A stretch of 44,972 bases of DNA from a virus. The translations under genes and the position numbers were made by a program. The stretch spans positions 1 to 44,972 of the IMG/VR virus record IMGVR_UViG_3300035099_000176. One strand, written 5' to 3'. Of the stretch, positions 1 through 44,972 are shown in pieces (position 1 is the stretch's first letter; every line of letters begins with the position of its first letter). The notes beneath the pieces were generated by a model. It did no database searches. It was not told the origin of the DNA and worked only from the letters and a program-made list of their open reading frames with translations.

Positions 1-236
1 CGATATACCCTTAGTATATTGTCCCTGGACCACCCATAACATTCATAACTTTCCTTGTAACCCATTGATTTTAAAGGGTTTTTGGCGATTTTTGACCTCC
101 ATAATCGCTCATACTGTTATTGATAACCTTGTAACCCATTGATTTTATTGGATTTGTGACTGCTCGATTTCCGGACACTCCTGCTCGACTTTCAAGCATT
201 CCTGTCCGATTTTCAAGCACGCCTGCTCGATTTCCA
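1..236. repeat. Direct terminal repeat, left copy
   Basis: These 236 bases recur at 44737-44972. The copies differ at one base: T at 109, C at 44845. This means the contig is a circle, a concatemer or a genome with direct terminal repeats, with a unit of 44,736 bp. A pure assembler overlap is normally exact, so the mismatch suggests real variation or a read error. The repeat holds a short dyad (ATATAC at 3-8, GTATAT at 14-19) and three and a half of the 21-bp iterons. It has no credible gene. Confidence 0.95.
53..147. repeat. Pair of 21-bp direct repeats
   Basis: CCTTGTAACCCATTGATTTT followed by A occurs at 53-73 and again at 127-147, 74 bp apart. Both lie in AT-rich non-coding DNA between the origin-like tract and the iterons. 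They may be binding sites for a replication or regulatory protein. No protein can be assigned to them. Confidence 0.75.
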
Positions 237-244
237 TACACCAA
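161..244. repeat. Four iterons, exact 21-bp period
   Basis: Units begin at 161, 182, 203 and 224, exactly two helical turns apart. Consensus is TGCTCGATTTTCAAGCAC followed by NCC. Units 2 and 3 are the best copies; units 1 and 4 diverge in their right half. Each unit is a weak dyad (TGCT...AGCA). The reverse complement, TGCTTGAAAATCGG, occurs as scattered copies at 43560-43674. The array ends just upstream of the early promoter at 259, so it may be an iteron origin, an operator array or both. Confidence 0.85.
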
Positions 245-258
245 ACAAACATTTGGTA

Positions 259-287
259 TTGACACCATGATAATCATGGTATATATT
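259..287 (+). promoter_or_regulatory. Early promoter with an operator in its spacer
   Basis: TTGACA at 259-264 and TATATT at 282-287 are separated by 17 bp, a near-consensus sigma70-type promoter. Almost the whole spacer is a perfect 17-bp dyad at 264-280 (ACCATGAT, central A, ATCATGGT). A repressor bound there would block RNA polymerase. Transcription should start near 294 and enter the gene at 348. A near-identical promoter lies at 43678-43706 without this dyad. Confidence 0.85.
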
Positions 288-347
288 TCATGCTGGAAAA
301 ACATAATGGCAACAATTAGCAGTCCATTCTAGACGCGGAGGAAACCC

Positions 348-548
348 ATGCGACATATCATCAGGTTTTACGATCCGCTTGAAGCTTGGTGCGGGAAGGT
401 CGCCTGTAGGAGAGGGGAGATGCTCCCCGCCGATGAGGCACGGTGGTTGTCGGTGGAATACGAGCACAACGGTCAGGACCCCGACACTGGCCTATGCCGA
501 GCCTGCGCGGCGGCGTGCTTCGCCGAGGTAGAGGAATACGCCGAATGA
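348..548 (+). CDS. Small Cys-containing protein, first early gene
   Basis: 66 aa of unknown function. The start is fixed by a GGAGG site upstream of ATG, about 54 bases after the predicted transcription start. Six to seven of the residues in the second half are Cys, Asp or Glu, and a CRACAAAC segment (about residues 50-57) contains two closely spaced cysteines, with two more near residues 15-20, so a bound metal is possible but no classic motif is complete. Being first in the early operon, it may be a host-takeover or regulatory protein. That role is inferred from position only. Confidence 0.7.
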   Translation: MRHIIRFYDPLEAWCGKVACRRGEMLPADEARWLSVEYEHNGQDPDTGLCRACAAACFAEVEEYAE

Positions 549-628
549 TGCGGAGGGAAAGGGGACACAGACAGACGAGACCGTAACGCCTACCATCGCC
601 TAGCAAGGCGAGGCAGAAGGGAGACGCC

Positions 629-868
629 ATGAAAGCGCAACGGTCGGAAAGGCAAATTCTTGAGACTCTTAGGCGAGAATTTCAGCAGGGCAAGCACCAA
701 ACAACAACGCAAGAGCTCCCGTTTGAGATTCAATTCCGCTTGGGTTGCTCCTGGGGAGCAGCGTTGGGCCATGCCAACCGCATAAGGTGTGAGGGTGCGG
801 CGGGAAAACGGAAGCGAGAGCTCCACAAAAACACCGTATCCATTGAGCAAATGCTACATCTGTGTTGA
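629..868 (+). CDS. Hypothetical early protein
   Basis: 79 aa, basic, unknown function. ATG follows a GGGAG site at good spacing. The N-terminal half (residues 1-30) looks helical and charged. The end overlaps another small reading frame at 789-995 by 80 bases, so one of the two may be spurious, or a frameshift may lie between them. The 80 bases before the gene contain a small hairpin (CGCCT, AGCA loop, AGGCG). Confidence 0.5.
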   Translation: MKAQRSERQILETLRREFQQGKHQTTTQELPFEIQFRLGCSWGAALGHANRIRCEGAAGKRKRELHKNTVSIEQMLHLC

Positions 869-995
869 AGCCGAGTGCCCATTTGAAAGAGAGATTCACG
901 ATGGGTACGCTTTGCTGATGCACGGAGATCACAGAAAAGCTCTGCTTATCCGTACAAGCGCAGGGAGAAACGCTAATGAAGATTATCGAAGCTAA
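789..995 (+). CDS. Possible small Cys-containing protein
   Basis: 68 aa if started at GTG 789. Its middle contains CYICVEAECPF, three close cysteines that look like part of a small zinc site. There is no clear ribosome-binding site, and it overlaps the 629-868 frame by 80 bases and the next gene by 20. It could be the continuation of the 629 gene after a frameshift. Weakly supported. Confidence 0.3.
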   Translation: MRVRRENGSESSTKTPYPLSKCYICVEAECPFEREIHDGYALLMHGDHRKALLIRTSAGRNANEDYRS

Positions 996-1143
996 GAGGA
1001 AAGAGACAGCACAAGCCATCACGTTTCTTGTTACCATTGAGTTCACTCACCGGGACCTCCAAGCAGATAGCTCGAATCCCAACCTCTTTAGGCAAGACAT
1101 GACGGCAAAGATTATGAGTGCACTTAGCGTAGTAGCATCATAG
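976..1143 (+). CDS. Hypothetical 55-aa early protein
   Basis: ATG 976 follows AGGGAG at about 7 bases. The 55-aa product starts MKIIEAKRKETAQAI, is predicted mixed alpha/beta, and ends SALSVVAS. It matches no family I recognise. The next 126 bases (1144-1269) hold no gene, only a GCCC/GGGC hairpin near 1243 just ahead of the next ribosome-binding site. Confidence 0.55.
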   Translation: MKIIEAKRKETAQAITFLVTIEFTHRDLQADSSNPNLFRQDMTAKIMSALSVVAS

Positions 1144-1269
1144 GTCTGCTCGCCGAAAAAGAGAGACAATAAAAAAGACAAAGCGCCAAGAATAATGAAA
1201 GAATAAGAAGCTGACACCAGCATTCAGCAACTACTTAAAAGCCCGCGAAGGGCGCAAGGAGAACCGCTA

Positions 1270-1614
1270 ATGGAGATAAGATCTGAAGAAAACCGGCTCG
1301 TCATAAGCGATGACTTCGGAGTTCTTGACGCATCTCAGGCGGTTGCTTTTCTCTCCGATCTCGCTTCAAAGTGCAACAATGCGATTCCTCTCTTTCTCGC
1401 AGCTATAGGCGAGTCAATAAAGCTAGACCCGAACAAAGGTATAATGATTATGTACGTCGAGAACCGCCACGGCACTGGCCTGCTTGTCGGCAGCAGAGCG
1501 GACATGGCCTACGGGTTGCTTGGGCTCTGCGACAGAGACCCGATGTTCAGGGCAGAGCTTGCGAAAATCGTGTTTGCAAAGGCGATGGAGCGAACGATTC
1601 CATCTGATAACTAG
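1270..1614 (+). CDS. Hypothetical early protein
   Basis: 114 aa, no recognised family. It begins after AAGGAG. The N-terminal half is acidic, then comes a hydrophobic helix-like stretch (about residues 30-48, FLSDLASKCNNAIPLFLAAI), not long enough for a convincing membrane span. It is followed 8 bases later by the 207-aa gene and is probably co-transcribed with it. Confidence 0.75.
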   Translation: MEIRSEENRLVISDDFGVLDASQAVAFLSDLASKCNNAIPLFLAAIGESIKLDPNKGIMIMYVENRHGTGLLVGSRADMAYGLLGLCDRDPMFRAELAKIVFAKAMERTIPSDN

Positions 1615-1622
1615 GAGATAAG

Positions 1623-2246
1623 ATGGTCCGTTCAAATCCCGAACAGAATCCGTTTGGACACATCGTCAAGCACCTTGACTTCTCGCCGCGGGAAGCAGTG
1701 CTTGAAGAGATTGTGAAGACATGGGCCGCGAATCAAGAACTCAGGCGATTCGAGAGCTTCTACAATCGTCTGAGATGGATTATAAGAAGCCGGACTAATA
1801 CGCAATTCAGAACGCGCGTCGCAAATCTTGTGCTCTGGTTCGAAGGCGATGGTCTAAGAGAGCCCTGCGAAATCAGCGAGGGTCTCGTCAAGGGTCATAC
1901 GCTGATCAGAGACCCTGCCAACTTAATCTACTACATCGCCCTTCCAGAATGGCGCATAACGCCGTCTCCAGCGACTGGCTGGGTAAACTTCAGCGACCCC
2001 AAACTACAATGGAAAGGTCCAGTAGTTCCCTGGACCAGAGCACGCGAAGTCGCAGAGGCGATTCGTGGAAAGGCGAAGATGGCGGTCTATGTCCATCGCC
2101 AGGGCGAACCTTATCGAGTGCAGTGGGTGAATCTAGACACCGAAGAGCTTAGCGCGGAGTCAATCCGAGGATCGTATGTTGTACTCGCAAAGGATGAGTG
2201 GACAAATGAGAACGGAGAATCAAGTAGCGGCAACGATGCTTCTTAG
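1623..2246 (+). CDS. Hypothetical early protein
   Basis: 207 aa, soluble, rich in Trp and Arg (about 8 Trp), no family recognised. ATG follows AGGAG at a close 5 bases. Basic N-terminal part (residues 30-75) with repeated Arg-Phe and Arg-Trp pairs, then a beta-rich part. Its end overlaps the next gene by 41 bases, suggesting translational coupling. Confidence 0.75.
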   Translation: MVRSNPEQNPFGHIVKHLDFSPREAVLEEIVKTWAANQELRRFESFYNRLRWIIRSRTNTQFRTRVANLVLWFEGDGLREPCEISEGLVKGHTLIRDPANLIYYIALPEWRITPSPATGWVNFSDPKLQWKGPVVPWTRAREVAEAIRGKAKMAVYVHRQGEPYRVQWVNLDTEELSAESIRGSYVVLAKDEWTNENGESSSGNDAS

Positions 2247-2439
2247 AACAATTGAGAATCTTGAGGCTGCGGAGAACAATCTGTCCATATGGTGCGCATA
2301 CAAGCAGCCCTGTCGCGCTTCCTCATGTCCGATGGACTACATAGAGAAAGCACGAGAGATACTATCAGCGCTAATAGAGGAGTGTGGTTTCAATGGACGT
2401 CAAAAGGAAGAATATTCAGGTAAGGCAGATGCCAATTGA
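2206..2439 (+). CDS. Hypothetical helical early protein
   Basis: 77 aa from ATG 2206, chosen because AAGGATG lies upstream; a longer frame opens at 2176. The product is predicted mostly helical with three cysteines in the middle (WCAYKQPCRASSC), possibly a small metal or disulfide site. It overlaps the previous gene by 41 bases and the next by 47. Function unknown. Confidence 0.65.
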   Translation: MRTENQVAATMLLRTIENLEAAENNLSIWCAYKQPCRASSCPMDYIEKAREILSALIEECGFNGRQKEEYSGKADAN

Positions 2440-2578
2440 TCTGTGGAGGCTCTTCAAGTCGCGCGTTGACTTGGAGGGCCTAACTGTGGAAGATTCAGTC
2501 ATCGAAGCCATCGAAGATTGGATCAAGAAGCACATGAGAAGGGAGGTGAATCCTAGTGGAGTTGCCGAAGCTAATTAG
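2393..2578 (+). CDS. Probable ribbon-helix-helix DNA-binding protein
   Basis: 61 aa from ATG 2393, with GAGGAG upstream. A short strand (NIQVRQMP, residues 7-14) is followed by two helices (LWRLFKSRVDLEG and VEDSVIEAIEDWIKKHM), the layout of Arc/CopG-type regulators, which bind operators as dimers through the strand. It may be an early transcription regulator. It is a second member of this fold besides the gene at 44156. Assignment rests on pattern, not alignment. Confidence 0.6.
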   Translation: MDVKRKNIQVRQMPIDLWRLFKSRVDLEGLTVEDSVIEAIEDWIKKHMRREVNPSGVAEAN

Positions 2579-2771
2579 TCAGATGAGCGATTCTGAGCTT
2601 TTCGCCTGGCTTCAAAGCTTACGCGAGAAGCGAGAGAAAGCAGTAGTAGGAGTGCCCGCAAAGAATCGCTCAGCAAAAATGAGTCCTGAGGAGCGCTTGA
2701 TCCAGAAGCTCAGAGGCATGACGCCTGAGCAGATCGCTGCACTCAGAGCTCGGCTTGGAGGCGAGAAGTGA
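2556..2771 (+). CDS. Hypothetical small charged protein
   Basis: 71 aa starting at GTG 2556 after GGGAGGTG. Two helical segments flank a basic linker; the second half (MSPEERLIQKLRGM, then TPEQIAALRARLGG) looks like a short amphipathic pair. It overlaps the previous gene by 23 bases and shares a GTGA junction with the next, so the three genes appear coupled. Function unknown. Confidence 0.65.
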   Translation: MELPKLISQMSDSELFAWLQSLREKREKAVVGVPAKNRSAKMSPEERLIQKLRGMTPEQIAALRARLGGEK

Positions 2772-3619
2772 TTGTGCAATGGAACGACCCGGATAATCTA
2801 ATAATAGATTACTCCGGATCAACATTGTTTCAAAGCTGTCACAAGAAGGCGTACTGGCGGCACGTGCGAAATCTTGTGCCTCTGGAGGAAGCCCTAAGTT
2901 TGAGATGCGGCCAAGCGATTCACACTTGCCTCTTCACCTGGTATCAGGGCGGAGGGCAAATGGTATCGCTACGACGGTTAATAGAGGTCGCGAAAGAACT
3001 GAACATTCCCGACGAGAGCGAAGATGCGCGAAATATCAAGAACTTAGTTCTCGTAATGAATGACTACTTCGAGAAGTGGGATAGCACAAGGGCCGAGGAG
3101 AAAGTTCTGGAGTCGGAGATTTCCTTCTCGCTGCCGCTTCCAACCGAGAAGGGAGTCACGGTCTGCGGGAGAATTGATCTTGTTGTGTCTCGCGGAAAGC
3201 TTGTCAAGATTCGAGATTTCAAGCACTCAACCTCGATGGGCGATTCATTTCCGAAGCGAGCAAGGCCAAATAATCAGTTTCCGCTGTATATGTGGGCGTA
3301 TGAGACGACCAGCGCTGGAAAGAGGGTGGATGTCGCGGAGCTTGATGGGATTCTGCTAGCGAAAAGCAAGCGAGATTTCCAGCGAGTCCCGATCATGCAC
3401 TCGCAGTACGACGCCGAGAGGTGCTTATCAGATCTCGGCGCTGTTGCGAGGGATATAAAGAGAAAGATTGAGACCCAAGAGTGGGACCATAACACGAGTC
3501 AATGCACAAGTTACGGCGTATGTGCGTACCGCGATTTGTGCAACGACTCCGATCCAGAGCCGATGATTGAACTTGGCTTTCGGATTGAGCCGTGGGAGCC
3601 AGGGGCGTATGATAGATAA
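2768..3619 (+). CDS. PD-(D/E)XK nuclease, RecB/Cas4-like
   Basis: 283 aa, GTG start after GGAGG. RecB-family features occur in order: an N-terminal Cys (SCHKKAYW, about residue 23), GQAIH (about 48-52), GRIDLVV (catalytic Asp, about 138), IRDFKHS (Asp-x-Lys, about 150-155), QFPLYMWAY (motif IV Gln-x3-Tyr) and a C-terminal Cys cluster (C-x5-C-x5-C near 255-266). With the N-terminal Cys this would bind a 4Fe-4S cluster, as in Cas4 and AddB. Phage relatives act as recombination exonucleases or cleave host DNA. The gene lies upstream of a Sak4-like recombinase, so a recombination or replication role is likely. Confidence 0.85.
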   Translation: MIVQWNDPDNLIIDYSGSTLFQSCHKKAYWRHVRNLVPLEEALSLRCGQAIHTCLFTWYQGGGQMVSLRRLIEVAKELNIPDESEDARNIKNLVLVMNDYFEKWDSTRAEEKVLESEISFSLPLPTEKGVTVCGRIDLVVSRGKLVKIRDFKHSTSMGDSFPKRARPNNQFPLYMWAYETTSAGKRVDVAELDGILLAKSKRDFQRVPIMHSQYDAERCLSDLGAVARDIKRKIETQEWDHNTSQCTSYGVCAYRDLCNDSDPEPMIELGFRIEPWEPGAYDR

Positions 3620-3734
3620 ACTGCAAGAGCTTGTGTTCAGCTACGGTTGGAGAGAGCTTGCACTTGATATTGTTCTGCTAGCTGTCATCTCGGCTTTAAT
3701 CACGCTTATGGGTTCGGATAGGAGACCGTGGTGA
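3609..3734 (+). CDS. Small single-span membrane protein
   Basis: 41 aa, too short for most gene callers. ATG 3609 overlaps the nuclease stop by 11 bases. One clear membrane helix (LALDIVLLAVISALITLM, about residues 17-34) is followed by a short basic tail. Small phage membrane proteins in this position include exclusion and host-inhibitor proteins, but no specific role is supported. Confidence 0.55.
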   Translation: MIDKLQELVFSYGWRELALDIVLLAVISALITLMGSDRRPW

Positions 3735-4348
3735 GAAGATCGGTTGTAAGAAGGGAGTTGGAGCGGCTTCTCCAAACTTCACTAACAGAGGGTTTCAACT
3801 CCGAAAAAACCATTCGCATCTTTGATAGGGATAAGGTCTTTTACGTAACACTCAGCAATGAGGTCCTGAAAGTCATTAGCCAGAGGGCGTTAGCCTTCGA
3901 GATCTCAAGGGGGTGGTTAGAGGTGAAGTCAGAAATCTGGTACGACCAGGCGACGAATAGAATTGGAGTTAGGACACCCTACAACACGAAGTTGATTGAG
4001 GAGTTCAAGAGCTTCGCGCCGAGAGGCACCTATGCCTGGGACCCTGCCGCGAAAGCCTGGTTCTTCAATCCCACTGTGCTAGAAATTATCGAACCGATTG
4101 TCAAGCGCTACTATCCCGACGTCGAGAACACGACGATCGGAGCAATCGCAGCGGCCGAGGAGTCAGTATACGACAGACTTCTTGGACCGCTGCCATTCTA
4201 CGTGGTGAAGGTCGCGTATCGCGCTATCCTGGGAGCACTTCATCCGGATCGCGCGACCCAGAACGGATTGACAGAGCGAGAAGCTCACGAGCACTTCGTA
4301 AGGGTGCAGGCGCTTTGGAGTGAATTGGAGAAGGAGGCGAAGAAATGA
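3731..4348 (+). CDS. J-domain-like protein with N-terminal HARP-like module
   Basis: 205 aa from GTG 3731 (a GTG at 3728 is also possible; AGGAG fits 3731 better). The C-terminal part (about 160-204) resembles a J domain: helix, then LHPD at 171-174, then a helix with FVRVQALWSELEKE. J domains recruit DnaK/Hsp70 and stimulate its ATPase. The middle (about 85-130) has the WDPAAKAWFF pattern seen in HARP-like nucleic-acid-binding modules. It directly precedes the VWA gene with a 4-base overlap. A role recruiting the host chaperone to remodel replication or recombination complexes is inference. Confidence 0.65.
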   Translation: MRRSVVRRELERLLQTSLTEGFNSEKTIRIFDRDKVFYVTLSNEVLKVISQRALAFEISRGWLEVKSEIWYDQATNRIGVRTPYNTKLIEEFKSFAPRGTYAWDPAAKAWFFNPTVLEIIEPIVKRYYPDVENTTIGAIAAAEESVYDRLLGPLPFYVVKVAYRAILGALHPDRATQNGLTEREAHEHFVRVQALWSELEKEAKK

Positions 4349-4971
4349 GCATTGTGAAGGTCAACGGCAACGGAGTGAAGAAAGACCCATTCGAGTTGCT
4401 AAAGAATCAAGCGAGGAAAGGTGCAGTAAAGGGCAATCGCGTGATCAATCTCATCAGCGATTGCTCAGGTTCGATGGCCGAGAGTGTAAAAGATACGGGA
4501 GAGAGAAAGATTGACGCAGTAAGAAGGATACTCAGCGATATAAAGCAGAGGTACGAGAGCAAAGTCAACTTTCAAATGATCGGCTTCGAGACCAAGGCGT
4601 ATCTGCTTTCTGATGTAAGTCACTTGGCTGCTGGCGGAATGACGAATATTCAGGATGGCCTCAGGCTAGCCATCAGCCCCAATTCTCACGCCGTGCTTCT
4701 CAGTGACGGAGATGAGACAAACGGAAGAGCGTTGAATGAGATTCCAAGGTTAATCAGCGATAAGATTGTGGTTCATTGCATCGCCGTCGAGGCGGGGGAG
4801 CGTGGAGAGAGGCTGCTGCAAGAAATCGCGGCGGCGACAGGCGGGGGCTTCTACAAGATTCAAAGCCGGTTCGATGAGATCTTTGAAGCACTGAACAAGC
4901 TGACGTCGAGGGCAGTCGCTGCGCTGACCGCTGGAGCGAGGGGCGCAATTGAGATGGGAGGTGCTGAATGA
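4345..4971 (+). CDS. von Willebrand factor A domain protein
   Basis: 208 aa. A complete MIDAS metal site is visible: D39-x-S41-x-S43 (SDCSGSM), T100 (GGMTN) and D121 (LLSDGDE). VWA domains bind partners through a divalent metal; in bacteria they often work with AAA ATPases. The protein has no signal peptide or membrane span, so it is cytosolic. ATGA overlaps join it to the J-domain gene before and the lipoprotein gene after, and a P-loop ATPase lies one gene further on. A VWA protein in a phage replication operon is unusual. Confidence 0.85.
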   Translation: MSIVKVNGNGVKKDPFELLKNQARKGAVKGNRVINLISDCSGSMAESVKDTGERKIDAVRRILSDIKQRYESKVNFQMIGFETKAYLLSDVSHLAAGGMTNIQDGLRLAISPNSHAVLLSDGDETNGRALNEIPRLISDKIVVHCIAVEAGERGERLLQEIAAATGGGFYKIQSRFDEIFEALNKLTSRAVAALTAGARGAIEMGGAE

Positions 4972-5111
4972 GGAAGATTGCAATTGCAATTCTCATGATG
5001 TTGAGCGCTGGCTGCGCGATTCTCGAACGTATTGACTGGGACAAAGCGTGGAGAATGAACATGGAGTACAGGGCGACTCAGCCAAGAATCATTGTAATCG
5101 AAAGGAGGTAA
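4968..5111 (+). CDS. Small lipoprotein
   Basis: 47 aa. The start MRKIAIAILMMLSAGC is a textbook lipoprotein signal: basic N-terminus, hydrophobic core, lipobox LSAGC with Cys 16. The mature part is only about 32 residues. ATG overlaps the VWA stop (ATGA), and its own last codons contain the AGGAGG site of the next gene. Early-expressed phage lipoproteins of this size include superinfection-exclusion proteins. An outer-spanin role is less likely away from the lysis genes. Confidence 0.75.
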   Translation: MRKIAIAILMMLSAGCAILERIDWDKAWRMNMEYRATQPRIIVIERR

Positions 5112-5112
5112 C

Positions 5113-5325
5113 ATGAGCGTTCAAATTTTCTCCGGAGCAGTAGCAGATAAGTGTGATCCACTTTTCTACACATTTGAGTGTTCGGGAAAGGAGTTCGTAT
5201 CCATCAGATTCAACTCGACGTGCGGCTTCTTCATGCCAGTCGAGGAGATGAAGAAGTTTTCAGATGCGCTCTCAGATTTCTTGAGAAAGGAGACCGAAGA
5301 TGTCCGAGTCGGAGGTACAATCTGA
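5113..5325 (+). CDS. Hypothetical 70-aa protein
   Basis: Starts after AGGAGG embedded in the lipoprotein gene and overlaps the following ATPase gene by 26 bases. It has three Cys (DKC, FEC, STC) and is predicted beta-rich with a C-terminal helix. The tight coupling to the ATPase suggests a partner protein. No family recognised. Confidence 0.7.
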   Translation: MSVQIFSGAVADKCDPLFYTFECSGKEFVSIRFNSTCGFFMPVEEMKKFSDALSDFLRKETEDVRVGGTI

Positions 5326-6154
5326 AGTCCCTCAGAAGAGGGCGAAGAGCATTTTCTTGTACGGACGGCCGGGAGATGGCAAGACCAGCATGATTCGCAC
5401 CATCACTGGTCTTCAAGATGGTTCTCCATGCTGGATTCTAGACCTCGACTGCAAGGTGCTGGAGATGGAGAATCTCCGGCCTTATATCGAGGATGAGAGG
5501 TTAATTGTAACTGAAATCCCATCTGAGCTAGTAGAAGATAGCCTCGCCGCGCGGGCTGCTGGCTCGGACTCGTACAAGTCAAAGCGTGGAGGCGAGTTCT
5601 TCACGATGAGCTCGCCAAAGGTGCAGCCGAGAGGCTACGTGAAGCTGTGTGAGCTGATTGACAGCGCGGATAGCTTTATCAAGGAGCATGGTGTAAAGAG
5701 CATCGCTGTTGACTGCTTCACGACTGCGGTGGAGCATCTATACAGGCTAGTGAGTTTCATCACGAAAAAAGGGACCATTGAGGAGAGCGCCTGGAACATG
5801 GTGCTTATGAACGAGGAGGAGTTGCTGACAGCGATAAAGTTACTGCCGGTCAACTACGTAATTGTGACAGCTCACAGTAAGCTCGTGTTCAATGAGGAGT
5901 CGGGTATGCTAAGTCAGATTGTCCCTGCAGTTCAAGGGGACATGAAGAACAAGATCATCAAGTTCTTCACTGAGGCATATCTTTTCGACAACATCGTAGG
6001 AGCAAGAGGAATCGAGTATCGCGTTCGGACTCGGTCCTCAGTGCTAGCTCAGGCTCGCACTTCGCGCTTCTTGAACGAGTTCGAGCCTGCTGATTTCAGG
6101 GTGATCTTCGACAAGGACTACAGAATGGAGTACTACGCCAAAACCTCAAAATGA
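5300..6154 (+). CDS. Sak4-like RecA-fold recombinase ATPase
   Basis: 284 aa, AGGAG upstream. Walker A is GRPGDGKTS (22-30); a Walker B-like strand KSIAVDCF lies near 132-139, and YVIVTAHS near 185-192 resembles the sensor region. Size, P-loop and neighbourhood fit phage Sak4-type single-strand annealing proteins, which work with an SSB to pair DNA ends. The SSB-like gene and a zinc-ribbon gene follow directly, the usual Sak4-SSB order. It could alternatively be the AAA partner of the VWA protein three genes upstream. Confidence 0.8.
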   Translation: MSESEVQSEVPQKRAKSIFLYGRPGDGKTSMIRTITGLQDGSPCWILDLDCKVLEMENLRPYIEDERLIVTEIPSELVEDSLAARAAGSDSYKSKRGGEFFTMSSPKVQPRGYVKLCELIDSADSFIKEHGVKSIAVDCFTTAVEHLYRLVSFITKKGTIEESAWNMVLMNEEELLTAIKLLPVNYVIVTAHSKLVFNEESGMLSQIVPAVQGDMKNKIIKFFTEAYLFDNIVGARGIEYRVRTRSSVLAQARTSRFLNEFEPADFRVIFDKDYRMEYYAKTSK

Positions 6155-6169
6155 GAGGAGGTGATTAAG

Positions 6170-6301
6170 ATGACTGCGATGGCTGAGGAAGAGGATAAAG
6201 AGGAGGAAGGGCTCTACTGCGAAGGCTGCGGAAGGCTATTCAAGTACGAGGAACTGAACGAAGAGATGCTCTGCGATGAGTGCAGGCAGAAAGGGGAGTA
6301 A
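6170..6301 (+). CDS. Small zinc-ribbon protein
   Basis: 43 aa, starting after GAGGAGGTG. Highly acidic N-terminus, then CEGC (about 18-21) and CDEC (about 36-39), a complete two-knuckle zinc site. It sits between the Sak4-like ATPase and the SSB-like gene. It may be an adaptor in recombination; the function is unknown. Confidence 0.7.
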   Translation: MTAMAEEEDKEEEGLYCEGCGRLFKYEELNEEMLCDECRQKGE

Positions 6302-6303
6302 AG

Positions 6304-6825
6304 ATGGGAAGAGTTCGTATCATCATGGACGACATTCCGGAAGGAAGGGAGCCCCTTCCAGAAGATCAAGTTTACACCGTCGAGTTCGCCTCAGTTGAGG
6401 AGAGAGTCGGAGTGAAGGGACCATATCTCAATTGCCAGTTGAAGGTGGTGGACGATCCTCTGCACGAAGGGTACACCCTGTTTGAGATTCTTCCGCTTCC
6501 CGATCCGAAGGTGATCGATGCTGCTTTGGCTCTTCCAGCTTCGATGGAACAGAAGCGGAAGGAGATGCTCGCCCAGGAGCACAAGAAGTGCTGGAGAACG
6601 AAATCTGCGTTTCTAGCAACTGGAGCGCAGTATGACAGCGATGGATTCGACACTAACGATCTCCTCGGAGCGAGAGCTCCCGTCCGTGTGAAAACCGAGG
6701 AGAGATTGGCGAAGGGTCCTGACGGAAGCTACTCAATTCCTACGGGAGTGTATCAGTCTCGAGTGGCTCGGTATCTTCCGAAAGGGGCAGTTCCGCCGAC
6801 AAGAAGCGATGACATCACATTCTAA
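6304..6825 (+). CDS. Probable phage single-stranded DNA-binding protein
   Basis: 173 aa from ATG 6304, with AGGGGAG upstream. The N-terminal two-thirds is predicted beta-rich (VYTVEFASVEE, GPYLNCQLKVVDDP) like the OB-fold or DUF669-type SSB proteins that pair with Sak4 recombinases, and the C-terminus ends in DDITF, the acidic-aromatic tip common in SSBs. Assignment rests on layout and context; sequence motifs alone are weak. A structured RNA leader follows. Confidence 0.6.
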   Translation: MGRVRIIMDDIPEGREPLPEDQVYTVEFASVEERVGVKGPYLNCQLKVVDDPLHEGYTLFEILPLPDPKVIDAALALPASMEQKRKEMLAQEHKKCWRTKSAFLATGAQYDSDGFDTNDLLGARAPVRVKTEERLAKGPDGSYSIPTGVYQSRVARYLPKGAVPPTRSDDITF

Positions 6826-6832
6826 CTAGATC

Positions 6833-6954
6833 GCCCGCCCTGGGGGACGATGCTAGCTCGGCCCTCGCCTTGGTCGAGGCGCAGTAATTAGCGACCATCC
6901 CTGGGGAAATTCCGGCGAGAATCCGGCAGGGCGGGCAATACATTTGGAGAGCTA
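6833..6954 (+). ncRNA. Candidate structured leader RNA 1
   Basis: A perfect 10-bp stem (GCCCGCCCTG at 6833-6842 with CAGGGCGGGC at 6927-6936) closes a region of about 84 bases. Inside are CCTCG/CGAGG and CCGG/CCGG hairpins and a possible GGGA...TCCC helix. TAGCTC at 6854-6859 is complementary to GAGCTA at 6949-6954, which overlaps the ribosome-binding site of the next gene. This is the pattern of a cis-regulatory RNA. It matches no riboswitch class I can name with confidence. Confidence 0.5.
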
Positions 6955-6956
6955 AC

Positions 6957-7169
6957 ATGGATGCTCAGAAAGTGTTAGATGTTGTTTTAAGGGAAATGAC
7001 CGCCATCGGCGCAGGATGGCGTGCTGACTGGAAGGGATTCGATGGGCGCACGCTCAGGCATCAACTGAACAATCTAGCGAATTGGGCGAGGTTTGCATTA
7101 GGCTCATCAGATGATGATCTTGACTGTACTGAGGGGACAGAGTTTTTGGAAGATCAGAGGGATTGGTAA
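6957..7169 (+). CDS. Hypothetical 70-aa protein
   Basis: ATG follows GGAG, which may be masked by leader RNA 1. The product is helical then acidic, with four Trp, ending DQRDW. No family recognised. Its stop overlaps the start of a 16-bp sequence that recurs at 7607. Confidence 0.65.
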   Translation: MDAQKVLDVVLREMTAIGAGWRADWKGFDGRTLRHQLNNLANWARFALGSSDDDLDCTEGTEFLEDQRDW

Positions 7170-7183
7170 GCGGGCGTGTGGTG
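7168..7183. repeat. 16-bp repeat AAGCGGGCGTGTGGTG, copy 1
   Basis: Exact match to 7607-7622. Both copies lie immediately after a small gene's stop codon. Copy 2 pairs with a downstream CCACACGC; copy 1 has no such partner nearby. A shared RNA-processing or regulatory site is possible. Confidence 0.7.
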
Positions 7184-7214
7184 CAACCGGCCATCCGAAA
7201 GGAAGAGGTGAGTG

Positions 7215-7463
7215 ATGATCCCTACTTCACCAGTGGTTCCCGGGCGAGAACACGAAGAAATTGTTTACGCTAGGAATCAACCCCAATATCTTCCACTTCC
7301 CGCCCTCCCAATAGAAGACGGGATTGTAACCCGATGGAAATTGTCTTGGGGGGAGCGCCTACGTATTCTATGGACAGGTGATCTCTACCTGTCGGTCCTG
7401 ACCTTCGGGCAGAGGTTGCAGCCATTGAAGCCTACGACGACACGACCAACTCTTGGGGCGTGA
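7215..7463 (+). CDS. Conserved small phage protein
   Basis: 82 aa from ATG 7215 (GTG 7212 possible), after GAGGTG. The C-terminal half, with TRWKLSWGERLRILW and then LYLSVLTFGQ...LQP, matches the pattern of a small protein I recall as common in unrelated tailed phages (R/T-W-x-L-S/T-W-x-E-R-L ... TFGQPLQP). That family has no known function. The pattern supports a real gene despite the short length. Confidence 0.75.
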   Translation: MIPTSPVVPGREHEEIVYARNQPQYLPLPALPIEDGIVTRWKLSWGERLRILWTGDLYLSVLTFGQRLQPLKPTTTRPTLGA

Positions 7464-7477
7464 GGAAGGATGTTGTC

Positions 7478-7600
7478 ATGGGCCATCTTGGGATAGTCGA
7501 GGCGTTGGGAGGTGAATGGTACTTCAATCTGTACGCTTCGCTTCATCTTCTTGTTCTGATAATTATAGCAATTGCGCTGTGTGTGATAGCAGTGAAGTAG
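7478..7600 (+). CDS. Small single-span membrane protein
   Basis: 40 aa. ATG 7478 follows AGGAAGGA. After a short polar N-terminus comes one strong membrane helix (LHLLVLIIIAIALCVIAV, residues 22-39) that ends at the C-terminus. Likely inserted in the inner membrane. One of three tiny membrane proteins in the early operon (with 3609 and 8367). Function unknown. Confidence 0.55.
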   Translation: MGHLGIVEALGGEWYFNLYASLHLLVLIIIAIALCVIAVK

Positions 7601-7606
7601 CAACTC

Positions 7607-7622
7607 AAGCGGGCGTGTGGTG
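7607..7622. repeat. 16-bp repeat, copy 2
   Basis: Exact copy of 7168-7183, again right after a stop codon (7598-7600). Bases 7613-7622 form the left arm of the first stem of leader RNA 2. Confidence 0.7.
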
Positions 7623-7776
7623 TTGTGGTCACATTCAGGCAGGAGACGCCACACGCACGGAGGCGGCTGGCACGGGCTGACGAAACCCTTGCAGGAGACC
7701 GACACTGGCATCGCGGTCGGTGCTGGGGATGCCTTGAGCCACGGCCAGCCGCTTTTCCGCCCTTATGTAAAAAGGG
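7613..7776 (+). ncRNA. Candidate structured leader RNA 2 with alternative hairpins
   Basis: First stem: 7613-7622 with 7647-7656, 10 pairs including one G-U. Second domain: GCGGCTGG (7663-7670) with CCAGCCGC (7745-7752). Within it ACCGAC (7698-7703) pairs with GTCGGT (7716-7721), while GGCATC (7707-7712) can pair with GATGCC (7728-7733). These two hairpins interleave and cannot form together as nested helices. A last hairpin, CCCTT/AAGGG (7760-7764/7772-7776), covers part of the next gene's AAGGGAG site. No known RNA class recognised. Confidence 0.5.
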
Positions 7777-7784
7777 AGCCACAC

Positions 7785-7949
7785 ATGAAAGAAAAGGTCA
7801 GTGAACAGTTGGACGCCTTGGTATTTGCTGTTACTCAGATTATTTTTGGTCCTGAAGCGACTCAGTTTGTGTACCAACACCTGGTGAGATTGGCACTGGA
7901 GGATTACGGAATCACGGAAGCTTTCCTCAGAGAGAGCAAAGGAAACTAA
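7785..7949 (+). CDS. Hypothetical 54-aa protein
   Basis: Start ATG 7785, with AAGGGAG upstream partly in a hairpin. The product is one long helical segment (KVSEQLDALVFAVTQIIFG, then VYQHLVRLALEDYG). A frame upstream stays open to 7617 but crosses leader RNA 2 and has no ribosome-binding site, so the short form is preferred. Confidence 0.6.
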   Translation: MKEKVSEQLDALVFAVTQIIFGPEATQFVYQHLVRLALEDYGITEAFLRESKGN

Positions 7950-7953
7950 AAGG

Positions 7954-8388
7954 ATGGATCAGGACAAGATAGACAAAATCGTAGCAGCGACGACCTGGAT
8001 GTACGAGTGCGCTCGCCTGGAAGCCATTGCCAGCGGACGGCCAATCGTTCCGGAGCCGTGGGAGCATCGGGACGAGGCATTCCGGGCGCAGATGGTCGCC
8101 CACACGCGGGAGATGGCCCAGAGGCTGAAAGATGGCCGCGACTTGCCGAGCCCGGAGGAAGCTCACGATTCTTGGGTGCGGGCTTACGAGGCTATGGGCT
8201 GGCGCTACGGGCCGGTTCGGGACGCCAGCGCCAAGACCCATCCGGACATGGTGCCATACGCGGAGCTTCCGCAGGCTGAGCGGGACAAGGACGAGATATA
8301 CCTGGCCCTGCTCCGCCTGGCCCTACGTTGGATTGTTCAATGCCGAGCCAAGCAAGGGAGTCACCAATGCCACACTGGAGTGACTTGA
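7954..8388 (+). CDS. RyR-domain protein
   Basis: 144 aa. Residues about 71-115 carry the RyR-domain signature: HDSWVRAYEAMGWRYGP, then KTHPDMVPYAELP and a DKD turn. RyR domains occur in ryanodine receptors and in many bacterial and phage proteins, where their ligand is unclear. The N-terminal 65 residues are helical and charged. The last 21 bases overlap the next gene. The domain call is good; the role here is unknown. Confidence 0.8.
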   Translation: MDQDKIDKIVAATTWMYECARLEAIASGRPIVPEPWEHRDEAFRAQMVAHTREMAQRLKDGRDLPSPEEAHDSWVRAYEAMGWRYGPVRDASAKTHPDMVPYAELPQAERDKDEIYLALLRLALRWIVQCRAKQGSHQCHTGVT

Positions 8389-8513
8389 TCTTTATCTTCG
8401 TCAGCACAATTTGGATTCTGGCTACTGTAGGGCTTCTAATCACCATCCTGTTTGACTTCGCATCCTGGATATTCGACAAGATTTTCCGCCAGGACGCCAG
8501 GCGAACGCGTTGA
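8367..8513 (+). CDS. Small membrane protein
   Basis: 48 aa from ATG 8367 (AAGGGAG upstream), overlapping the RyR gene end by 22 bases. A long hydrophobic stretch (about 6-32, LIFIFVSTIWILATVGLLI onward) spans the membrane, followed by an amphipathic, basic C-terminus. Possibly a partner of the RyR protein because of the overlap; function unknown. Confidence 0.6.
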   Translation: MPHWSDLIFIFVSTIWILATVGLLITILFDFASWIFDKIFRQDARRTR

Positions 8514-8525
8514 ACCTAGGCGGAG

Positions 8526-8554
8526 TGGCTGTCGGCACTAAAGGTCGGCAGCCA
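8526..8554 (+). promoter_or_regulatory. Strong intergenic hairpin
   Basis: TGGCTGTCG (8526-8534) pairs with CGGCAGCCA (8546-8554): nine pairs with one G-U and an 11-base loop. There is no T-tract after it, so it is not a standard terminator. It could stabilise or process the mRNA. Confidence 0.55.
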
Positions 8555-8673
8555 TGCACTTATGAGTGATATTATCTTCATGTGGAGTCGCAATGATCCT
8601 GGACCTGAGTGGGTACCGCTGATATGGCGGTGTGGGCTAGATTACAGGAACACTTTGTATAGGAGGAGAGAAG

Positions 8674-8871
8674 ATGGGAGTCGTAACCAGATTAGAGTGC
8701 GACGAGTGCAAGTCCCAGAGCAATGGATCAATAGAAAACTGGTGGTCTCTTCTGGACGACTCAAGTTGCCTGATCCTGAAGAAATACGAAGTCAATCCGC
8801 TCATAAGCGGCAGGATTGTGTGCGGAATGGAATGCGTGCTGAAGGCGGTGTCGAAATGGATGAGCAAGTAG
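8674..8871 (+). CDS. Small Cys-rich (zinc-knuckle-like) protein
   Basis: 65 aa after a strong AGGAGGAG site. LECDECKSQ near residue 9 gives C-x2-C, and IVCGMEC near residue 50 gives C-x3-C, a likely zinc site. A longer frame at 8562-9002 in another reading frame overlaps it but lacks a ribosome-binding site at its own start. Function unknown. Confidence 0.65.
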   Translation: MGVVTRLECDECKSQSNGSIENWWSLLDDSSCLILKKYEVNPLISGRIVCGMECVLKAVSKWMSK

Positions 8872-9002
8872 GAAATCACGAGGATCACCGAGAGCCGGTG
8901 CCAGGATGCATGTTCTGCGACATCATTCTCGACTCGATTGACGAGTTAGAGCAAGCCAAACGAGAGAAGCCACTCGACGCGGCCGAGTCGGGTGGTGGCT
9001 GA
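8856..9002 (+). CDS. Possible small acidic CxxC protein
   Basis: 48 aa from ATG 8856, overlapping the previous gene by 16 bases. Contains PGCMFCDIILDSIDELEQA, a C-x2-C followed by a helix. The ribosome-binding site is weak (GGCGG). Plausible but small; the same frame is open further upstream. Confidence 0.4.
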   Translation: MDEQVGNHEDHREPVPGCMFCDIILDSIDELEQAKREKPLDAAESGGG

Positions 9003-9030
9003 GCCGTGCGCCTAGCGCCGGCACCAGCAG

Positions 9031-9234
9031 CGCAGGGTCGGGCAGATTGTCTCCTCCTCGAACGGCAGCCCTTCGAGCTAGGAGGCTTCTCGGAATGCTT
9101 CACTGCGCCGACGGCCACGAGCTGTAGGGCAGATTTTCCCAAGAAAGCTGATCGCGGGCACTTCTTCAGGGTGAAGGTTCGCGGTTTCGATCTGCCCGCC
9201 CTGACCCTGCGTATCAAACCGTAGAGAGGAGGGA
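9031..9234 (+). ncRNA. Candidate structured leader RNA 3 upstream of the methyltransferase
   Basis: CGCAGGGTC (9031-9039) pairs with GACCCTGCG (9203-9211), and GGGCAGAT (9040-9047) with ATCTGCCC (9190-9197): 17 perfect pairs with one 5-base bulge, enclosing about 142 bases. Inside are CCTCC/GGAGG plus TCGAA/TTCGA (9053-9085) and CGCG/CGCG plus CTTC/GAAG (9153-9183). CCTCCTC at 9053-9059 is also perfectly complementary to GAGGAGG at 9226-9232, the ribosome-binding site of the next gene. A regulatory switch or stable RNA is likely; no known class recognised. Confidence 0.6.
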
Positions 9235-9237
9235 GTG

Positions 9238-10560
9238 ATGAAGCTGGAGATTTCTGAGATAGTCGTTTCGGCAGATCGGCAGAGAAAGGAAATTGGTAAC
9301 TTCGAAAATCTTAAGGAGTCCATGAGAAAGTATGGGCTCATTCATCCGATTGTCGTTGACGAGAATAAGGTGCTGATCTCCGGACTTCGCCGCTTAGCCT
9401 CAGCGAAAGCTCTCGGCTGGATCACAATCGAGTGCAAAACTAAGGCCGATCTAAATGAGTTCGAGAGGGAAGAACTCGAACTTGAGGAGAATATCGCTCG
9501 CCTAGACCTCTCCTGGAAGGAGAAGGTCTTAGCCAAGGAGCGCCTCCATGAGCTTAAGCTGAAGATTTACGGTCAGTCAGGCCCTGGGAGGTCCGCTGAT
9601 CCAGATGGCTGGAATATCAAAAAGACCGCCGCAGCACTTGGCGAGTCTATAGGCACGGTTTCTGAGGACATTCAACTTGCGAAACTAATAAAGGCAGTTC
9701 CTTCGATTGGCGAGTTGCCGAGTAAACAGCTAGCAAAAACGAGGGGAAAGAAGATTATCGAGATGCTCATCTTGAAAGAAATTGCGAAAAGGAGCAGCAG
9801 CGATGCGACAACTTCATCCGTTCAATTGTTGAACGAACGGTGTGAGGACTTTCTCCCTACCGTTGCGGATGAGTCAGTCGACTTAATTGTGACTGATCCG
9901 CCATTCGGTATTGACATAGATCTTATGGATTGGGCGAGGTCGAATGTAGGAGAAACTGGAAAATCAGTTACGTACGAAGATGGCACATCGAAAAGAGAGA
10001 TGTTCGGCGTTTGGGCTGGTCCAGTTGTAGTGCCAGCGGTAGAGTTCGCCATCCCTCACTTCGCCAGGATTCTCAAGCCCGGCGCTCACCTTTACCTTTT
10101 CTGCGCTGCCGACTCGTTCCATCCTTACGCGGAGATGCTTACGAAGGTTGGAATGTGCGTGAGACCGAAACCGCTTGTCTGGGTCAAGGATCACGCTGCG
10201 CCAACCTCGTATGAGTGGAAGTACGCCTCAAGATACGAGTGCATCATTTTCGCACATAAAGGGAAAGCCGGAAGAGTGCTAGCTAAGCCGGCAAGTGATG
10301 TGCTGGAGTACGCAACTCCGCACCAGAGGATTCATCCTGTAGAGCGACCGACTGACCTGATAAAGTTTCTGATCGAGCAATCATCAAGCGAGGGAGACCT
10401 TGTGCTAGATGTGTTCGCGGGCAGTTGCGTAGTGGCGAGAGCCGCGATGCTATTGAAGCGGAGAGTGATATGTGTCGAATCTGATGAGGATATGCTTGAG
10501 AAGGCGAAAGCTCTCATTGCACTGGAGGCTGGTGATGCTGGTAAAGGGGATCGGGAATAA
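9238..10560 (+). CDS. ParB-like nuclease domain fused to DNA methyltransferase
   Basis: 440 aa from ATG 9238 (GTG 9235 also in frame). Residues about 1-100 are a ParB/Sulfiredoxin-type domain (PIVVDENKVLISGLRRLAS), residues 110-180 a helix-turn-helix linker, and about 195-420 an amino-methyltransferase with TDPPFG near 220 (catalytic motif IV) followed later by LDVFAGS near 391-397 (SAM-binding motif I), the beta-class order. It methylates adenine N6 or cytosine N4. Such fusions are known in phages and may protect phage DNA from restriction. Its end overlaps the polymerase start by 26 bases. Confidence 0.85.
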   Translation: MKLEISEIVVSADRQRKEIGNFENLKESMRKYGLIHPIVVDENKVLISGLRRLASAKALGWITIECKTKADLNEFEREELELEENIARLDLSWKEKVLAKERLHELKLKIYGQSGPGRSADPDGWNIKKTAAALGESIGTVSEDIQLAKLIKAVPSIGELPSKQLAKTRGKKIIEMLILKEIAKRSSSDATTSSVQLLNERCEDFLPTVADESVDLIVTDPPFGIDIDLMDWARSNVGETGKSVTYEDGTSKREMFGVWAGPVVVPAVEFAIPHFARILKPGAHLYLFCAADSFHPYAEMLTKVGMCVRPKPLVWVKDHAAPTSYEWKYASRYECIIFAHKGKAGRVLAKPASDVLEYATPHQRIHPVERPTDLIKFLIEQSSSEGDLVLDVFAGSCVVARAAMLLKRRVICVESDEDMLEKAKALIALEAGDAGKGDRE

Positions 10561-13060
10561 GAACGCCAAGATTATGCTAGTATCAACTGCTCCTGGTCCT
10601 CACGAGGAGAGAGCTGGAAGGCCATTCGCTGGGCCAGGTGGTGCTGAGTTAATGAAGCTTCTAAGCCGAGCGGGCGTGAATATCAAGGACTGCTTCTTCG
10701 ATAACGTGATGCAGACTTCAGTGAAGAAAGAGCCGACCGAAGATGAACTGAGGCTTTGGTACTCGGACTTGAGGGCCAGAATTGAGGAGGTAAATCCCAA
10801 TGTTGTTGTACCGCTAGGCAAGCACGCTCTCCTTGCCATAGCAGGAAGGTATGGCATAGATAAATGGAGAGGCTCTATCATTGAATCCACGCTCTGCCCA
10901 GGAAGAAAAGTCATTCCAACATTCGACCCCGCCTTTCTGCTATATGAGGGAGGCGGATACATTATGAGAGAGCCGATGACTTGGGATCTGCAGCGAGTGA
11001 ACGAGGAGTCAAGAAGCTCAGAGATTCGAGTTTCTGAGTGGCATCTTGATATAAGACCAAGCATCGAAACGGTAGAGAAAGCATTTGATCGTCTAGAGAA
11101 GTCAGATCGAATCGTCGTGGACATAGAGGGTCTCGGAAATATCTTATGCTGCGGTCTTGGAGATTGCAGCGACTGGGCAATCTCCATTCCATTTTCGTGC
11201 TCCGATGGGTCGAAGTATTGGAATAGTGAGCAAGAAGCGTGGATATTCAAGAGAATCGCGGAAATTGCCGAGTCTAGCAAGGAGAAGATAGGCCATAATT
11301 TGGCGTACGACTGGGCTAATCTCAGGCTGTACGGAGTAGAGCTGAGAAGTTGCAGATGGGATACAATGGAGATGCACACTTGCGTCTGGCCTGAGCTTCC
11401 TCACGCTCTGGCTTTTCTCTGCTCAGTTTACACGAAACAGCCGTACTATAAAGATGAGGGGAAAACTTGGTCTAAGGGAGTTGCTGAAGATGCATTCTGG
11501 CGATACAACGCGACCGACGTAGTAGTCACTGGTCAGTCGTTTCTCAAGCTGCACGACGAGATGAGCGAGTTGGGCGTCCACACTTTTTACAATCGGCACA
11601 TGACTAATATGTTTCAGATTAAGGTTAGAATGGAGTTGGATGGAATCAACATCAACAGCAAACTTCAAGACATGTATAAGATTGAAACTAAAGAGGAGAT
11701 AGAACGCCTAGAAAAAGAGTTTGAATCGAAAGTTGGTAGAAGTATCAATGTAAGATCTCCCAAGCAAATGAAAGATTTTATCGAGAGGGATCTTGGCTTG
11801 TCAATTCCGTATAATAGAAAGACGAGGAAGCCAAGTTTGAACGAGGACGCACTTCAGAAGCTCCTAATCAAGCACAGACCAGCGCTGCTAGATTTGATCT
11901 TGACACTGAGGGGAAAGAAGGTTTTGCTGAGCTCTTACATTGACCTTAAGAAGAGTTCCGATGGAAAAGTGCATTGCCACTACGGATATACGGAGTCGCT
12001 GAGATTCAAGAGCAGCAAGTCGCTGGTACTTGGCGGTGGGCTTAATTTACAGACTCCGCCGCGGTCAACTCGCTACATGTATATTCCAGATGATCCTGCA
12101 TTCTTGTTCGGATCTTTTGATCTATCTCAGGCTGAAGATCGGTGGGTGGCATACGCCGCTCCAGTATCTAAGAAGGTCGAGCTCTATAAGAAAGGGATGA
12201 AGGTTCATACTTATTTCGCCAGCATCATATCCGAGGCATTTACTGGAAAGCACCTTGAGTATCACGAGGTGCCGAAGGATGATAGTCCAGGAGCGCTATA
12301 CTTCACTGCTAAGCGAACCAACCTTGGCCAGAATTATGGCTTAGGTCTGGAGAAGTTCGCCCTTATTGTTCACCAACCCGTGAACATTGCGAGAGTTCTG
12401 ACTGAGATTTTCCATAGGACATTTCCTGAGATTAGACAAGTGTGGTGGGAAGATGTAAAAAAGCAGTTGGCTAAGGATCGAACGTTGACTAATCCAGATG
12501 GCTCTAAGAGAATTTTTCTGGAGCGGTGGGGAGATGAGCTTTTCAGAGCCGCGTACGCTCACGGGCCACAGGAGGGAATATGCTATCACACAAATCAGAT
12601 AATACAAGCACTTTTCTACTCGAACGTGTGCGCACTGGAATCGAAGTTGACCTACGAAGGTTATCTGGAGTGCATTGGCTTGGACGAACAATATTTGCTA
12701 GATCAGTACCACGCAGTAAGAGAGTCTCAACTGAAAATAAAATTGCAAGTTCACGATCAGTGCGTTTATCAGGCGATTCCGGAGAGCATTCCCGCATTAG
12801 CAAGAATCGCAGATGCTGCTGCAAATCGCCCGATAATCGGTCTAAAGGGGGGACCTTTCGTGATTCCGGCTGAGCATTCAATCGGCGCTTCATGGGGAGA
12901 TGCTCCGCAGGATTCTCAGGAAGGTGCTGCCATTAGGGAGAAAATCTTGAAGATATGCGGTCACGAAGCCTGGCTTCACCCCTTTAGGCCAAACGATGAG
13001 AAAGCTGAAGAACTGGCTTCAAAGCTATCTAGATTATACAGAGAATCACGAATCTCCTGA
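10535..13060 (+). CDS. DNA polymerase I with N-terminal uracil-DNA-glycosylase-like domain
   Basis: 841 aa from ATG 10535 (GGAGG upstream; the frame is open to 10472). Residues about 10-140 resemble family 4/5 UDG: STAPGPHEE, GRPFAGPGG and FDPAFLL stand where GEAPG, GRPFVGRAG and HPAYLL are usual, so key Glu and His are changed. Residues 190-340 are a 3'-5' exonuclease with D196/E198, NLAYD (D259) and YNATD (Y324, D328). Polymerase motif A is SFDLSQAEDR (D529), the O-helix is AKRTNLGQNYG (K593, L597, Y601), and motif C is VHDQ. The Phe762-equivalent is Leu, the Arg754-equivalent is Tyr, and HDE is HDQ. SPO1 carries a comparable fusion. Confidence 0.9.
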   Translation: MLVKGIGNKNAKIMLVSTAPGPHEERAGRPFAGPGGAELMKLLSRAGVNIKDCFFDNVMQTSVKKEPTEDELRLWYSDLRARIEEVNPNVVVPLGKHALLAIAGRYGIDKWRGSIIESTLCPGRKVIPTFDPAFLLYEGGGYIMREPMTWDLQRVNEESRSSEIRVSEWHLDIRPSIETVEKAFDRLEKSDRIVVDIEGLGNILCCGLGDCSDWAISIPFSCSDGSKYWNSEQEAWIFKRIAEIAESSKEKIGHNLAYDWANLRLYGVELRSCRWDTMEMHTCVWPELPHALAFLCSVYTKQPYYKDEGKTWSKGVAEDAFWRYNATDVVVTGQSFLKLHDEMSELGVHTFYNRHMTNMFQIKVRMELDGININSKLQDMYKIETKEEIERLEKEFESKVGRSINVRSPKQMKDFIERDLGLSIPYNRKTRKPSLNEDALQKLLIKHRPALLDLILTLRGKKVLLSSYIDLKKSSDGKVHCHYGYTESLRFKSSKSLVLGGGLNLQTPPRSTRYMYIPDDPAFLFGSFDLSQAEDRWVAYAAPVSKKVELYKKGMKVHTYFASIISEAFTGKHLEYHEVPKDDSPGALYFTAKRTNLGQNYGLGLEKFALIVHQPVNIARVLTEIFHRTFPEIRQVWWEDVKKQLAKDRTLTNPDGSKRIFLERWGDELFRAAYAHGPQEGICYHTNQIIQALFYSNVCALESKLTYEGYLECIGLDEQYLLDQYHAVRESQLKIKLQVHDQCVYQAIPESIPALARIADAAANRPIIGLKGGPFVIPAEHSIGASWGDAPQDSQEGAAIREKILKICGHEAWLHPFRPNDEKAEELASKLSRLYRESRIS

Positions 13061-14201
13061 AGAGTTTCATTTTTGGACAGCGGCGACGATTTTAGGGGCA
13101 TCCACAAGAGCTAACGTGTGGATGGATAGAGGGAGATATATTTTATTCCCGAACTTGTACGTGGTGCTGGTATCAGATTCGGCATTTCTCAGGAGAAGCG
13201 TCGCTCAGAAAATCGGAGTAAATACGTTCTTCAGAAAGCTTCCGGCATGTAGGGTTTTTGCTGATAGAATCACAGCCGAGGGTATTATAGACAACATAGG
13301 TCGAATATCAAGGCGACCGGATGGGACTAATTTTGAGGAGTCCACGGCTCTCATATGGGCACCAGAAATGCCCATGATGTTCGGCGGAGATGATACTACT
13401 ACGAGAAGAGCTGCGATATTCCTCACTGATGTATATGAGGGTAAAAAGGAACATCAGCACACTACGAGAAGCAGAGGCCCGACCGGAAAAAGTCCGCAAA
13501 AGATTTTTAATGTCGTTATAAGCTTTTTAGGTTCTACAGCACCTGACTGGCTCGAAAAGCTACCGCCTGAGATGGTAGGTGGCGGATTTACGGGTCGGAT
13601 ACTTTTTATTACCGCTGATAGGAGAAAGAAAGCAATCGCATGGCCTATGTTGACGCCGGAAGAGATTTTGCTGGAAGCCGATTTACTAAACGATCTTCAG
13701 CATATCGGCAATCTCCACGGAGAAATGAAGCCGTCTAAAGCCACATACGACTTATTTCAGAACTGGTACGAAGTCGAGATACCAAAAATGAAGATTCCCT
13801 TTGGCGATCAAAGAGCGAAGCCATACTTCGAGCGAATGCATGACCACGCGATGAAGGTCGCAATGATAAATTCACTCGCTGAATCCGACAACTTAATAGT
13901 GGAGGAGCATCACATGAGAAATGCTATAGACAGATGTGTGGCGATTCTCAAGGGAATCCCGAATGCGATCGCGTCTCTTGGTGCATCTGAATTAGCCAAG
14001 CATAAGGAGCATGTGTTTAGGCTTATAGAGAAGAACCCTCAGGGTGTCAAGCACTCGGACTTACTCAGATCGGTATCCTGGAAGCTAACAAGCCAAGACC
14101 TTAAAATTGTAATTCAGACACTTATTGATGAGGATAGAGTCGAGATTGCAAAGGGCTTCAGGCCAGTTGTGTATGTAGCAAAGAAGCAACCTAATCCGTA
14201 G
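12996..14201 (+). CDS. DUF3987-like replication protein with degenerate P-loop
   Basis: 401 aa, starting inside the polymerase gene end (65-base overlap). The architecture follows DUF3987 proteins, putative phage helicase or primase-helicase ATPases: N-terminal HFWTAATILGA, a strand NLYVVLV, the P-loop position, a Walker B-like strand ALIWAPEMP, and a C-terminal winged-helix-like part (about 325-395). Where the family has GPSGxxKS, this protein reads SDSAFLRRS (about 59-67), with no Gly and no P-loop Lys. It may therefore not hydrolyse ATP in the usual way. Position after the polymerase supports a replication role. Confidence 0.65.
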   Translation: MRKLKNWLQSYLDYTENHESPEEFHFWTAATILGASTRANVWMDRGRYILFPNLYVVLVSDSAFLRRSVAQKIGVNTFFRKLPACRVFADRITAEGIIDNIGRISRRPDGTNFEESTALIWAPEMPMMFGGDDTTTRRAAIFLTDVYEGKKEHQHTTRSRGPTGKSPQKIFNVVISFLGSTAPDWLEKLPPEMVGGGFTGRILFITADRRKKAIAWPMLTPEEILLEADLLNDLQHIGNLHGEMKPSKATYDLFQNWYEVEIPKMKIPFGDQRAKPYFERMHDHAMKVAMINSLAESDNLIVEEHHMRNAIDRCVAILKGIPNAIASLGASELAKHKEHVFRLIEKNPQGVKHSDLLRSVSWKLTSQDLKIVIQTLIDEDRVEIAKGFRPVVYVAKKQPNP

Positions 14202-14210
14202 GAGGTTGAG

Positions 14211-14498
14211 ATGCCAGCGATTTCACCAAATCCAGAAGAAGCCAGAAACAGAATGAACGAGTGGTTATCTGGTGCTATCAGGAAGTACGTTGACAATAAG
14301 CAAGGAATTATAGTAGCAGTTGTGGTGTCTCACCCGGACGGATTGTCAGTGCTGTCGGGGCCTCAGTCGAATCGAGATTATCTAGTGAATCGGCTTCAAA
14401 AAGCTATATTCACCGTGTCGAGAGGAGAGAGAAGGCATGTCGGACAATGCATCTCCTACGAAGTCAGAGCAGAGCAAGGAATCATTGTTCCAGGCTAA
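14211..14498 (+). CDS. Hypothetical 95-aa protein
   Basis: ATG follows GTAGGAGG. Mixed alpha/beta, with a central strand (GIIVAVVVSHPDG, about 32-44) and a Pro-Gly ending. It overlaps the next gene by 62 bases. Located in the replication operon between the DUF3987 and exonuclease genes; no family recognised. Confidence 0.7.
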   Translation: MPAISPNPEEARNRMNEWLSGAIRKYVDNKQGIIVAVVVSHPDGLSVLSGPQSNRDYLVNRLQKAIFTVSRGERRHVGQCISYEVRAEQGIIVPG

Positions 14499-14613
14499 AA
14501 ACGCCAGGAAGGAAAAAACAAAAACATGCCCAAGGTGCGGACTGGCTGAGCCGCGCGAGTTTGGACTTACCTACGCGGTTTGCAGAGGATGCGGGAAGGT
14601 ATACGCTTTGTGA
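14437..14613 (+). CDS. Small zinc-ribbon protein
   Basis: 58 aa. Ser/Lys-rich N-terminus, then CPRCGLAEP and CRGCGKVYAL, a two-knuckle zinc ribbon. A dense AGGAGAGAGAAGG site precedes the ATG. It overlaps the gene before by 62 bases. Its DNA contains one copy of the 17-base repeat described at 14495. Probably nucleic-acid binding; the exact role is unknown. Confidence 0.7.
   Translation: MSDNASPTKSEQSKESLFQAKNARKEKTKTCPRCGLAEPREFGLTYAVCRGCGKVYAL
14495..14511. repeat. Dispersed repeat CTAAAAACGCCAGGAAG, copy 1
   Basis: Exact 17-base match to 28413-28429; a looser copy lies at 40581-40626. All three are in the same orientation and are followed by a GGAAAA...ACAAAA run. See the finding on this repeat. 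Confidence 0.6.
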
Positions 14614-14627
14614 GAGGAGAGGAGTCT

Positions 14628-15248
14628 ATGATCTTCAGAGTGTTCGACGTCGAGATTCTCCGCACGGTTGAGGAATCAGGTGGCTGGGACGCGACGGATA
14701 AGATGGGCATAAGCTGCGCCGCCGTATATGACAATGTGAGCAACTCATTCAGAGTTTTCGGTGATGGAGATGAGAGCCGGCTCGTCGAGTATCTCACTGA
14801 GTCCGACTTAGTCGTCGGCTTCAATCACATTGAGTTTGATTGGAGAGTTGTGCTGAAGGTGCCTAAGCACATCGAGATAAGATCGTTTCCTCCGCTAGTC
14901 AGCACGCCGCAATTCGACGTGCTCCAAGAGATTTGGAAGGCTGCTGAAGTAGAGACGCCAGAGCGGAGGTACGCTGGAGGATTCAAACTTGATTTGGTTG
15001 CGCAGGTTAATCTTGGGCAGAAGAAGCGGATGTCAGGACAGCTAGCCCCGATTGCGTGGAAGAATGGGAAGTACTGCGAAGTTATTGACTATTGCATACA
15101 TGACGTGGCTTTAACTAGGGATCTATTTCTGCTTATTCTTGATTCTGGACAGTTGAAGGACCCGCGGACTGGAGAGTCCCTTGATCTACGAGATTCGAGG
15201 GATCGGATGAGAGCTGATGTAAGAAAGAAAGAACGCCATCAGTCCTGA
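14628..15248 (+). CDS. DEDD-family 3'-5' exonuclease
   Basis: 206 aa from ATG 14628, with GGAGGAGTCT-type spacing. RNase H-like exonuclease motifs appear in order: FDVEI (D7, E9), GFNHIEFD (about 64-71), FKLDLVAQVNLG (about 118-129) and IDYCIHDVALT (Asp about 158-162). The set resembles the PolB-exonuclease-related family used with phage replicases or helicases. It likely trims 3' ends in replication or recombination. It is the last gene on the plus strand, and its final 116 bases overlap the ATP-grasp gene on the other strand. Confidence 0.8.
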   Translation: MIFRVFDVEILRTVEESGGWDATDKMGISCAAVYDNVSNSFRVFGDGDESRLVEYLTESDLVVGFNHIEFDWRVVLKVPKHIEIRSFPPLVSTPQFDVLQEIWKAAEVETPERRYAGGFKLDLVAQVNLGQKKRMSGQLAPIAWKNGKYCEVIDYCIHDVALTRDLFLLILDSGQLKDPRTGESLDLRDSRDRMRADVRKKERHQS

Positions 15249-16524
15249 GACCGATGTCCTTTCTATACTGAGCATCTCCAAGATTGATGCGGCTGATTTT
15301 GTCGTAGCACTTGCTAATTGCACCTTGCCATGTTCCATCTACTGCTGTTGCGGTGTAAATGTTGCCATCTGCTCCAGCAGTTACCAAGCGGCCTTTCTCA
15401 TCTAGCATCGCGTCGGAGGGGTGGAGTGTTGGGTCGCTAGGATCGAGACCTTTTATCAGCAGACCTTTAGGCGCGCCCTTATCGGAGTGAGGATATGGAG
15501 GAATCGAGACTCGGACGCCGGCGGTGAATGCGTGCTGCTCGACGTATATTCGCTGATTTTTTCCAGTAGCAGCATTGTAGAGCGCCTCTGAGACAGGGGA
15601 GAGAAATAGTTGAATATAAGTTTGAATTGCATCGTAGCCGAAGCGCGGTGTAAACTCAAGGAAGCGAGGTCCATCATGGAGCCAAATAGCATTTACGTCA
15701 AGGGGGCCGAAGAAGCTATTACTTCGGAGCAATTCTTCGAGTTTGTCAAAAATGTATTTTTTGAAGATGGGCCAGTAGAGATCGTGATTCGCAAAGACAA
15801 TGTTCCCGGCACAGCCGCAGTTAGGGCCGAGATCGCTATGAAGAAGTTTTTTGTCTTCGACGGTCACGTTGAATGAACCTTCAAGTATGTGATCTCCAGC
15901 AAACCATATCTCGGAGGAAATCTCATGTCCACCAGAAAGCTTGCGTTGAAGTACGAAGGACCCTCCGTCCCCAAGCATATTCTCGAAGCGATCGAGCATA
16001 TAGATCATGTCCAAAGGATCATCGCTGATGTAGGTCGTGGCTGTGCCCTTATTCCCACAGGGCTTAAAGACCCAACTTCCGCCATGCTCTTCAATGAATT
16101 GTCGCGCGTCACTAAAGTCCTCACCACATGCTACAATATCATCAAGCTCAAGCATCCGCTGCCGTGTAGATGCGTCTTTGGTGAAGATAGCGGTCTCAGG
16201 AAGTCGAAGACCACATCTGGCCGCTACCTCCAGACCGTAGATTCGATCAAGCTCGATCTTGTCAGCAAACGAAGACGCGCCAAACACGGGGATACTAGAG
16301 CGAAGTGAGTCGGCTAAATCTCCGTGATGCACATGATCGAATATAATGACATTAGCGCCGAATGAATCTGCATACTCGATTGAGTCGGCCTTCTCAACCA
16401 GGCCATCTCCCATGTGCTTGTGCTTTTCGCTGCGGATGTAGACGATGGCCTCATGGCCTTCTCGCTGAACTGCACGGGCGAGGCTGATAGCGTCGCCTTC
16501 TAGTGAATGAAAGAAGAATCTCAT
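15133..16524 (-). CDS. PurD-like ATP-grasp ligase
   Basis: 463 aa. An N-terminal Rossmann-like part (1-110) is followed by an ATP-grasp core: GSWVFKPCGNKG (about 149-160), then FVLQRKLSGGHEISSEIWFAG, then PRFLEFTPRFGYDAIQTY (about 289-306), the metal-binding EFN-R-F-G pattern of GAR synthetase. C-terminal PurD-type features follow (VSIPPYPH, LIKGLD), ending near YRKDIG; about 35 extra residues lie in the overlap with the exonuclease gene. ATP-grasp enzymes join a carboxylate to an amine. It is the last gene of the late operon (ATGA overlap with the zincin). Substrate unknown. Confidence 0.8.
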   Translation of the reverse strand: MRFFFHSLEGDAISLARAVQREGHEAIVYIRSEKHKHMGDGLVEKADSIEYADSFGANVIIFDHVHHGDLADSLRSSIPVFGASSFADKIELDRIYGLEVAARCGLRLPETAIFTKDASTRQRMLELDDIVACGEDFSDARQFIEEHGGSWVFKPCGNKGTATTYISDDPLDMIYMLDRFENMLGDGGSFVLQRKLSGGHEISSEIWFAGDHILEGSFNVTVEDKKLLHSDLGPNCGCAGNIVFANHDLYWPIFKKYIFDKLEELLRSNSFFGPLDVNAIWLHDGPRFLEFTPRFGYDAIQTYIQLFLSPVSEALYNAATGKNQRIYVEQHAFTAGVRVSIPPYPHSDKGAPKGLLIKGLDPSDPTLHPSDAMLDEKGRLVTAGADGNIYTATAVDGTWQGAISKCYDKISRINLGDAQYRKDIGLRTDGVLSFLHQLSSDPSNLVDQGTLQSAGPSTVQNQE

Positions 16525-17507
16525 TTTATCGCCTGCTTATATTCTGCTGTTTTGTTAGCAATATACAGCTCAAGGTTCCCTAGCTCAGATTGATCAGCAG
16601 GAGAAGTTGGCATCTTTGATATTTTATCAAGAGTCCGATTGGCTGATTCTCTTACCTGAGCCGTGGCGGCCTCATTTATTTCCGGAATCCTAGGAAATCG
16701 CTGAGCAGCCATTTCCCTTCCGTACTTAGAGAGAAGATGTCGCTCTGGTCCAGTCGGAGTCCATGCGCCCTGAAGAGCATGGGCGAGGATTTCTTGAACG
16801 GCAATATAAGGATCTGGATGATAAGATAGATAATTTAGAATCTTGTCTACGCGATCTTCGGTGTAATTTCCAGTCTCAAGCATCTGAGATCTTATAGTAT
16901 CTTTCCTCCTCAGGAAACTTTTTCTGAGCTGCTCCACAGTGCTTCGCTTTAGCTGAGGTGGTATAAAGTGAGTAACCTCATGAGTAGCAATTCCTTGAGC
17001 TTGTCCTTCAAGTATACCTGGTCCAGCTTTGAACCACATCCAAGGATCGTTTGGATCAAGGTTAGCTTGGCCTGCCTTTGAGAGATCAGCTTGAACAAGT
17101 AGCGGACTTGATTTCCTGAAAGGATTGAGCGCGTAAACCGGAACATCTTTTAGAGGTACATGCTCAGGAGCTATAGCACCTTTCCTTGCACCAATTCGCT
17201 CCGCAGCTCTCCACGCTGCTGGAGCTAATTCTTTCTTGGTTCTCCCTAGCATATAGGCAGCCAGTGGGCTTTGAGGCATAAAGCTCGCAAGAGCGAGTGG
17301 GAATAAGCTCGAAGCCAGCCGTCTCCACGGCACCATAGAGGCGATGTCCTCAAGCGGATTATACGCCTCTTGAAGCGACTCCTCAAGTGGCCATTCACCG
17401 TAGGGTGGATACTTGCCAGTATAAGCTCCAATAGTTGGCTCAGGGTAGTTTAACCTGGCAGCCAGCATCTGAGCAGCAAGTTCATCTTGGACACTTGGAA
17501 GTGGCAT
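16521..17507 (-). CDS. Virion-region protein with HExxH metalloprotease motif
   Basis: 328 aa. GIATHEVTHFIPP (H176, E177, H180) is a zincin active-site motif; E239 in VQEILAHAL is a candidate third ligand. Two hydrophobic stretches near 55-90 could touch membrane. No good ribosome-binding site precedes ATG 17507; instead a 17-bp dyad abuts it. The gene lies downstream of the ejection proteins, so the product may be a virion peptidase or peptidoglycan-acting enzyme injected with DNA. Activity is inferred from the motif only. Confidence 0.55.
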   Translation of the reverse strand: MPLPSVQDELAAQMLAARLNYPEPTIGAYTGKYPPYGEWPLEESLQEAYNPLEDIASMVPWRRLASSLFPLALASFMPQSPLAAYMLGRTKKELAPAAWRAAERIGARKGAIAPEHVPLKDVPVYALNPFRKSSPLLVQADLSKAGQANLDPNDPWMWFKAGPGILEGQAQGIATHEVTHFIPPQLKRSTVEQLRKSFLRRKDTIRSQMLETGNYTEDRVDKILNYLSYHPDPYIAVQEILAHALQGAWTPTGPERHLLSKYGREMAAQRFPRIPEINEAATAQVRESANRTLDKISKMPTSPADQSELGNLELYIANKTAEYKQAIK

Positions 17508-17524
17508 TGTTCAACCCGTGAACA
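17508..17524. promoter_or_regulatory. 17-bp dyad TGTTC-N7-GAACA, copy 1
   Basis: TGTTCAACCCGTGAACA directly abuts the start codon of the zincin gene. One of four copies (also 19351, 30698 and 44413). A protein bound here could block transcription, or the RNA form could hide the start codon. Confidence 0.65.
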
Positions 17525-17530
17525 GACAAG

Positions 17531-20500
17531 CTAGTCACCCTCGGTAAGACCGAGGCGGCGCAACTCTTCTCCCAACGACTTCGACCGAGCCTTGGCTGCC
17601 TCGATGGCTTCCGACTTGCTCGAGAAGGTCGGCAGCGCGTTTCCTGTTTCTGGGTCTACAAAGCCAAGTTGTCTGAGCCTCTCAATCGCTTGTTCTGCCG
17701 GCAACTCTCGTCCACCAAAGATCGTCGGCACATTTATCCACCTACCGTTAATCTCCACCGTCACGGTTCGTTCCGTGGAGAAGGAACCGTCCTTGTTGCG
17801 AAAGATGGGGCGGCCCTCCTTGGTGCGCTTCCCGGTGAACTCGGCTAGGGGATTTTCGCCACGCGCTTGGGAAGGGGTCGGTCCCTCTGCGGGTTCACCC
17901 ATCAGTCGGCCGACTTTCCTGCCTCTTGTCTGGATGAATGTCTTTGCACCTTCAACTGTCCAGCCAGCTCTGGTTAGGATGCGAGCGGCTTCCTGAGGGT
18001 TGCCGCGAATTACCTCGTGAAGAGCCTTATCTCTAGCAATCTCCCTTATTGAAGCTATGCGATCCTTGAGGTCCTTCAACTCCGTAGCCGCAACACCTTC
18101 TATCCTACCAAACGCGATTCCTCGAATCAGCCCAGATCGTGCCTCCGGAGACATGTTATTCATCACTAAGAATTTGTCGGCACGCTTCAGTCGAGTGAAA
18201 ACCTCGGTGTGGTAAGTTAGCCCGTGGGAGGGCCAGTAAGTGAGGATTCTGGTCCATGTGAGCGGATCGGTGATTAGCTCCCTCACGGTTTCTCCAGATT
18301 CCGCTCCGGGCTTGCTAGTCTCTCTTAGCGTCTGCCCAAACGGAGTTGCTCCAGCCACTGCATGAGTGAGCATCTTATTGATCTTCAGCAAGGTCGGATC
18401 ACCTGGCAAGTAAACTGGTCTGCCAGAGAATATCTCCTTATTAGCAGGGACCTCGACAAATGCAGCTTTCCAGACACCGAGCTTGCCATATAAATCGGCA
18501 GAAACTCCAGCAATGTCCTGCTTAGCCACGTGACCCATAAGCCTAGCCTGCTGCCTCACATATAAGAATGCTGAGCCGGCAGCATAAATTCGACGGCCCT
18601 GCTTATCATATCTTCCCGTATCAATGTCGAGCTCATGCCCAGGAGGATTATCGCCAGCGGAATGGCCAGCTATCGCTCTATTTGCAAGTTCAGTACCTAT
18701 CATATAATAAGCCATTGATCTGGCCCAGACTTCCATCCATTCTTGAGCTAGGGCTGCCTGACCGGCTGGAGTAAGATGCTTAGCTGCTACGGGAATGCCA
18801 AGAGCTTGAAAGAATGACCGATAGTTACTCATAGTCCAAGATCGGGAGAACATAAACCATTGGCCTGCTTTTTGCATGACAGGAGAGAATGATTCAATCG
18901 CCAGCGTCCCTTGGTTAGTATTTACGAACTCCGCAGCTACTCTTCCAGCCTCACTCTCACCAATGAGAGGAGCCCATTTATCTCTCACGTGCTTATACAT
19001 TGATAGCATGGGATTTGATACGATAGAGTCCCAGAGAAAGCGATCACTCTCTTCGGCAAGGTTGGAAAAGAAGCCAGTTACTTTCTTTCCTCCTGGCAGC
19101 TTTTCAACTAGACCTCCAATTACGCCTGGCTTATCAGTCGGGAGCCTTCCCATAAGATCGTGAGATAATCGTCTCCACTCGCTTGAGATCGCGGGGATAT
19201 TAGCGCCATTATGAACTGCCTCAAGCAGGAGACCGGCAGCGTCAGTATCGCCTCTGAGTGCAGCCTTTTTTAATGAAGCACCCTCAGTGAAGAAACCTAC
19301 GACTTTCGCCGCGTTGCCCCAAGGAGCTGCAGCGGCCACCGTGCTAGAAATGTTCACACCGTGAACAAGCGGATTCATCATAATAAGCCGACGAGAGCCG
19401 TGAATGAGATTCTTGAGCGTTTCTAGCGATGGGGTTTCTCCAGGAATTGGGGGAAGAAGCCGCCTAAACTGCTTCTCGAACTCAGGATGCATGTAAATAT
19501 CAGTCGGCCTGAATCTCAAGCCGGATTCTAATGCTGGAGTTACCGATTCTACGGGGGCAGCCTCGATAATTCCAAGCTGATCTTGGATTCTCGTGTACTT
19601 GGGATTAGCTTTGATGTAATCAGTGTACTTATGAGCGGTTCCAGCTTGAGCCGCCATCGCAGCTTCTCGCTCAAACTCCCGCTTTGTCACTATAGCCGGC
19701 CTTCCATCAGTAGCTCTTAGCAAGCGAGTCATATCAGAAAATTGCTTCTTGACAAGAGTGCGCTGAAACGCTACTTCGTGAAGAGCATCAACCGCTGCTA
19801 TATCGTGAGAAAACGGATTTTTCCCAAGAGCTTCTAATTCTGCCACCGACAACTTGTGGTGACGGTGAAGTTGAAAAAGCACGCCAGATTTTGCCGCTTC
19901 GATCTCCTCTTTGATGTGAGGAACATAACTCTCAAGGGGACTTCTGAGAATCCCAAATTGTTTCGCTAGCATTTTCCTCTCCTGATCTCTACCAATATAC
20001 CATGTAAGAGCCTCCTGCTGATTAGGTTTCAGCGAATTCCAATTTGTCTGATACCAGTGCTCAGCAATAGGATCGCCTCGCTTAGCGAACTCGGCAATTT
20101 TCTCAAATCCCTGCTCAACAAGATCGAATAATCTAACTCGATCTGCCGCTTCAGGGACTTTGTCCATCCACTCTCCATAGACAACTGAACCTTTAGCCTC
20201 AGCCCCCTTTACTCCACTGTGAAGAAATCTGCCAGCCCGTTCGAGAAGAACCTTTTTCTCAGTCCACTTCTCCAGGATTTTGAGAGCCTCCAAGCCATTT
20301 CTAATATATCGAGCCGCAACAGCGGATCCAAGCCTAGCAAAAGTGCCAAGGCCATACTTAACGTAGCCGCCAGTCGCAGCGATTTCGGCACCCCCAACGA
20401 TCCAATCAGAGAGTGTTCCGGCCTCCTTTCTCTCGTAGTAAAGTCTAGGATCAGTTTGTGGTAGGCCTCCAAATTGGCGAAATGCAGCTATTTGTTCTTC

Positions 20501-20905
20501 GGTTGCTTCAGGTCTTTCCCTTTTTAGAAGCGTTTTTATTCTTTCTTCTGACGCTTTGTGATATGCAAAAGGGCGCTTAGTCGCCGGAGCAAGATACTCA
20601 ACACCAAGCTTGGCTTTTTCGGTTGCCCAGTGCAGAGGAATAAATGGAAAATCTGTGACTTCCAGAGCTAATCTCCCTGCTTTCCCGACGGTCTGACCAA
20701 GAAATCCAGTGTGTGTTCCGGATGGAAGCTCTGCGGATGAAGGAGGTCCCATGACTTCACTTGTGATGTCTTCTTTGTCCTCCTTGGCGAGCTGCGGATT
20801 AGCAGAGAAGGCATTTTCAAGAAAGCGCCTTCTCACCTCGCTCTGAACCTCAGGAGAAGCGTTTATGAAATCTGGATCAGTAGAAATCTCAGCCCAGGAT
20901 TTCAC
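17531..20905 (-). CDS. Large ejection / internal virion protein
   Basis: 1124 aa, the largest gene, GTG start overlapping the previous stop (GTGA). The N-terminus SWAEISTDPDFINASPE resembles the start of large podovirus internal proteins. The middle is long and helical with Gly/Ala-rich hydrophobic segments (about 165-215 and 520-560). The C-terminal 90 residues form a compact module with NKDGSFSTERTVTVEINGRW and VPTIFGG, found at the ends of large phage virion proteins. It probably enters the host with the DNA and helps form a channel across the envelope. No lytic domain is visible. Confidence 0.7.
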   Translation of the reverse strand: MKSWAEISTDPDFINASPEVQSEVRRRFLENAFSANPQLAKEDKEDITSEVMGPPSSAELPSGTHTGFLGQTVGKAGRLALEVTDFPFIPLHWATEKAKLGVEYLAPATKRPFAYHKASEERIKTLLKRERPEATEEQIAAFRQFGGLPQTDPRLYYERKEAGTLSDWIVGGAEIAATGGYVKYGLGTFARLGSAVAARYIRNGLEALKILEKWTEKKVLLERAGRFLHSGVKGAEAKGSVVYGEWMDKVPEAADRVRLFDLVEQGFEKIAEFAKRGDPIAEHWYQTNWNSLKPNQQEALTWYIGRDQERKMLAKQFGILRSPLESYVPHIKEEIEAAKSGVLFQLHRHHKLSVAELEALGKNPFSHDIAAVDALHEVAFQRTLVKKQFSDMTRLLRATDGRPAIVTKREFEREAAMAAQAGTAHKYTDYIKANPKYTRIQDQLGIIEAAPVESVTPALESGLRFRPTDIYMHPEFEKQFRRLLPPIPGETPSLETLKNLIHGSRRLIMMNPLVHGVNISSTVAAAAPWGNAAKVVGFFTEGASLKKAALRGDTDAAGLLLEAVHNGANIPAISSEWRRLSHDLMGRLPTDKPGVIGGLVEKLPGGKKVTGFFSNLAEESDRFLWDSIVSNPMLSMYKHVRDKWAPLIGESEAGRVAAEFVNTNQGTLAIESFSPVMQKAGQWFMFSRSWTMSNYRSFFQALGIPVAAKHLTPAGQAALAQEWMEVWARSMAYYMIGTELANRAIAGHSAGDNPPGHELDIDTGRYDKQGRRIYAAGSAFLYVRQQARLMGHVAKQDIAGVSADLYGKLGVWKAAFVEVPANKEIFSGRPVYLPGDPTLLKINKMLTHAVAGATPFGQTLRETSKPGAESGETVRELITDPLTWTRILTYWPSHGLTYHTEVFTRLKRADKFLVMNNMSPEARSGLIRGIAFGRIEGVAATELKDLKDRIASIREIARDKALHEVIRGNPQEAARILTRAGWTVEGAKTFIQTRGRKVGRLMGEPAEGPTPSQARGENPLAEFTGKRTKEGRPIFRNKDGSFSTERTVTVEINGRWINVPTIFGGRELPAEQAIERLRQLGFVDPETGNALPTFSSKSEAIEAAKARSKSLGEELRRLGLTEGD
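19351..19367. promoter_or_regulatory. 17-bp dyad TGTTC-N7-GAACA, copy 2
   Basis: TGTTCACACCGTGAACA lies inside the large ejection-protein gene. Its arms extend two more bases (TGTTCAC/GTGAACA). It may be coincidental coding sequence or a roadblock site. Confidence 0.5.
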
Positions 20906-22008
20906 TTTGCTACTCCAAGAATCTTATCCACAACATCTGGTTGCCTGGGAGTCGCAGGAACTTGTCTCTGCATACCTGACCTTTCCGACGGTCTGGCCAA
21001 GAGATCCAGGTAGTAGAGATACAGGGCAACTAGATCAGGCGGAGGCGGAGGATCTTTTCCAATGTTTGAGATATCAGATTTGAATGCGTTAAGAGTTTCA
21101 TTATACCTCTTAACATCGAGGAGCACCAAGCGATAAGCAGTATTGTTCTTGTGCTCCTTGTGGGCTTCAGCTAGCTGCTGCTTCGACAGATCGAGCTTTG
21201 ATTCAAAGAGCTTTATCTTTTGGAAGAACTCCTGCTCAAGTCTCTTTCTCTTGGGAGATTTTCCTTCTGGAAGAAGCGAATACATTTTTATTAAATCTAA
21301 GTTTCCCTCCTCATCTATAGCAGATTTCATGGCCTTGCTGACTACATCTACTGGATACTCGTGCTTAGTGCCCCAGTCCATGACTGCTCTTTGAGCGGCA
21401 TCTTTTTTAAGTCTCGTCTGCTCTTTTATGTAATCCAGCCGAGCCTGCTGACCCTCCTCAAGTCGGCTCTCTCTTTGCTCCCTATATGCAGCAGTCTGCT
21501 CGGCCGTCTCCTCTCTAAGCTTCCTTGACTCAGCACGCTCCCTCACTCCCATAACGAACTTGGATTCTTCCTCAGGTGGCGTGCCTTGGAGATTCACTCC
21601 GTATAGCAACCTGGCGGCCATGATTTGCTGAGGTGTGTATTTTTGGCCTCTAAACATCTCAGCATAAGGCTCACCGAATGGAGTGGTTTCTCCAGTAGGA
21701 ACTTCACGAGAGTAAATCTCAGGCTGGAAGATTTCATGCTCTCTTCCAACGAATGGAGCCCTAACTCTAGCCTGTTCTCTCATCTGTCGCAGAGACTCTA
21801 GAATCTGAAGGCGTCTCAAAGCTAGCTGCTGAGGATCAACTTGCGGCATCCCTAGCCTAGCTCTTGTGTAGTCTCTAGCGAATTGGGTTAGATTTCCGAG
21901 GAAAGTTTCTCCAGCTTGGCCTCCTTGGAGATTTCCGAGGGAAGATTCACCAGTTTGTCCTCCTTGGAGATTCTGGAAGATCAACTGCTCAACCGGATCA
22001 TAAGGCAT
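20902..22008 (-). CDS. Probable internal virion / ejection protein
   Basis: 368 aa, with GAGAGG before ATG. Mostly helical and highly charged (about 145-215 rich in Arg, Glu and Gln), with a Pro run (PPPPP) near 325. Residues about 14-40 contain a 13-residue tandem repeat (NLQGGQ-type). It sits between two other putative ejection genes, as the second of three internal proteins would. No sequence motif proves the role. Confidence 0.6.
   Translation of the reverse strand: MPYDPVEQLIFQNLQGGQTGESSLGNLQGGQAGETFLGNLTQFARDYTRARLGMPQVDPQQLALRRLQILESLRQMREQARVRAPFVGREHEIFQPEIYSREVPTGETTPFGEPYAEMFRGQKYTPQQIMAARLLYGVNLQGTPPEEESKFVMGVRERAESRKLREETAEQTAAYREQRESRLEEGQQARLDYIKEQTRLKKDAAQRAVMDWGTKHEYPVDVVSKAMKSAIDEEGNLDLIKMYSLLPEGKSPKRKRLEQEFFQKIKLFESKLDLSKQQLAEAHKEHKNNTAYRLVLLDVKRYNETLNAFKSDISNIGKDPPPPPDLVALYLYYLDLLARPSERSGMQRQVPATPRQPDVVDKILGVAK
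21891..21968 (-). repeat. Tandem 39-bp duplication in coding sequence
   Basis: Two 39-base units (21891-21929 and 21930-21968) encode NLQGGQ(T/A)GE(S/T)..LG twice. Several bases differ between copies, so the duplication is not recent. It changes only the N-terminus of the 368-aa virion protein. Confidence 0.85.
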
Positions 22009-22019
22009 GTTAAACCTCT

Positions 22020-22961
22020 CTAGGGCACCAAGAAAGCCATTAGCGCCTCAGGGTCTACGTCCATCATCCCAGCCGAGCCGCCAGCGGCTAACCCTGAGCC
22101 AAAGAGCGAGCTGCCGAGGCTCTTCACGCCACTCCACGCATTACCTAATAAGCTTTTAATTCCACCAGGATATAGCCCAGAGAGTACCAAGCCAAGATCG
22201 GTAAGGCCTCCAGCTCTCTGGCCTTGCTGAACTGATTGCGGATAAGCAACCTGACCGCCAGCACCGCTGCCAGCAAACTGCGTAGCATAAGGGAGAAGTC
22301 CATACTGCTGGCGCTGGAACTCCTGATACAACCTATCAAGCGCAGCCTGATCTCCGGATTGAAACGCTTGATTCATCAACTGAGTCCACTGAGCAAGAGT
22401 CATCGGCTGCTGGAACATCTGCTGCTGAGTTCCAGCCATCCCACTCAATCCGGCTAGCTTATTCTGAGCCTCGGATTGAGCAGCGCTAAGAGCGTAAGGT
22501 GCCATTGTACCAGCGAGCTGGGTAAAGTAGTTTTGTCCTGCCTGAGCGATATTCTCAGGAACGGCAGAGCCTGGCCCTCCAGCGCCTCTTGTGCGCTCAG
22601 CAACTGATGGCATTACGTTCTGCCGCCATAAATTAGATGCAGCTTTAGATGTCGCATCGAGATAGGCTTGATATTGAGGACTAAAGCCTGTCTGAGCTAT
22701 ATCAGCGTACCTTCCATAAATATCCTGAAGAAGCTGAGGATTATAGCCCCCAACTGCCCCCTGAAACAAATTCTTTGCTAGATCAGTGTAAGGATAATCC
22801 GCCGAGAGCTGGCCCGTGTAAGGCGCTTTCGCAAACTGATTCGCGGCAGCCGATGTGAAAAAGCTTCCTAGAGATTTCGCCGTCTCTGATGTGTAAGGGT
22901 TAGAGACAAACTCAGGTCCCTTGGACTTCGTTCCGAACAAGCCGCTGACTATACTCCCCAT
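22020..22961 (-). CDS. Probable internal virion protein, Ala/Gly/Gln-rich
   Basis: 313 aa, with GAGGAGAG before ATG. Low-complexity Ala/Gln/Gly composition, predicted helical, and a hydrophobic Gly-rich C-terminal 60 residues (GLVLSGLYPGGIKSLLG) that could insert in membranes. Similar small hydrophobic proteins accompany the large ejection protein in podoviruses. Its start overlaps the acetyltransferase-like gene by 50 bases. Confidence 0.65.
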   Translation of the reverse strand: MGSIVSGLFGTKSKGPEFVSNPYTSETAKSLGSFFTSAAANQFAKAPYTGQLSADYPYTDLAKNLFQGAVGGYNPQLLQDIYGRYADIAQTGFSPQYQAYLDATSKAASNLWRQNVMPSVAERTRGAGGPGSAVPENIAQAGQNYFTQLAGTMAPYALSAAQSEAQNKLAGLSGMAGTQQQMFQQPMTLAQWTQLMNQAFQSGDQAALDRLYQEFQRQQYGLLPYATQFAGSGAGGQVAYPQSVQQGQRAGGLTDLGLVLSGLYPGGIKSLLGNAWSGVKSLGSSLFGSGLAAGGSAGMMDVDPEALMAFLVP

Positions 22962-23391
22962 CTAAATCTCTCCTCAAAGCTCCAAGTATTGCAGCATCAT
23001 GCCATTTTCCGAGAGAGAATGTGACCTCCCGGAGAACACCTTCCACCTTAAATCCAACCCTCTTACCGAATAAGATAGCGGCTCGATTAAATGTTGGTAT
23101 AAGTGCTGATACTCGGTGAATGTCGTAATCGGTTATGAGAGTCTTGATTATATTCCTGACTGGCTCCACACGATCCTTGAACTTTCGATCCCAAAACACT
23201 ATGTGAACGCAAGCGTTGATCGGCGGATTTACCTCAGTGAAGTATAAAAGCCCATGCTCACCAATCTCGTAAGCGACTGTATCACGCTTCAGAAAAAGCT
23301 CGACGAATAAATCTTTCCTTCCCCTGGTAAAATCATCGAAGATGTAAGGTATATTCTGAACCTTGGACCAAAGAGTTTCAATCTTCTCCAT
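22912..23391 (-). CDS. GNAT-fold acetyltransferase-like protein
   Basis: 159 aa from ATG 23391; the frame stays open to 23481. The C-terminal half has the GNAT pattern: VHIVFW strand, a conserved Arg/Lys region, NRAAILFGKRVGFKVEGVLRE (the asymmetric GF-x-x-E-G signature) and WHDAAILGALR. The acetyl-CoA loop is poorly conserved, so activity is uncertain. Podovirus tail modules often carry such a gene next to ejection proteins. The ribosome-binding site is weak, so it may be translated by re-initiation after the upstream gene's stop. Confidence 0.7.
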   Translation of the reverse strand: MEKIETLWSKVQNIPYIFDDFTRGRKDLFVELFLKRDTVAYEIGEHGLLYFTEVNPPINACVHIVFWDRKFKDRVEPVRNIIKTLITDYDIHRVSALIPTFNRAAILFGKRVGFKVEGVLREVTFSLGKWHDAAILGALRRDLDGEYSQRLVRNEVQGT

Positions 23392-23411
23392 TGTTAGTAC
23401 TAGAGGGTGAA

Positions 23412-23786
23412 TTAGAATATCAGCACTGTCGCCGTTACCGTTGCTACGTCGCTCTTGAAGTACACCTTCGATTTTGTCCATGTTGACTTGTCCTCGTAAA
23501 TGTGGGCCGGCTTATCTTGACTTACGATCAATCTTCCATGAGGAATCTCTGGAAGATTGTGATCAACTTCAACTGGATCTCCTGGAGTGGCAGGTGTCGT
23601 AAATGTTCTAGGACAGACGAAAATGTTATCAGGAGATTCAGCATCTCCAAGCGAAAGTTGCCCATTTATCGCTAGATAAACCTGATTCAGACTATCGCTA
23701 ATCGCCTTAGCAAGCGATTCAAGATAGTCAGCGCTAACTTCCTCACCTTCGGGCCTTGGTAGAATTGAAAGCTTAGGAAGTTGCAA
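23412..23786 (-). CDS. Putative tail-associated protein
   Basis: 124 aa from TTG 23786 (GGGG upstream), overlapping the nozzle gene end by 14 bases. A helical N-terminus (YLESLAKAISDSLNQVYLAI) is followed by beta strands ending VATVTATVLIF, typical of small tail-fibre or needle-attached proteins. No firm family. Confidence 0.6.
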   Translation of the reverse strand: MQLPKLSILPRPEGEEVSADYLESLAKAISDSLNQVYLAINGQLSLGDAESPDNIFVCPRTFTTPATPGDPVEVDHNLPEIPHGRLIVSQDKPAHIYEDKSTWTKSKVYFKSDVATVTATVLIF

Positions 23787-25389
23787 GGTTATGCCCCATT
23801 CTGGAAATCCAGCCCCTTACACCTACAATCCTAAAATCCTTACTCTCGTTGTGTCTAATTCTAACTCCAATTGATTCAGCTGATATGATCTTGTCAGCAT
23901 ACGTTCTAAGAATTTTCCCCGGCTCCCCAACTGAGTTTAAGGGAACAGTCACCTCCTCCCAATTGTTTCCGCCATCAGTGGAGAATCCCACTAGAATATT
24001 GGTGCTTGATCCTGTATCCTTATACCTTATTTCGACACGCGATAGCAGAGTATTCAAACTCGGATCAGCAACAATATCTCCGAAATCGTAGATAGATTCT
24101 ATCGTTGAGCCTACATCAGTTTTAAGCAGGTCATCTTCTTCATAAACCTGACCGTCACTGCGTCCGATTAGAGTCGTAGGATAATTCTGAAGAACCACTC
24201 TTGAGTTCCACGGAATCTCAGAGTAATCCTCCCACATTCCTGGAGCAGTATCCCATGTCAAGTCTGAGCCTCTAGACGAGAACCCGATGCACTTAGATTC
24301 TCTTGGTCTCTTAGTCCATGTGTTGTCTCTTACATTCCAGCACCACTCTTGATTGTTATATGAGTCCGGACCCGTAGGTACTCCCCACCTGCACTCCTCG
24401 AACTCGTCAACATAATAGCCATAGATTTGACTTTGATACTGAGGGTTAATGTCAGAGAAGAATTGAGGTCTTATTCTATCTCCGATTGGCCTGTTGTGAA
24501 TCGTATCAACTACGTATATGTTATCAGCTCCAATGTAAACTAATTCTTGACCGAGGTTGATAACCCCAAGCGGAGCTATCGTTCCAGTAGCACCAACTAA
24601 CTGAGAGAATGAATAAGCAGGGCTAGATAGACCAGTCCTCTGGCCTATAAGAATTGTGCGTTCCTTGAAAACCACGATGTAATCAGCAACTTGATCTATC
24701 CAAATCACAAAATCTGGTGTATCATTTAGATCAATGTACCCACTACCAGCGCCGGTCCAATCAGTAATGTCGTCAAGAATACTCCATCTTATTCTATAAG
24801 GACTGTAGAAGGCACCTTCTTTGGTGTTTCCAATTACAAGCCTTCCCTGATGAGCAAGGCCGCACTTCGCTGGCGGACAATTCACGCTCACACGCTGAAA
24901 GAATCCAGATTCTCCATCATATACCATCACAGGATCAATACCCTGGCAGAAAACGAACTTATTTGCAATCTCAACTCCCCAGAATAAGTCAGTATCAGTC
25001 CCGCTGAGATCGCCTGATGGGGACTGGGGAATCTGAGTCCAGACATCGTCAACGAGCTTGTATAATCGCTTTGTAGATAACGCAAGAAGCTCAACAATAC
25101 CAGCGCTATTAGTATACTCGTCAATGCCCATTACAGCACTGTCAAGTTGATTCCCGAATAAGCGAGTCCCTGGCGACTTGCGAAGCTCAGATGCGTATAA
25201 GCGAACTCCAGAAGCTGTGATCGCTCCTCCAGAGGGAATCTGATCTCTAGGATGATCAAGTATAAGACCCTTGAGCGGAAAAGGTACATCAACAGGAATC
25301 AGCGAGGAGTCAACTGACTTCTGCTGGAATTGCCTTTTCCGGCTCGACGTGAATACTCCCCTGAGCCGGAGATAGCCTGCCTGAGGCAC
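23773..25389 (-). CDS. P22 gp10-like tail nozzle / stabilisation protein
   Basis: 538 aa from GTG 25389, which has AGGAG at 6 bases although it overlaps the upstream gene by 80. The sequence is repeated beta strands with regular Trp and Tyr (RLYKLVDDVWTQIP, FVFCQGIDPVMVYDG, RLVIGNT, VFKERTILIG), consistent with the beta-propeller nozzle of P22-like tails. It closes the portal-tail channel. Order relative to the gp4-like adaptor supports this. Confidence 0.7.
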   Translation of the reverse strand: MPQAGYLRLRGVFTSSRKRQFQQKSVDSSLIPVDVPFPLKGLILDHPRDQIPSGGAITASGVRLYASELRKSPGTRLFGNQLDSAVMGIDEYTNSAGIVELLALSTKRLYKLVDDVWTQIPQSPSGDLSGTDTDLFWGVEIANKFVFCQGIDPVMVYDGESGFFQRVSVNCPPAKCGLAHQGRLVIGNTKEGAFYSPYRIRWSILDDITDWTGAGSGYIDLNDTPDFVIWIDQVADYIVVFKERTILIGQRTGLSSPAYSFSQLVGATGTIAPLGVINLGQELVYIGADNIYVVDTIHNRPIGDRIRPQFFSDINPQYQSQIYGYYVDEFEECRWGVPTGPDSYNNQEWCWNVRDNTWTKRPRESKCIGFSSRGSDLTWDTAPGMWEDYSEIPWNSRVVLQNYPTTLIGRSDGQVYEEDDLLKTDVGSTIESIYDFGDIVADPSLNTLLSRVEIRYKDTGSSTNILVGFSTDGGNNWEEVTVPLNSVGEPGKILRTYADKIISAESIGVRIRHNESKDFRIVGVRGWISRMGHNLATS

Positions 25390-25612
25390 GAGATGCTCCT
25401 ACAACAAGGTTGCGAAGTGATTCAATAGCTTGAGTGCTACCTCTGTTGACTTGAGTGTTTTCTATTAGCAAGGTCGGAATCCATGACATAACGCAGTCCC
25501 ACTTATTTACTTGTTCTCCCGTATTAGGGTTATGTCCCAGAATAAGGCTCCAGAATTTGCACTTATCTTCGATGCAACTCTTAGAAAGTAGAGGGCAAAT
25601 CTGCTTTTTCAT
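25310..25612 (-). CDS. Small conserved Cys-rich phage protein
   Basis: 100 aa, with AAAGGA before ATG. N-terminal CPLLSKSCIEDKCKFW, then NPNTGEQVNKWDC and SWIPTLLIEN follow a pattern I recall from a small conserved phage protein (Cys cluster, N-P-x-T-G-E, W-D-C, LLIEN). The four or five Cys suggest a metal site. It lies between the collar-domain and nozzle genes. Function unknown. Confidence 0.7.
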   Translation of the reverse strand: MKKQICPLLSKSCIEDKCKFWSLILGHNPNTGEQVNKWDCVMSWIPTLLIENTQVNRGSTQAIESLRNLVVGASRASGRLSPAQGSIHVEPEKAIPAEVS

Positions 25613-25613
25613 T

Positions 25614-26282
25614 CTAGTCCTTTGTAGCCACGATTACATCAATATACTGAGGCTTAAATTCGGTTGTTGACAAGGAAACCGAGTGATGGTGAGCCGATCC
25701 CGAACCAGTCACATTATCTCCAGCCGCATCCTGAGCCATACTACTTTGTGTCTTTATTACTCCATCATTCATAGTACTAGTATATCCCCAGCCAGCCCGT
25801 GGTACTGAGTGGATGTGGGATGATTCATCTCCAGTGTTTCCACTGAGATTCTGAGCCGGCCACGCCGAGCTAAACGGAGAAGTTCCACCAGCACTTCCTC
25901 CAGCCCCACTAACTACTCTCAGCGCTTTATCATTTTGCGATGTATCCTGAGTCCACCCAACTGGAGCCGACGCTTGATAAAATACCATCTTCGTTCCTGG
26001 CGCGAATGGAAGATCATAATAAACTCCAGCGCCGGTAGCGAAGCTAACAAGCTTCTTATCAGTTGATATGTAAACTCTTCCCGCTTTATCTGCATCAGGT
26101 CTAGACGCATACAATCCGTTCGCTAGCTCGTGTGTCCCATCAAGTGGATCATCTCCAGATCGAGCGAAGCTGTGCTCTCTTGATAAGCGCTCTCCTATAG
26201 CAGCCTTCAAGCCTCTGATTTCATCATCACCGCCCCCGATAGGAGCGGTTCCTGCGGGAGATGACTCATTCCAAGTAGTCAT
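25614..26282 (-). CDS. Tail-collar domain protein
   Basis: 222 aa, with GGAGG before ATG. KMVFYQASAPVGWTQDTSQ is the phage tail-collar signature (Ala-Pro-x-Gly-Trp). The C-terminal half is rich in Gly, Ser and His with HIHSVPRAGWG and SAHHHSVSLSTTEFKPQYIDVIV, matching receptor-binding tail-fibre tips. N-terminal NESSPAGTAPIGGGDDEIRGLKAA-type sequence (split across residues 4-27) is typical of fibre heads. Likely a fibre or receptor-binding protein. Confidence 0.8.
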   Translation of the reverse strand: MTTWNESSPAGTAPIGGGDDEIRGLKAAIGERLSREHSFARSGDDPLDGTHELANGLYASRPDADKAGRVYISTDKKLVSFATGAGVYYDLPFAPGTKMVFYQASAPVGWTQDTSQNDKALRVVSGAGGSAGGTSPFSSAWPAQNLSGNTGDESSHIHSVPRAGWGYTSTMNDGVIKTQSSMAQDAAGDNVTGSGSAHHHSVSLSTTEFKPQYIDVIVATKD

Positions 26283-26285
26283 GAT

Positions 26286-26693
26286 TTAGCCTCCAACTGG
26301 TCCCACATGCCTCTCTTGCGCGCCTCTCACGGCTTGACGTACTTCCCCACGCATGAATGCGGTCAACTGCACTGCGTAGCGGTCTATGATTTCGGCCTGC
26401 GAAACAATCCCCCGCGAGACGCGCTCGCGGAGATCGAAGGCAAATGATTCTAGGATTCGAATGATGTAATCGTGCTCGAACGTATTGTTGTCAAAGTCGG
26501 TCATCACACCCCACGCCCGTGCCGTGGCCTTCAGCGCCCCAATTTCCACGCGGAGAGAGGCCACGTCGGCCCTGACCTCTTGGATTTCTTGGCGCTGCTC
26601 GCCCTGGACGCGGGAGATGTCCTCCAGGCGCGCTTTGATGTAGCCAAAGGCTGTCGTCTCATCCATATTTATCTCATCATCATGATCAACCAT
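26286..26693 (-). CDS. Coiled-coil tail or fibre-associated protein
   Basis: 135 aa from ATG 26693; ATG 26666 gives 126 aa. A central coiled coil (about 20-55, heptad-like VQGEQRQEIQEVRADVASL) is followed by a helical Arg-rich part. The codon use is more GC-rich than in neighbours. A 24-base tandem duplication provides two nearly identical start regions. It lies between the spike and collar genes; a trimeric chaperone or fibre part is possible. Confidence 0.55.
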   Translation of the reverse strand: MVDHDDEINMDETTAFGYIKARLEDISRVQGEQRQEIQEVRADVASLRVEIGALKATARAWGVMTDFDNNTFEHDYIIRILESFAFDLRERVSRGIVSQAEIIDRYAVQLTAFMRGEVRQAVRGAQERHVGPVGG

Positions 26694-26713
26694 ATTTATC
26701 TCATCATCATGAT
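26663..26713 (-). repeat. 24-bp tandem repeat covering two start codons
   Basis: CCATATTTATCTCATCATCA and the following TGAT occur at 26663-26686 and 26690-26713, period 27. On the minus strand each unit contains GATGATGAGATAAATATGG, so the translation start region is duplicated in frame. Confidence 0.85.
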
Positions 26714-28467
26714 GATATGCAAATAGCAGAAATAATATAGGTATTGCCAGCCGTTCCTGTATGAACCAAATAACCGCCCGACACTGTGAATGTTTGGGCA
26801 TCCCCAACAATTGCTGTCGAGGAGCGCAATGTTCCATCGTAGTAAAGTGACACCCAATATAACGATGTTTGAGATGTCTCTGACGCGCTGTGGGAATTGA
26901 CCAAGATTAAATAAGCTGATCCTCCTGCCCCTGTCGTTATAGGAAAAAGACTCTCGGCGGCTCCAGTGCTCGTGTAGCGCCAACTGTAAACACGCGTGAA
27001 CATCATTCCTTGGTATATACTAAGCAACCCGTTAATCCTTGTGTCCCCGGTAATACTAACGGTGCCGCTATAAGGATGACCGATATGCACACCAGTAAGC
27101 GTTCCAGTATAAGCGACAAGATGGTTATTCCAAGCGAAGGCAATCCCCGTATCATACGCGGGAGAAGGGTAATTCCAATGTGAGATGTACTTTCCATTGA
27201 AGTTCGTGCCGTCGTTATTTGTAAAAGTGACGCTCTGGCTCCCCGCCATCTCAAAAATATACGAGTTTCCAGTTCCATTTAGATTAACGTAATTTCCGTT
27301 AAATTCTGTGACGTAGTCACCAATTATACCTCCTGGGTCTGTGTGCAAGACAATCAAATATGTCATGTCGTTGCGTTCAAACCAATTCAGGCGCGTGAAA
27401 TGGACATCCGACAATCCGGCAAGGTCTACTACGCTTGTGCCGGCATTTTCCTCCCAATCATTGTGTTCAAACCACCAGCCAAAGCCCACACTAGCGTAAA
27501 CAGACTGGTTAGTTCTTGCCTGGTAAAACCTATTGTCCGCGATGACAACCGAATTCGAGGTATTTCCAGTAACATTTCCTTTTGAGTATATGTGCCGATT
27601 GTTCGTGGTTGGCGTACCATGCCATCCAAAGGTATTATAGTCAATAGTTGTAAGAATGAGATTTGCATAGATTCCCTCCGTTAGGCTTGCGTAGAAAACA
27701 TTATGGTGAATGTGTGACGCCGCAAGATAATCATATGGAGACGTTGCGCCACCCATTGTTCCACTACTGCGAATTGCATAACCGTTTCCAGTGAAAGTGA
27801 GATGGTCTATCTCGACGTCGGTTAACGTGGTTCCCGACGTCCAAGTGAGCGCCGCATACCCAGCGGTTGTCTGTAGAACCGACGAGCCATTTTGCGCAGC
27901 GCCACTTATCCTCATATAGTTATGAATGTTAACATTCCTGATCGCATACGTTCCCGCTGAAACAAATAGCGGGACATTGAAAGCATCTGCCGCATCTACT
28001 GCTGCTTGAAATTGTGTGCTTACATCCGTTGCCCCAGTCAAGTCAGACACGAAATCAGCCGTATCAACCCAGCCAGTAATAGAGTGCCACACTGTGCCTG
28101 TGTCTATCCATACCCCGCGAATATTATCCGTCACCCGCGCCAGCCGACCGGCGGTGCCAGCGGGGGGGAGGCCAGTATATGTGTAGGACTCCAGCTTGGG
28201 ATCTGTAGCGGTTACCGTACCGCTATCAGTGCGAAGGGTGCCAGTGCCAGCCGCGACGCCTGGCGGGAGGCCCGATGCTACCCACGCTCCCGCATGATAG
28301 ACTTTCCAGTTCCCGTTGTTGTCGCCGCACCATGTTTGATCGTTGACAGGACTTAGAGTGGTGCAGTCAATGCCGGTGAAGACGCCGACATCGGCGGCGA
28401 AAGTGAAATCTGCTAAAAACGCCAGGAAGAGGAAAACAAAACCGAAACAACGAAGAAACTTGCTCAT
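26707..28467 (-). CDS. Parallel beta-helix spike-like protein with a signal peptide
   Basis: 586 aa from ATG 28467 (AGGAGG upstream; the frame is open to 28620). Residues 1-25 are a Sec-type signal: basic start, FGFVFLFLAFLADF core, likely cleavage after FTFA. Then comes a small domain (about 28-75), the GLPPG linker, and a right-handed beta-helix (about 165-450) with repeated turns such as VEIDHLTFTGNGY, SHIHHNVFY and VVIADNRFY. Such domains cleave or bind surface glycans. A signal peptide is not expected on an assembled tailspike, so it may be secreted, or the N-terminus may be misread. Confidence 0.75.
   Translation of the reverse strand: MSKFLRCFGFVFLFLAFLADFTFAADVGVFTGIDCTTLSPVNDQTWCGDNNGNWKVYHAGAWVASGLPPGVAAGTGTLRTDSGTVTATDPKLESYTYTGLPPAGTAGRLARVTDNIRGVWIDTGTVWHSITGWVDTADFVSDLTGATDVSTQFQAAVDAADAFNVPLFVSAGTYAIRNVNIHNYMRISGAAQNGSSVLQTTAGYAALTWTSGTTLTDVEIDHLTFTGNGYAIRSSGTMGGATSPYDYLAASHIHHNVFYASLTEGIYANLILTTIDYNTFGWHGTPTTNNRHIYSKGNVTGNTSNSVVIADNRFYQARTNQSVYASVGFGWWFEHNDWEENAGTSVVDLAGLSDVHFTRLNWFERNDMTYLIVLHTDPGGIIGDYVTEFNGNYVNLNGTGNSYIFEMAGSQSVTFTNNDGTNFNGKYISHWNYPSPAYDTGIAFAWNNHLVAYTGTLTGVHIGHPYSGTVSITGDTRINGLLSIYQGMMFTRVYSWRYTSTGAAESLFPITTGAGGSAYLILVNSHSASETSQTSLYWVSLYYDGTLRSSTAIVGDAQTFTVSGGYLVHTGTAGNTYIISAICISS
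28413..28429. repeat. Dispersed repeat CTAAAAACGCCAGGAAG, copy 2
   Basis: Exact match to 14495-14511. Here it encodes, on the minus strand, part of the spike signal peptide (VFLFLAFLA). Confidence 0.6.
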
Positions 28468-28469
28468 AC

Positions 28470-29249
28470 CTACCTCCTGATAGCAACAACTCGAGCAGTC
28501 CCTCCTCCGGGAGGGGCAGCAGTCGGAAACGCCATTGAGAAACCAGAACTTGAATAAGCAGTGAGATACGCTGCTCCAGCATTCCAGGAAGCAACTGCGA
28601 TTGGAATGTAAAAATTGCAACTAGATTCCAATGTCACAGAAAAACTCCTGTTTCCTTCTGAAATGCTAAATGATCCTGAGTATATTACATTCTCAGACGA
28701 GAGCTTGTCAAAAGCGTCAAGAATGAGACTATAGAGCCCAGGAATCTTCCAGTCCACCTGGTCATAATCAAGGACTCTAGCCGAGAAAACCGTCACCCAC
28801 CTTTTATCTGATTCATCTCCGACATTTATCTGAAGCTTTAGAAATCCAAGCTCGGACCTAATACGAATCCTTCTACCATCGAGACCATCATCAAGGAAAT
28901 TGATTGTAGGTTGACTATTTTCTAGATCTCTTGAACCATCCTTATAGAAAAACTTAGAGTCACTAGTTAGAGGAGGAGAAGATATAGGATCAAAAAGAAT
29001 TACATCTTGAATGGTTCTGGAGACGAGTCCATTTGAAATCTTAATGTCATATGCTCCATCTGGTGCATAGAAGTAGAATTCGCCATAATAGTCAGCCGAG
29101 AATGGATTCCCAAGTGAAACTGTGCCAAATCTTTCGGCATATAAGTTCGCTTTTGTCTGGGTATCTCTCAGGTATACAGTTATTGAGGCTCCAGGAACAA
29201 CTGAGAGAGAAGGAGCATTTAGGATCGCTACACCTTGGTATCTTTGCAC
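28470..29249 (-). CDS. Probable tail fibre / baseplate-like protein
   Basis: 259 aa from GTG 29249, preceded by AGAGGAAT. N-terminal part (5-80) resembles fibre attachment domains: ITVYLRDTQTKANLYAERFG, then GNPFSADYYGEFYFYAPDGAYDI. The rest is beta-rich and ends with PPGGGTARVVAIRR. It is followed three bases later by the spike gene, and probably anchors fibres or spikes to the tail. Confidence 0.65.
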   Translation of the reverse strand: MQRYQGVAILNAPSLSVVPGASITVYLRDTQTKANLYAERFGTVSLGNPFSADYYGEFYFYAPDGAYDIKISNGLVSRTIQDVILFDPISSPPLTSDSKFFYKDGSRDLENSQPTINFLDDGLDGRRIRIRSELGFLKLQINVGDESDKRWVTVFSARVLDYDQVDWKIPGLYSLILDAFDKLSSENVIYSGSFSISEGNRSFSVTLESSCNFYIPIAVASWNAGAAYLTAYSSSGFSMAFPTAAPPGGGTARVVAIRR

Positions 29250-29250
29250 A

Positions 29251-29418
29251 TTATTCCTCTGAGGTCCAACCGACAACAGGGACTGATGAAGGCTGAATAT
29301 TCTCAGAAAAAATTGGTACTAGCTTAACATCCCATCCGGGATCAGCAGCGCTCACCGATGATTCGATGAATGTGGAAATGTCTAATATAGCGCTCCAGTT
29401 AGGATTAGCAGCGCTCAT
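29251..29418 (-). CDS. Small tail-module protein
   Basis: 55 aa. ATG overlaps the adaptor stop (ATGA), and its TAA is followed immediately by the fibre GTG start. Contains ILDISTFIESSVSAADPGW and ends GWTSEE. No family recognised. The tight coupling suggests a small tail-assembly protein. Confidence 0.6.
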   Translation of the reverse strand: MSAANPNWSAILDISTFIESSVSAADPGWDVKLVPIFSENIQPSSVPVVGWTSEE

Positions 29419-30029
29419 CTACCAATCCTCACGCCAAGAGGCTGATCTAAGTCCTCATCATCTATCGCATGAGGCTCAGTGAGTGAGTTGACAAACTCGA
29501 GATAATCTGCTTTAGCTTTCTCAGCCTTATCATATTCACCAATTCTATTCAAAACTCGATATATCGCGCCGAGAACAACTGCCTCATCCCACTCGCTTGG
29601 AGTGAGAAACTTCTGAGAGCCAGAAACACTTTCAATTCGCTTAGCATATCTTAATGTAATCAGATTCGCCGCAGTAGGAGTCGCGTCAATCTCGAAGTAC
29701 GATCCAAATCTCGCATATCTAGTTGGATTTCCACTGGGGAAAGTTTTCATCTGATCAAATGCTCGATAATCAAACTTCTCAAGCTTAATCCCGTTGGTTT
29801 CGTCTCTCAGATCTAGAATCACCCTCAAATCGGAGGGCAGCAGATAGCGCCTAGATCCGATTACAAGATTCCCCTGGACGATAGCTTCCAACTCGTAGTG
29901 CCTAAATGATGTAGCGATATTTCTATACGCGGCATTGACAGCGAAGCTAATTCTATCATCAACATCAGTGCGATTTCCAAGCGCTACCTTCACTTCATCA
30001 AATGCTTCGCTATACGTAAGATCGCCCAT
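29415..30029 (-). CDS. gp4-like head-tail adaptor protein
   Basis: 204 aa from ATG 29029+1000 (position 30029; GGAG upstream, TGATG overlap with the gene before). Pattern of podovirus adaptors: N-terminal helix TYSEAFDEVKVALGNR, then VNAAYRNIATSFRHYELE, YLLPSDLRVILDLRD and a C-terminal LTPSEWDEAVVLGAIYRV followed by a helical tail. It would form a ring below the portal. Family call is by pattern and position. Confidence 0.7.
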   Translation of the reverse strand: MGDLTYSEAFDEVKVALGNRTDVDDRISFAVNAAYRNIATSFRHYELEAIVQGNLVIGSRRYLLPSDLRVILDLRDETNGIKLEKFDYRAFDQMKTFPSGNPTRYARFGSYFEIDATPTAANLITLRYAKRIESVSGSQKFLTPSEWDEAVVLGAIYRVLNRIGEYDKAEKAKADYLEFVNSLTEPHAIDDEDLDQPLGVRIGR

Positions 30030-30262
30030 CACTCCACCAATTCATTCTGAGTCGGCTCTGGATAGTAGCCTTCTCTGCTAGGAAGCTTGATCCGCTTGAA
30101 CTCGGCATCATATCCAGAAATATCCGCACAGTTGGATGTGCCGGGACCACTGCACACAAGAATCCCATTTTGACGCCTTAGGAGTCCCATAGGAAAGTCA
30201 AATCCGCATCTAGCGCACTCTCTCCAAGCTTGTCCACTCGGCCTTCTACCTGATTGCTTCAT
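30029..30262 (-). CDS. Small zinc-finger protein
   Basis: 77 aa. CARCGFDFP (C-x2-C) and LVCSGPGTSNC supply a probable zinc site. Similar small Cys proteins lie beside adaptor genes in many phages. It begins directly at the TAA of the lipoprotein gene and ends in a TGATG overlap with the adaptor. Confidence 0.65.
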   Translation of the reverse strand: MKQSGRRPSGQAWRECARCGFDFPMGLLRRQNGILVCSGPGTSNCADISGYDAEFKRIKLPSREGYYPEPTQNELVE

Positions 30263-30561
30263 TTAGTTTGACACTCCTCGTCGGTTCCGCCAAGTGCTAA
30301 GCAAGCAGATTTAAGCTCTCTCACAACTGCCTTCCAATCATCTTCGAGTAGAGTGACGCAACTTCCCAACTTCTTCATTACTATACCATCAACATTAACA
30401 GCAATTACGCACTCACTCGGCTCGGTCGCCGCGTTCAGGACTGGAATCTTTACCTTGTAGTTCGATGCGACCTGCGCCTGGACGCACCCTAAGGCTAGCG
30501 CCACCGTCAGGACTAGCAGCAGCACTAGCCTTCCACTCAAGAGCCCTCCTAGCCGCAGCAT
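30259..30561 (-). CDS. Lipoprotein, possible outer-membrane spanin
   Basis: 100 aa from ATG 30561 (AGGAGG upstream). The hydrophobic leader VLLLVLTVALALGC carries a lipobox with Cys near residue 26. The mature part is about 74 residues with three more Cys. It overlaps the 90-aa gene in another frame by 149 bases, an arrangement typical of Rz/Rz1 pairs, and the holin lies just upstream. The mature part lacks the usual Pro-rich linker, so the spanin call is tentative. Confidence 0.55.
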   Translation of the reverse strand: MLRLGGLLSGRLVLLLVLTVALALGCVQAQVASNYKVKIPVLNAATEPSECVIAVNVDGIVMKKLGSCVTLLEDDWKAVVRELKSACLALGGTDEECQTK

Positions 30562-30685
30562 TCCCAACCTCCTCAAGCTGAAGAAGCAGCTCTAATCTAG
30601 CCTCGTTTTTCACGTCCAGTCTCTGCAGCCAGGCTTGCAGAAACTTAAGTGCGATCGACGCAAGGACTTCGCCTAGTGCGCCCAT
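30413..30685 (-). CDS. Possible inner spanin-like protein
   Basis: 90 aa, with GAGG before ATG 30685. N-terminal hydrophobic helix (LGEVLASIALKFLQAWL, residues 4-20), then a coiled-coil-like stretch (about 22-55) and a Gly/Arg tail. A membrane anchor plus coiled coil is the inner-spanin plan, but the hydrophobic part is short. Placed after the holin and overlapping the lipoprotein. Confidence 0.5.
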   Translation of the reverse strand: MGALGEVLASIALKFLQAWLQRLDVKNEARLELLLQLEEVGNAAARRALEWKASAAASPDGGASLRVRPGAGRIELQGKDSSPERGDRAE

Positions 30686-30697
30686 GAAAACCTCGTC

Positions 30698-30714
30698 TGT
30701 TCAACCCGCGAACA
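30698..30714. promoter_or_regulatory. 17-bp dyad TGTTC-N7-GAACA, copy 3
   Basis: TGTTCAACCCGCGAACA, one base different from the copy at 17508. It lies between the holin stop and the spanin-like start codon, and would be read through by late transcripts. Confidence 0.65.
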
Positions 30715-30720
30715 GTTGAA

Positions 30721-30897
30721 CTAATGCCCGCCGTCGCTAGCGGAAATCAGGCCAATGCCAGCTAGAGCTGCGAGAACAGCTGGAATGTCCTGAGATCCAA
30801 TTGCTGAGAACCCTCCAGTCAGAACATGGTACGCCGCGGTAAGAATCGCAATCGCCAGAGTCAAATAGCCTGCCACAGTCGTCTTGGGATTCTTCAT
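30721..30897 (-). CDS. Holin, two-helix type
   Basis: 58 aa. Strong AAGGAGAT site, and ATGA overlap with the gene before. The start MKNPKTTVAGYLTLAIAIL and the end PAVLAALAGIGLISASDGGH match the small two-helix holin-like proteins of many phages (KTTVAGY, then IP-x-LAALAGIGL, ending SDGGH). Membrane helices at about 8-25 and 36-52. It would permeabilise the inner membrane at lysis. Confidence 0.75.
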   Translation of the reverse strand: MKNPKTTVAGYLTLAIAILTAAYHVLTGGFSAIGSQDIPAVLAALAGIGLISASDGGH

Positions 30898-31331
30898 TTC
30901 CTATCTCCTTTCTCAAGAGTGTGCTTCCTGACCAAGGTTTTCACATTCCCTGACCAGAAGCGATTAAGGCCCTTAGGATCGTTAGATGCATTAGGAGGAG
31001 CCCAGATTGAAGCGAGAACATCTATGAACTCGTCGGTTACAATTAGAACTTTAGGAGTTGATTCGCCAGTCCAAGGGTCTAAGCTATCAGTGACCTTTAC
31101 AGAGAAGACCTTAATTTTTCCAGCTTGCTCATCTGCAATGCGCCTCACAGTTTTGCAAGCGCGAGCAAGAGCAACCTCAAATGAATCCACGTCAGGCATT
31201 GAACATTTTACAGCTTTTATGAAAGCATCAGGACCGCCTTCGGCTTCTACCATAGCCTCTAAAAGTGGCGTGAAAGGATTCAGGTAGAAGTCGCAAGCTT
31301 CCGAGATCAATTTCTTGGCGTCACTGTCCAT
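30894..31331 (-). CDS. Lysis-module protein, possible muralytic enzyme
   Basis: 145 aa from ATG 31331 (GGAGA upstream). Features are AMVEAEGGPDAF (an EGG motif, about 26-37), CSMPDVDSFEVALARACKTV, and near the end VLASIWAPPNASNDPKGLN-type sequence (about 109-127). Phage proteins of this plan sit next to holins. The Glu of EGG could be a glycosidase catalyst. No endolysin is otherwise obvious in the genome, which makes this the best candidate, but the evidence is weak. Confidence 0.5.
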   Translation of the reverse strand: MDSDAKKLISEACDFYLNPFTPLLEAMVEAEGGPDAFIKAVKCSMPDVDSFEVALARACKTVRRIADEQAGKIKVFSVKVTDSLDPWTGESTPKVLIVTDEFIDVLASIWAPPNASNDPKGLNRFWSGNVKTLVRKHTLEKGDRK

Positions 31332-31582
31332 CAATCTCTCCTTGCCAAGTAGAAATCTTTTATTGACTTCAAAATCTCCGTATTCTCCTTTACCGCCAGC
31401 CTAAACTCGGTTATTGCCTCAGTATTTTTTATCACGTTTTCCATGAGAAGATCTCTTGAGTTAGCTAGAGCCTTAGACCCGTTGAGGACATCCCTCCGAT
31501 AAAAGTAGAAAACCACTCCAGCCAATATTCCTCCCACACCCAGCGGAGATAGGAGTTTAAGAATCTCAAAAGTCTCGTTCAT
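31331..31582 (-). CDS. Membrane protein with coiled coil, BhlA/UviB-like
   Basis: 83 aa. One membrane helix (PLGVGGILAGVVFYFY, residues 13-28), a basic turn (RRD), then a helical tail with ENVIKNTEAITEFRLAVKENT. This is the plan of BhlA/UviB holin-like proteins. Lies in the lysis cluster; ATGA overlap upstream. Could be a second holin or an antiholin. Confidence 0.6.
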   Translation of the reverse strand: MNETFEILKLLSPLGVGGILAGVVFYFYRRDVLNGSKALANSRDLLMENVIKNTEAITEFRLAVKENTEILKSIKDFYLARRD

Positions 31583-31761
31583 GACAACTTAGACCTCCTC
31601 GACCTCCGAATCCAGCCAGTTTTACCTGACTGAGTGAGAGCAAAGCCCTGTCCAGTCGGAGGAAAGCTAGGAGCACCAAACCCTCCTCCAGAATAAGTTC
31701 TAACTTGCCTTCCCTTCTTGTGCTTTCCCGGCAATCCCTGAGATGCATTCTTAGTAGCCAT
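31579..31761 (-). CDS. Small basic Gly-rich protein
   Basis: 60 aa from ATG 31761 (GAGGT upstream). Rich in Lys, Arg, Gly and Ser (KHKKGRQVRTY, GGGFGAPSFPPTGQG, RRSRRSKLS). Probably a small structural or nucleic-acid-binding protein. No known family. Confidence 0.55.
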   Translation of the reverse strand: MATKNASQGLPGKHKKGRQVRTYSGGGFGAPSFPPTGQGFALTQSGKTGWIRRSRRSKLS

Positions 31762-31762
31762 T

Positions 31763-32038
31763 TTAGACCTCAATGTAGACTTTGCCTACTTTGATAGTGT
31801 CAACCACAAGCCCATTCCATCCAGTTTTAGCCGGCAGCGTCTGAGCGTCAACGAAATCAGCACCATTCGCAGTTGATGACCAGACGATTCTACCGCTAGA
31901 ATCCTTCAGTATGACCTGATCTCCGGAAGCCGATGCATGTCCGGCGTCCCATCTAACCGCTCTTGGATTTACCCAGCCGCTCCATACTGTTCCGGTTGAT
32001 TCAAGAACCCACGGATTTCCAGTAATGTCATTAGCCAT
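31763..32038 (-). CDS. Small beta-rich virion-region protein
   Basis: 91 aa, with GTAGGAGGG before ATG. Beta-strand pattern with regular Trp (VWSGWVNPRAVRWDAG, IVWSSTANGADF, LVVDTIKVGKVYIEV), resembling small capsid- or tail-decoration proteins. It follows the glycan cassette and precedes the lysis genes. Confidence 0.65.
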   Translation of the reverse strand: MANDITGNPWVLESTGTVWSGWVNPRAVRWDAGHASASGDQVILKDSSGRIVWSSTANGADFVDAQTLPAKTGWNGLVVDTIKVGKVYIEV

Positions 32039-32047
32039 AGCACCCTC

Positions 32048-32917
32048 CTACAACTTAAGCCACTGCTTGAATCTATTCATAACCTCCTCTGGACTCCTCC
32101 AAAGTGACGCCATATACGTTCCGGAAGATAGCATCTCCGGAGGTGCCCAGGAAGTAGAGAGCTCAACCTGATGATCTGGCCACAACATAAAGGTCTTGAG
32201 ACCAAGAACTGTTCTGATAATTCCCAAGCCACTTGAAAATCCAACGTAGCCTTTGAGCTTTCTATGAATCTCGACTGCAGCGCCTATAAATGTCTTTCCG
32301 ACAGCATTAATGCAGTTGGAGCCGAATGACTCATACAAGGCGAAAGTCAGATCATCCCAAAAGCCTCCCATCAGTATAAACCTAGCTTCAGGCTCAACCG
32401 ATTGCCAAAGCTTGATGAAATCAGACCATTCCTTAAAGCCCCAAGTACTCCACGCCTCGGAGCCCCTATATGATGCAGCAGAGATTCCGTAGACATTATA
32501 GATCTTATGCCAGCCCATCAGAATAGCCAGGGCAGATTCGTAATCTTCCTTAGATGTAGGAATGTGATAGTGAAAGTCCGTTGGAATATCAGGAAGCCAC
32601 TCCTCAAGGCGCTTCCCTTGCTCAAGATGAAGATTTGGTGAAATTAGAATTCTACCAAATCCACACTCACTTATATTTTTCCAAGTTGACAAGTCGTGGC
32701 ATGTGCTAAAGGCGAGAATGTCGCCATACGCGAAATCTCCATACTCGACACTCTCTATCCAAGGAAACAATTTAAGAAATGGAATCGTTCTATAGGGCCA
32801 GCCATCAGCAACCTGAATGTGAAAAGTATAATCATCTTTAACATTAACAATTTTGCTTAGAACCCACGAGACATCCCCAATCCCGGATGGCAGGCAAAGA
32901 GTAAGCTCCTTTTTCAT
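32048..32917 (-). CDS. GT9-like (heptosyltransferase-fold) glycosyltransferase
   Basis: 289 aa from ATG 32917 (AAAGGAG upstream). N-terminal CLPSGIGDVSWVLSKI matches the G-x-GD start of GT9/GT-B enzymes; the C-terminal half has LKGYVGFSSGLGIIRTVLGL and FMLWPDHQVEL, the nucleotide-sugar site layout. GT9 enzymes add sugars to surface glycans. It is the last of four co-directional glycan genes. Acceptor could be a virion protein or a host glycan. Confidence 0.7.
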   Translation of the reverse strand: MKKELTLCLPSGIGDVSWVLSKIVNVKDDYTFHIQVADGWPYRTIPFLKLFPWIESVEYGDFAYGDILAFSTCHDLSTWKNISECGFGRILISPNLHLEQGKRLEEWLPDIPTDFHYHIPTSKEDYESALAILMGWHKIYNVYGISAASYRGSEAWSTWGFKEWSDFIKLWQSVEPEARFILMGGFWDDLTFALYESFGSNCINAVGKTFIGAAVEIHRKLKGYVGFSSGLGIIRTVLGLKTFMLWPDHQVELSTSWAPPEMLSSGTYMASLWRSPEEVMNRFKQWLKL

Positions 32918-32933
32918 TTCCGACTCCTTTGAG

Positions 32934-33911
32934 CTAGACAACCCTCGAACCTCCAAGTGACTCGAAAATGTGACCAATCTTAGTCGCCCACACCTTCATC
33001 ATCTCGGCTTGCAGTTTCCCACTTTCCTCAGGAGTCATTCCTGTTGCATCTTTGAACTCTCCAACAAAATCAACTGTTTCCCCGTGATGCCAAGATTGAG
33101 CGCCCAGATGCATATAACCTCGACCAGGAAATGCAGCACTTACCCAATTTCTAGATAGCCAAATTTGATGATTGAAGACATCATCCTCGGCCCAGTACAA
33201 AGGAGTAAAACCACCGAGATCTTGATAGGCGCTTTGCGAGATCATCATGCAAGCGCCAAATGGATTCTTGTATAGGGCAGGACATCTATTATACGCCGGA
33301 TTAGGTGGAACTGACTCGAACATCCAAGGTTTATCCAGGCACTCCTGCCAGGAAGTAAAGCCCCACTGAGAATGCTCACGATAAGTTTCCCACCCAGGAA
33401 AACCTAAGCAAGCTAGAGGCACGCCAAAACCTCGAAGAGTATAAAACCATCTCAGCGCACTGCTAACCGCCTCAGGAAAGAGCCAGACGTCATCGTTAAG
33501 GAAAAGCACAATATCCCACTTCGCAATTTTCATTGTATGAATGGCGTTCTTAGCTCTTCCACACCAAGGAGTGCAATGATGAAACTCCGCTGAGTGATGC
33601 TCGCAAACTTTCTTGTCTTGCTCTATGTCGAACTCACTGATCGAGTCAGATGATACTACGACAGGATAATTAGAGGGAATTGATGACAGGAGAACCGACA
33701 ATCTTCCATTAGAAGAGCCGCGATGAGTCATAATTGTTATGCCAAAATCGAGATTCTTAAGCACCTGAGGTAACTCATCTGGTGCCCTTCTCTTTGAAAG
33801 GTCGTTTCTACAACCTACTCCCCCTTTCAACTCCATCACAGGTTGCCTAACTTTCACGTGCTTAGGAGCGTCTGGCATTTCCCAAGGGTAGATCATCTCT
33901 TGAAGCCCCAT
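32934..33911 (-). CDS. GT2-like glycosyltransferase
   Basis: 325 aa. GITIMTHRGSSNGRLSVLLSS starts a GT-A fold near residue 56 (read in two parts); VLFLNDDVWLFPEA (about 133-146) holds the DxD-type metal site; PFGACMMISQ and GGFTPLYWAEDDVFNH (about 240-255) match the GT2 acceptor and base region. Starts in the last codons of the methyltransferase gene. Likely transfers a sugar made or modified by its neighbours. Confidence 0.8.
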   Translation of the reverse strand: MGLQEMIYPWEMPDAPKHVKVRQPVMELKGGVGCRNDLSKRRAPDELPQVLKNLDFGITIMTHRGSSNGRLSVLLSSIPSNYPVVVSSDSISEFDIEQDKKVCEHHSAEFHHCTPWCGRAKNAIHTMKIAKWDIVLFLNDDVWLFPEAVSSALRWFYTLRGFGVPLACLGFPGWETYREHSQWGFTSWQECLDKPWMFESVPPNPAYNRCPALYKNPFGACMMISQSAYQDLGGFTPLYWAEDDVFNHQIWLSRNWVSAAFPGRGYMHLGAQSWHHGETVDFVGEFKDATGMTPEESGKLQAEMMKVWATKIGHIFESLGGSRVV

Positions 33912-34501
33912 AGACTGACACCGAAGAAGTATCCAAAATGATGAGGAGCCGTTGATAAACCATCAGTATACTCTGGCATCTCCCTAAGCAATCTCCAGGC
34001 TGGCTCAATTTCAGCTGCCAAAAACGCGCCAGATCTCACCGATTTTCTATCCCAATCATCTAATACGAGAACAGCCTCATCGGCTAGGGAACATCTAATG
34101 CCAAGCATAAAACCTTTGGTCTCTTCACTATCATGAGATCCGTCATAAAACACAACTCCAATGGGAAGTGGGATCTCCTTTGATGTGAGATCCCTCCAAC
34201 TGCGATGGTAGTAATTTACGCATGTACCAAAATCCAAGGGCTTGCAGTTGTACTTATCCTCAACATCGCATCCAATCAAGCGCTTAGAGTCATTTCCAAT
34301 CGAAGCTGATTCCAGTGTTCTTCCAGCTAGCACACCAACCTCAAAGTAGCACTCAGTTACAGGCATCACCATAACTAGCTTATTCAGAAGATGCTCCACT
34401 CTAGTCGAAGAGAAGCCCATGCGCTTAGACAGCGCTGGAAGATAAAGTCTCGTGTCTGCCCTCAGATCTTCTACGACTAAGTTCGCACTCGACCATTTCA
34501 T
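33893..34501 (-). CDS. Class I SAM methyltransferase (Methyltransf_24-like)
   Basis: 202 aa, with GGAGGG before ATG. CYFEVGVLAGRTLESA (about 52-67) is motif I; KRLIGCDVED gives motif II; GVVFYDGSHDSEETKGF and VLVLDDWD (about 118-158) match the metal-dependent Methyltransf_24 pattern often found with glycosyltransferases. It probably O-methylates a sugar. It overlaps the epimerase gene by 77 bases. Confidence 0.75.
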   Translation of the reverse strand: MKWSSANLVVEDLRADTRLYLPALSKRMGFSSTRVEHLLNKLVMVMPVTECYFEVGVLAGRTLESASIGNDSKRLIGCDVEDKYNCKPLDFGTCVNYYHRSWRDLTSKEIPLPIGVVFYDGSHDSEETKGFMLGIRCSLADEAVLVLDDWDRKSVRSGAFLAAEIEPAWRLLREMPEYTDGLSTAPHHFGYFFGVSLWGFKR

Positions 34502-35492
34502 CTATGACCCTCCAGACAGACTTTTGTTTCTTCCACGTTGGATAGTCACGCTCAAACTTCGCAGTATCGGTAATCCACCACTTGTGATCTCCGAGCCTAG
34601 GAGGCTCATTCACTGCGCTAAATCTGAGCCCCTTGGATCTTAGGTAGTTCATAGTCTCCAAGATGCTTACAGAGTTATCGGGGCCGCCTCCCATATTATA
34701 CACATCTCCGATGGGATTGTCAATATACAAAAGAATCGCGCTAGCAAGATCATCCGCACTTATATTATCTCTTACTTGCAATCCCCCATGACCGTATATG
34801 CGATAAGTTCCGCCAGACACAGCAACCTTAACAAGATAACCGAGAAAGCCGTGAAGTTCGACAGCGCTTCCTCCAGCTCCAGTTATGCAGCCGCATCGAA
34901 AGCAGACCGACTTGAGACCGAAGCATCTTCTATATTCCTGAACCATCAAATCAGCCGCGAGCTTAGACACGCCAAAAGGTGTGTGCAAGCTTGCGTCAAT
35001 GTTGAACTTTTCGTTAACTCCAAATACTGAACTCACACCTTCGACCTCGACAGATGGAGTAAATCTTAATCCGTTGCTGAAGAATTTCAGGCTATTAATA
35101 CGATCTCCGTAAACCTTATTAGTGCTTATGAACACGAAAACCGGATTGTGCTTGCTCTTTCTAGCAGACTCCAAAAGCACAACCGTTCCCATGTAATTAA
35201 CACTGCTATCTTCAATAACATGATCTCTAGAGAAGTCATGAGAGGGTTGACTAGCACAGTGAACTATGGCGTCAAAATGATCCACATTCTCGACAAGCCT
35301 GAAATCCGATCTTACAATCTTTACTCCCCGCGATTTCAGCTCGTCAAGCCTCCAGTCGACACTACCAGAAGATCCAAACCATCTTCCCCTAGCATCAGAG
35401 TCAAACCCGACAACAGAATGACCATGAGATGACGCAAGTAATGATACCGCTGATCCAACGAGACCACCAGCACCTGTCACTAGAATTTTCAT
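34425..35492 (-). CDS. NAD-dependent sugar epimerase, CDP-paratose 2-epimerase-like
   Basis: 355 aa, with AGGAG before ATG. TGAGGLVGS (6-14) binds NAD; FISTNKVYGD (121-130), TPFGVSKLAADL (171-182) and GHGGLQVRDN with ISADD are close to CDP-tyvelose/paratose epimerases. The catalytic Tyr of Y-x3-K is replaced by Phe (F173, with K177 kept). It may act on a different step, use another base, or be inactive. First gene of the four-gene glycan cassette after the capsid terminator. Confidence 0.8.
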   Translation of the reverse strand: MKILVTGAGGLVGSAVSLLASSHGHSVVGFDSDARGRWFGSSGSVDWRLDELKSRGVKIVRSDFRLVENVDHFDAIVHCASQPSHDFSRDHVIEDSSVNYMGTVVLLESARKSKHNPVFVFISTNKVYGDRINSLKFFSNGLRFTPSVEVEGVSSVFGVNEKFNIDASLHTPFGVSKLAADLMVQEYRRCFGLKSVCFRCGCITGAGGSAVELHGFLGYLVKVAVSGGTYRIYGHGGLQVRDNISADDLASAILLYIDNPIGDVYNMGGGPDNSVSILETMNYLRSKGLRFSAVNEPPRLGDHKWWITDTAKFERDYPTWKKQKSVWRVIDEMVECELSRRRSEGRHETLSSSAV

Positions 35493-35505
35493 CAGTCGCT
35501 CCTAG

Positions 35506-35532
35506 AAAAGGCGAGCTTCATTTTTGAAGCTC
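35506..35532 (-). terminator. Terminator or attenuator after the capsid genes
   Basis: Reading leftward: GAGCTTCA, AAAA loop, TGAAGCTC (8 perfect pairs, 35513-35532), then GCCTTTTCT. It lies between the capsid-associated 72-aa gene and the glycan cassette. It may reduce glycan-gene expression relative to capsid. Confidence 0.7.
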
Positions 35533-35544
35533 TCCTAATCAGGA

Positions 35545-35763
35545 TTACTGACCGCCAACCTTAGTTCCGCCAGTGTTCCAATTGAAGCCCGCTGCCTCAG
35601 CAGTGGCAGCATCAGTGATCCGAAGCTCGCCAGAGGTATTCACCCAAAGGTAGTAGCTATACCCACCGGAATCCTGGAAAATGATTCCGCTTGGAATGGA
35701 GCCATTACCTTTGTCGTACTTCGTGAAGCCCTCGATTGGAACTGCGCTAAGCGACTGAGTCAT
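35545..35763 (-). CDS. Small capsid-associated protein
   Basis: 72 aa, with GGAGGG before ATG. Beta-rich with Tyr/Trp (GIIFQDSGGYSYYLWVNTSG) and a Gly-rich end. It lies 11 bases after the major capsid gene and before a terminator, so it is probably made in high amounts. It may be a capsid decoration or head-fibre protein. Confidence 0.6.
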   Translation of the reverse strand: MTQSLSAVPIEGFTKYDKGNGSIPSGIIFQDSGGYSYYLWVNTSGELRITDAATAEAAGFNWNTGGTKVGGQ

Positions 35764-35774
35764 TTCGCTCCCTC

Positions 35775-36698
35775 CTATGGCTGGGAGCCATCGCTTCCAT
35801 ACCAGTAGCCGAACCCTGAGGAAGCCCTAAAGAACACCTTGAACTTAGCATCCCCAGTGTCGAAATCATCACCAGAGTCGAAGATCGGCTTCTGCCTCCA
35901 GAAGAAGTTCCTATCATGGCCCACACCATCTTGCAGCCCACCCTTAGATGTCAGCACCCACATCGTAGAGCTGCCAAGGTAGTGATCTACCATGTAAGAC
36001 AGGTCCTCTTCAACCAAGGCGTTGATTTCATTGTTGGCAGTGTAGGGCTTGAATCCAGATCCGAGAACCTCCCTTGCTGACCACTTTGTGTCAGGTGGGA
36101 TGACGAACATGGACGGCTTCAGCAAGATCGGAAGCCCAAGCTCATCATTCATCTTCTCGAACCTCATGCAGGCATCCCTAACTGCCGTGAGGCCGAATGC
36201 GATGTCAGTAGACGGCCTGTTACCCTGAGTCGCTCCACCAAGCATCGTGTGAGCAGTGTGGAAGAGTCTTAAGCCGTCGAAGCCTTGATACCTCGATGCT
36301 GGACTCGAATCGAACCCGTGATTGATAACCAGATGAGCCAGAATCTCAATCGCATTGTGAGTAGCACGAGCGAGAGCGAGGCTCATCCGCTCCATCACGC
36401 GGTAGAGGTCGTCCTGGTACATCTCAAACGTCACCCTGAACCCAAGGCCAAACGAGAGGTGAGTGTACCGCTTCGTCTCACCTTGAATCGGGTCAACGTA
36501 CTGAGTTGCAGTGCCCTCAGGCTTCTCCACAACCCCGGAGATGCCAGCCACACGCAGATCATCTTCATAAGCCCTGGTAGAATCCAGAACGTTGAAGATC
36601 TCAGTGTACTCCGTTGGAAGCTTCTGAAACCCCTCGAACCAGACCTTGCGAAGGCCAGGAGCGAGAAGATACGAAAAGTTTCCAGTTCTTGCAGCCAC
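35775..36698 (-). CDS. Major capsid protein, HK97 fold
   Basis: 307 aa, GTG start after GAGGAGGTGAT. N-arm (1-60), then GFRVTFEMYQDDLYRVMERMSLALARATHNAIE (about 90-122, read in parts), the spine-helix region; KPSMFVIPPDTKWSAREVLGS (about 193-213) and the C-terminal FKVFFRASSGFGYW fit HK97-type capsids as in Mu gpT-like families. Order terminase-portal-scaffold-capsid supports the call. No maturation protease gene is recognised. Confidence 0.8.
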   Translation of the reverse strand: MAARTGNFSYLLAPGLRKVWFEGFQKLPTEYTEIFNVLDSTRAYEDDLRVAGISGVVEKPEGTATQYVDPIQGETKRYTHLSFGLGFRVTFEMYQDDLYRVMERMSLALARATHNAIEILAHLVINHGFDSSPASRYQGFDGLRLFHTAHTMLGGATQGNRPSTDIAFGLTAVRDACMRFEKMNDELGLPILLKPSMFVIPPDTKWSAREVLGSGFKPYTANNEINALVEEDLSYMVDHYLGSSTMWVLTSKGGLQDGVGHDRNFFWRQKPIFDSGDDFDTGDAKFKVFFRASSGFGYWYGSDGSQP

Positions 36699-36723
36699 CT
36701 AAATCACCTCCTCTCGACAAGGA

Positions 36724-37221
36724 TTAGCTAGTCGTGAGCAGCTGATAATACTTCTGGATAACGCGGAACAGCACGCGACCCGCAGTATCACCAACTGCAT
36801 CAACCAGCTCCTGAACAATCACCCTGATATTCGACCCGACAGCATCCTTGGAAACGTACACCTTGGAGTTGGTAGTATCTCTATACAATCCGTAGCCCCT
36901 ACCAACATCTGCCTGAGCCAGGACAGCATCGGATCCAGCAACTCCATTGTAAACATTTCCGCAGAAGATCGTGTCCGGATCAGCGAGATAGACCGCGATG
37001 TTGTGAGTGCCTGCGGAATCGTCATTGTGAGCATCCTCAGCGAAAAAGCCAAAGATATTTGACGGATTGTCGCTGCACTCGGCAACATAGCCAGAGCTCA
37101 AGACAGCAAGCTCCCCGGCCTTAGCAGTAACGTTAGCGCCCTCAGGGAGAACCAGTGTCTTCGGGCTATTTCCGCTGATTGTCTCTCTCGGCTTCACCTG
37201 AACCTTGGAGATGGTCGCCAC
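36724..37221 (-). CDS. Probable capsid decoration protein
   Basis: 165 aa, GTG start after GGGAGGTGA. Beta-strand-rich, no membrane segment; N-terminal strands with KTLVLPEGANVTAKAGE, then IAVYLADPDTIF and a C-terminal strand RVLFRVIQKYYQ. Directly upstream of the major capsid gene, where decoration or head-stabilisation proteins usually lie. Confidence 0.65.
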   Translation of the reverse strand: MATISKVQVKPRETISGNSPKTLVLPEGANVTAKAGELAVLSSGYVAECSDNPSNIFGFFAEDAHNDDSAGTHNIAVYLADPDTIFCGNVYNGVAGSDAVLAQADVGRGYGLYRDTTNSKVYVSKDAVGSNIRVIVQELVDAVGDTAGRVLFRVIQKYYQLLTTS

Positions 37222-37237
37222 CTTACTTCACCTCCCC

Positions 37238-37783
37238 TCAAGAAGTCTTGTCAATCCTAACTCCTACCCTTGGTTGCCGCTCAACTTCCTTAGTCTCAGG
37301 ATTTACCCCAGCTTTCATTGCGAATGTCCGCCGACTTCCAGATTCGTAGGATGCCCTCTCCTTAGCATCCTCAATTTCGCCAGGACCTTCCTCAAAAGTT
37401 TTTACCCCTGTCCTTCTACCCTCCTCGTGAAACTGATCCTTCACCCTCAAAATAGCTCGATCTTGAGCTTCAGCAGCATCTCTCACATACCTCTCGTATA
37501 GCTGATCAGGAATCTCCATGAGAATGGTGTCACCAAGCTCGAAGTGACCATCAGCAGTTTTCTCAGCAGCGCCCGGGATCAAATCAGGATTTTCAGAGGC
37601 GAGAACAACGCTATACCCATCGAGCTTCGCCTGAAGAATATCCTGACGATTGTTGGGCATGAAAGAGTACTTTCTCCCTTTCTTTCCTCCAACAACCTCA
37701 GTCAGATCAATCCGCTGACGCTTGGCTTTCTTCTCAGCAGAGTCCAGCAGCTCACTAGCTTTCTTGAATCCCTCTTCACTCAT
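37238..37783 (-). CDS. Head-region structural protein
   Basis: 181 aa from ATG 37783 (GGAGG upstream); a GTG at 37798 is in frame. Charged and helical at the start, then a GKKGRKYSFMPNNRQDILQAKLDGY segment (read in parts, about 33-57), then a Glu-rich helix. Lies between scaffold and decoration genes. Possibly a minor head or assembly protein; no family named. Confidence 0.65.
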   Translation of the reverse strand: MSEEGFKKASELLDSAEKKAKRQRIDLTEVVGGKKGRKYSFMPNNRQDILQAKLDGYSVVLASENPDLIPGAAEKTADGHFELGDTILMEIPDQLYERYVRDAAEAQDRAILRVKDQFHEEGRRTGVKTFEEGPGEIEDAKERASYESGSRRTFAMKAGVNPETKEVERQPRVGVRIDKTS

Positions 37784-38529
37784 TTTTTGTTCCTCCACTC
37801 AAGATACTCAGCCTCGTCCTTGAAAACACCTCTCTGAATCTGAAGCGCAACAACCCTCGCTTCGTCGGGATCAGTTATGGCCGGCTTTCTCTCCTCCTTA
37901 GAGCCTTCAGAACCAGAAGCAGAGCCGCCCTCAGTCCCAACTCCAGCGGCTCTCATCTCTTGCGACTCCTTGAGAATTTTAGGGAGATTCCTCCCGACAA
38001 CGTATTGCAACGCGGTCAGAACTGATCCATCCTGAGCCTTCAGATTCGGATGAACAGTTTTCAGAAACTCATCCACATCCTTGGAGTGCTTTCTCATAAG
38101 CGGTCCCCAGTCAGGATGCTGGAGAAGTTCCATCTTCTGAACCGCGACTTTCCCTTCAATCAACTGATTCCCAAGAGGAGCAACACGCTCTTCATACTGC
38201 TTGTCCAAGAGAGCTTGAGCAGCCTTGACTACGGCAGCCTTAGGATTAGACAAGAACTCCTCATCAGGAATTTCATCTAGCGGGCTCTTCTTTGGCGCTT
38301 CTCGCTCCTTGAGAAGACCATCGTACATGGTCTTAGCCTTCTGCCTATCTTGGTCGAGAGCTTGCATAAATGAGATAACATCATCCTCCGTGTTAAACCC
38401 AAGCTTAGCAAGTTTCTCAGGAAGTCCAGCTTGGGCTTCAGGAGCTTTTACCTCCTGCTTTCCATCGCTCACTCCAGTACCAACCTTCTCGTCTGGTTTC
38501 TCGTTCGGCTTCTTCGTTTCCAGAGCCAT
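37780..38529 (-). CDS. Scaffolding protein
   Basis: 249 aa, with GGAGG before ATG. Lys/Glu/Pro-rich N-terminus, long helices (about 50-210), no Cys, and a basic C-terminal hairpin (EAEYLEWRNKK), all typical of scaffold proteins, where the basic end binds the capsid. Located between portal and capsid genes. Confidence 0.8.
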   Translation of the reverse strand: MALETKKPNEKPDEKVGTGVSDGKQEVKAPEAQAGLPEKLAKLGFNTEDDVISFMQALDQDRQKAKTMYDGLLKEREAPKKSPLDEIPDEEFLSNPKAAVVKAAQALLDKQYEERVAPLGNQLIEGKVAVQKMELLQHPDWGPLMRKHSKDVDEFLKTVHPNLKAQDGSVLTALQYVVGRNLPKILKESQEMRAAGVGTEGGSASGSEGSKEERKPAITDPDEARVVALQIQRGVFKDEAEYLEWRNKK

Positions 38530-38746
38530 TTTCCACCTCCGCCTTTAGTTTTTCAATTACACTCAGACCCTCAAGCTCACCCCTAAGAAAATCCACATCA
38601 CGAAGCGTAATTCCTTTACGGTGATATTCCTCCTCCACCAGCCTCCTGTTGGCCTCCAGCCAGTTCAGGAGAAGGCGGCAAGCTGGCTCCCCGTGGAAGA
38701 ACTGCCTCAAGACCTCCCGCTCCTCCTCCGTTATTTCCGGCACCAT
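38438..38746 (-). CDS. Small helical protein nested between portal and scaffold
   Basis: 102 aa from ATG 38746 (GGGAGG upstream). Acidic, helical (ITEEEREVLRQFFHGEPACR, then LLLNWLEANRRLVEEEYH). Its first 131 bases overlap the portal 3' end and its last 92 overlap the scaffold 5' end, each in another frame, so about 72 percent of the gene codes twice. May be an assembly helper. Confidence 0.65.
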   Translation of the reverse strand: MVPEITEEEREVLRQFFHGEPACRLLLNWLEANRRLVEEEYHRKGITLRDVDFLRGELEGLSVIEKLKAEVENGSGNEEAERETRREGWYWSERWKAGGKSS

Positions 38747-40568
38747 GTAACTGTCCTCCCATCTGCCTCTCAATCTCTGAAAGCACAATCATGAAGTCCT
38801 CAACATTGTAAGTCTCGAATGACTTCAGAATCTTTTCAAGCAGCTCATTCAAAGCTCGAATTGATTTGTCAATCGCAACTTTAGCAACAGGAGGAAGTTG
38901 AGGACTCCCGTAAATAGCAGCGACATCAACGACTTTCTGATAGTAGCCCATCAGAAGATTGAATAGATTCATGGAGTTCTGCTTCTCAATCTCCCGATTG
39001 GCTGATGAGCTTGACTGGCTCACAGTAATAGCAATCTTATCGAAGATCCACTCCGGAGGAAAGTTGAAAGTTTCAATCAGATCTCCTGCGTCCTCGCCCA
39101 AGACCCCGACAATCTTCCTTATAGGAGCAAATTGCTGATAGGTCTGAACAGTCATCTGCCAGCCCTCGTTCATGCTCAAACGAAATGCACGAAGCCTAGC
39201 ATCAATTAATCTGTTGCCTTCTTGTATGAGAGACATCGTACCAGTCGCCGTGGCACGAGTGCCGACATCTGGAGACTCTAATCCGAGGTGATAGTCGGTG
39301 ACTCCAGATCGCCGCTCAGCATAGTCCCTCAATGCTGAAATAGTCGCGGTTACTCCAGACAGTTGCTCTCCGATTCTAAATTGCTCGACATCATTAATAT
39401 CATCGAGCATAAGCTTCTTCATCGGATAAATCTCTTCTGTCGCCTTCAATGAGCCCTTTCTAGCTTTTAGAACTATAGTATTAGCGGCAGTCGCATTGTC
39501 AATCATCTGGTTGAGAGAGGCAGTTATTCCATCCTGGATTCTCTCCAGCATAGAGCCTACACCCTGTGCGACAATAATTCCTGTTCTCTTATTGTAAAAG
39601 AACTGAACAAATGGCCTCTTCCCATGAGCGTAGAAAAGCCTAATAATGCGAAGGATAGATTCGCTCTCAGGATGAATTGTTACTATGTACTCCTTATACT
39701 CGCCAGGATTTTCAAAATCCGCCTTAACATAAACCTCGTAAAGCTCGAGATTTTCCTTAGGAGCAAACGAGAAGCCGATGATTCCGTAAAGATCGAGCAT
39801 CTCCTTAGGAATGTTTTGCTTGAAGTGGTTTTCAACATTTGCAATCGCATCTTTGCTATAACCGAAAAGCGGATTCTTAGAACGCTCAACCAGCTGATAC
39901 CACTCAAGCATGACACGCTGAGCTAGCCAGCGGCTTTTTTGGATGTCGTAAGTCCCATCAGGCCAAAGCATATCAAATACGGAAACCCAGACATGCTTCG
40001 GGCCATTGTGACTCACAATTTTTCGGAAATTAATCTTACCATCCTCGATGCGCTCTGGAATATACTGCTCCTCATACACATAGGGAATCTTAAGAAATGA
40101 CGTGCCATTAAGAACGCAATCGTGAATCAAATCCCTCATTGCGTTCTCAGTGTCAAGGTCATTTTCCTGTTTCGCTGCATGGTTGAGATAGCGCTCAAGG
40201 CGCTCGGCTATCTTCTGCCACTCAGGATCAGGCCTTATCACCTTAGCTTGGCAGAAATCCGGCCTTCCAATAAGGTCACTCTCAATTCTGGCTGAGAGTG
40301 CGTCGGTAACAATTCCGATGAGAGGCGCTACCACATTAGAACAGCCCTTCCAAGGGAATATTTTCTCCTCGACCTCAGGAACGGCCTCGTACTGCTTTCT
40401 CCACTTTATAAGCTTATCATCATAAGAAGTTCGCTGCCTCCGAGCCTCGGCAATTTCAAGGGAAAGCCATCTAGCAAAAGCTTTCTCCTTCTCCTTGCTC
40501 AGCCGAATCGGAGTCGCTACTCGTGAGGCTTCTTCTCTCGGACCGTCAAGTTCAGTTCTCTGTGGCAT
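38616..40568 (-). CDS. Portal protein, P22-like
   Basis: 650 aa from ATG 40568; TTG 40577 would add three residues, and neither has a strong ribosome-binding site. Features are KEKAFARWLSLEIAEARRQR near the start, FPWKGCSNVVAPLI (about 72-85), the long central helix region MLERIQDGITASLNQMIDNA and TRATATGTMSLIQEGNRLID (about 440-460), and a Gly/Pro-rich tail with coiled coil before it. This fits the large P22-type portals that form the 12-fold DNA channel. The low-complexity C-terminus coincides with the overlapping 102-aa gene. Confidence 0.85.
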   Translation of the reverse strand: MPQRTELDGPREEASRVATPIRLSKEKEKAFARWLSLEIAEARRQRTSYDDKLIKWRKQYEAVPEVEEKIFPWKGCSNVVAPLIGIVTDALSARIESDLIGRPDFCQAKVIRPDPEWQKIAERLERYLNHAAKQENDLDTENAMRDLIHDCVLNGTSFLKIPYVYEEQYIPERIEDGKINFRKIVSHNGPKHVWVSVFDMLWPDGTYDIQKSRWLAQRVMLEWYQLVERSKNPLFGYSKDAIANVENHFKQNIPKEMLDLYGIIGFSFAPKENLELYEVYVKADFENPGEYKEYIVTIHPESESILRIIRLFYAHGKRPFVQFFYNKRTGIIVAQGVGSMLERIQDGITASLNQMIDNATAANTIVLKARKGSLKATEEIYPMKKLMLDDINDVEQFRIGEQLSGVTATISALRDYAERRSGVTDYHLGLESPDVGTRATATGTMSLIQEGNRLIDARLRAFRLSMNEGWQMTVQTYQQFAPIRKIVGVLGEDAGDLIETFNFPPEWIFDKIAITVSQSSSSANREIEKQNSMNLFNLLMGYYQKVVDVAAIYGSPQLPPVAKVAIDKSIRALNELLEKILKSFETYNVEDFMIVLSEIERQMGGQLHGAGNNGGGAGGLEAVLPRGASLPPSPELAGGQQEAGGGGISP

Positions 40569-40580
40569 CTCAGTCAACCG

Positions 40581-40626
40581 CTAAAAGAAAAAACGGCCAG
40601 GAAAGGAAAAACAAAACCGGGAAAAA
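40581..40626. repeat. Looser third copy of the CGCCAGGAAG repeat
   Basis: CTAAAAGAAAAAACGGCCAG then GAAAGGAAAAACAAAACCGG resembles 14495 and 28413, in the same orientation. It fills the non-coding gap between the zinc-finger gene and the portal gene. Confidence 0.5.
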
Positions 40627-40851
40627 CTATAGCTTAATCCGTTCATATCCCGAATGAACCGACTGGTCGCGGAAGCAAGTTCCCGCGGCAAAGCACTGCT
40701 GGCACATTTTATCTTCTCCAATGCCGACGAAAAGATTTTCGCTTCTTTTCTTCCCGCAGTACATGCAGGTCAAGAAGTTGCTCCTTTCCCTATCCCTAGT
40801 GAAAAGGGTTTGAAGACGCCTTTTTAATGCTTCAAACTCTTGCTCTGACAC
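40627..40851 (-). CDS. Small zinc-finger protein
   Basis: 74 aa, GTG start after GGCGGG. CMYCGKK and MCQQCFAAG (about 27-57) make a complete C-x2-C/C-x2-C zinc site after a helical start. It lies between packaging-associated genes and the portal. A role in packaging or late regulation is possible but unproven. Confidence 0.65.
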   Translation of the reverse strand: MSEQEFEALKRRLQTLFTRDRERSNFLTCMYCGKKRSENLFVGIGEDKMCQQCFAAGTCFRDQSVHSGYERIKL

Positions 40852-40856
40852 ATATG

Positions 40857-41102
40857 CTACCCGCCAATCTTAGATCTCAAGCCGCGGCGGACGAACTGGT
40901 GATTCTTGCCGTGAACATAGATGAAATGCTCATCCGGAGAAGTTGCCACCAAGCCAGAGCCAACAGGAGATGCACCAGAAGCTCGTGGGCCGTGGCCGAC
41001 TGAGATTTTTGGGCCGCCAGAGACGACGACTTGAGATCCCGGGTAAACTTGCTTCTCGTAATTCTTCCTCGACTGCTTCATCACCATCTTATGCTTCGGC
41101 AT
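40857..41102 (-). CDS. Small basic protein of the packaging module
   Basis: 81 aa, with GAAGGAGAT before ATG. Basic N-terminus (MPKHKMVMKQSRKNYEKQV), Gly/Ser/Val middle, and a conserved-looking end EHFIYVHGKNHQFVRRGLRS. Probably a nucleic-acid-binding or minor virion protein. No family recognised. Confidence 0.6.
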   Translation of the reverse strand: MPKHKMVMKQSRKNYEKQVYPGSQVVVSGGPKISVGHGPRASGASPVGSGLVATSPDEHFIYVHGKNHQFVRRGLRSKIGG

Positions 41103-41104
41103 GG

Positions 41105-41257
41105 TTATCTCCTTCTAGTTGGTCTCCAGCCATGTTCGATTCCGTGAAGGAGGCGAACTTGTCGCCTGGCGCGAGCTGGAGATTTCGCGTGAGCCTTCAC
41201 TTTCCACTTTCCACCTTTCTTGTGATAGACAGTGGAGCCGACAATTTTGTAAGGCAT
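41105..41257 (-). CDS. Very small basic protein, conserved phage type
   Basis: 50 aa, not in standard gene-length range. Starts one base after the terminase stop; its TAA lies two bases before the next ATG, and its last codons carry the AGGAGA site of that gene. MPYKIVGSTVYHKKGGKW and VRLLHGIEHGWRPTRRR match the plan of small basic phage proteins with MPY... and ...HGWKPTRKR ends. Confidence 0.65.
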   Translation of the reverse strand: MPYKIVGSTVYHKKGGKWKVKAHAKSPARARRQVRLLHGIEHGWRPTRRR

Positions 41258-41258
41258 G

Positions 41259-42899
41259 TTAGTACCCCGTCACTTTGTTCATGGCCCTGAACAAGAGGTC
41301 ATCCTGCTCATCCTGTTCTAGCTGCTCGTCATCGCTGAGCGGCCTTCTGCCATCGGAGTATAAGTAAGATAGGCAGTCCAACAAGTGATCTCTGTTAGAT
41401 GGAAAAGATGCGTATTGAGTTGTAAATTGCATCAAGCCAGGAGCGCACCAAACTTCACCTCGGCTGAATGGGCCGACTAAGCCGCGGATGCGAGCGAGTT
41501 TAGGGATGTTTCCGCCTGGTCTGACGCCGCGGATTCTGATGTAAACACCATCTCGCTCTCCGCGGTCCTTGAGAAATGGAATGATAAGGCGCTGACCAGC
41601 GACGTCCTCCACAAGCACCTCGAATGGTCTCCAGCTCTTCCATTTATCATAGATCGCCTCAAGCAGTGGGAGCGGTTCAAGGCGCATCTCCACTGCGTCG
41701 AGGATGAGCAAGTGTCCGCGAGGAGAGACTGCTCCGACGAGGCAGCCGGTCGGATCGTTGCGAGTGCGCTTGGTAAATGCGGGATCTACAATGAGATAAG
41801 TGTTGCAGGAGCCGAGAAGGATCTCATTCCTTCTATCCGCGAGTGAGGGTCCTAGCCGAACGCCATCACCTCCTCCGATCCACTCGAACTCCTGCAACCA
41901 CTCGCGGCGAAAGTCAGTGATAGTAGGGTCTACTGGATCATTGCGCATCTGGAGGGCGTATTTGTAAGGGTCTTTTTTCTGCAATGCAGCGAGGTGATTG
42001 AGCGAGAATCCGACAATTTTATGTCCCTTGTCGGAGTGAGTTGAGTCAGAGCAGCGGTAGCAATCAGATGGGAATATCGGAACTCCCGCTGGATGGATGT
42101 GGCAGCAGCCGCCGTCAGCTGAGTGGCGCTCAGTCACAAATCGAGCGTCCTTCATTATTGCTACGTATGGATCGTCCTTAGCCCACCTTGTTCCTACTAC
42201 GATGTCGCGGGAGCTGTGCTCTGATTCGAGGAGATACTCGCTATAGTCGAACCATTGCCTCACCGAGTCCATCGCTACTTGAGATGGCATTCCTAGTGAG
42301 TCGAGGCAAGTTTCATCTACCATGTCGTCAGTGATCTTTATCATGTAGTGGCGGCCAGTGCTCTTGCCACCGACGCCGATGGTGTCGAAGGTTGGCTCAA
42401 CGCGATCTTCAGTGCGCGGGCAGAGCGATTCTTGTTCGTTCCAGCGCTTGTTGAAGTCCGGAGGGATGAGGTCAGGGAAGAGCCAGCGGAAGAGTGCGTT
42501 AGATTCAAATACTCGCTGAATGCGTCTTAGGCGACGAGAGGCGTTAGTAGCGGTGGAGCCGGCGATTAAGATAGTGACGTTCTGATCGAGGATGTATTCG
42601 TATATTGGCAGGCCGATGCTATAAATACTCGTCTTGTAGTGGTCGCGGGGCCAGAGTTCTAGGTGTCGCCGGACAAGGCGATTTTGGGCGTAGGAGCACA
42701 TTAGTCCGTGGAGGTCAGGGCAGAAATCTTTGAAGCCGATGATAGCTTTGCAGAGGAAGTACAGCGACTCCTTGCATTTCAACCGCAGCTCATCTCGAAC
42801 GTCGTTCCTAGTCGAAAGAGTTGACGGCGATGCGTTAGGGCTCGCTGGCTCCAAGAACGCTAGATCGCGCAGGGATCTCTCGGATTTCTTGCCTTTCAT
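41259..42899 (-). CDS. terL: Terminase large subunit
   Basis: 546 aa. ATPase: a phage-type Walker A ELWPRDHYKTS (about 81-91), Walker B MIKITDDMVDE (about 188-198) and a coupling segment IVVGTRW (about 235-241). Nuclease: LIVDPAFTKRTRNDP (first Asp, about 373), LVEDVAGQ (about 423-430) and DHLLDCLSYLY (about 512-522). It cuts concatemeric DNA and pumps it into the prohead. Its start overlaps the small-subunit gene by 65 bases. Confidence 0.92.
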   Translation of the reverse strand: MKGKKSERSLRDLAFLEPASPNASPSTLSTRNDVRDELRLKCKESLYFLCKAIIGFKDFCPDLHGLMCSYAQNRLVRRHLELWPRDHYKTSIYSIGLPIYEYILDQNVTILIAGSTATNASRRLRRIQRVFESNALFRWLFPDLIPPDFNKRWNEQESLCPRTEDRVEPTFDTIGVGGKSTGRHYMIKITDDMVDETCLDSLGMPSQVAMDSVRQWFDYSEYLLESEHSSRDIVVGTRWAKDDPYVAIMKDARFVTERHSADGGCCHIHPAGVPIFPSDCYRCSDSTHSDKGHKIVGFSLNHLAALQKKDPYKYALQMRNDPVDPTITDFRREWLQEFEWIGGGDGVRLGPSLADRRNEILLGSCNTYLIVDPAFTKRTRNDPTGCLVGAVSPRGHLLILDAVEMRLEPLPLLEAIYDKWKSWRPFEVLVEDVAGQRLIIPFLKDRGERDGVYIRIRGVRPGGNIPKLARIRGLVGPFSRGEVWCAPGLMQFTTQYASFPSNRDHLLDCLSYLYSDGRRPLSDDEQLEQDEQDDLLFRAMNKVTGY

Positions 42900-43332
42900 C
42901 TAGCGAGTTCCTGTTCATGTTAGAGATTTCGCGGAGCACGACAGCAAGAAATGCAAGTTCTTGCCCAGGGATTTGGGGCGCAGGATTCTCGACAACAGAG
43001 CGCCGAGGGACTTTTCTACCGCGATCTAAGATGTCGGTGGCAGCCTCGATGCGCTTGCTCCCGTTAGAACGAGTCATTTCATCCACGAGAACGTCAATAG
43101 CCATGTGCTGAAGGCGCTCGATGCGACCGAGTGGGTCGCTGAGAGTTTCGTAGTCAATGTCATCCTGAAGTAACTTGAGATCAGCCTTGAACTTAGTGGA
43201 TTTTATGAGCTTGACGATTTCGCGCTCTGGACGGCCAGTCCTTGCAGATATTTGGCGAGGGGAGTAACCAGAGGTCCAGAGGTCGAATACCTCGCAGTAG
43301 AATGCGTCGGTTTCTACACCCCAAGGGAGCAT
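42835..43332 (-). CDS. terS: Terminase small subunit
   Basis: 165 aa. N-terminal helix-turn-helix (LWTSGYSPRQISARTGRPER, about 18-37), central helices for oligomerisation, and a C-terminal part before the overlap with terL. It should recognise the packaging site. First gene of the late operon; ATG follows AAAGGA. Two tandem dyads lie just upstream and may be its binding site or a promoter operator. Confidence 0.75.
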   Translation of the reverse strand: MLPWGVETDAFYCEVFDLWTSGYSPRQISARTGRPEREIVKLIKSTKFKADLKLLQDDIDYETLSDPLGRIERLQHMAIDVLVDEMTRSNGSKRIEAATDILDRGRKVPRRSVVENPAPQIPGQELAFLAVVLREISNMNRNSLDERQEIREIPARSSVLGASEP

Positions 43333-43358
43333 TTTTGGTGAATCCTTTTGTTTGCAAT

Positions 43359-43405
43359 GGGCCGCCTTATGGCCCCCATCATATTATGGGGCGCTTTGTG
43401 CCCCA
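43359..43405. promoter_or_regulatory. Two tandem dyads upstream of terS
   Basis: GGGCC-GCCTTAT-GGCCC at 43359-43375 and GGGGC-GCTTTGT-GCCCC at 43388-43404 share the form GGGSC-GCYTTRT-GSCCC, with starts 29 bp apart. The second lies inside the late promoter spacer. They may be operators, a packaging site, or RNA hairpins near the late transcript start. Confidence 0.7.
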
Positions 43406-43412
43406 GGGTCAA
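43383..43412 (-). promoter_or_regulatory. Probable late promoter, leftward
   Basis: Reading leftward: TTGACC (43412-43407), 18 bp, CATAAT (43388-43383); TAATAT two bases further on is an alternative. The spacer is filled by one of the tandem dyads. It would drive terS and the whole late operon. Weaker than the other three promoters. Confidence 0.55.
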
Positions 43413-43559
43413 TAGGCATTAAATCATGCCAAGGTGAAATTGGTGAGGGAAAGTGAGAGGAGGCTTAGGATTTTTGGGCGCTCGCGTTTCCGCCCCTCCC
43501 CCGGGGTCCCCCGCTCGGTAACCTAAACGCCACCAGCTTAGTCCCATTTAAGCGCATGG

Positions 43560-43674
43560 TGCTTGAAAACCGAGCGCTCGATTTTCGGTCGCACAATATC
43601 CAAGCACTCAAATATCATTCATCATGCTGCTTGAAATTCGGACATCAAAAAAAATCATGGTGCTTGAAAATCGG
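43560..43674. repeat. Scattered copies of the iteron motif
   Basis: TGCTTGAAAACCGAGCG (43560), the inverted CGCTCGATTTTCGG (43575-43588), TGCTTGAAATTCGG (43628) and TGCTTGAAAATCGG (43661). The first two form a back-to-back pair around CGAGCGCTCG. The last ends three bases before a -35 box. They are reverse complements of the 21-bp iterons at 161-244. Confidence 0.75.
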
Positions 43675-43677
43675 ATA

Positions 43678-43706
43678 TTGACAAGGTCCAAGGGATGATA
43701 TATATT
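43678..43706 (+). promoter_or_regulatory. Promoter for the 103-aa gene
   Basis: TTGACA at 43678-43683 and TATATT at 43701-43706 are 17 bp apart; both boxes and the following TTCA match the early promoter at 259. An iteron-type site lies directly upstream. The start is predicted near 43713. Confidence 0.85.
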
Positions 43707-43713
43707 TCACAGT

Positions 43714-43739
43714 GAAGATCGAAAGTGGCTTCGGTCTTC
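43714..43739 (+). promoter_or_regulatory. 5' mRNA hairpin
   Basis: GAAGATCGAA pairs with TTCGGTCTTC (10 pairs, one G-U) around a 6-base loop. It begins within a base or two of the predicted transcript start, as in 5' hairpins that protect mRNA from decay. Confidence 0.7.
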
Positions 43740-43770
43740 GGAGCGCTTAAACGAAAGGTGGTGAGACAAG

Positions 43771-44082
43771 ATGAAAAAGGTGACGTTCACCGTTTCGACC
43801 GGCAAGAAAGGTCAGCCGGACTATGCCGAGGGGACCTTTGAGCACGATTCGCCGGAGTCCTACGACGAACTTGAAGCGCTGGTCAGCCCGGCAAAGGCTT
43901 TTGAGTATGCCTATGCCGGCTGGCGGATCGCGGTCCAAGCGGAAGACCGCGCAACGCTGCAAGGCAAAGAGGTTGGCGTCATGGGCATTGGCAGAGCCGT
44001 CAAGGAAGCTCTTGCCAAAGATTGGCTCTCGCCGGAGGCCCGGGCCGAGATCGAAAAGATTCTCGGCAAGCCTCTGGCCTAA
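43771..44082 (+). CDS. Hypothetical 103-aa protein, monocistronic
   Basis: ATG follows AAAGGTGG. The product (MKKVTFTVSTGKKGQ...) starts with a beta strand, is acidic in the middle, and ends in helices (VKEALAKDWLSPEARAEIEK). The DNA is more GC-rich than the early operon. It has its own strong promoter, a 5' hairpin and a strong terminator, so it is probably abundant and made early. No family recognised; a host-takeover or DNA-binding role is a guess. Confidence 0.8.
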   Translation: MKKVTFTVSTGKKGQPDYAEGTFEHDSPESYDELEALVSPAKAFEYAYAGWRIAVQAEDRATLQGKEVGVMGIGRAVKEALAKDWLSPEARAEIEKILGKPLA

Positions 44083-44097
44083 GCAAGCGCAAAGCAT

Positions 44098-44132
44098 GGG
44101 ACCGGGAGAGCCACTTCTCCCGGTCCCTTTTT
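44098..44132 (+). terminator. Strong intrinsic terminator
   Basis: GGGACCGGGAGA (44098-44109) pairs perfectly with TCTCCCGGTCCC (44116-44127), 6-base loop, followed by TTTTT. It ends the 103-aa transcript and also separates it from the convergent regulator gene. Confidence 0.93.
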
Positions 44133-44155
44133 GATGCTCGGCAAAGCGCTGCAAC

Positions 44156-44374
44156 CTAGTCAGATTCGCTCTTCTCTCCGGATGCGCTTTTCAATTCAAG
44201 TTTTTCCTTCGCTGCTCTTTCCTTTACATATGCAGCATAACTTTCCCCACTAAACACCCTAAGCGCCATCCTAACCGCAGCTGAAGTTGAGCAGTCAAAA
44301 GCCTTTTTGATTTTCTCAATTGCTTCTATATCCGCCTGCTTTACCTGTACGTGGATCAGCGTCACCGTTGCCAT
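44156..44374 (-). CDS. Ribbon-helix-helix regulator
   Basis: 72 aa from ATG 44374, chosen for the AAGGGGG site; a longer frame begins at 44419 but lies in the promoter-proximal leader. TLIHVQVKQADI gives the strand, EAIEKIKKAFD helix A and STSAAVRMALRVF helix B, the CopG/Arc layout, followed by a charged tail. Its promoter carries a TGTTC-N7-GAACA dyad at the start site, so it probably represses itself. It is the best candidate for the master regulator binding the other copies. Confidence 0.65.
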   Translation of the reverse strand: MATVTLIHVQVKQADIEAIEKIKKAFDCSTSAAVRMALRVFSGESYAAYVKERAAKEKLELKSASGEKSESD

Positions 44375-44412
44375 TTCTTTTTCCCCCTTTCTTGGCTGTT
44401 TTGTTTGTGGTC

Positions 44413-44458
44413 TGTTCAAACATTGAACAATTTTACCATGTTACCATCCCATTGTCAA
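44413..44458 (-). promoter_or_regulatory. Promoter and operator of the regulator gene
   Basis: Reading leftward: TTGACA (44458-44453), 17 bp, TAAAAT (44435-44430), then directly the 17-bp dyad TGTTCAATGTTTGAACA (44429-44413) over the predicted start. Dyad copy 4. Confidence 0.85.
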
Positions 44459-44487
44459 TCGAAAAATGGAACCAATCCCACATCCAG

Positions 44488-44664
44488 TTATCCATAACTT
44501 CAAGGTTTCGGCCCTGTATGAAAAGCTATTGGGTTCTTGTAGCACCCTTGTATCAAAGCTGTAGAGAAATTGTAGAGAGATCGTAGAGAAACCGTACGAT
44601 GTCTATATTCTCTCTATTCTATTATAATATTATTTTTTATTATTATTATATGTAGTTATGGATA
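44488..44664. other. Possible replication origin tract
   Basis: Holds a DnaA-box-like TTATCCATA (44488-44496) and an inverted TATGGATA (44657-44664), three GTAGAGA units at 44561, 44572 and 44583 (11-bp spacing), and an AT-rich run (about 44600-44655). No gene is visible from 44459 to the end or from 1 to 347. The parts fit an iteron-type origin, but no cognate initiator gene is recognised. Confidence 0.5.
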
Positions 44665-44736
44665 TTGTGTACCCCTGGGGGCATATTTCTCTCATTCCTT
44701 TTTCTCTCAGTGTATTCTTCTCTCATATTACTCTCT

Positions 44737-44972
44737 CGATATACCCTTAGTATATTGTCCCTGGACCACCCATAACATTCATAACTTTCCTTGTAACCCA
44801 TTGATTTTAAAGGGTTTTTGGCGATTTTTGACCTCCATAATCGCCCATACTGTTATTGATAACCTTGTAACCCATTGATTTTATTGGATTTGTGACTGCT
44901 CGATTTCCGGACACTCCTGCTCGACTTTCAAGCATTCCTGTCCGATTTTCAAGCACGCCTGCTCGATTTCCA
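44737..44972. repeat. Direct terminal repeat, right copy
   Basis: Second copy of the 236-base terminal sequence, ending inside the fourth iteron. Joining position 44736 to position 1 makes a continuous control region running from the ribbon-helix-helix gene promoter to the first early gene at 348. Confidence 0.95.

Follow-up and report, generated by a model that had tools for sequence, protein, structure and literature searches.

A stably folded, probably non-coding intercistronic element in front of a phage methyltransferase gene

We analysed the region upstream of a DNA methyltransferase gene in IMGVR_UViG_3300035099_000176, a viral record 44,972 bases long with a GC content of 49%; the whole record is referred to here as the window. 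Positions 1-236 and 44737-44972 repeat each other with one mismatch, a 236-nt terminal redundancy indicating that the contig probably represents a complete phage genome. It encodes an SU10-type portal, a large terminase, a family A polymerase with a uracil-DNA-glycosylase domain, and a primase. The gene at 9238-10560 (plus strand, as for all parts of the element described below) encodes a 440-aa fusion of ParB_N and an N6/N4 DNA methyltransferase, based on Pfam and PHROG matches. The protein matches phrog_67 (E 3e-47); its methyltransferase part matches PF01555 (E 8e-23), and the ParB_N part matches PF02195 at E 2e-4, which falls under the curated cut-off of that family. Its true start is most likely the ATG at 9238, five bases past the ribosome-binding site GAGGAGG (9226-9232). 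The next gene, at 10472-13060, encodes DNA polymerase A fused to a uracil-DNA-glycosylase-superfamily domain, and the alignment with relatives covers the uracil-DNA-glycosylase part too. Upstream, a GC-rich accessory gene (7954-8388, with 66% GC at 8000-8199) carries a RyR domain (PF02026, E 2e-10), an unusual domain in a phage early gene. A Pfam scan of the neighbouring genes returned the methyltransferase, the polymerase, the RyR-domain protein and small unknowns; a reverse transcriptase, the expected neighbour of a retron non-coding RNA, is absent among them. At the far end of the genome, a strong hairpin at 44083-44155 (GGGACCGGGAGAGCCACTTCTCCCGGTCCC, then TTTTT; z -3.8) lies between convergent genes and is probably a terminator.

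Between the stop codon of a small upstream gene (9000-9002) and the ATG at 9238 lies a gap of 235 nt (9003-9237) with a GC content of 63%, against 49% for the genome. The genes on both sides share one strand. A gene model using codon usage leaves the gap empty, and it is probably non-coding.

A sequence-only reading of this DNA had proposed that a two-part, 17-bp stem closes the leader. Both parts are real: the 9-bp part joins 9031-9039 to 9203-9211 (CGCAGGGTC/GACCCTGCG), and the 8-bp part joins 9040-9047 to 9190-9197 (GGGCAGAT/ATCTGCCC), with a 5-nt bulge at 9198-9202 between them. Together they enclose, as claimed, 142 nt with several inner hairpins. The complementarity is therefore present, but it is not the preferred fold, since computed pairing makes the full 17-bp stem a minor state. 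The outer part is firm, its 5' arm (9030-9039) pairing with its 3' arm (9203-9212) at a probability of 0.8-1.0, and its 9 bp are common to both states. The inner part is contested: GGGCAGAT occurs at 9040-9047 and again at 9127-9134, and ATCTGCCC at 9190-9197 is the partner common to both copies. In the minimum free energy (MFE) state, the inner copy takes this partner (probability 0.72-0.96), 9040-9043 of the outer copy pairs with 9198-9201, and the domain is closed by 9030-9043/9198-9212, a stem of 14 bp with one bulged base. In the minor state, the outer copy pairs with 9190-9197 (probability 0.04-0.22), and the 17-bp stem grows to 20 bp once G-U pairs and flanking pairs are added. This state is 2.5 kcal/mol worse than the MFE, so that the copy at 9127 outcompetes the copy at 9040 by about that amount.

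Three hairpins are predicted inside the domain. The largest, at 9049-9086, has about 15 bp, is worth -19.0 kcal/mol alone and brings together CCTCCTC (9053-9059) and AGGAGG (9080-9085). A small hairpin of 5 bp spans 9111-9125, and one of 10+4 bp spans 9150-9186. The first (minus its two outermost pairs) and the last are kept in both states. The three motifs singled out earlier, CCTCCTC, GGAGG (9081-9085) and GAGGAGG, all lie where they had been placed.

We tentatively favour, at somewhat less than an even chance, a structured intercistronic leader that acts in cis, possibly as a T7-like processing or stabilising site; this reading rests on the computed fold and on analogy. The element would sit where small accessory genes meet the early-region block of methyltransferase, DNA polymerase and primase. 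Once transcribed, the closing stem and inner hairpins would fold into a domain that ends 13 nt before the ribosome site, and for this reason the ribosome site lies outside it; in folds ending at 9240 or 9300, GAGGAGG is mostly unpaired. Such a domain could uncouple the translation of the neighbouring genes and offer double-stranded RNA at which the downstream message might be processed or stabilised. We infer that the element is transcribed, that it is processed or stabilises its message, and that it is functional. Some evidence speaks against this reading. In the MFE state the longest near-continuous helix is predicted at 14 bp with a 1-nt bulge, less than two helical turns. Folds that reach further downstream partly pair the ribosome site and start codon with coding sequence. 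In addition, no homologue was found from which covariation could be read, and well-folded gaps are common in phages.

The main rival is that the gap is functionless GC-rich spacer DNA, perhaps arrived with the accessory genes, whose fold would come partly from composition and partly from chance. We regard this as possible, if rather doubtful. The gap is GC-rich like the nearby gene 7954-8388, in keeping with such an origin. However, the fold exceeds what composition gives. The segment 9025-9240 has an MFE of -95.6 kcal/mol (z -2.86), equalled in 0 of 200 shuffles, and the whole gap scores z -3.0 to -3.6 against shuffles. The core at 9028-9214, whose borders were picked from the fold itself, reaches z -4.8 to -5.2, thus about -5 with composition held. 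Random windows of the genome have a mean z of -0.5 (sd 1.1; lowest of 150, -4.0), and by GC-corrected MFE the element takes 7th place among about 1750 windows of 204 nt. The two-part Watson-Crick stem is the longest of its kind in the real window, and 3000 shuffles of the gap yielded none of 17 bp or more, which argues against a spacer. On the other side, such a stem appears somewhere in 15 of 200 locally shuffled whole genomes, so the stem alone, as found by reading an entire genome, is statistically borderline. The sense strand folds better than the antisense strand (-92.1 kcal/mol, z -4.8, versus -83.8 kcal/mol, z -3.8) and with more G-U pairs (9 versus 6), a weak sign pointing to RNA over DNA, and 235 nt would be a costly spacer in an otherwise compact genome. 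In this one genome, the fold is better than chance. Together with the codon score given below, these z values bear out the earlier description of a stably folded, apparently non-coding leader directly 5' of the methyltransferase gene. Two gaps further upstream, 7601-7784 (z -3.7) and 8514-8673 (z -2.9), also fold well; compared with the element, they are not copies of it. A putative coding ORF, 8562-9002, would read through part of the second.

The element is a singleton, as a spacer might be. Within its own genome it is single-copy, and searches of phage and plasmid DNA returned short chance matches only. Exact patterns searched in viral contigs gave one match, in L004, where the flanking sequence is different, and further patterns gave none. 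We gathered relatives by their methyltransferase, polymerase and terminase; across about 1.4 Mb of these, blastn, nhmmer and a single-sequence covariance model found no homologue, the covariance model built from the element alone matching only itself. A search of 4227 Rfam families gave no match at gathering score and, for the element, none even at permissive thresholds. For the nearest phage, L005, whose terminase is 64% identical, the sequence is a 10-kb fragment and stops short of the region. The gene order methyltransferase, polymerase, primase is widespread in phages, and the methyltransferases of phages that share it are 22-40% identical over most of their length. Relatives whose methyltransferase is 34-40% identical usually have 0-20 nt before this gene, mostly no gap, and nothing is therefore conserved at the place of the element; such a variable position again fits a spacer. 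Two relatives (L044 and L006) carry a terminator-like hairpin at the border of the methyltransferase gene, as do L009 and L114, seemingly, by eye. These hairpins suggest that the place before the gene can be a transcription-unit border.

Other intergenic structures were seen among the relatives. An RNA-like element between genes is common to two related phages (L071:3664-3732 and L075:3225-3303); its loop parts are identical (CTGCTGAGAGGCT ... AGCAATCCACCGG), and its 10-bp closing stem shows two compensatory pair changes and 0 broken pairs. It has no Rfam match at gathering score, and with two sequences it is a lead, short of a family. Very stable intergenic folds also occur in the early regions at L126:1962-2205, L031:839-1044 and L055:1307-1542, with z of about -4 to -10 from small shuffles. 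Within a long stem of the L055 fold lies a stretch resembling a tRNA T-arm (GGTTCGATCCC), although ARAGORN calls no tRNA there.

Phage gaps generally fold better than their shuffles, which again favours a spacer. Early gaps of the relatives have a mean z of -1.6 (n=140), and control gaps from T7, PaP2, lambda and two distant methyltransferase phages have a mean z of -2.2 (n=37), the T7 gap at 5823-6006, directly after the RNA polymerase gene, reaching -4.1. A tolerant measure of long closing stems showed no excess over shuffles. The idea that long closing stems in early gaps are a hallmark of this phage group is rejected: control gaps fold as well, and stems are not in excess. A folded gap is the rule in phages, and the element is a strong but not singular example.

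Apart from the cis-acting leader and the spacer, we consider it unlikely that the element gives rise to a stable small RNA some 180 nt long, released by cleavage at the closing stem or transcribed from a promoter of its own. The domain at 9030-9212, which contains several hairpins and is firmly closed by its stem, would suit such a product, yet 6500-10600 holds neither a sigma-70-like promoter nor a plus-strand intrinsic terminator, and no Rfam family and no conserved copy match it. An intrinsic terminator or attenuator was rejected separately, the same interval containing no plus-strand GC-rich hairpin followed by a T-run.

It is also quite unlikely that the element acts at the DNA level, with its repeats as an operator (for example, for autoregulation through the ParB-like domain) or as the remnant of a short mobile element. 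The repeats are GGGCAGAT at 9040 and 9127, inverted at 9190, and GGCAGATCGGCAGA at 9270. Three of the four GGGCAGAT copies in the whole window fall within 160 nt, and the antisense strand also folds well, both of which fit this reading. However, the element is present once in the genome and in none of the phage, plasmid or relative sequences, a target-site duplication was not seen by eye, and the closing stem and hairpins exceed what an operator needs. The single copy here, with none in phages, plasmids or relatives, also speaks against a short mobile element with terminal inverted repeats, which would be expected in several copies.

The two close states could themselves be regulatory. In a two-state leader RNA, the two copies of GGGCAGAT would vie for the one ATCTGCCC, and a protein, a ligand or processing would shift the RNA between the 17-20-bp closed state and the branched state, controlling the methyltransferase-polymerase block. 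We judge this distinctly improbable. A 15-nt direct repeat with 13 of 15 positions identical is modest evidence on whether the two states form a switch or an accident.

More improbable still is the switch suggested by the sequence-only reading, in which CCTCCTC would exchange its hairpin pairing for pairing with the ribosome site and so time translation of the methyltransferase. The bases of CCTCCTC pair within the local hairpin at probabilities of 0.94-1.0, the bulged C9056 excepted, whereas pairing with GAGGAGG has a computed probability of 0.00. The 7-nt complementarity of CCTCCTC and GAGGAGG is perfect, and the isolated duplex is computed at -15.2 kcal/mol, but forcing it on the leader costs about 17 kcal/mol (-99.5 versus -116.6). 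Moreover, the local hairpin forms first, being finished when about 140 nt are still to be transcribed ahead of the ribosome site, and the alternative pairing must either break the closing stem or cross it as a pseudoknot. Neither is the match specific. CCTCCTC is contained in 4.2% of shuffles, 9047-9059 has a better match in the upstream gene at 8674 (9 nt of its ribosome site) than in the methyltransferase gene (7 nt), and the ribosome sites of 9 of the 71 predicted genes match 9047-9059 by at least 7 nt. At the level of computed energies we reject the anti-ribosome-site switch, the alternative pairing being neither of comparable energy nor gene-specific.

Finally, it is scarcely credible that 9006-9224 encodes a 72-aa protein: this ORF is open across the entire element, but its codon score of -0.098 resembles wrong frames (the 2% quantile of in-frame core-gene segments is +0.01), its GTG start has no clear ribosome site, and searches of Pfam and PHROG gave no match and no relative was found.

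If the cis-acting leader is functional, it would add one more structured intercistronic RNA to those of phage early regions, at the junction to the replication genes, and its importance would grow if the two-state pairing turned out to be regulatory. The phage group is widespread and poorly studied, with 568 stretches encoding the polymerase family in one scan. The element is currently a single sequence without comparative support.

The element can be set beside several known systems. Like the large phage RNAs in Rfam, it is large, multibranched and located in a phage intergenic region, although it matches none of their families. With the terminator-like hairpins of L044, L006, L009 and L114 it shares an operon position, where accessory genes give way to the methyltransferase-polymerase-primase block; those hairpins are short, with T-rich tails in L044, L006 and L114, whereas the element has no T-run after its stem. 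As in leaders controlled by an anti-Shine-Dalgarno sequence, a C-rich stretch is the complement of the downstream gene's ribosome site, but here it is locked in its -19.0 kcal/mol hairpin, with the competing state less stable by about 17 kcal/mol. Each RNase III site of T7 is one irregular hairpin some 60 nt long, and a site of this type has a nearly unbroken double helix of around two turns (roughly 20 bp); in the element, the predicted helix has 14 bp with a 1-nt bulge in the MFE state and 20 bp with a 5-nt bulge in the minor state. Five RNase III cuts are made in the T7 early transcript (PMC4858673). Compared with these sites, the element is a 183-nt branched domain with a shorter continuous closing helix, and its cleavage is putative. 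It resembles the T7 early region in placing what would be double-stranded RNA between same-strand genes of a phage early region, and in a fold surplus comparable to that of the T7 gap at 5823-6006.
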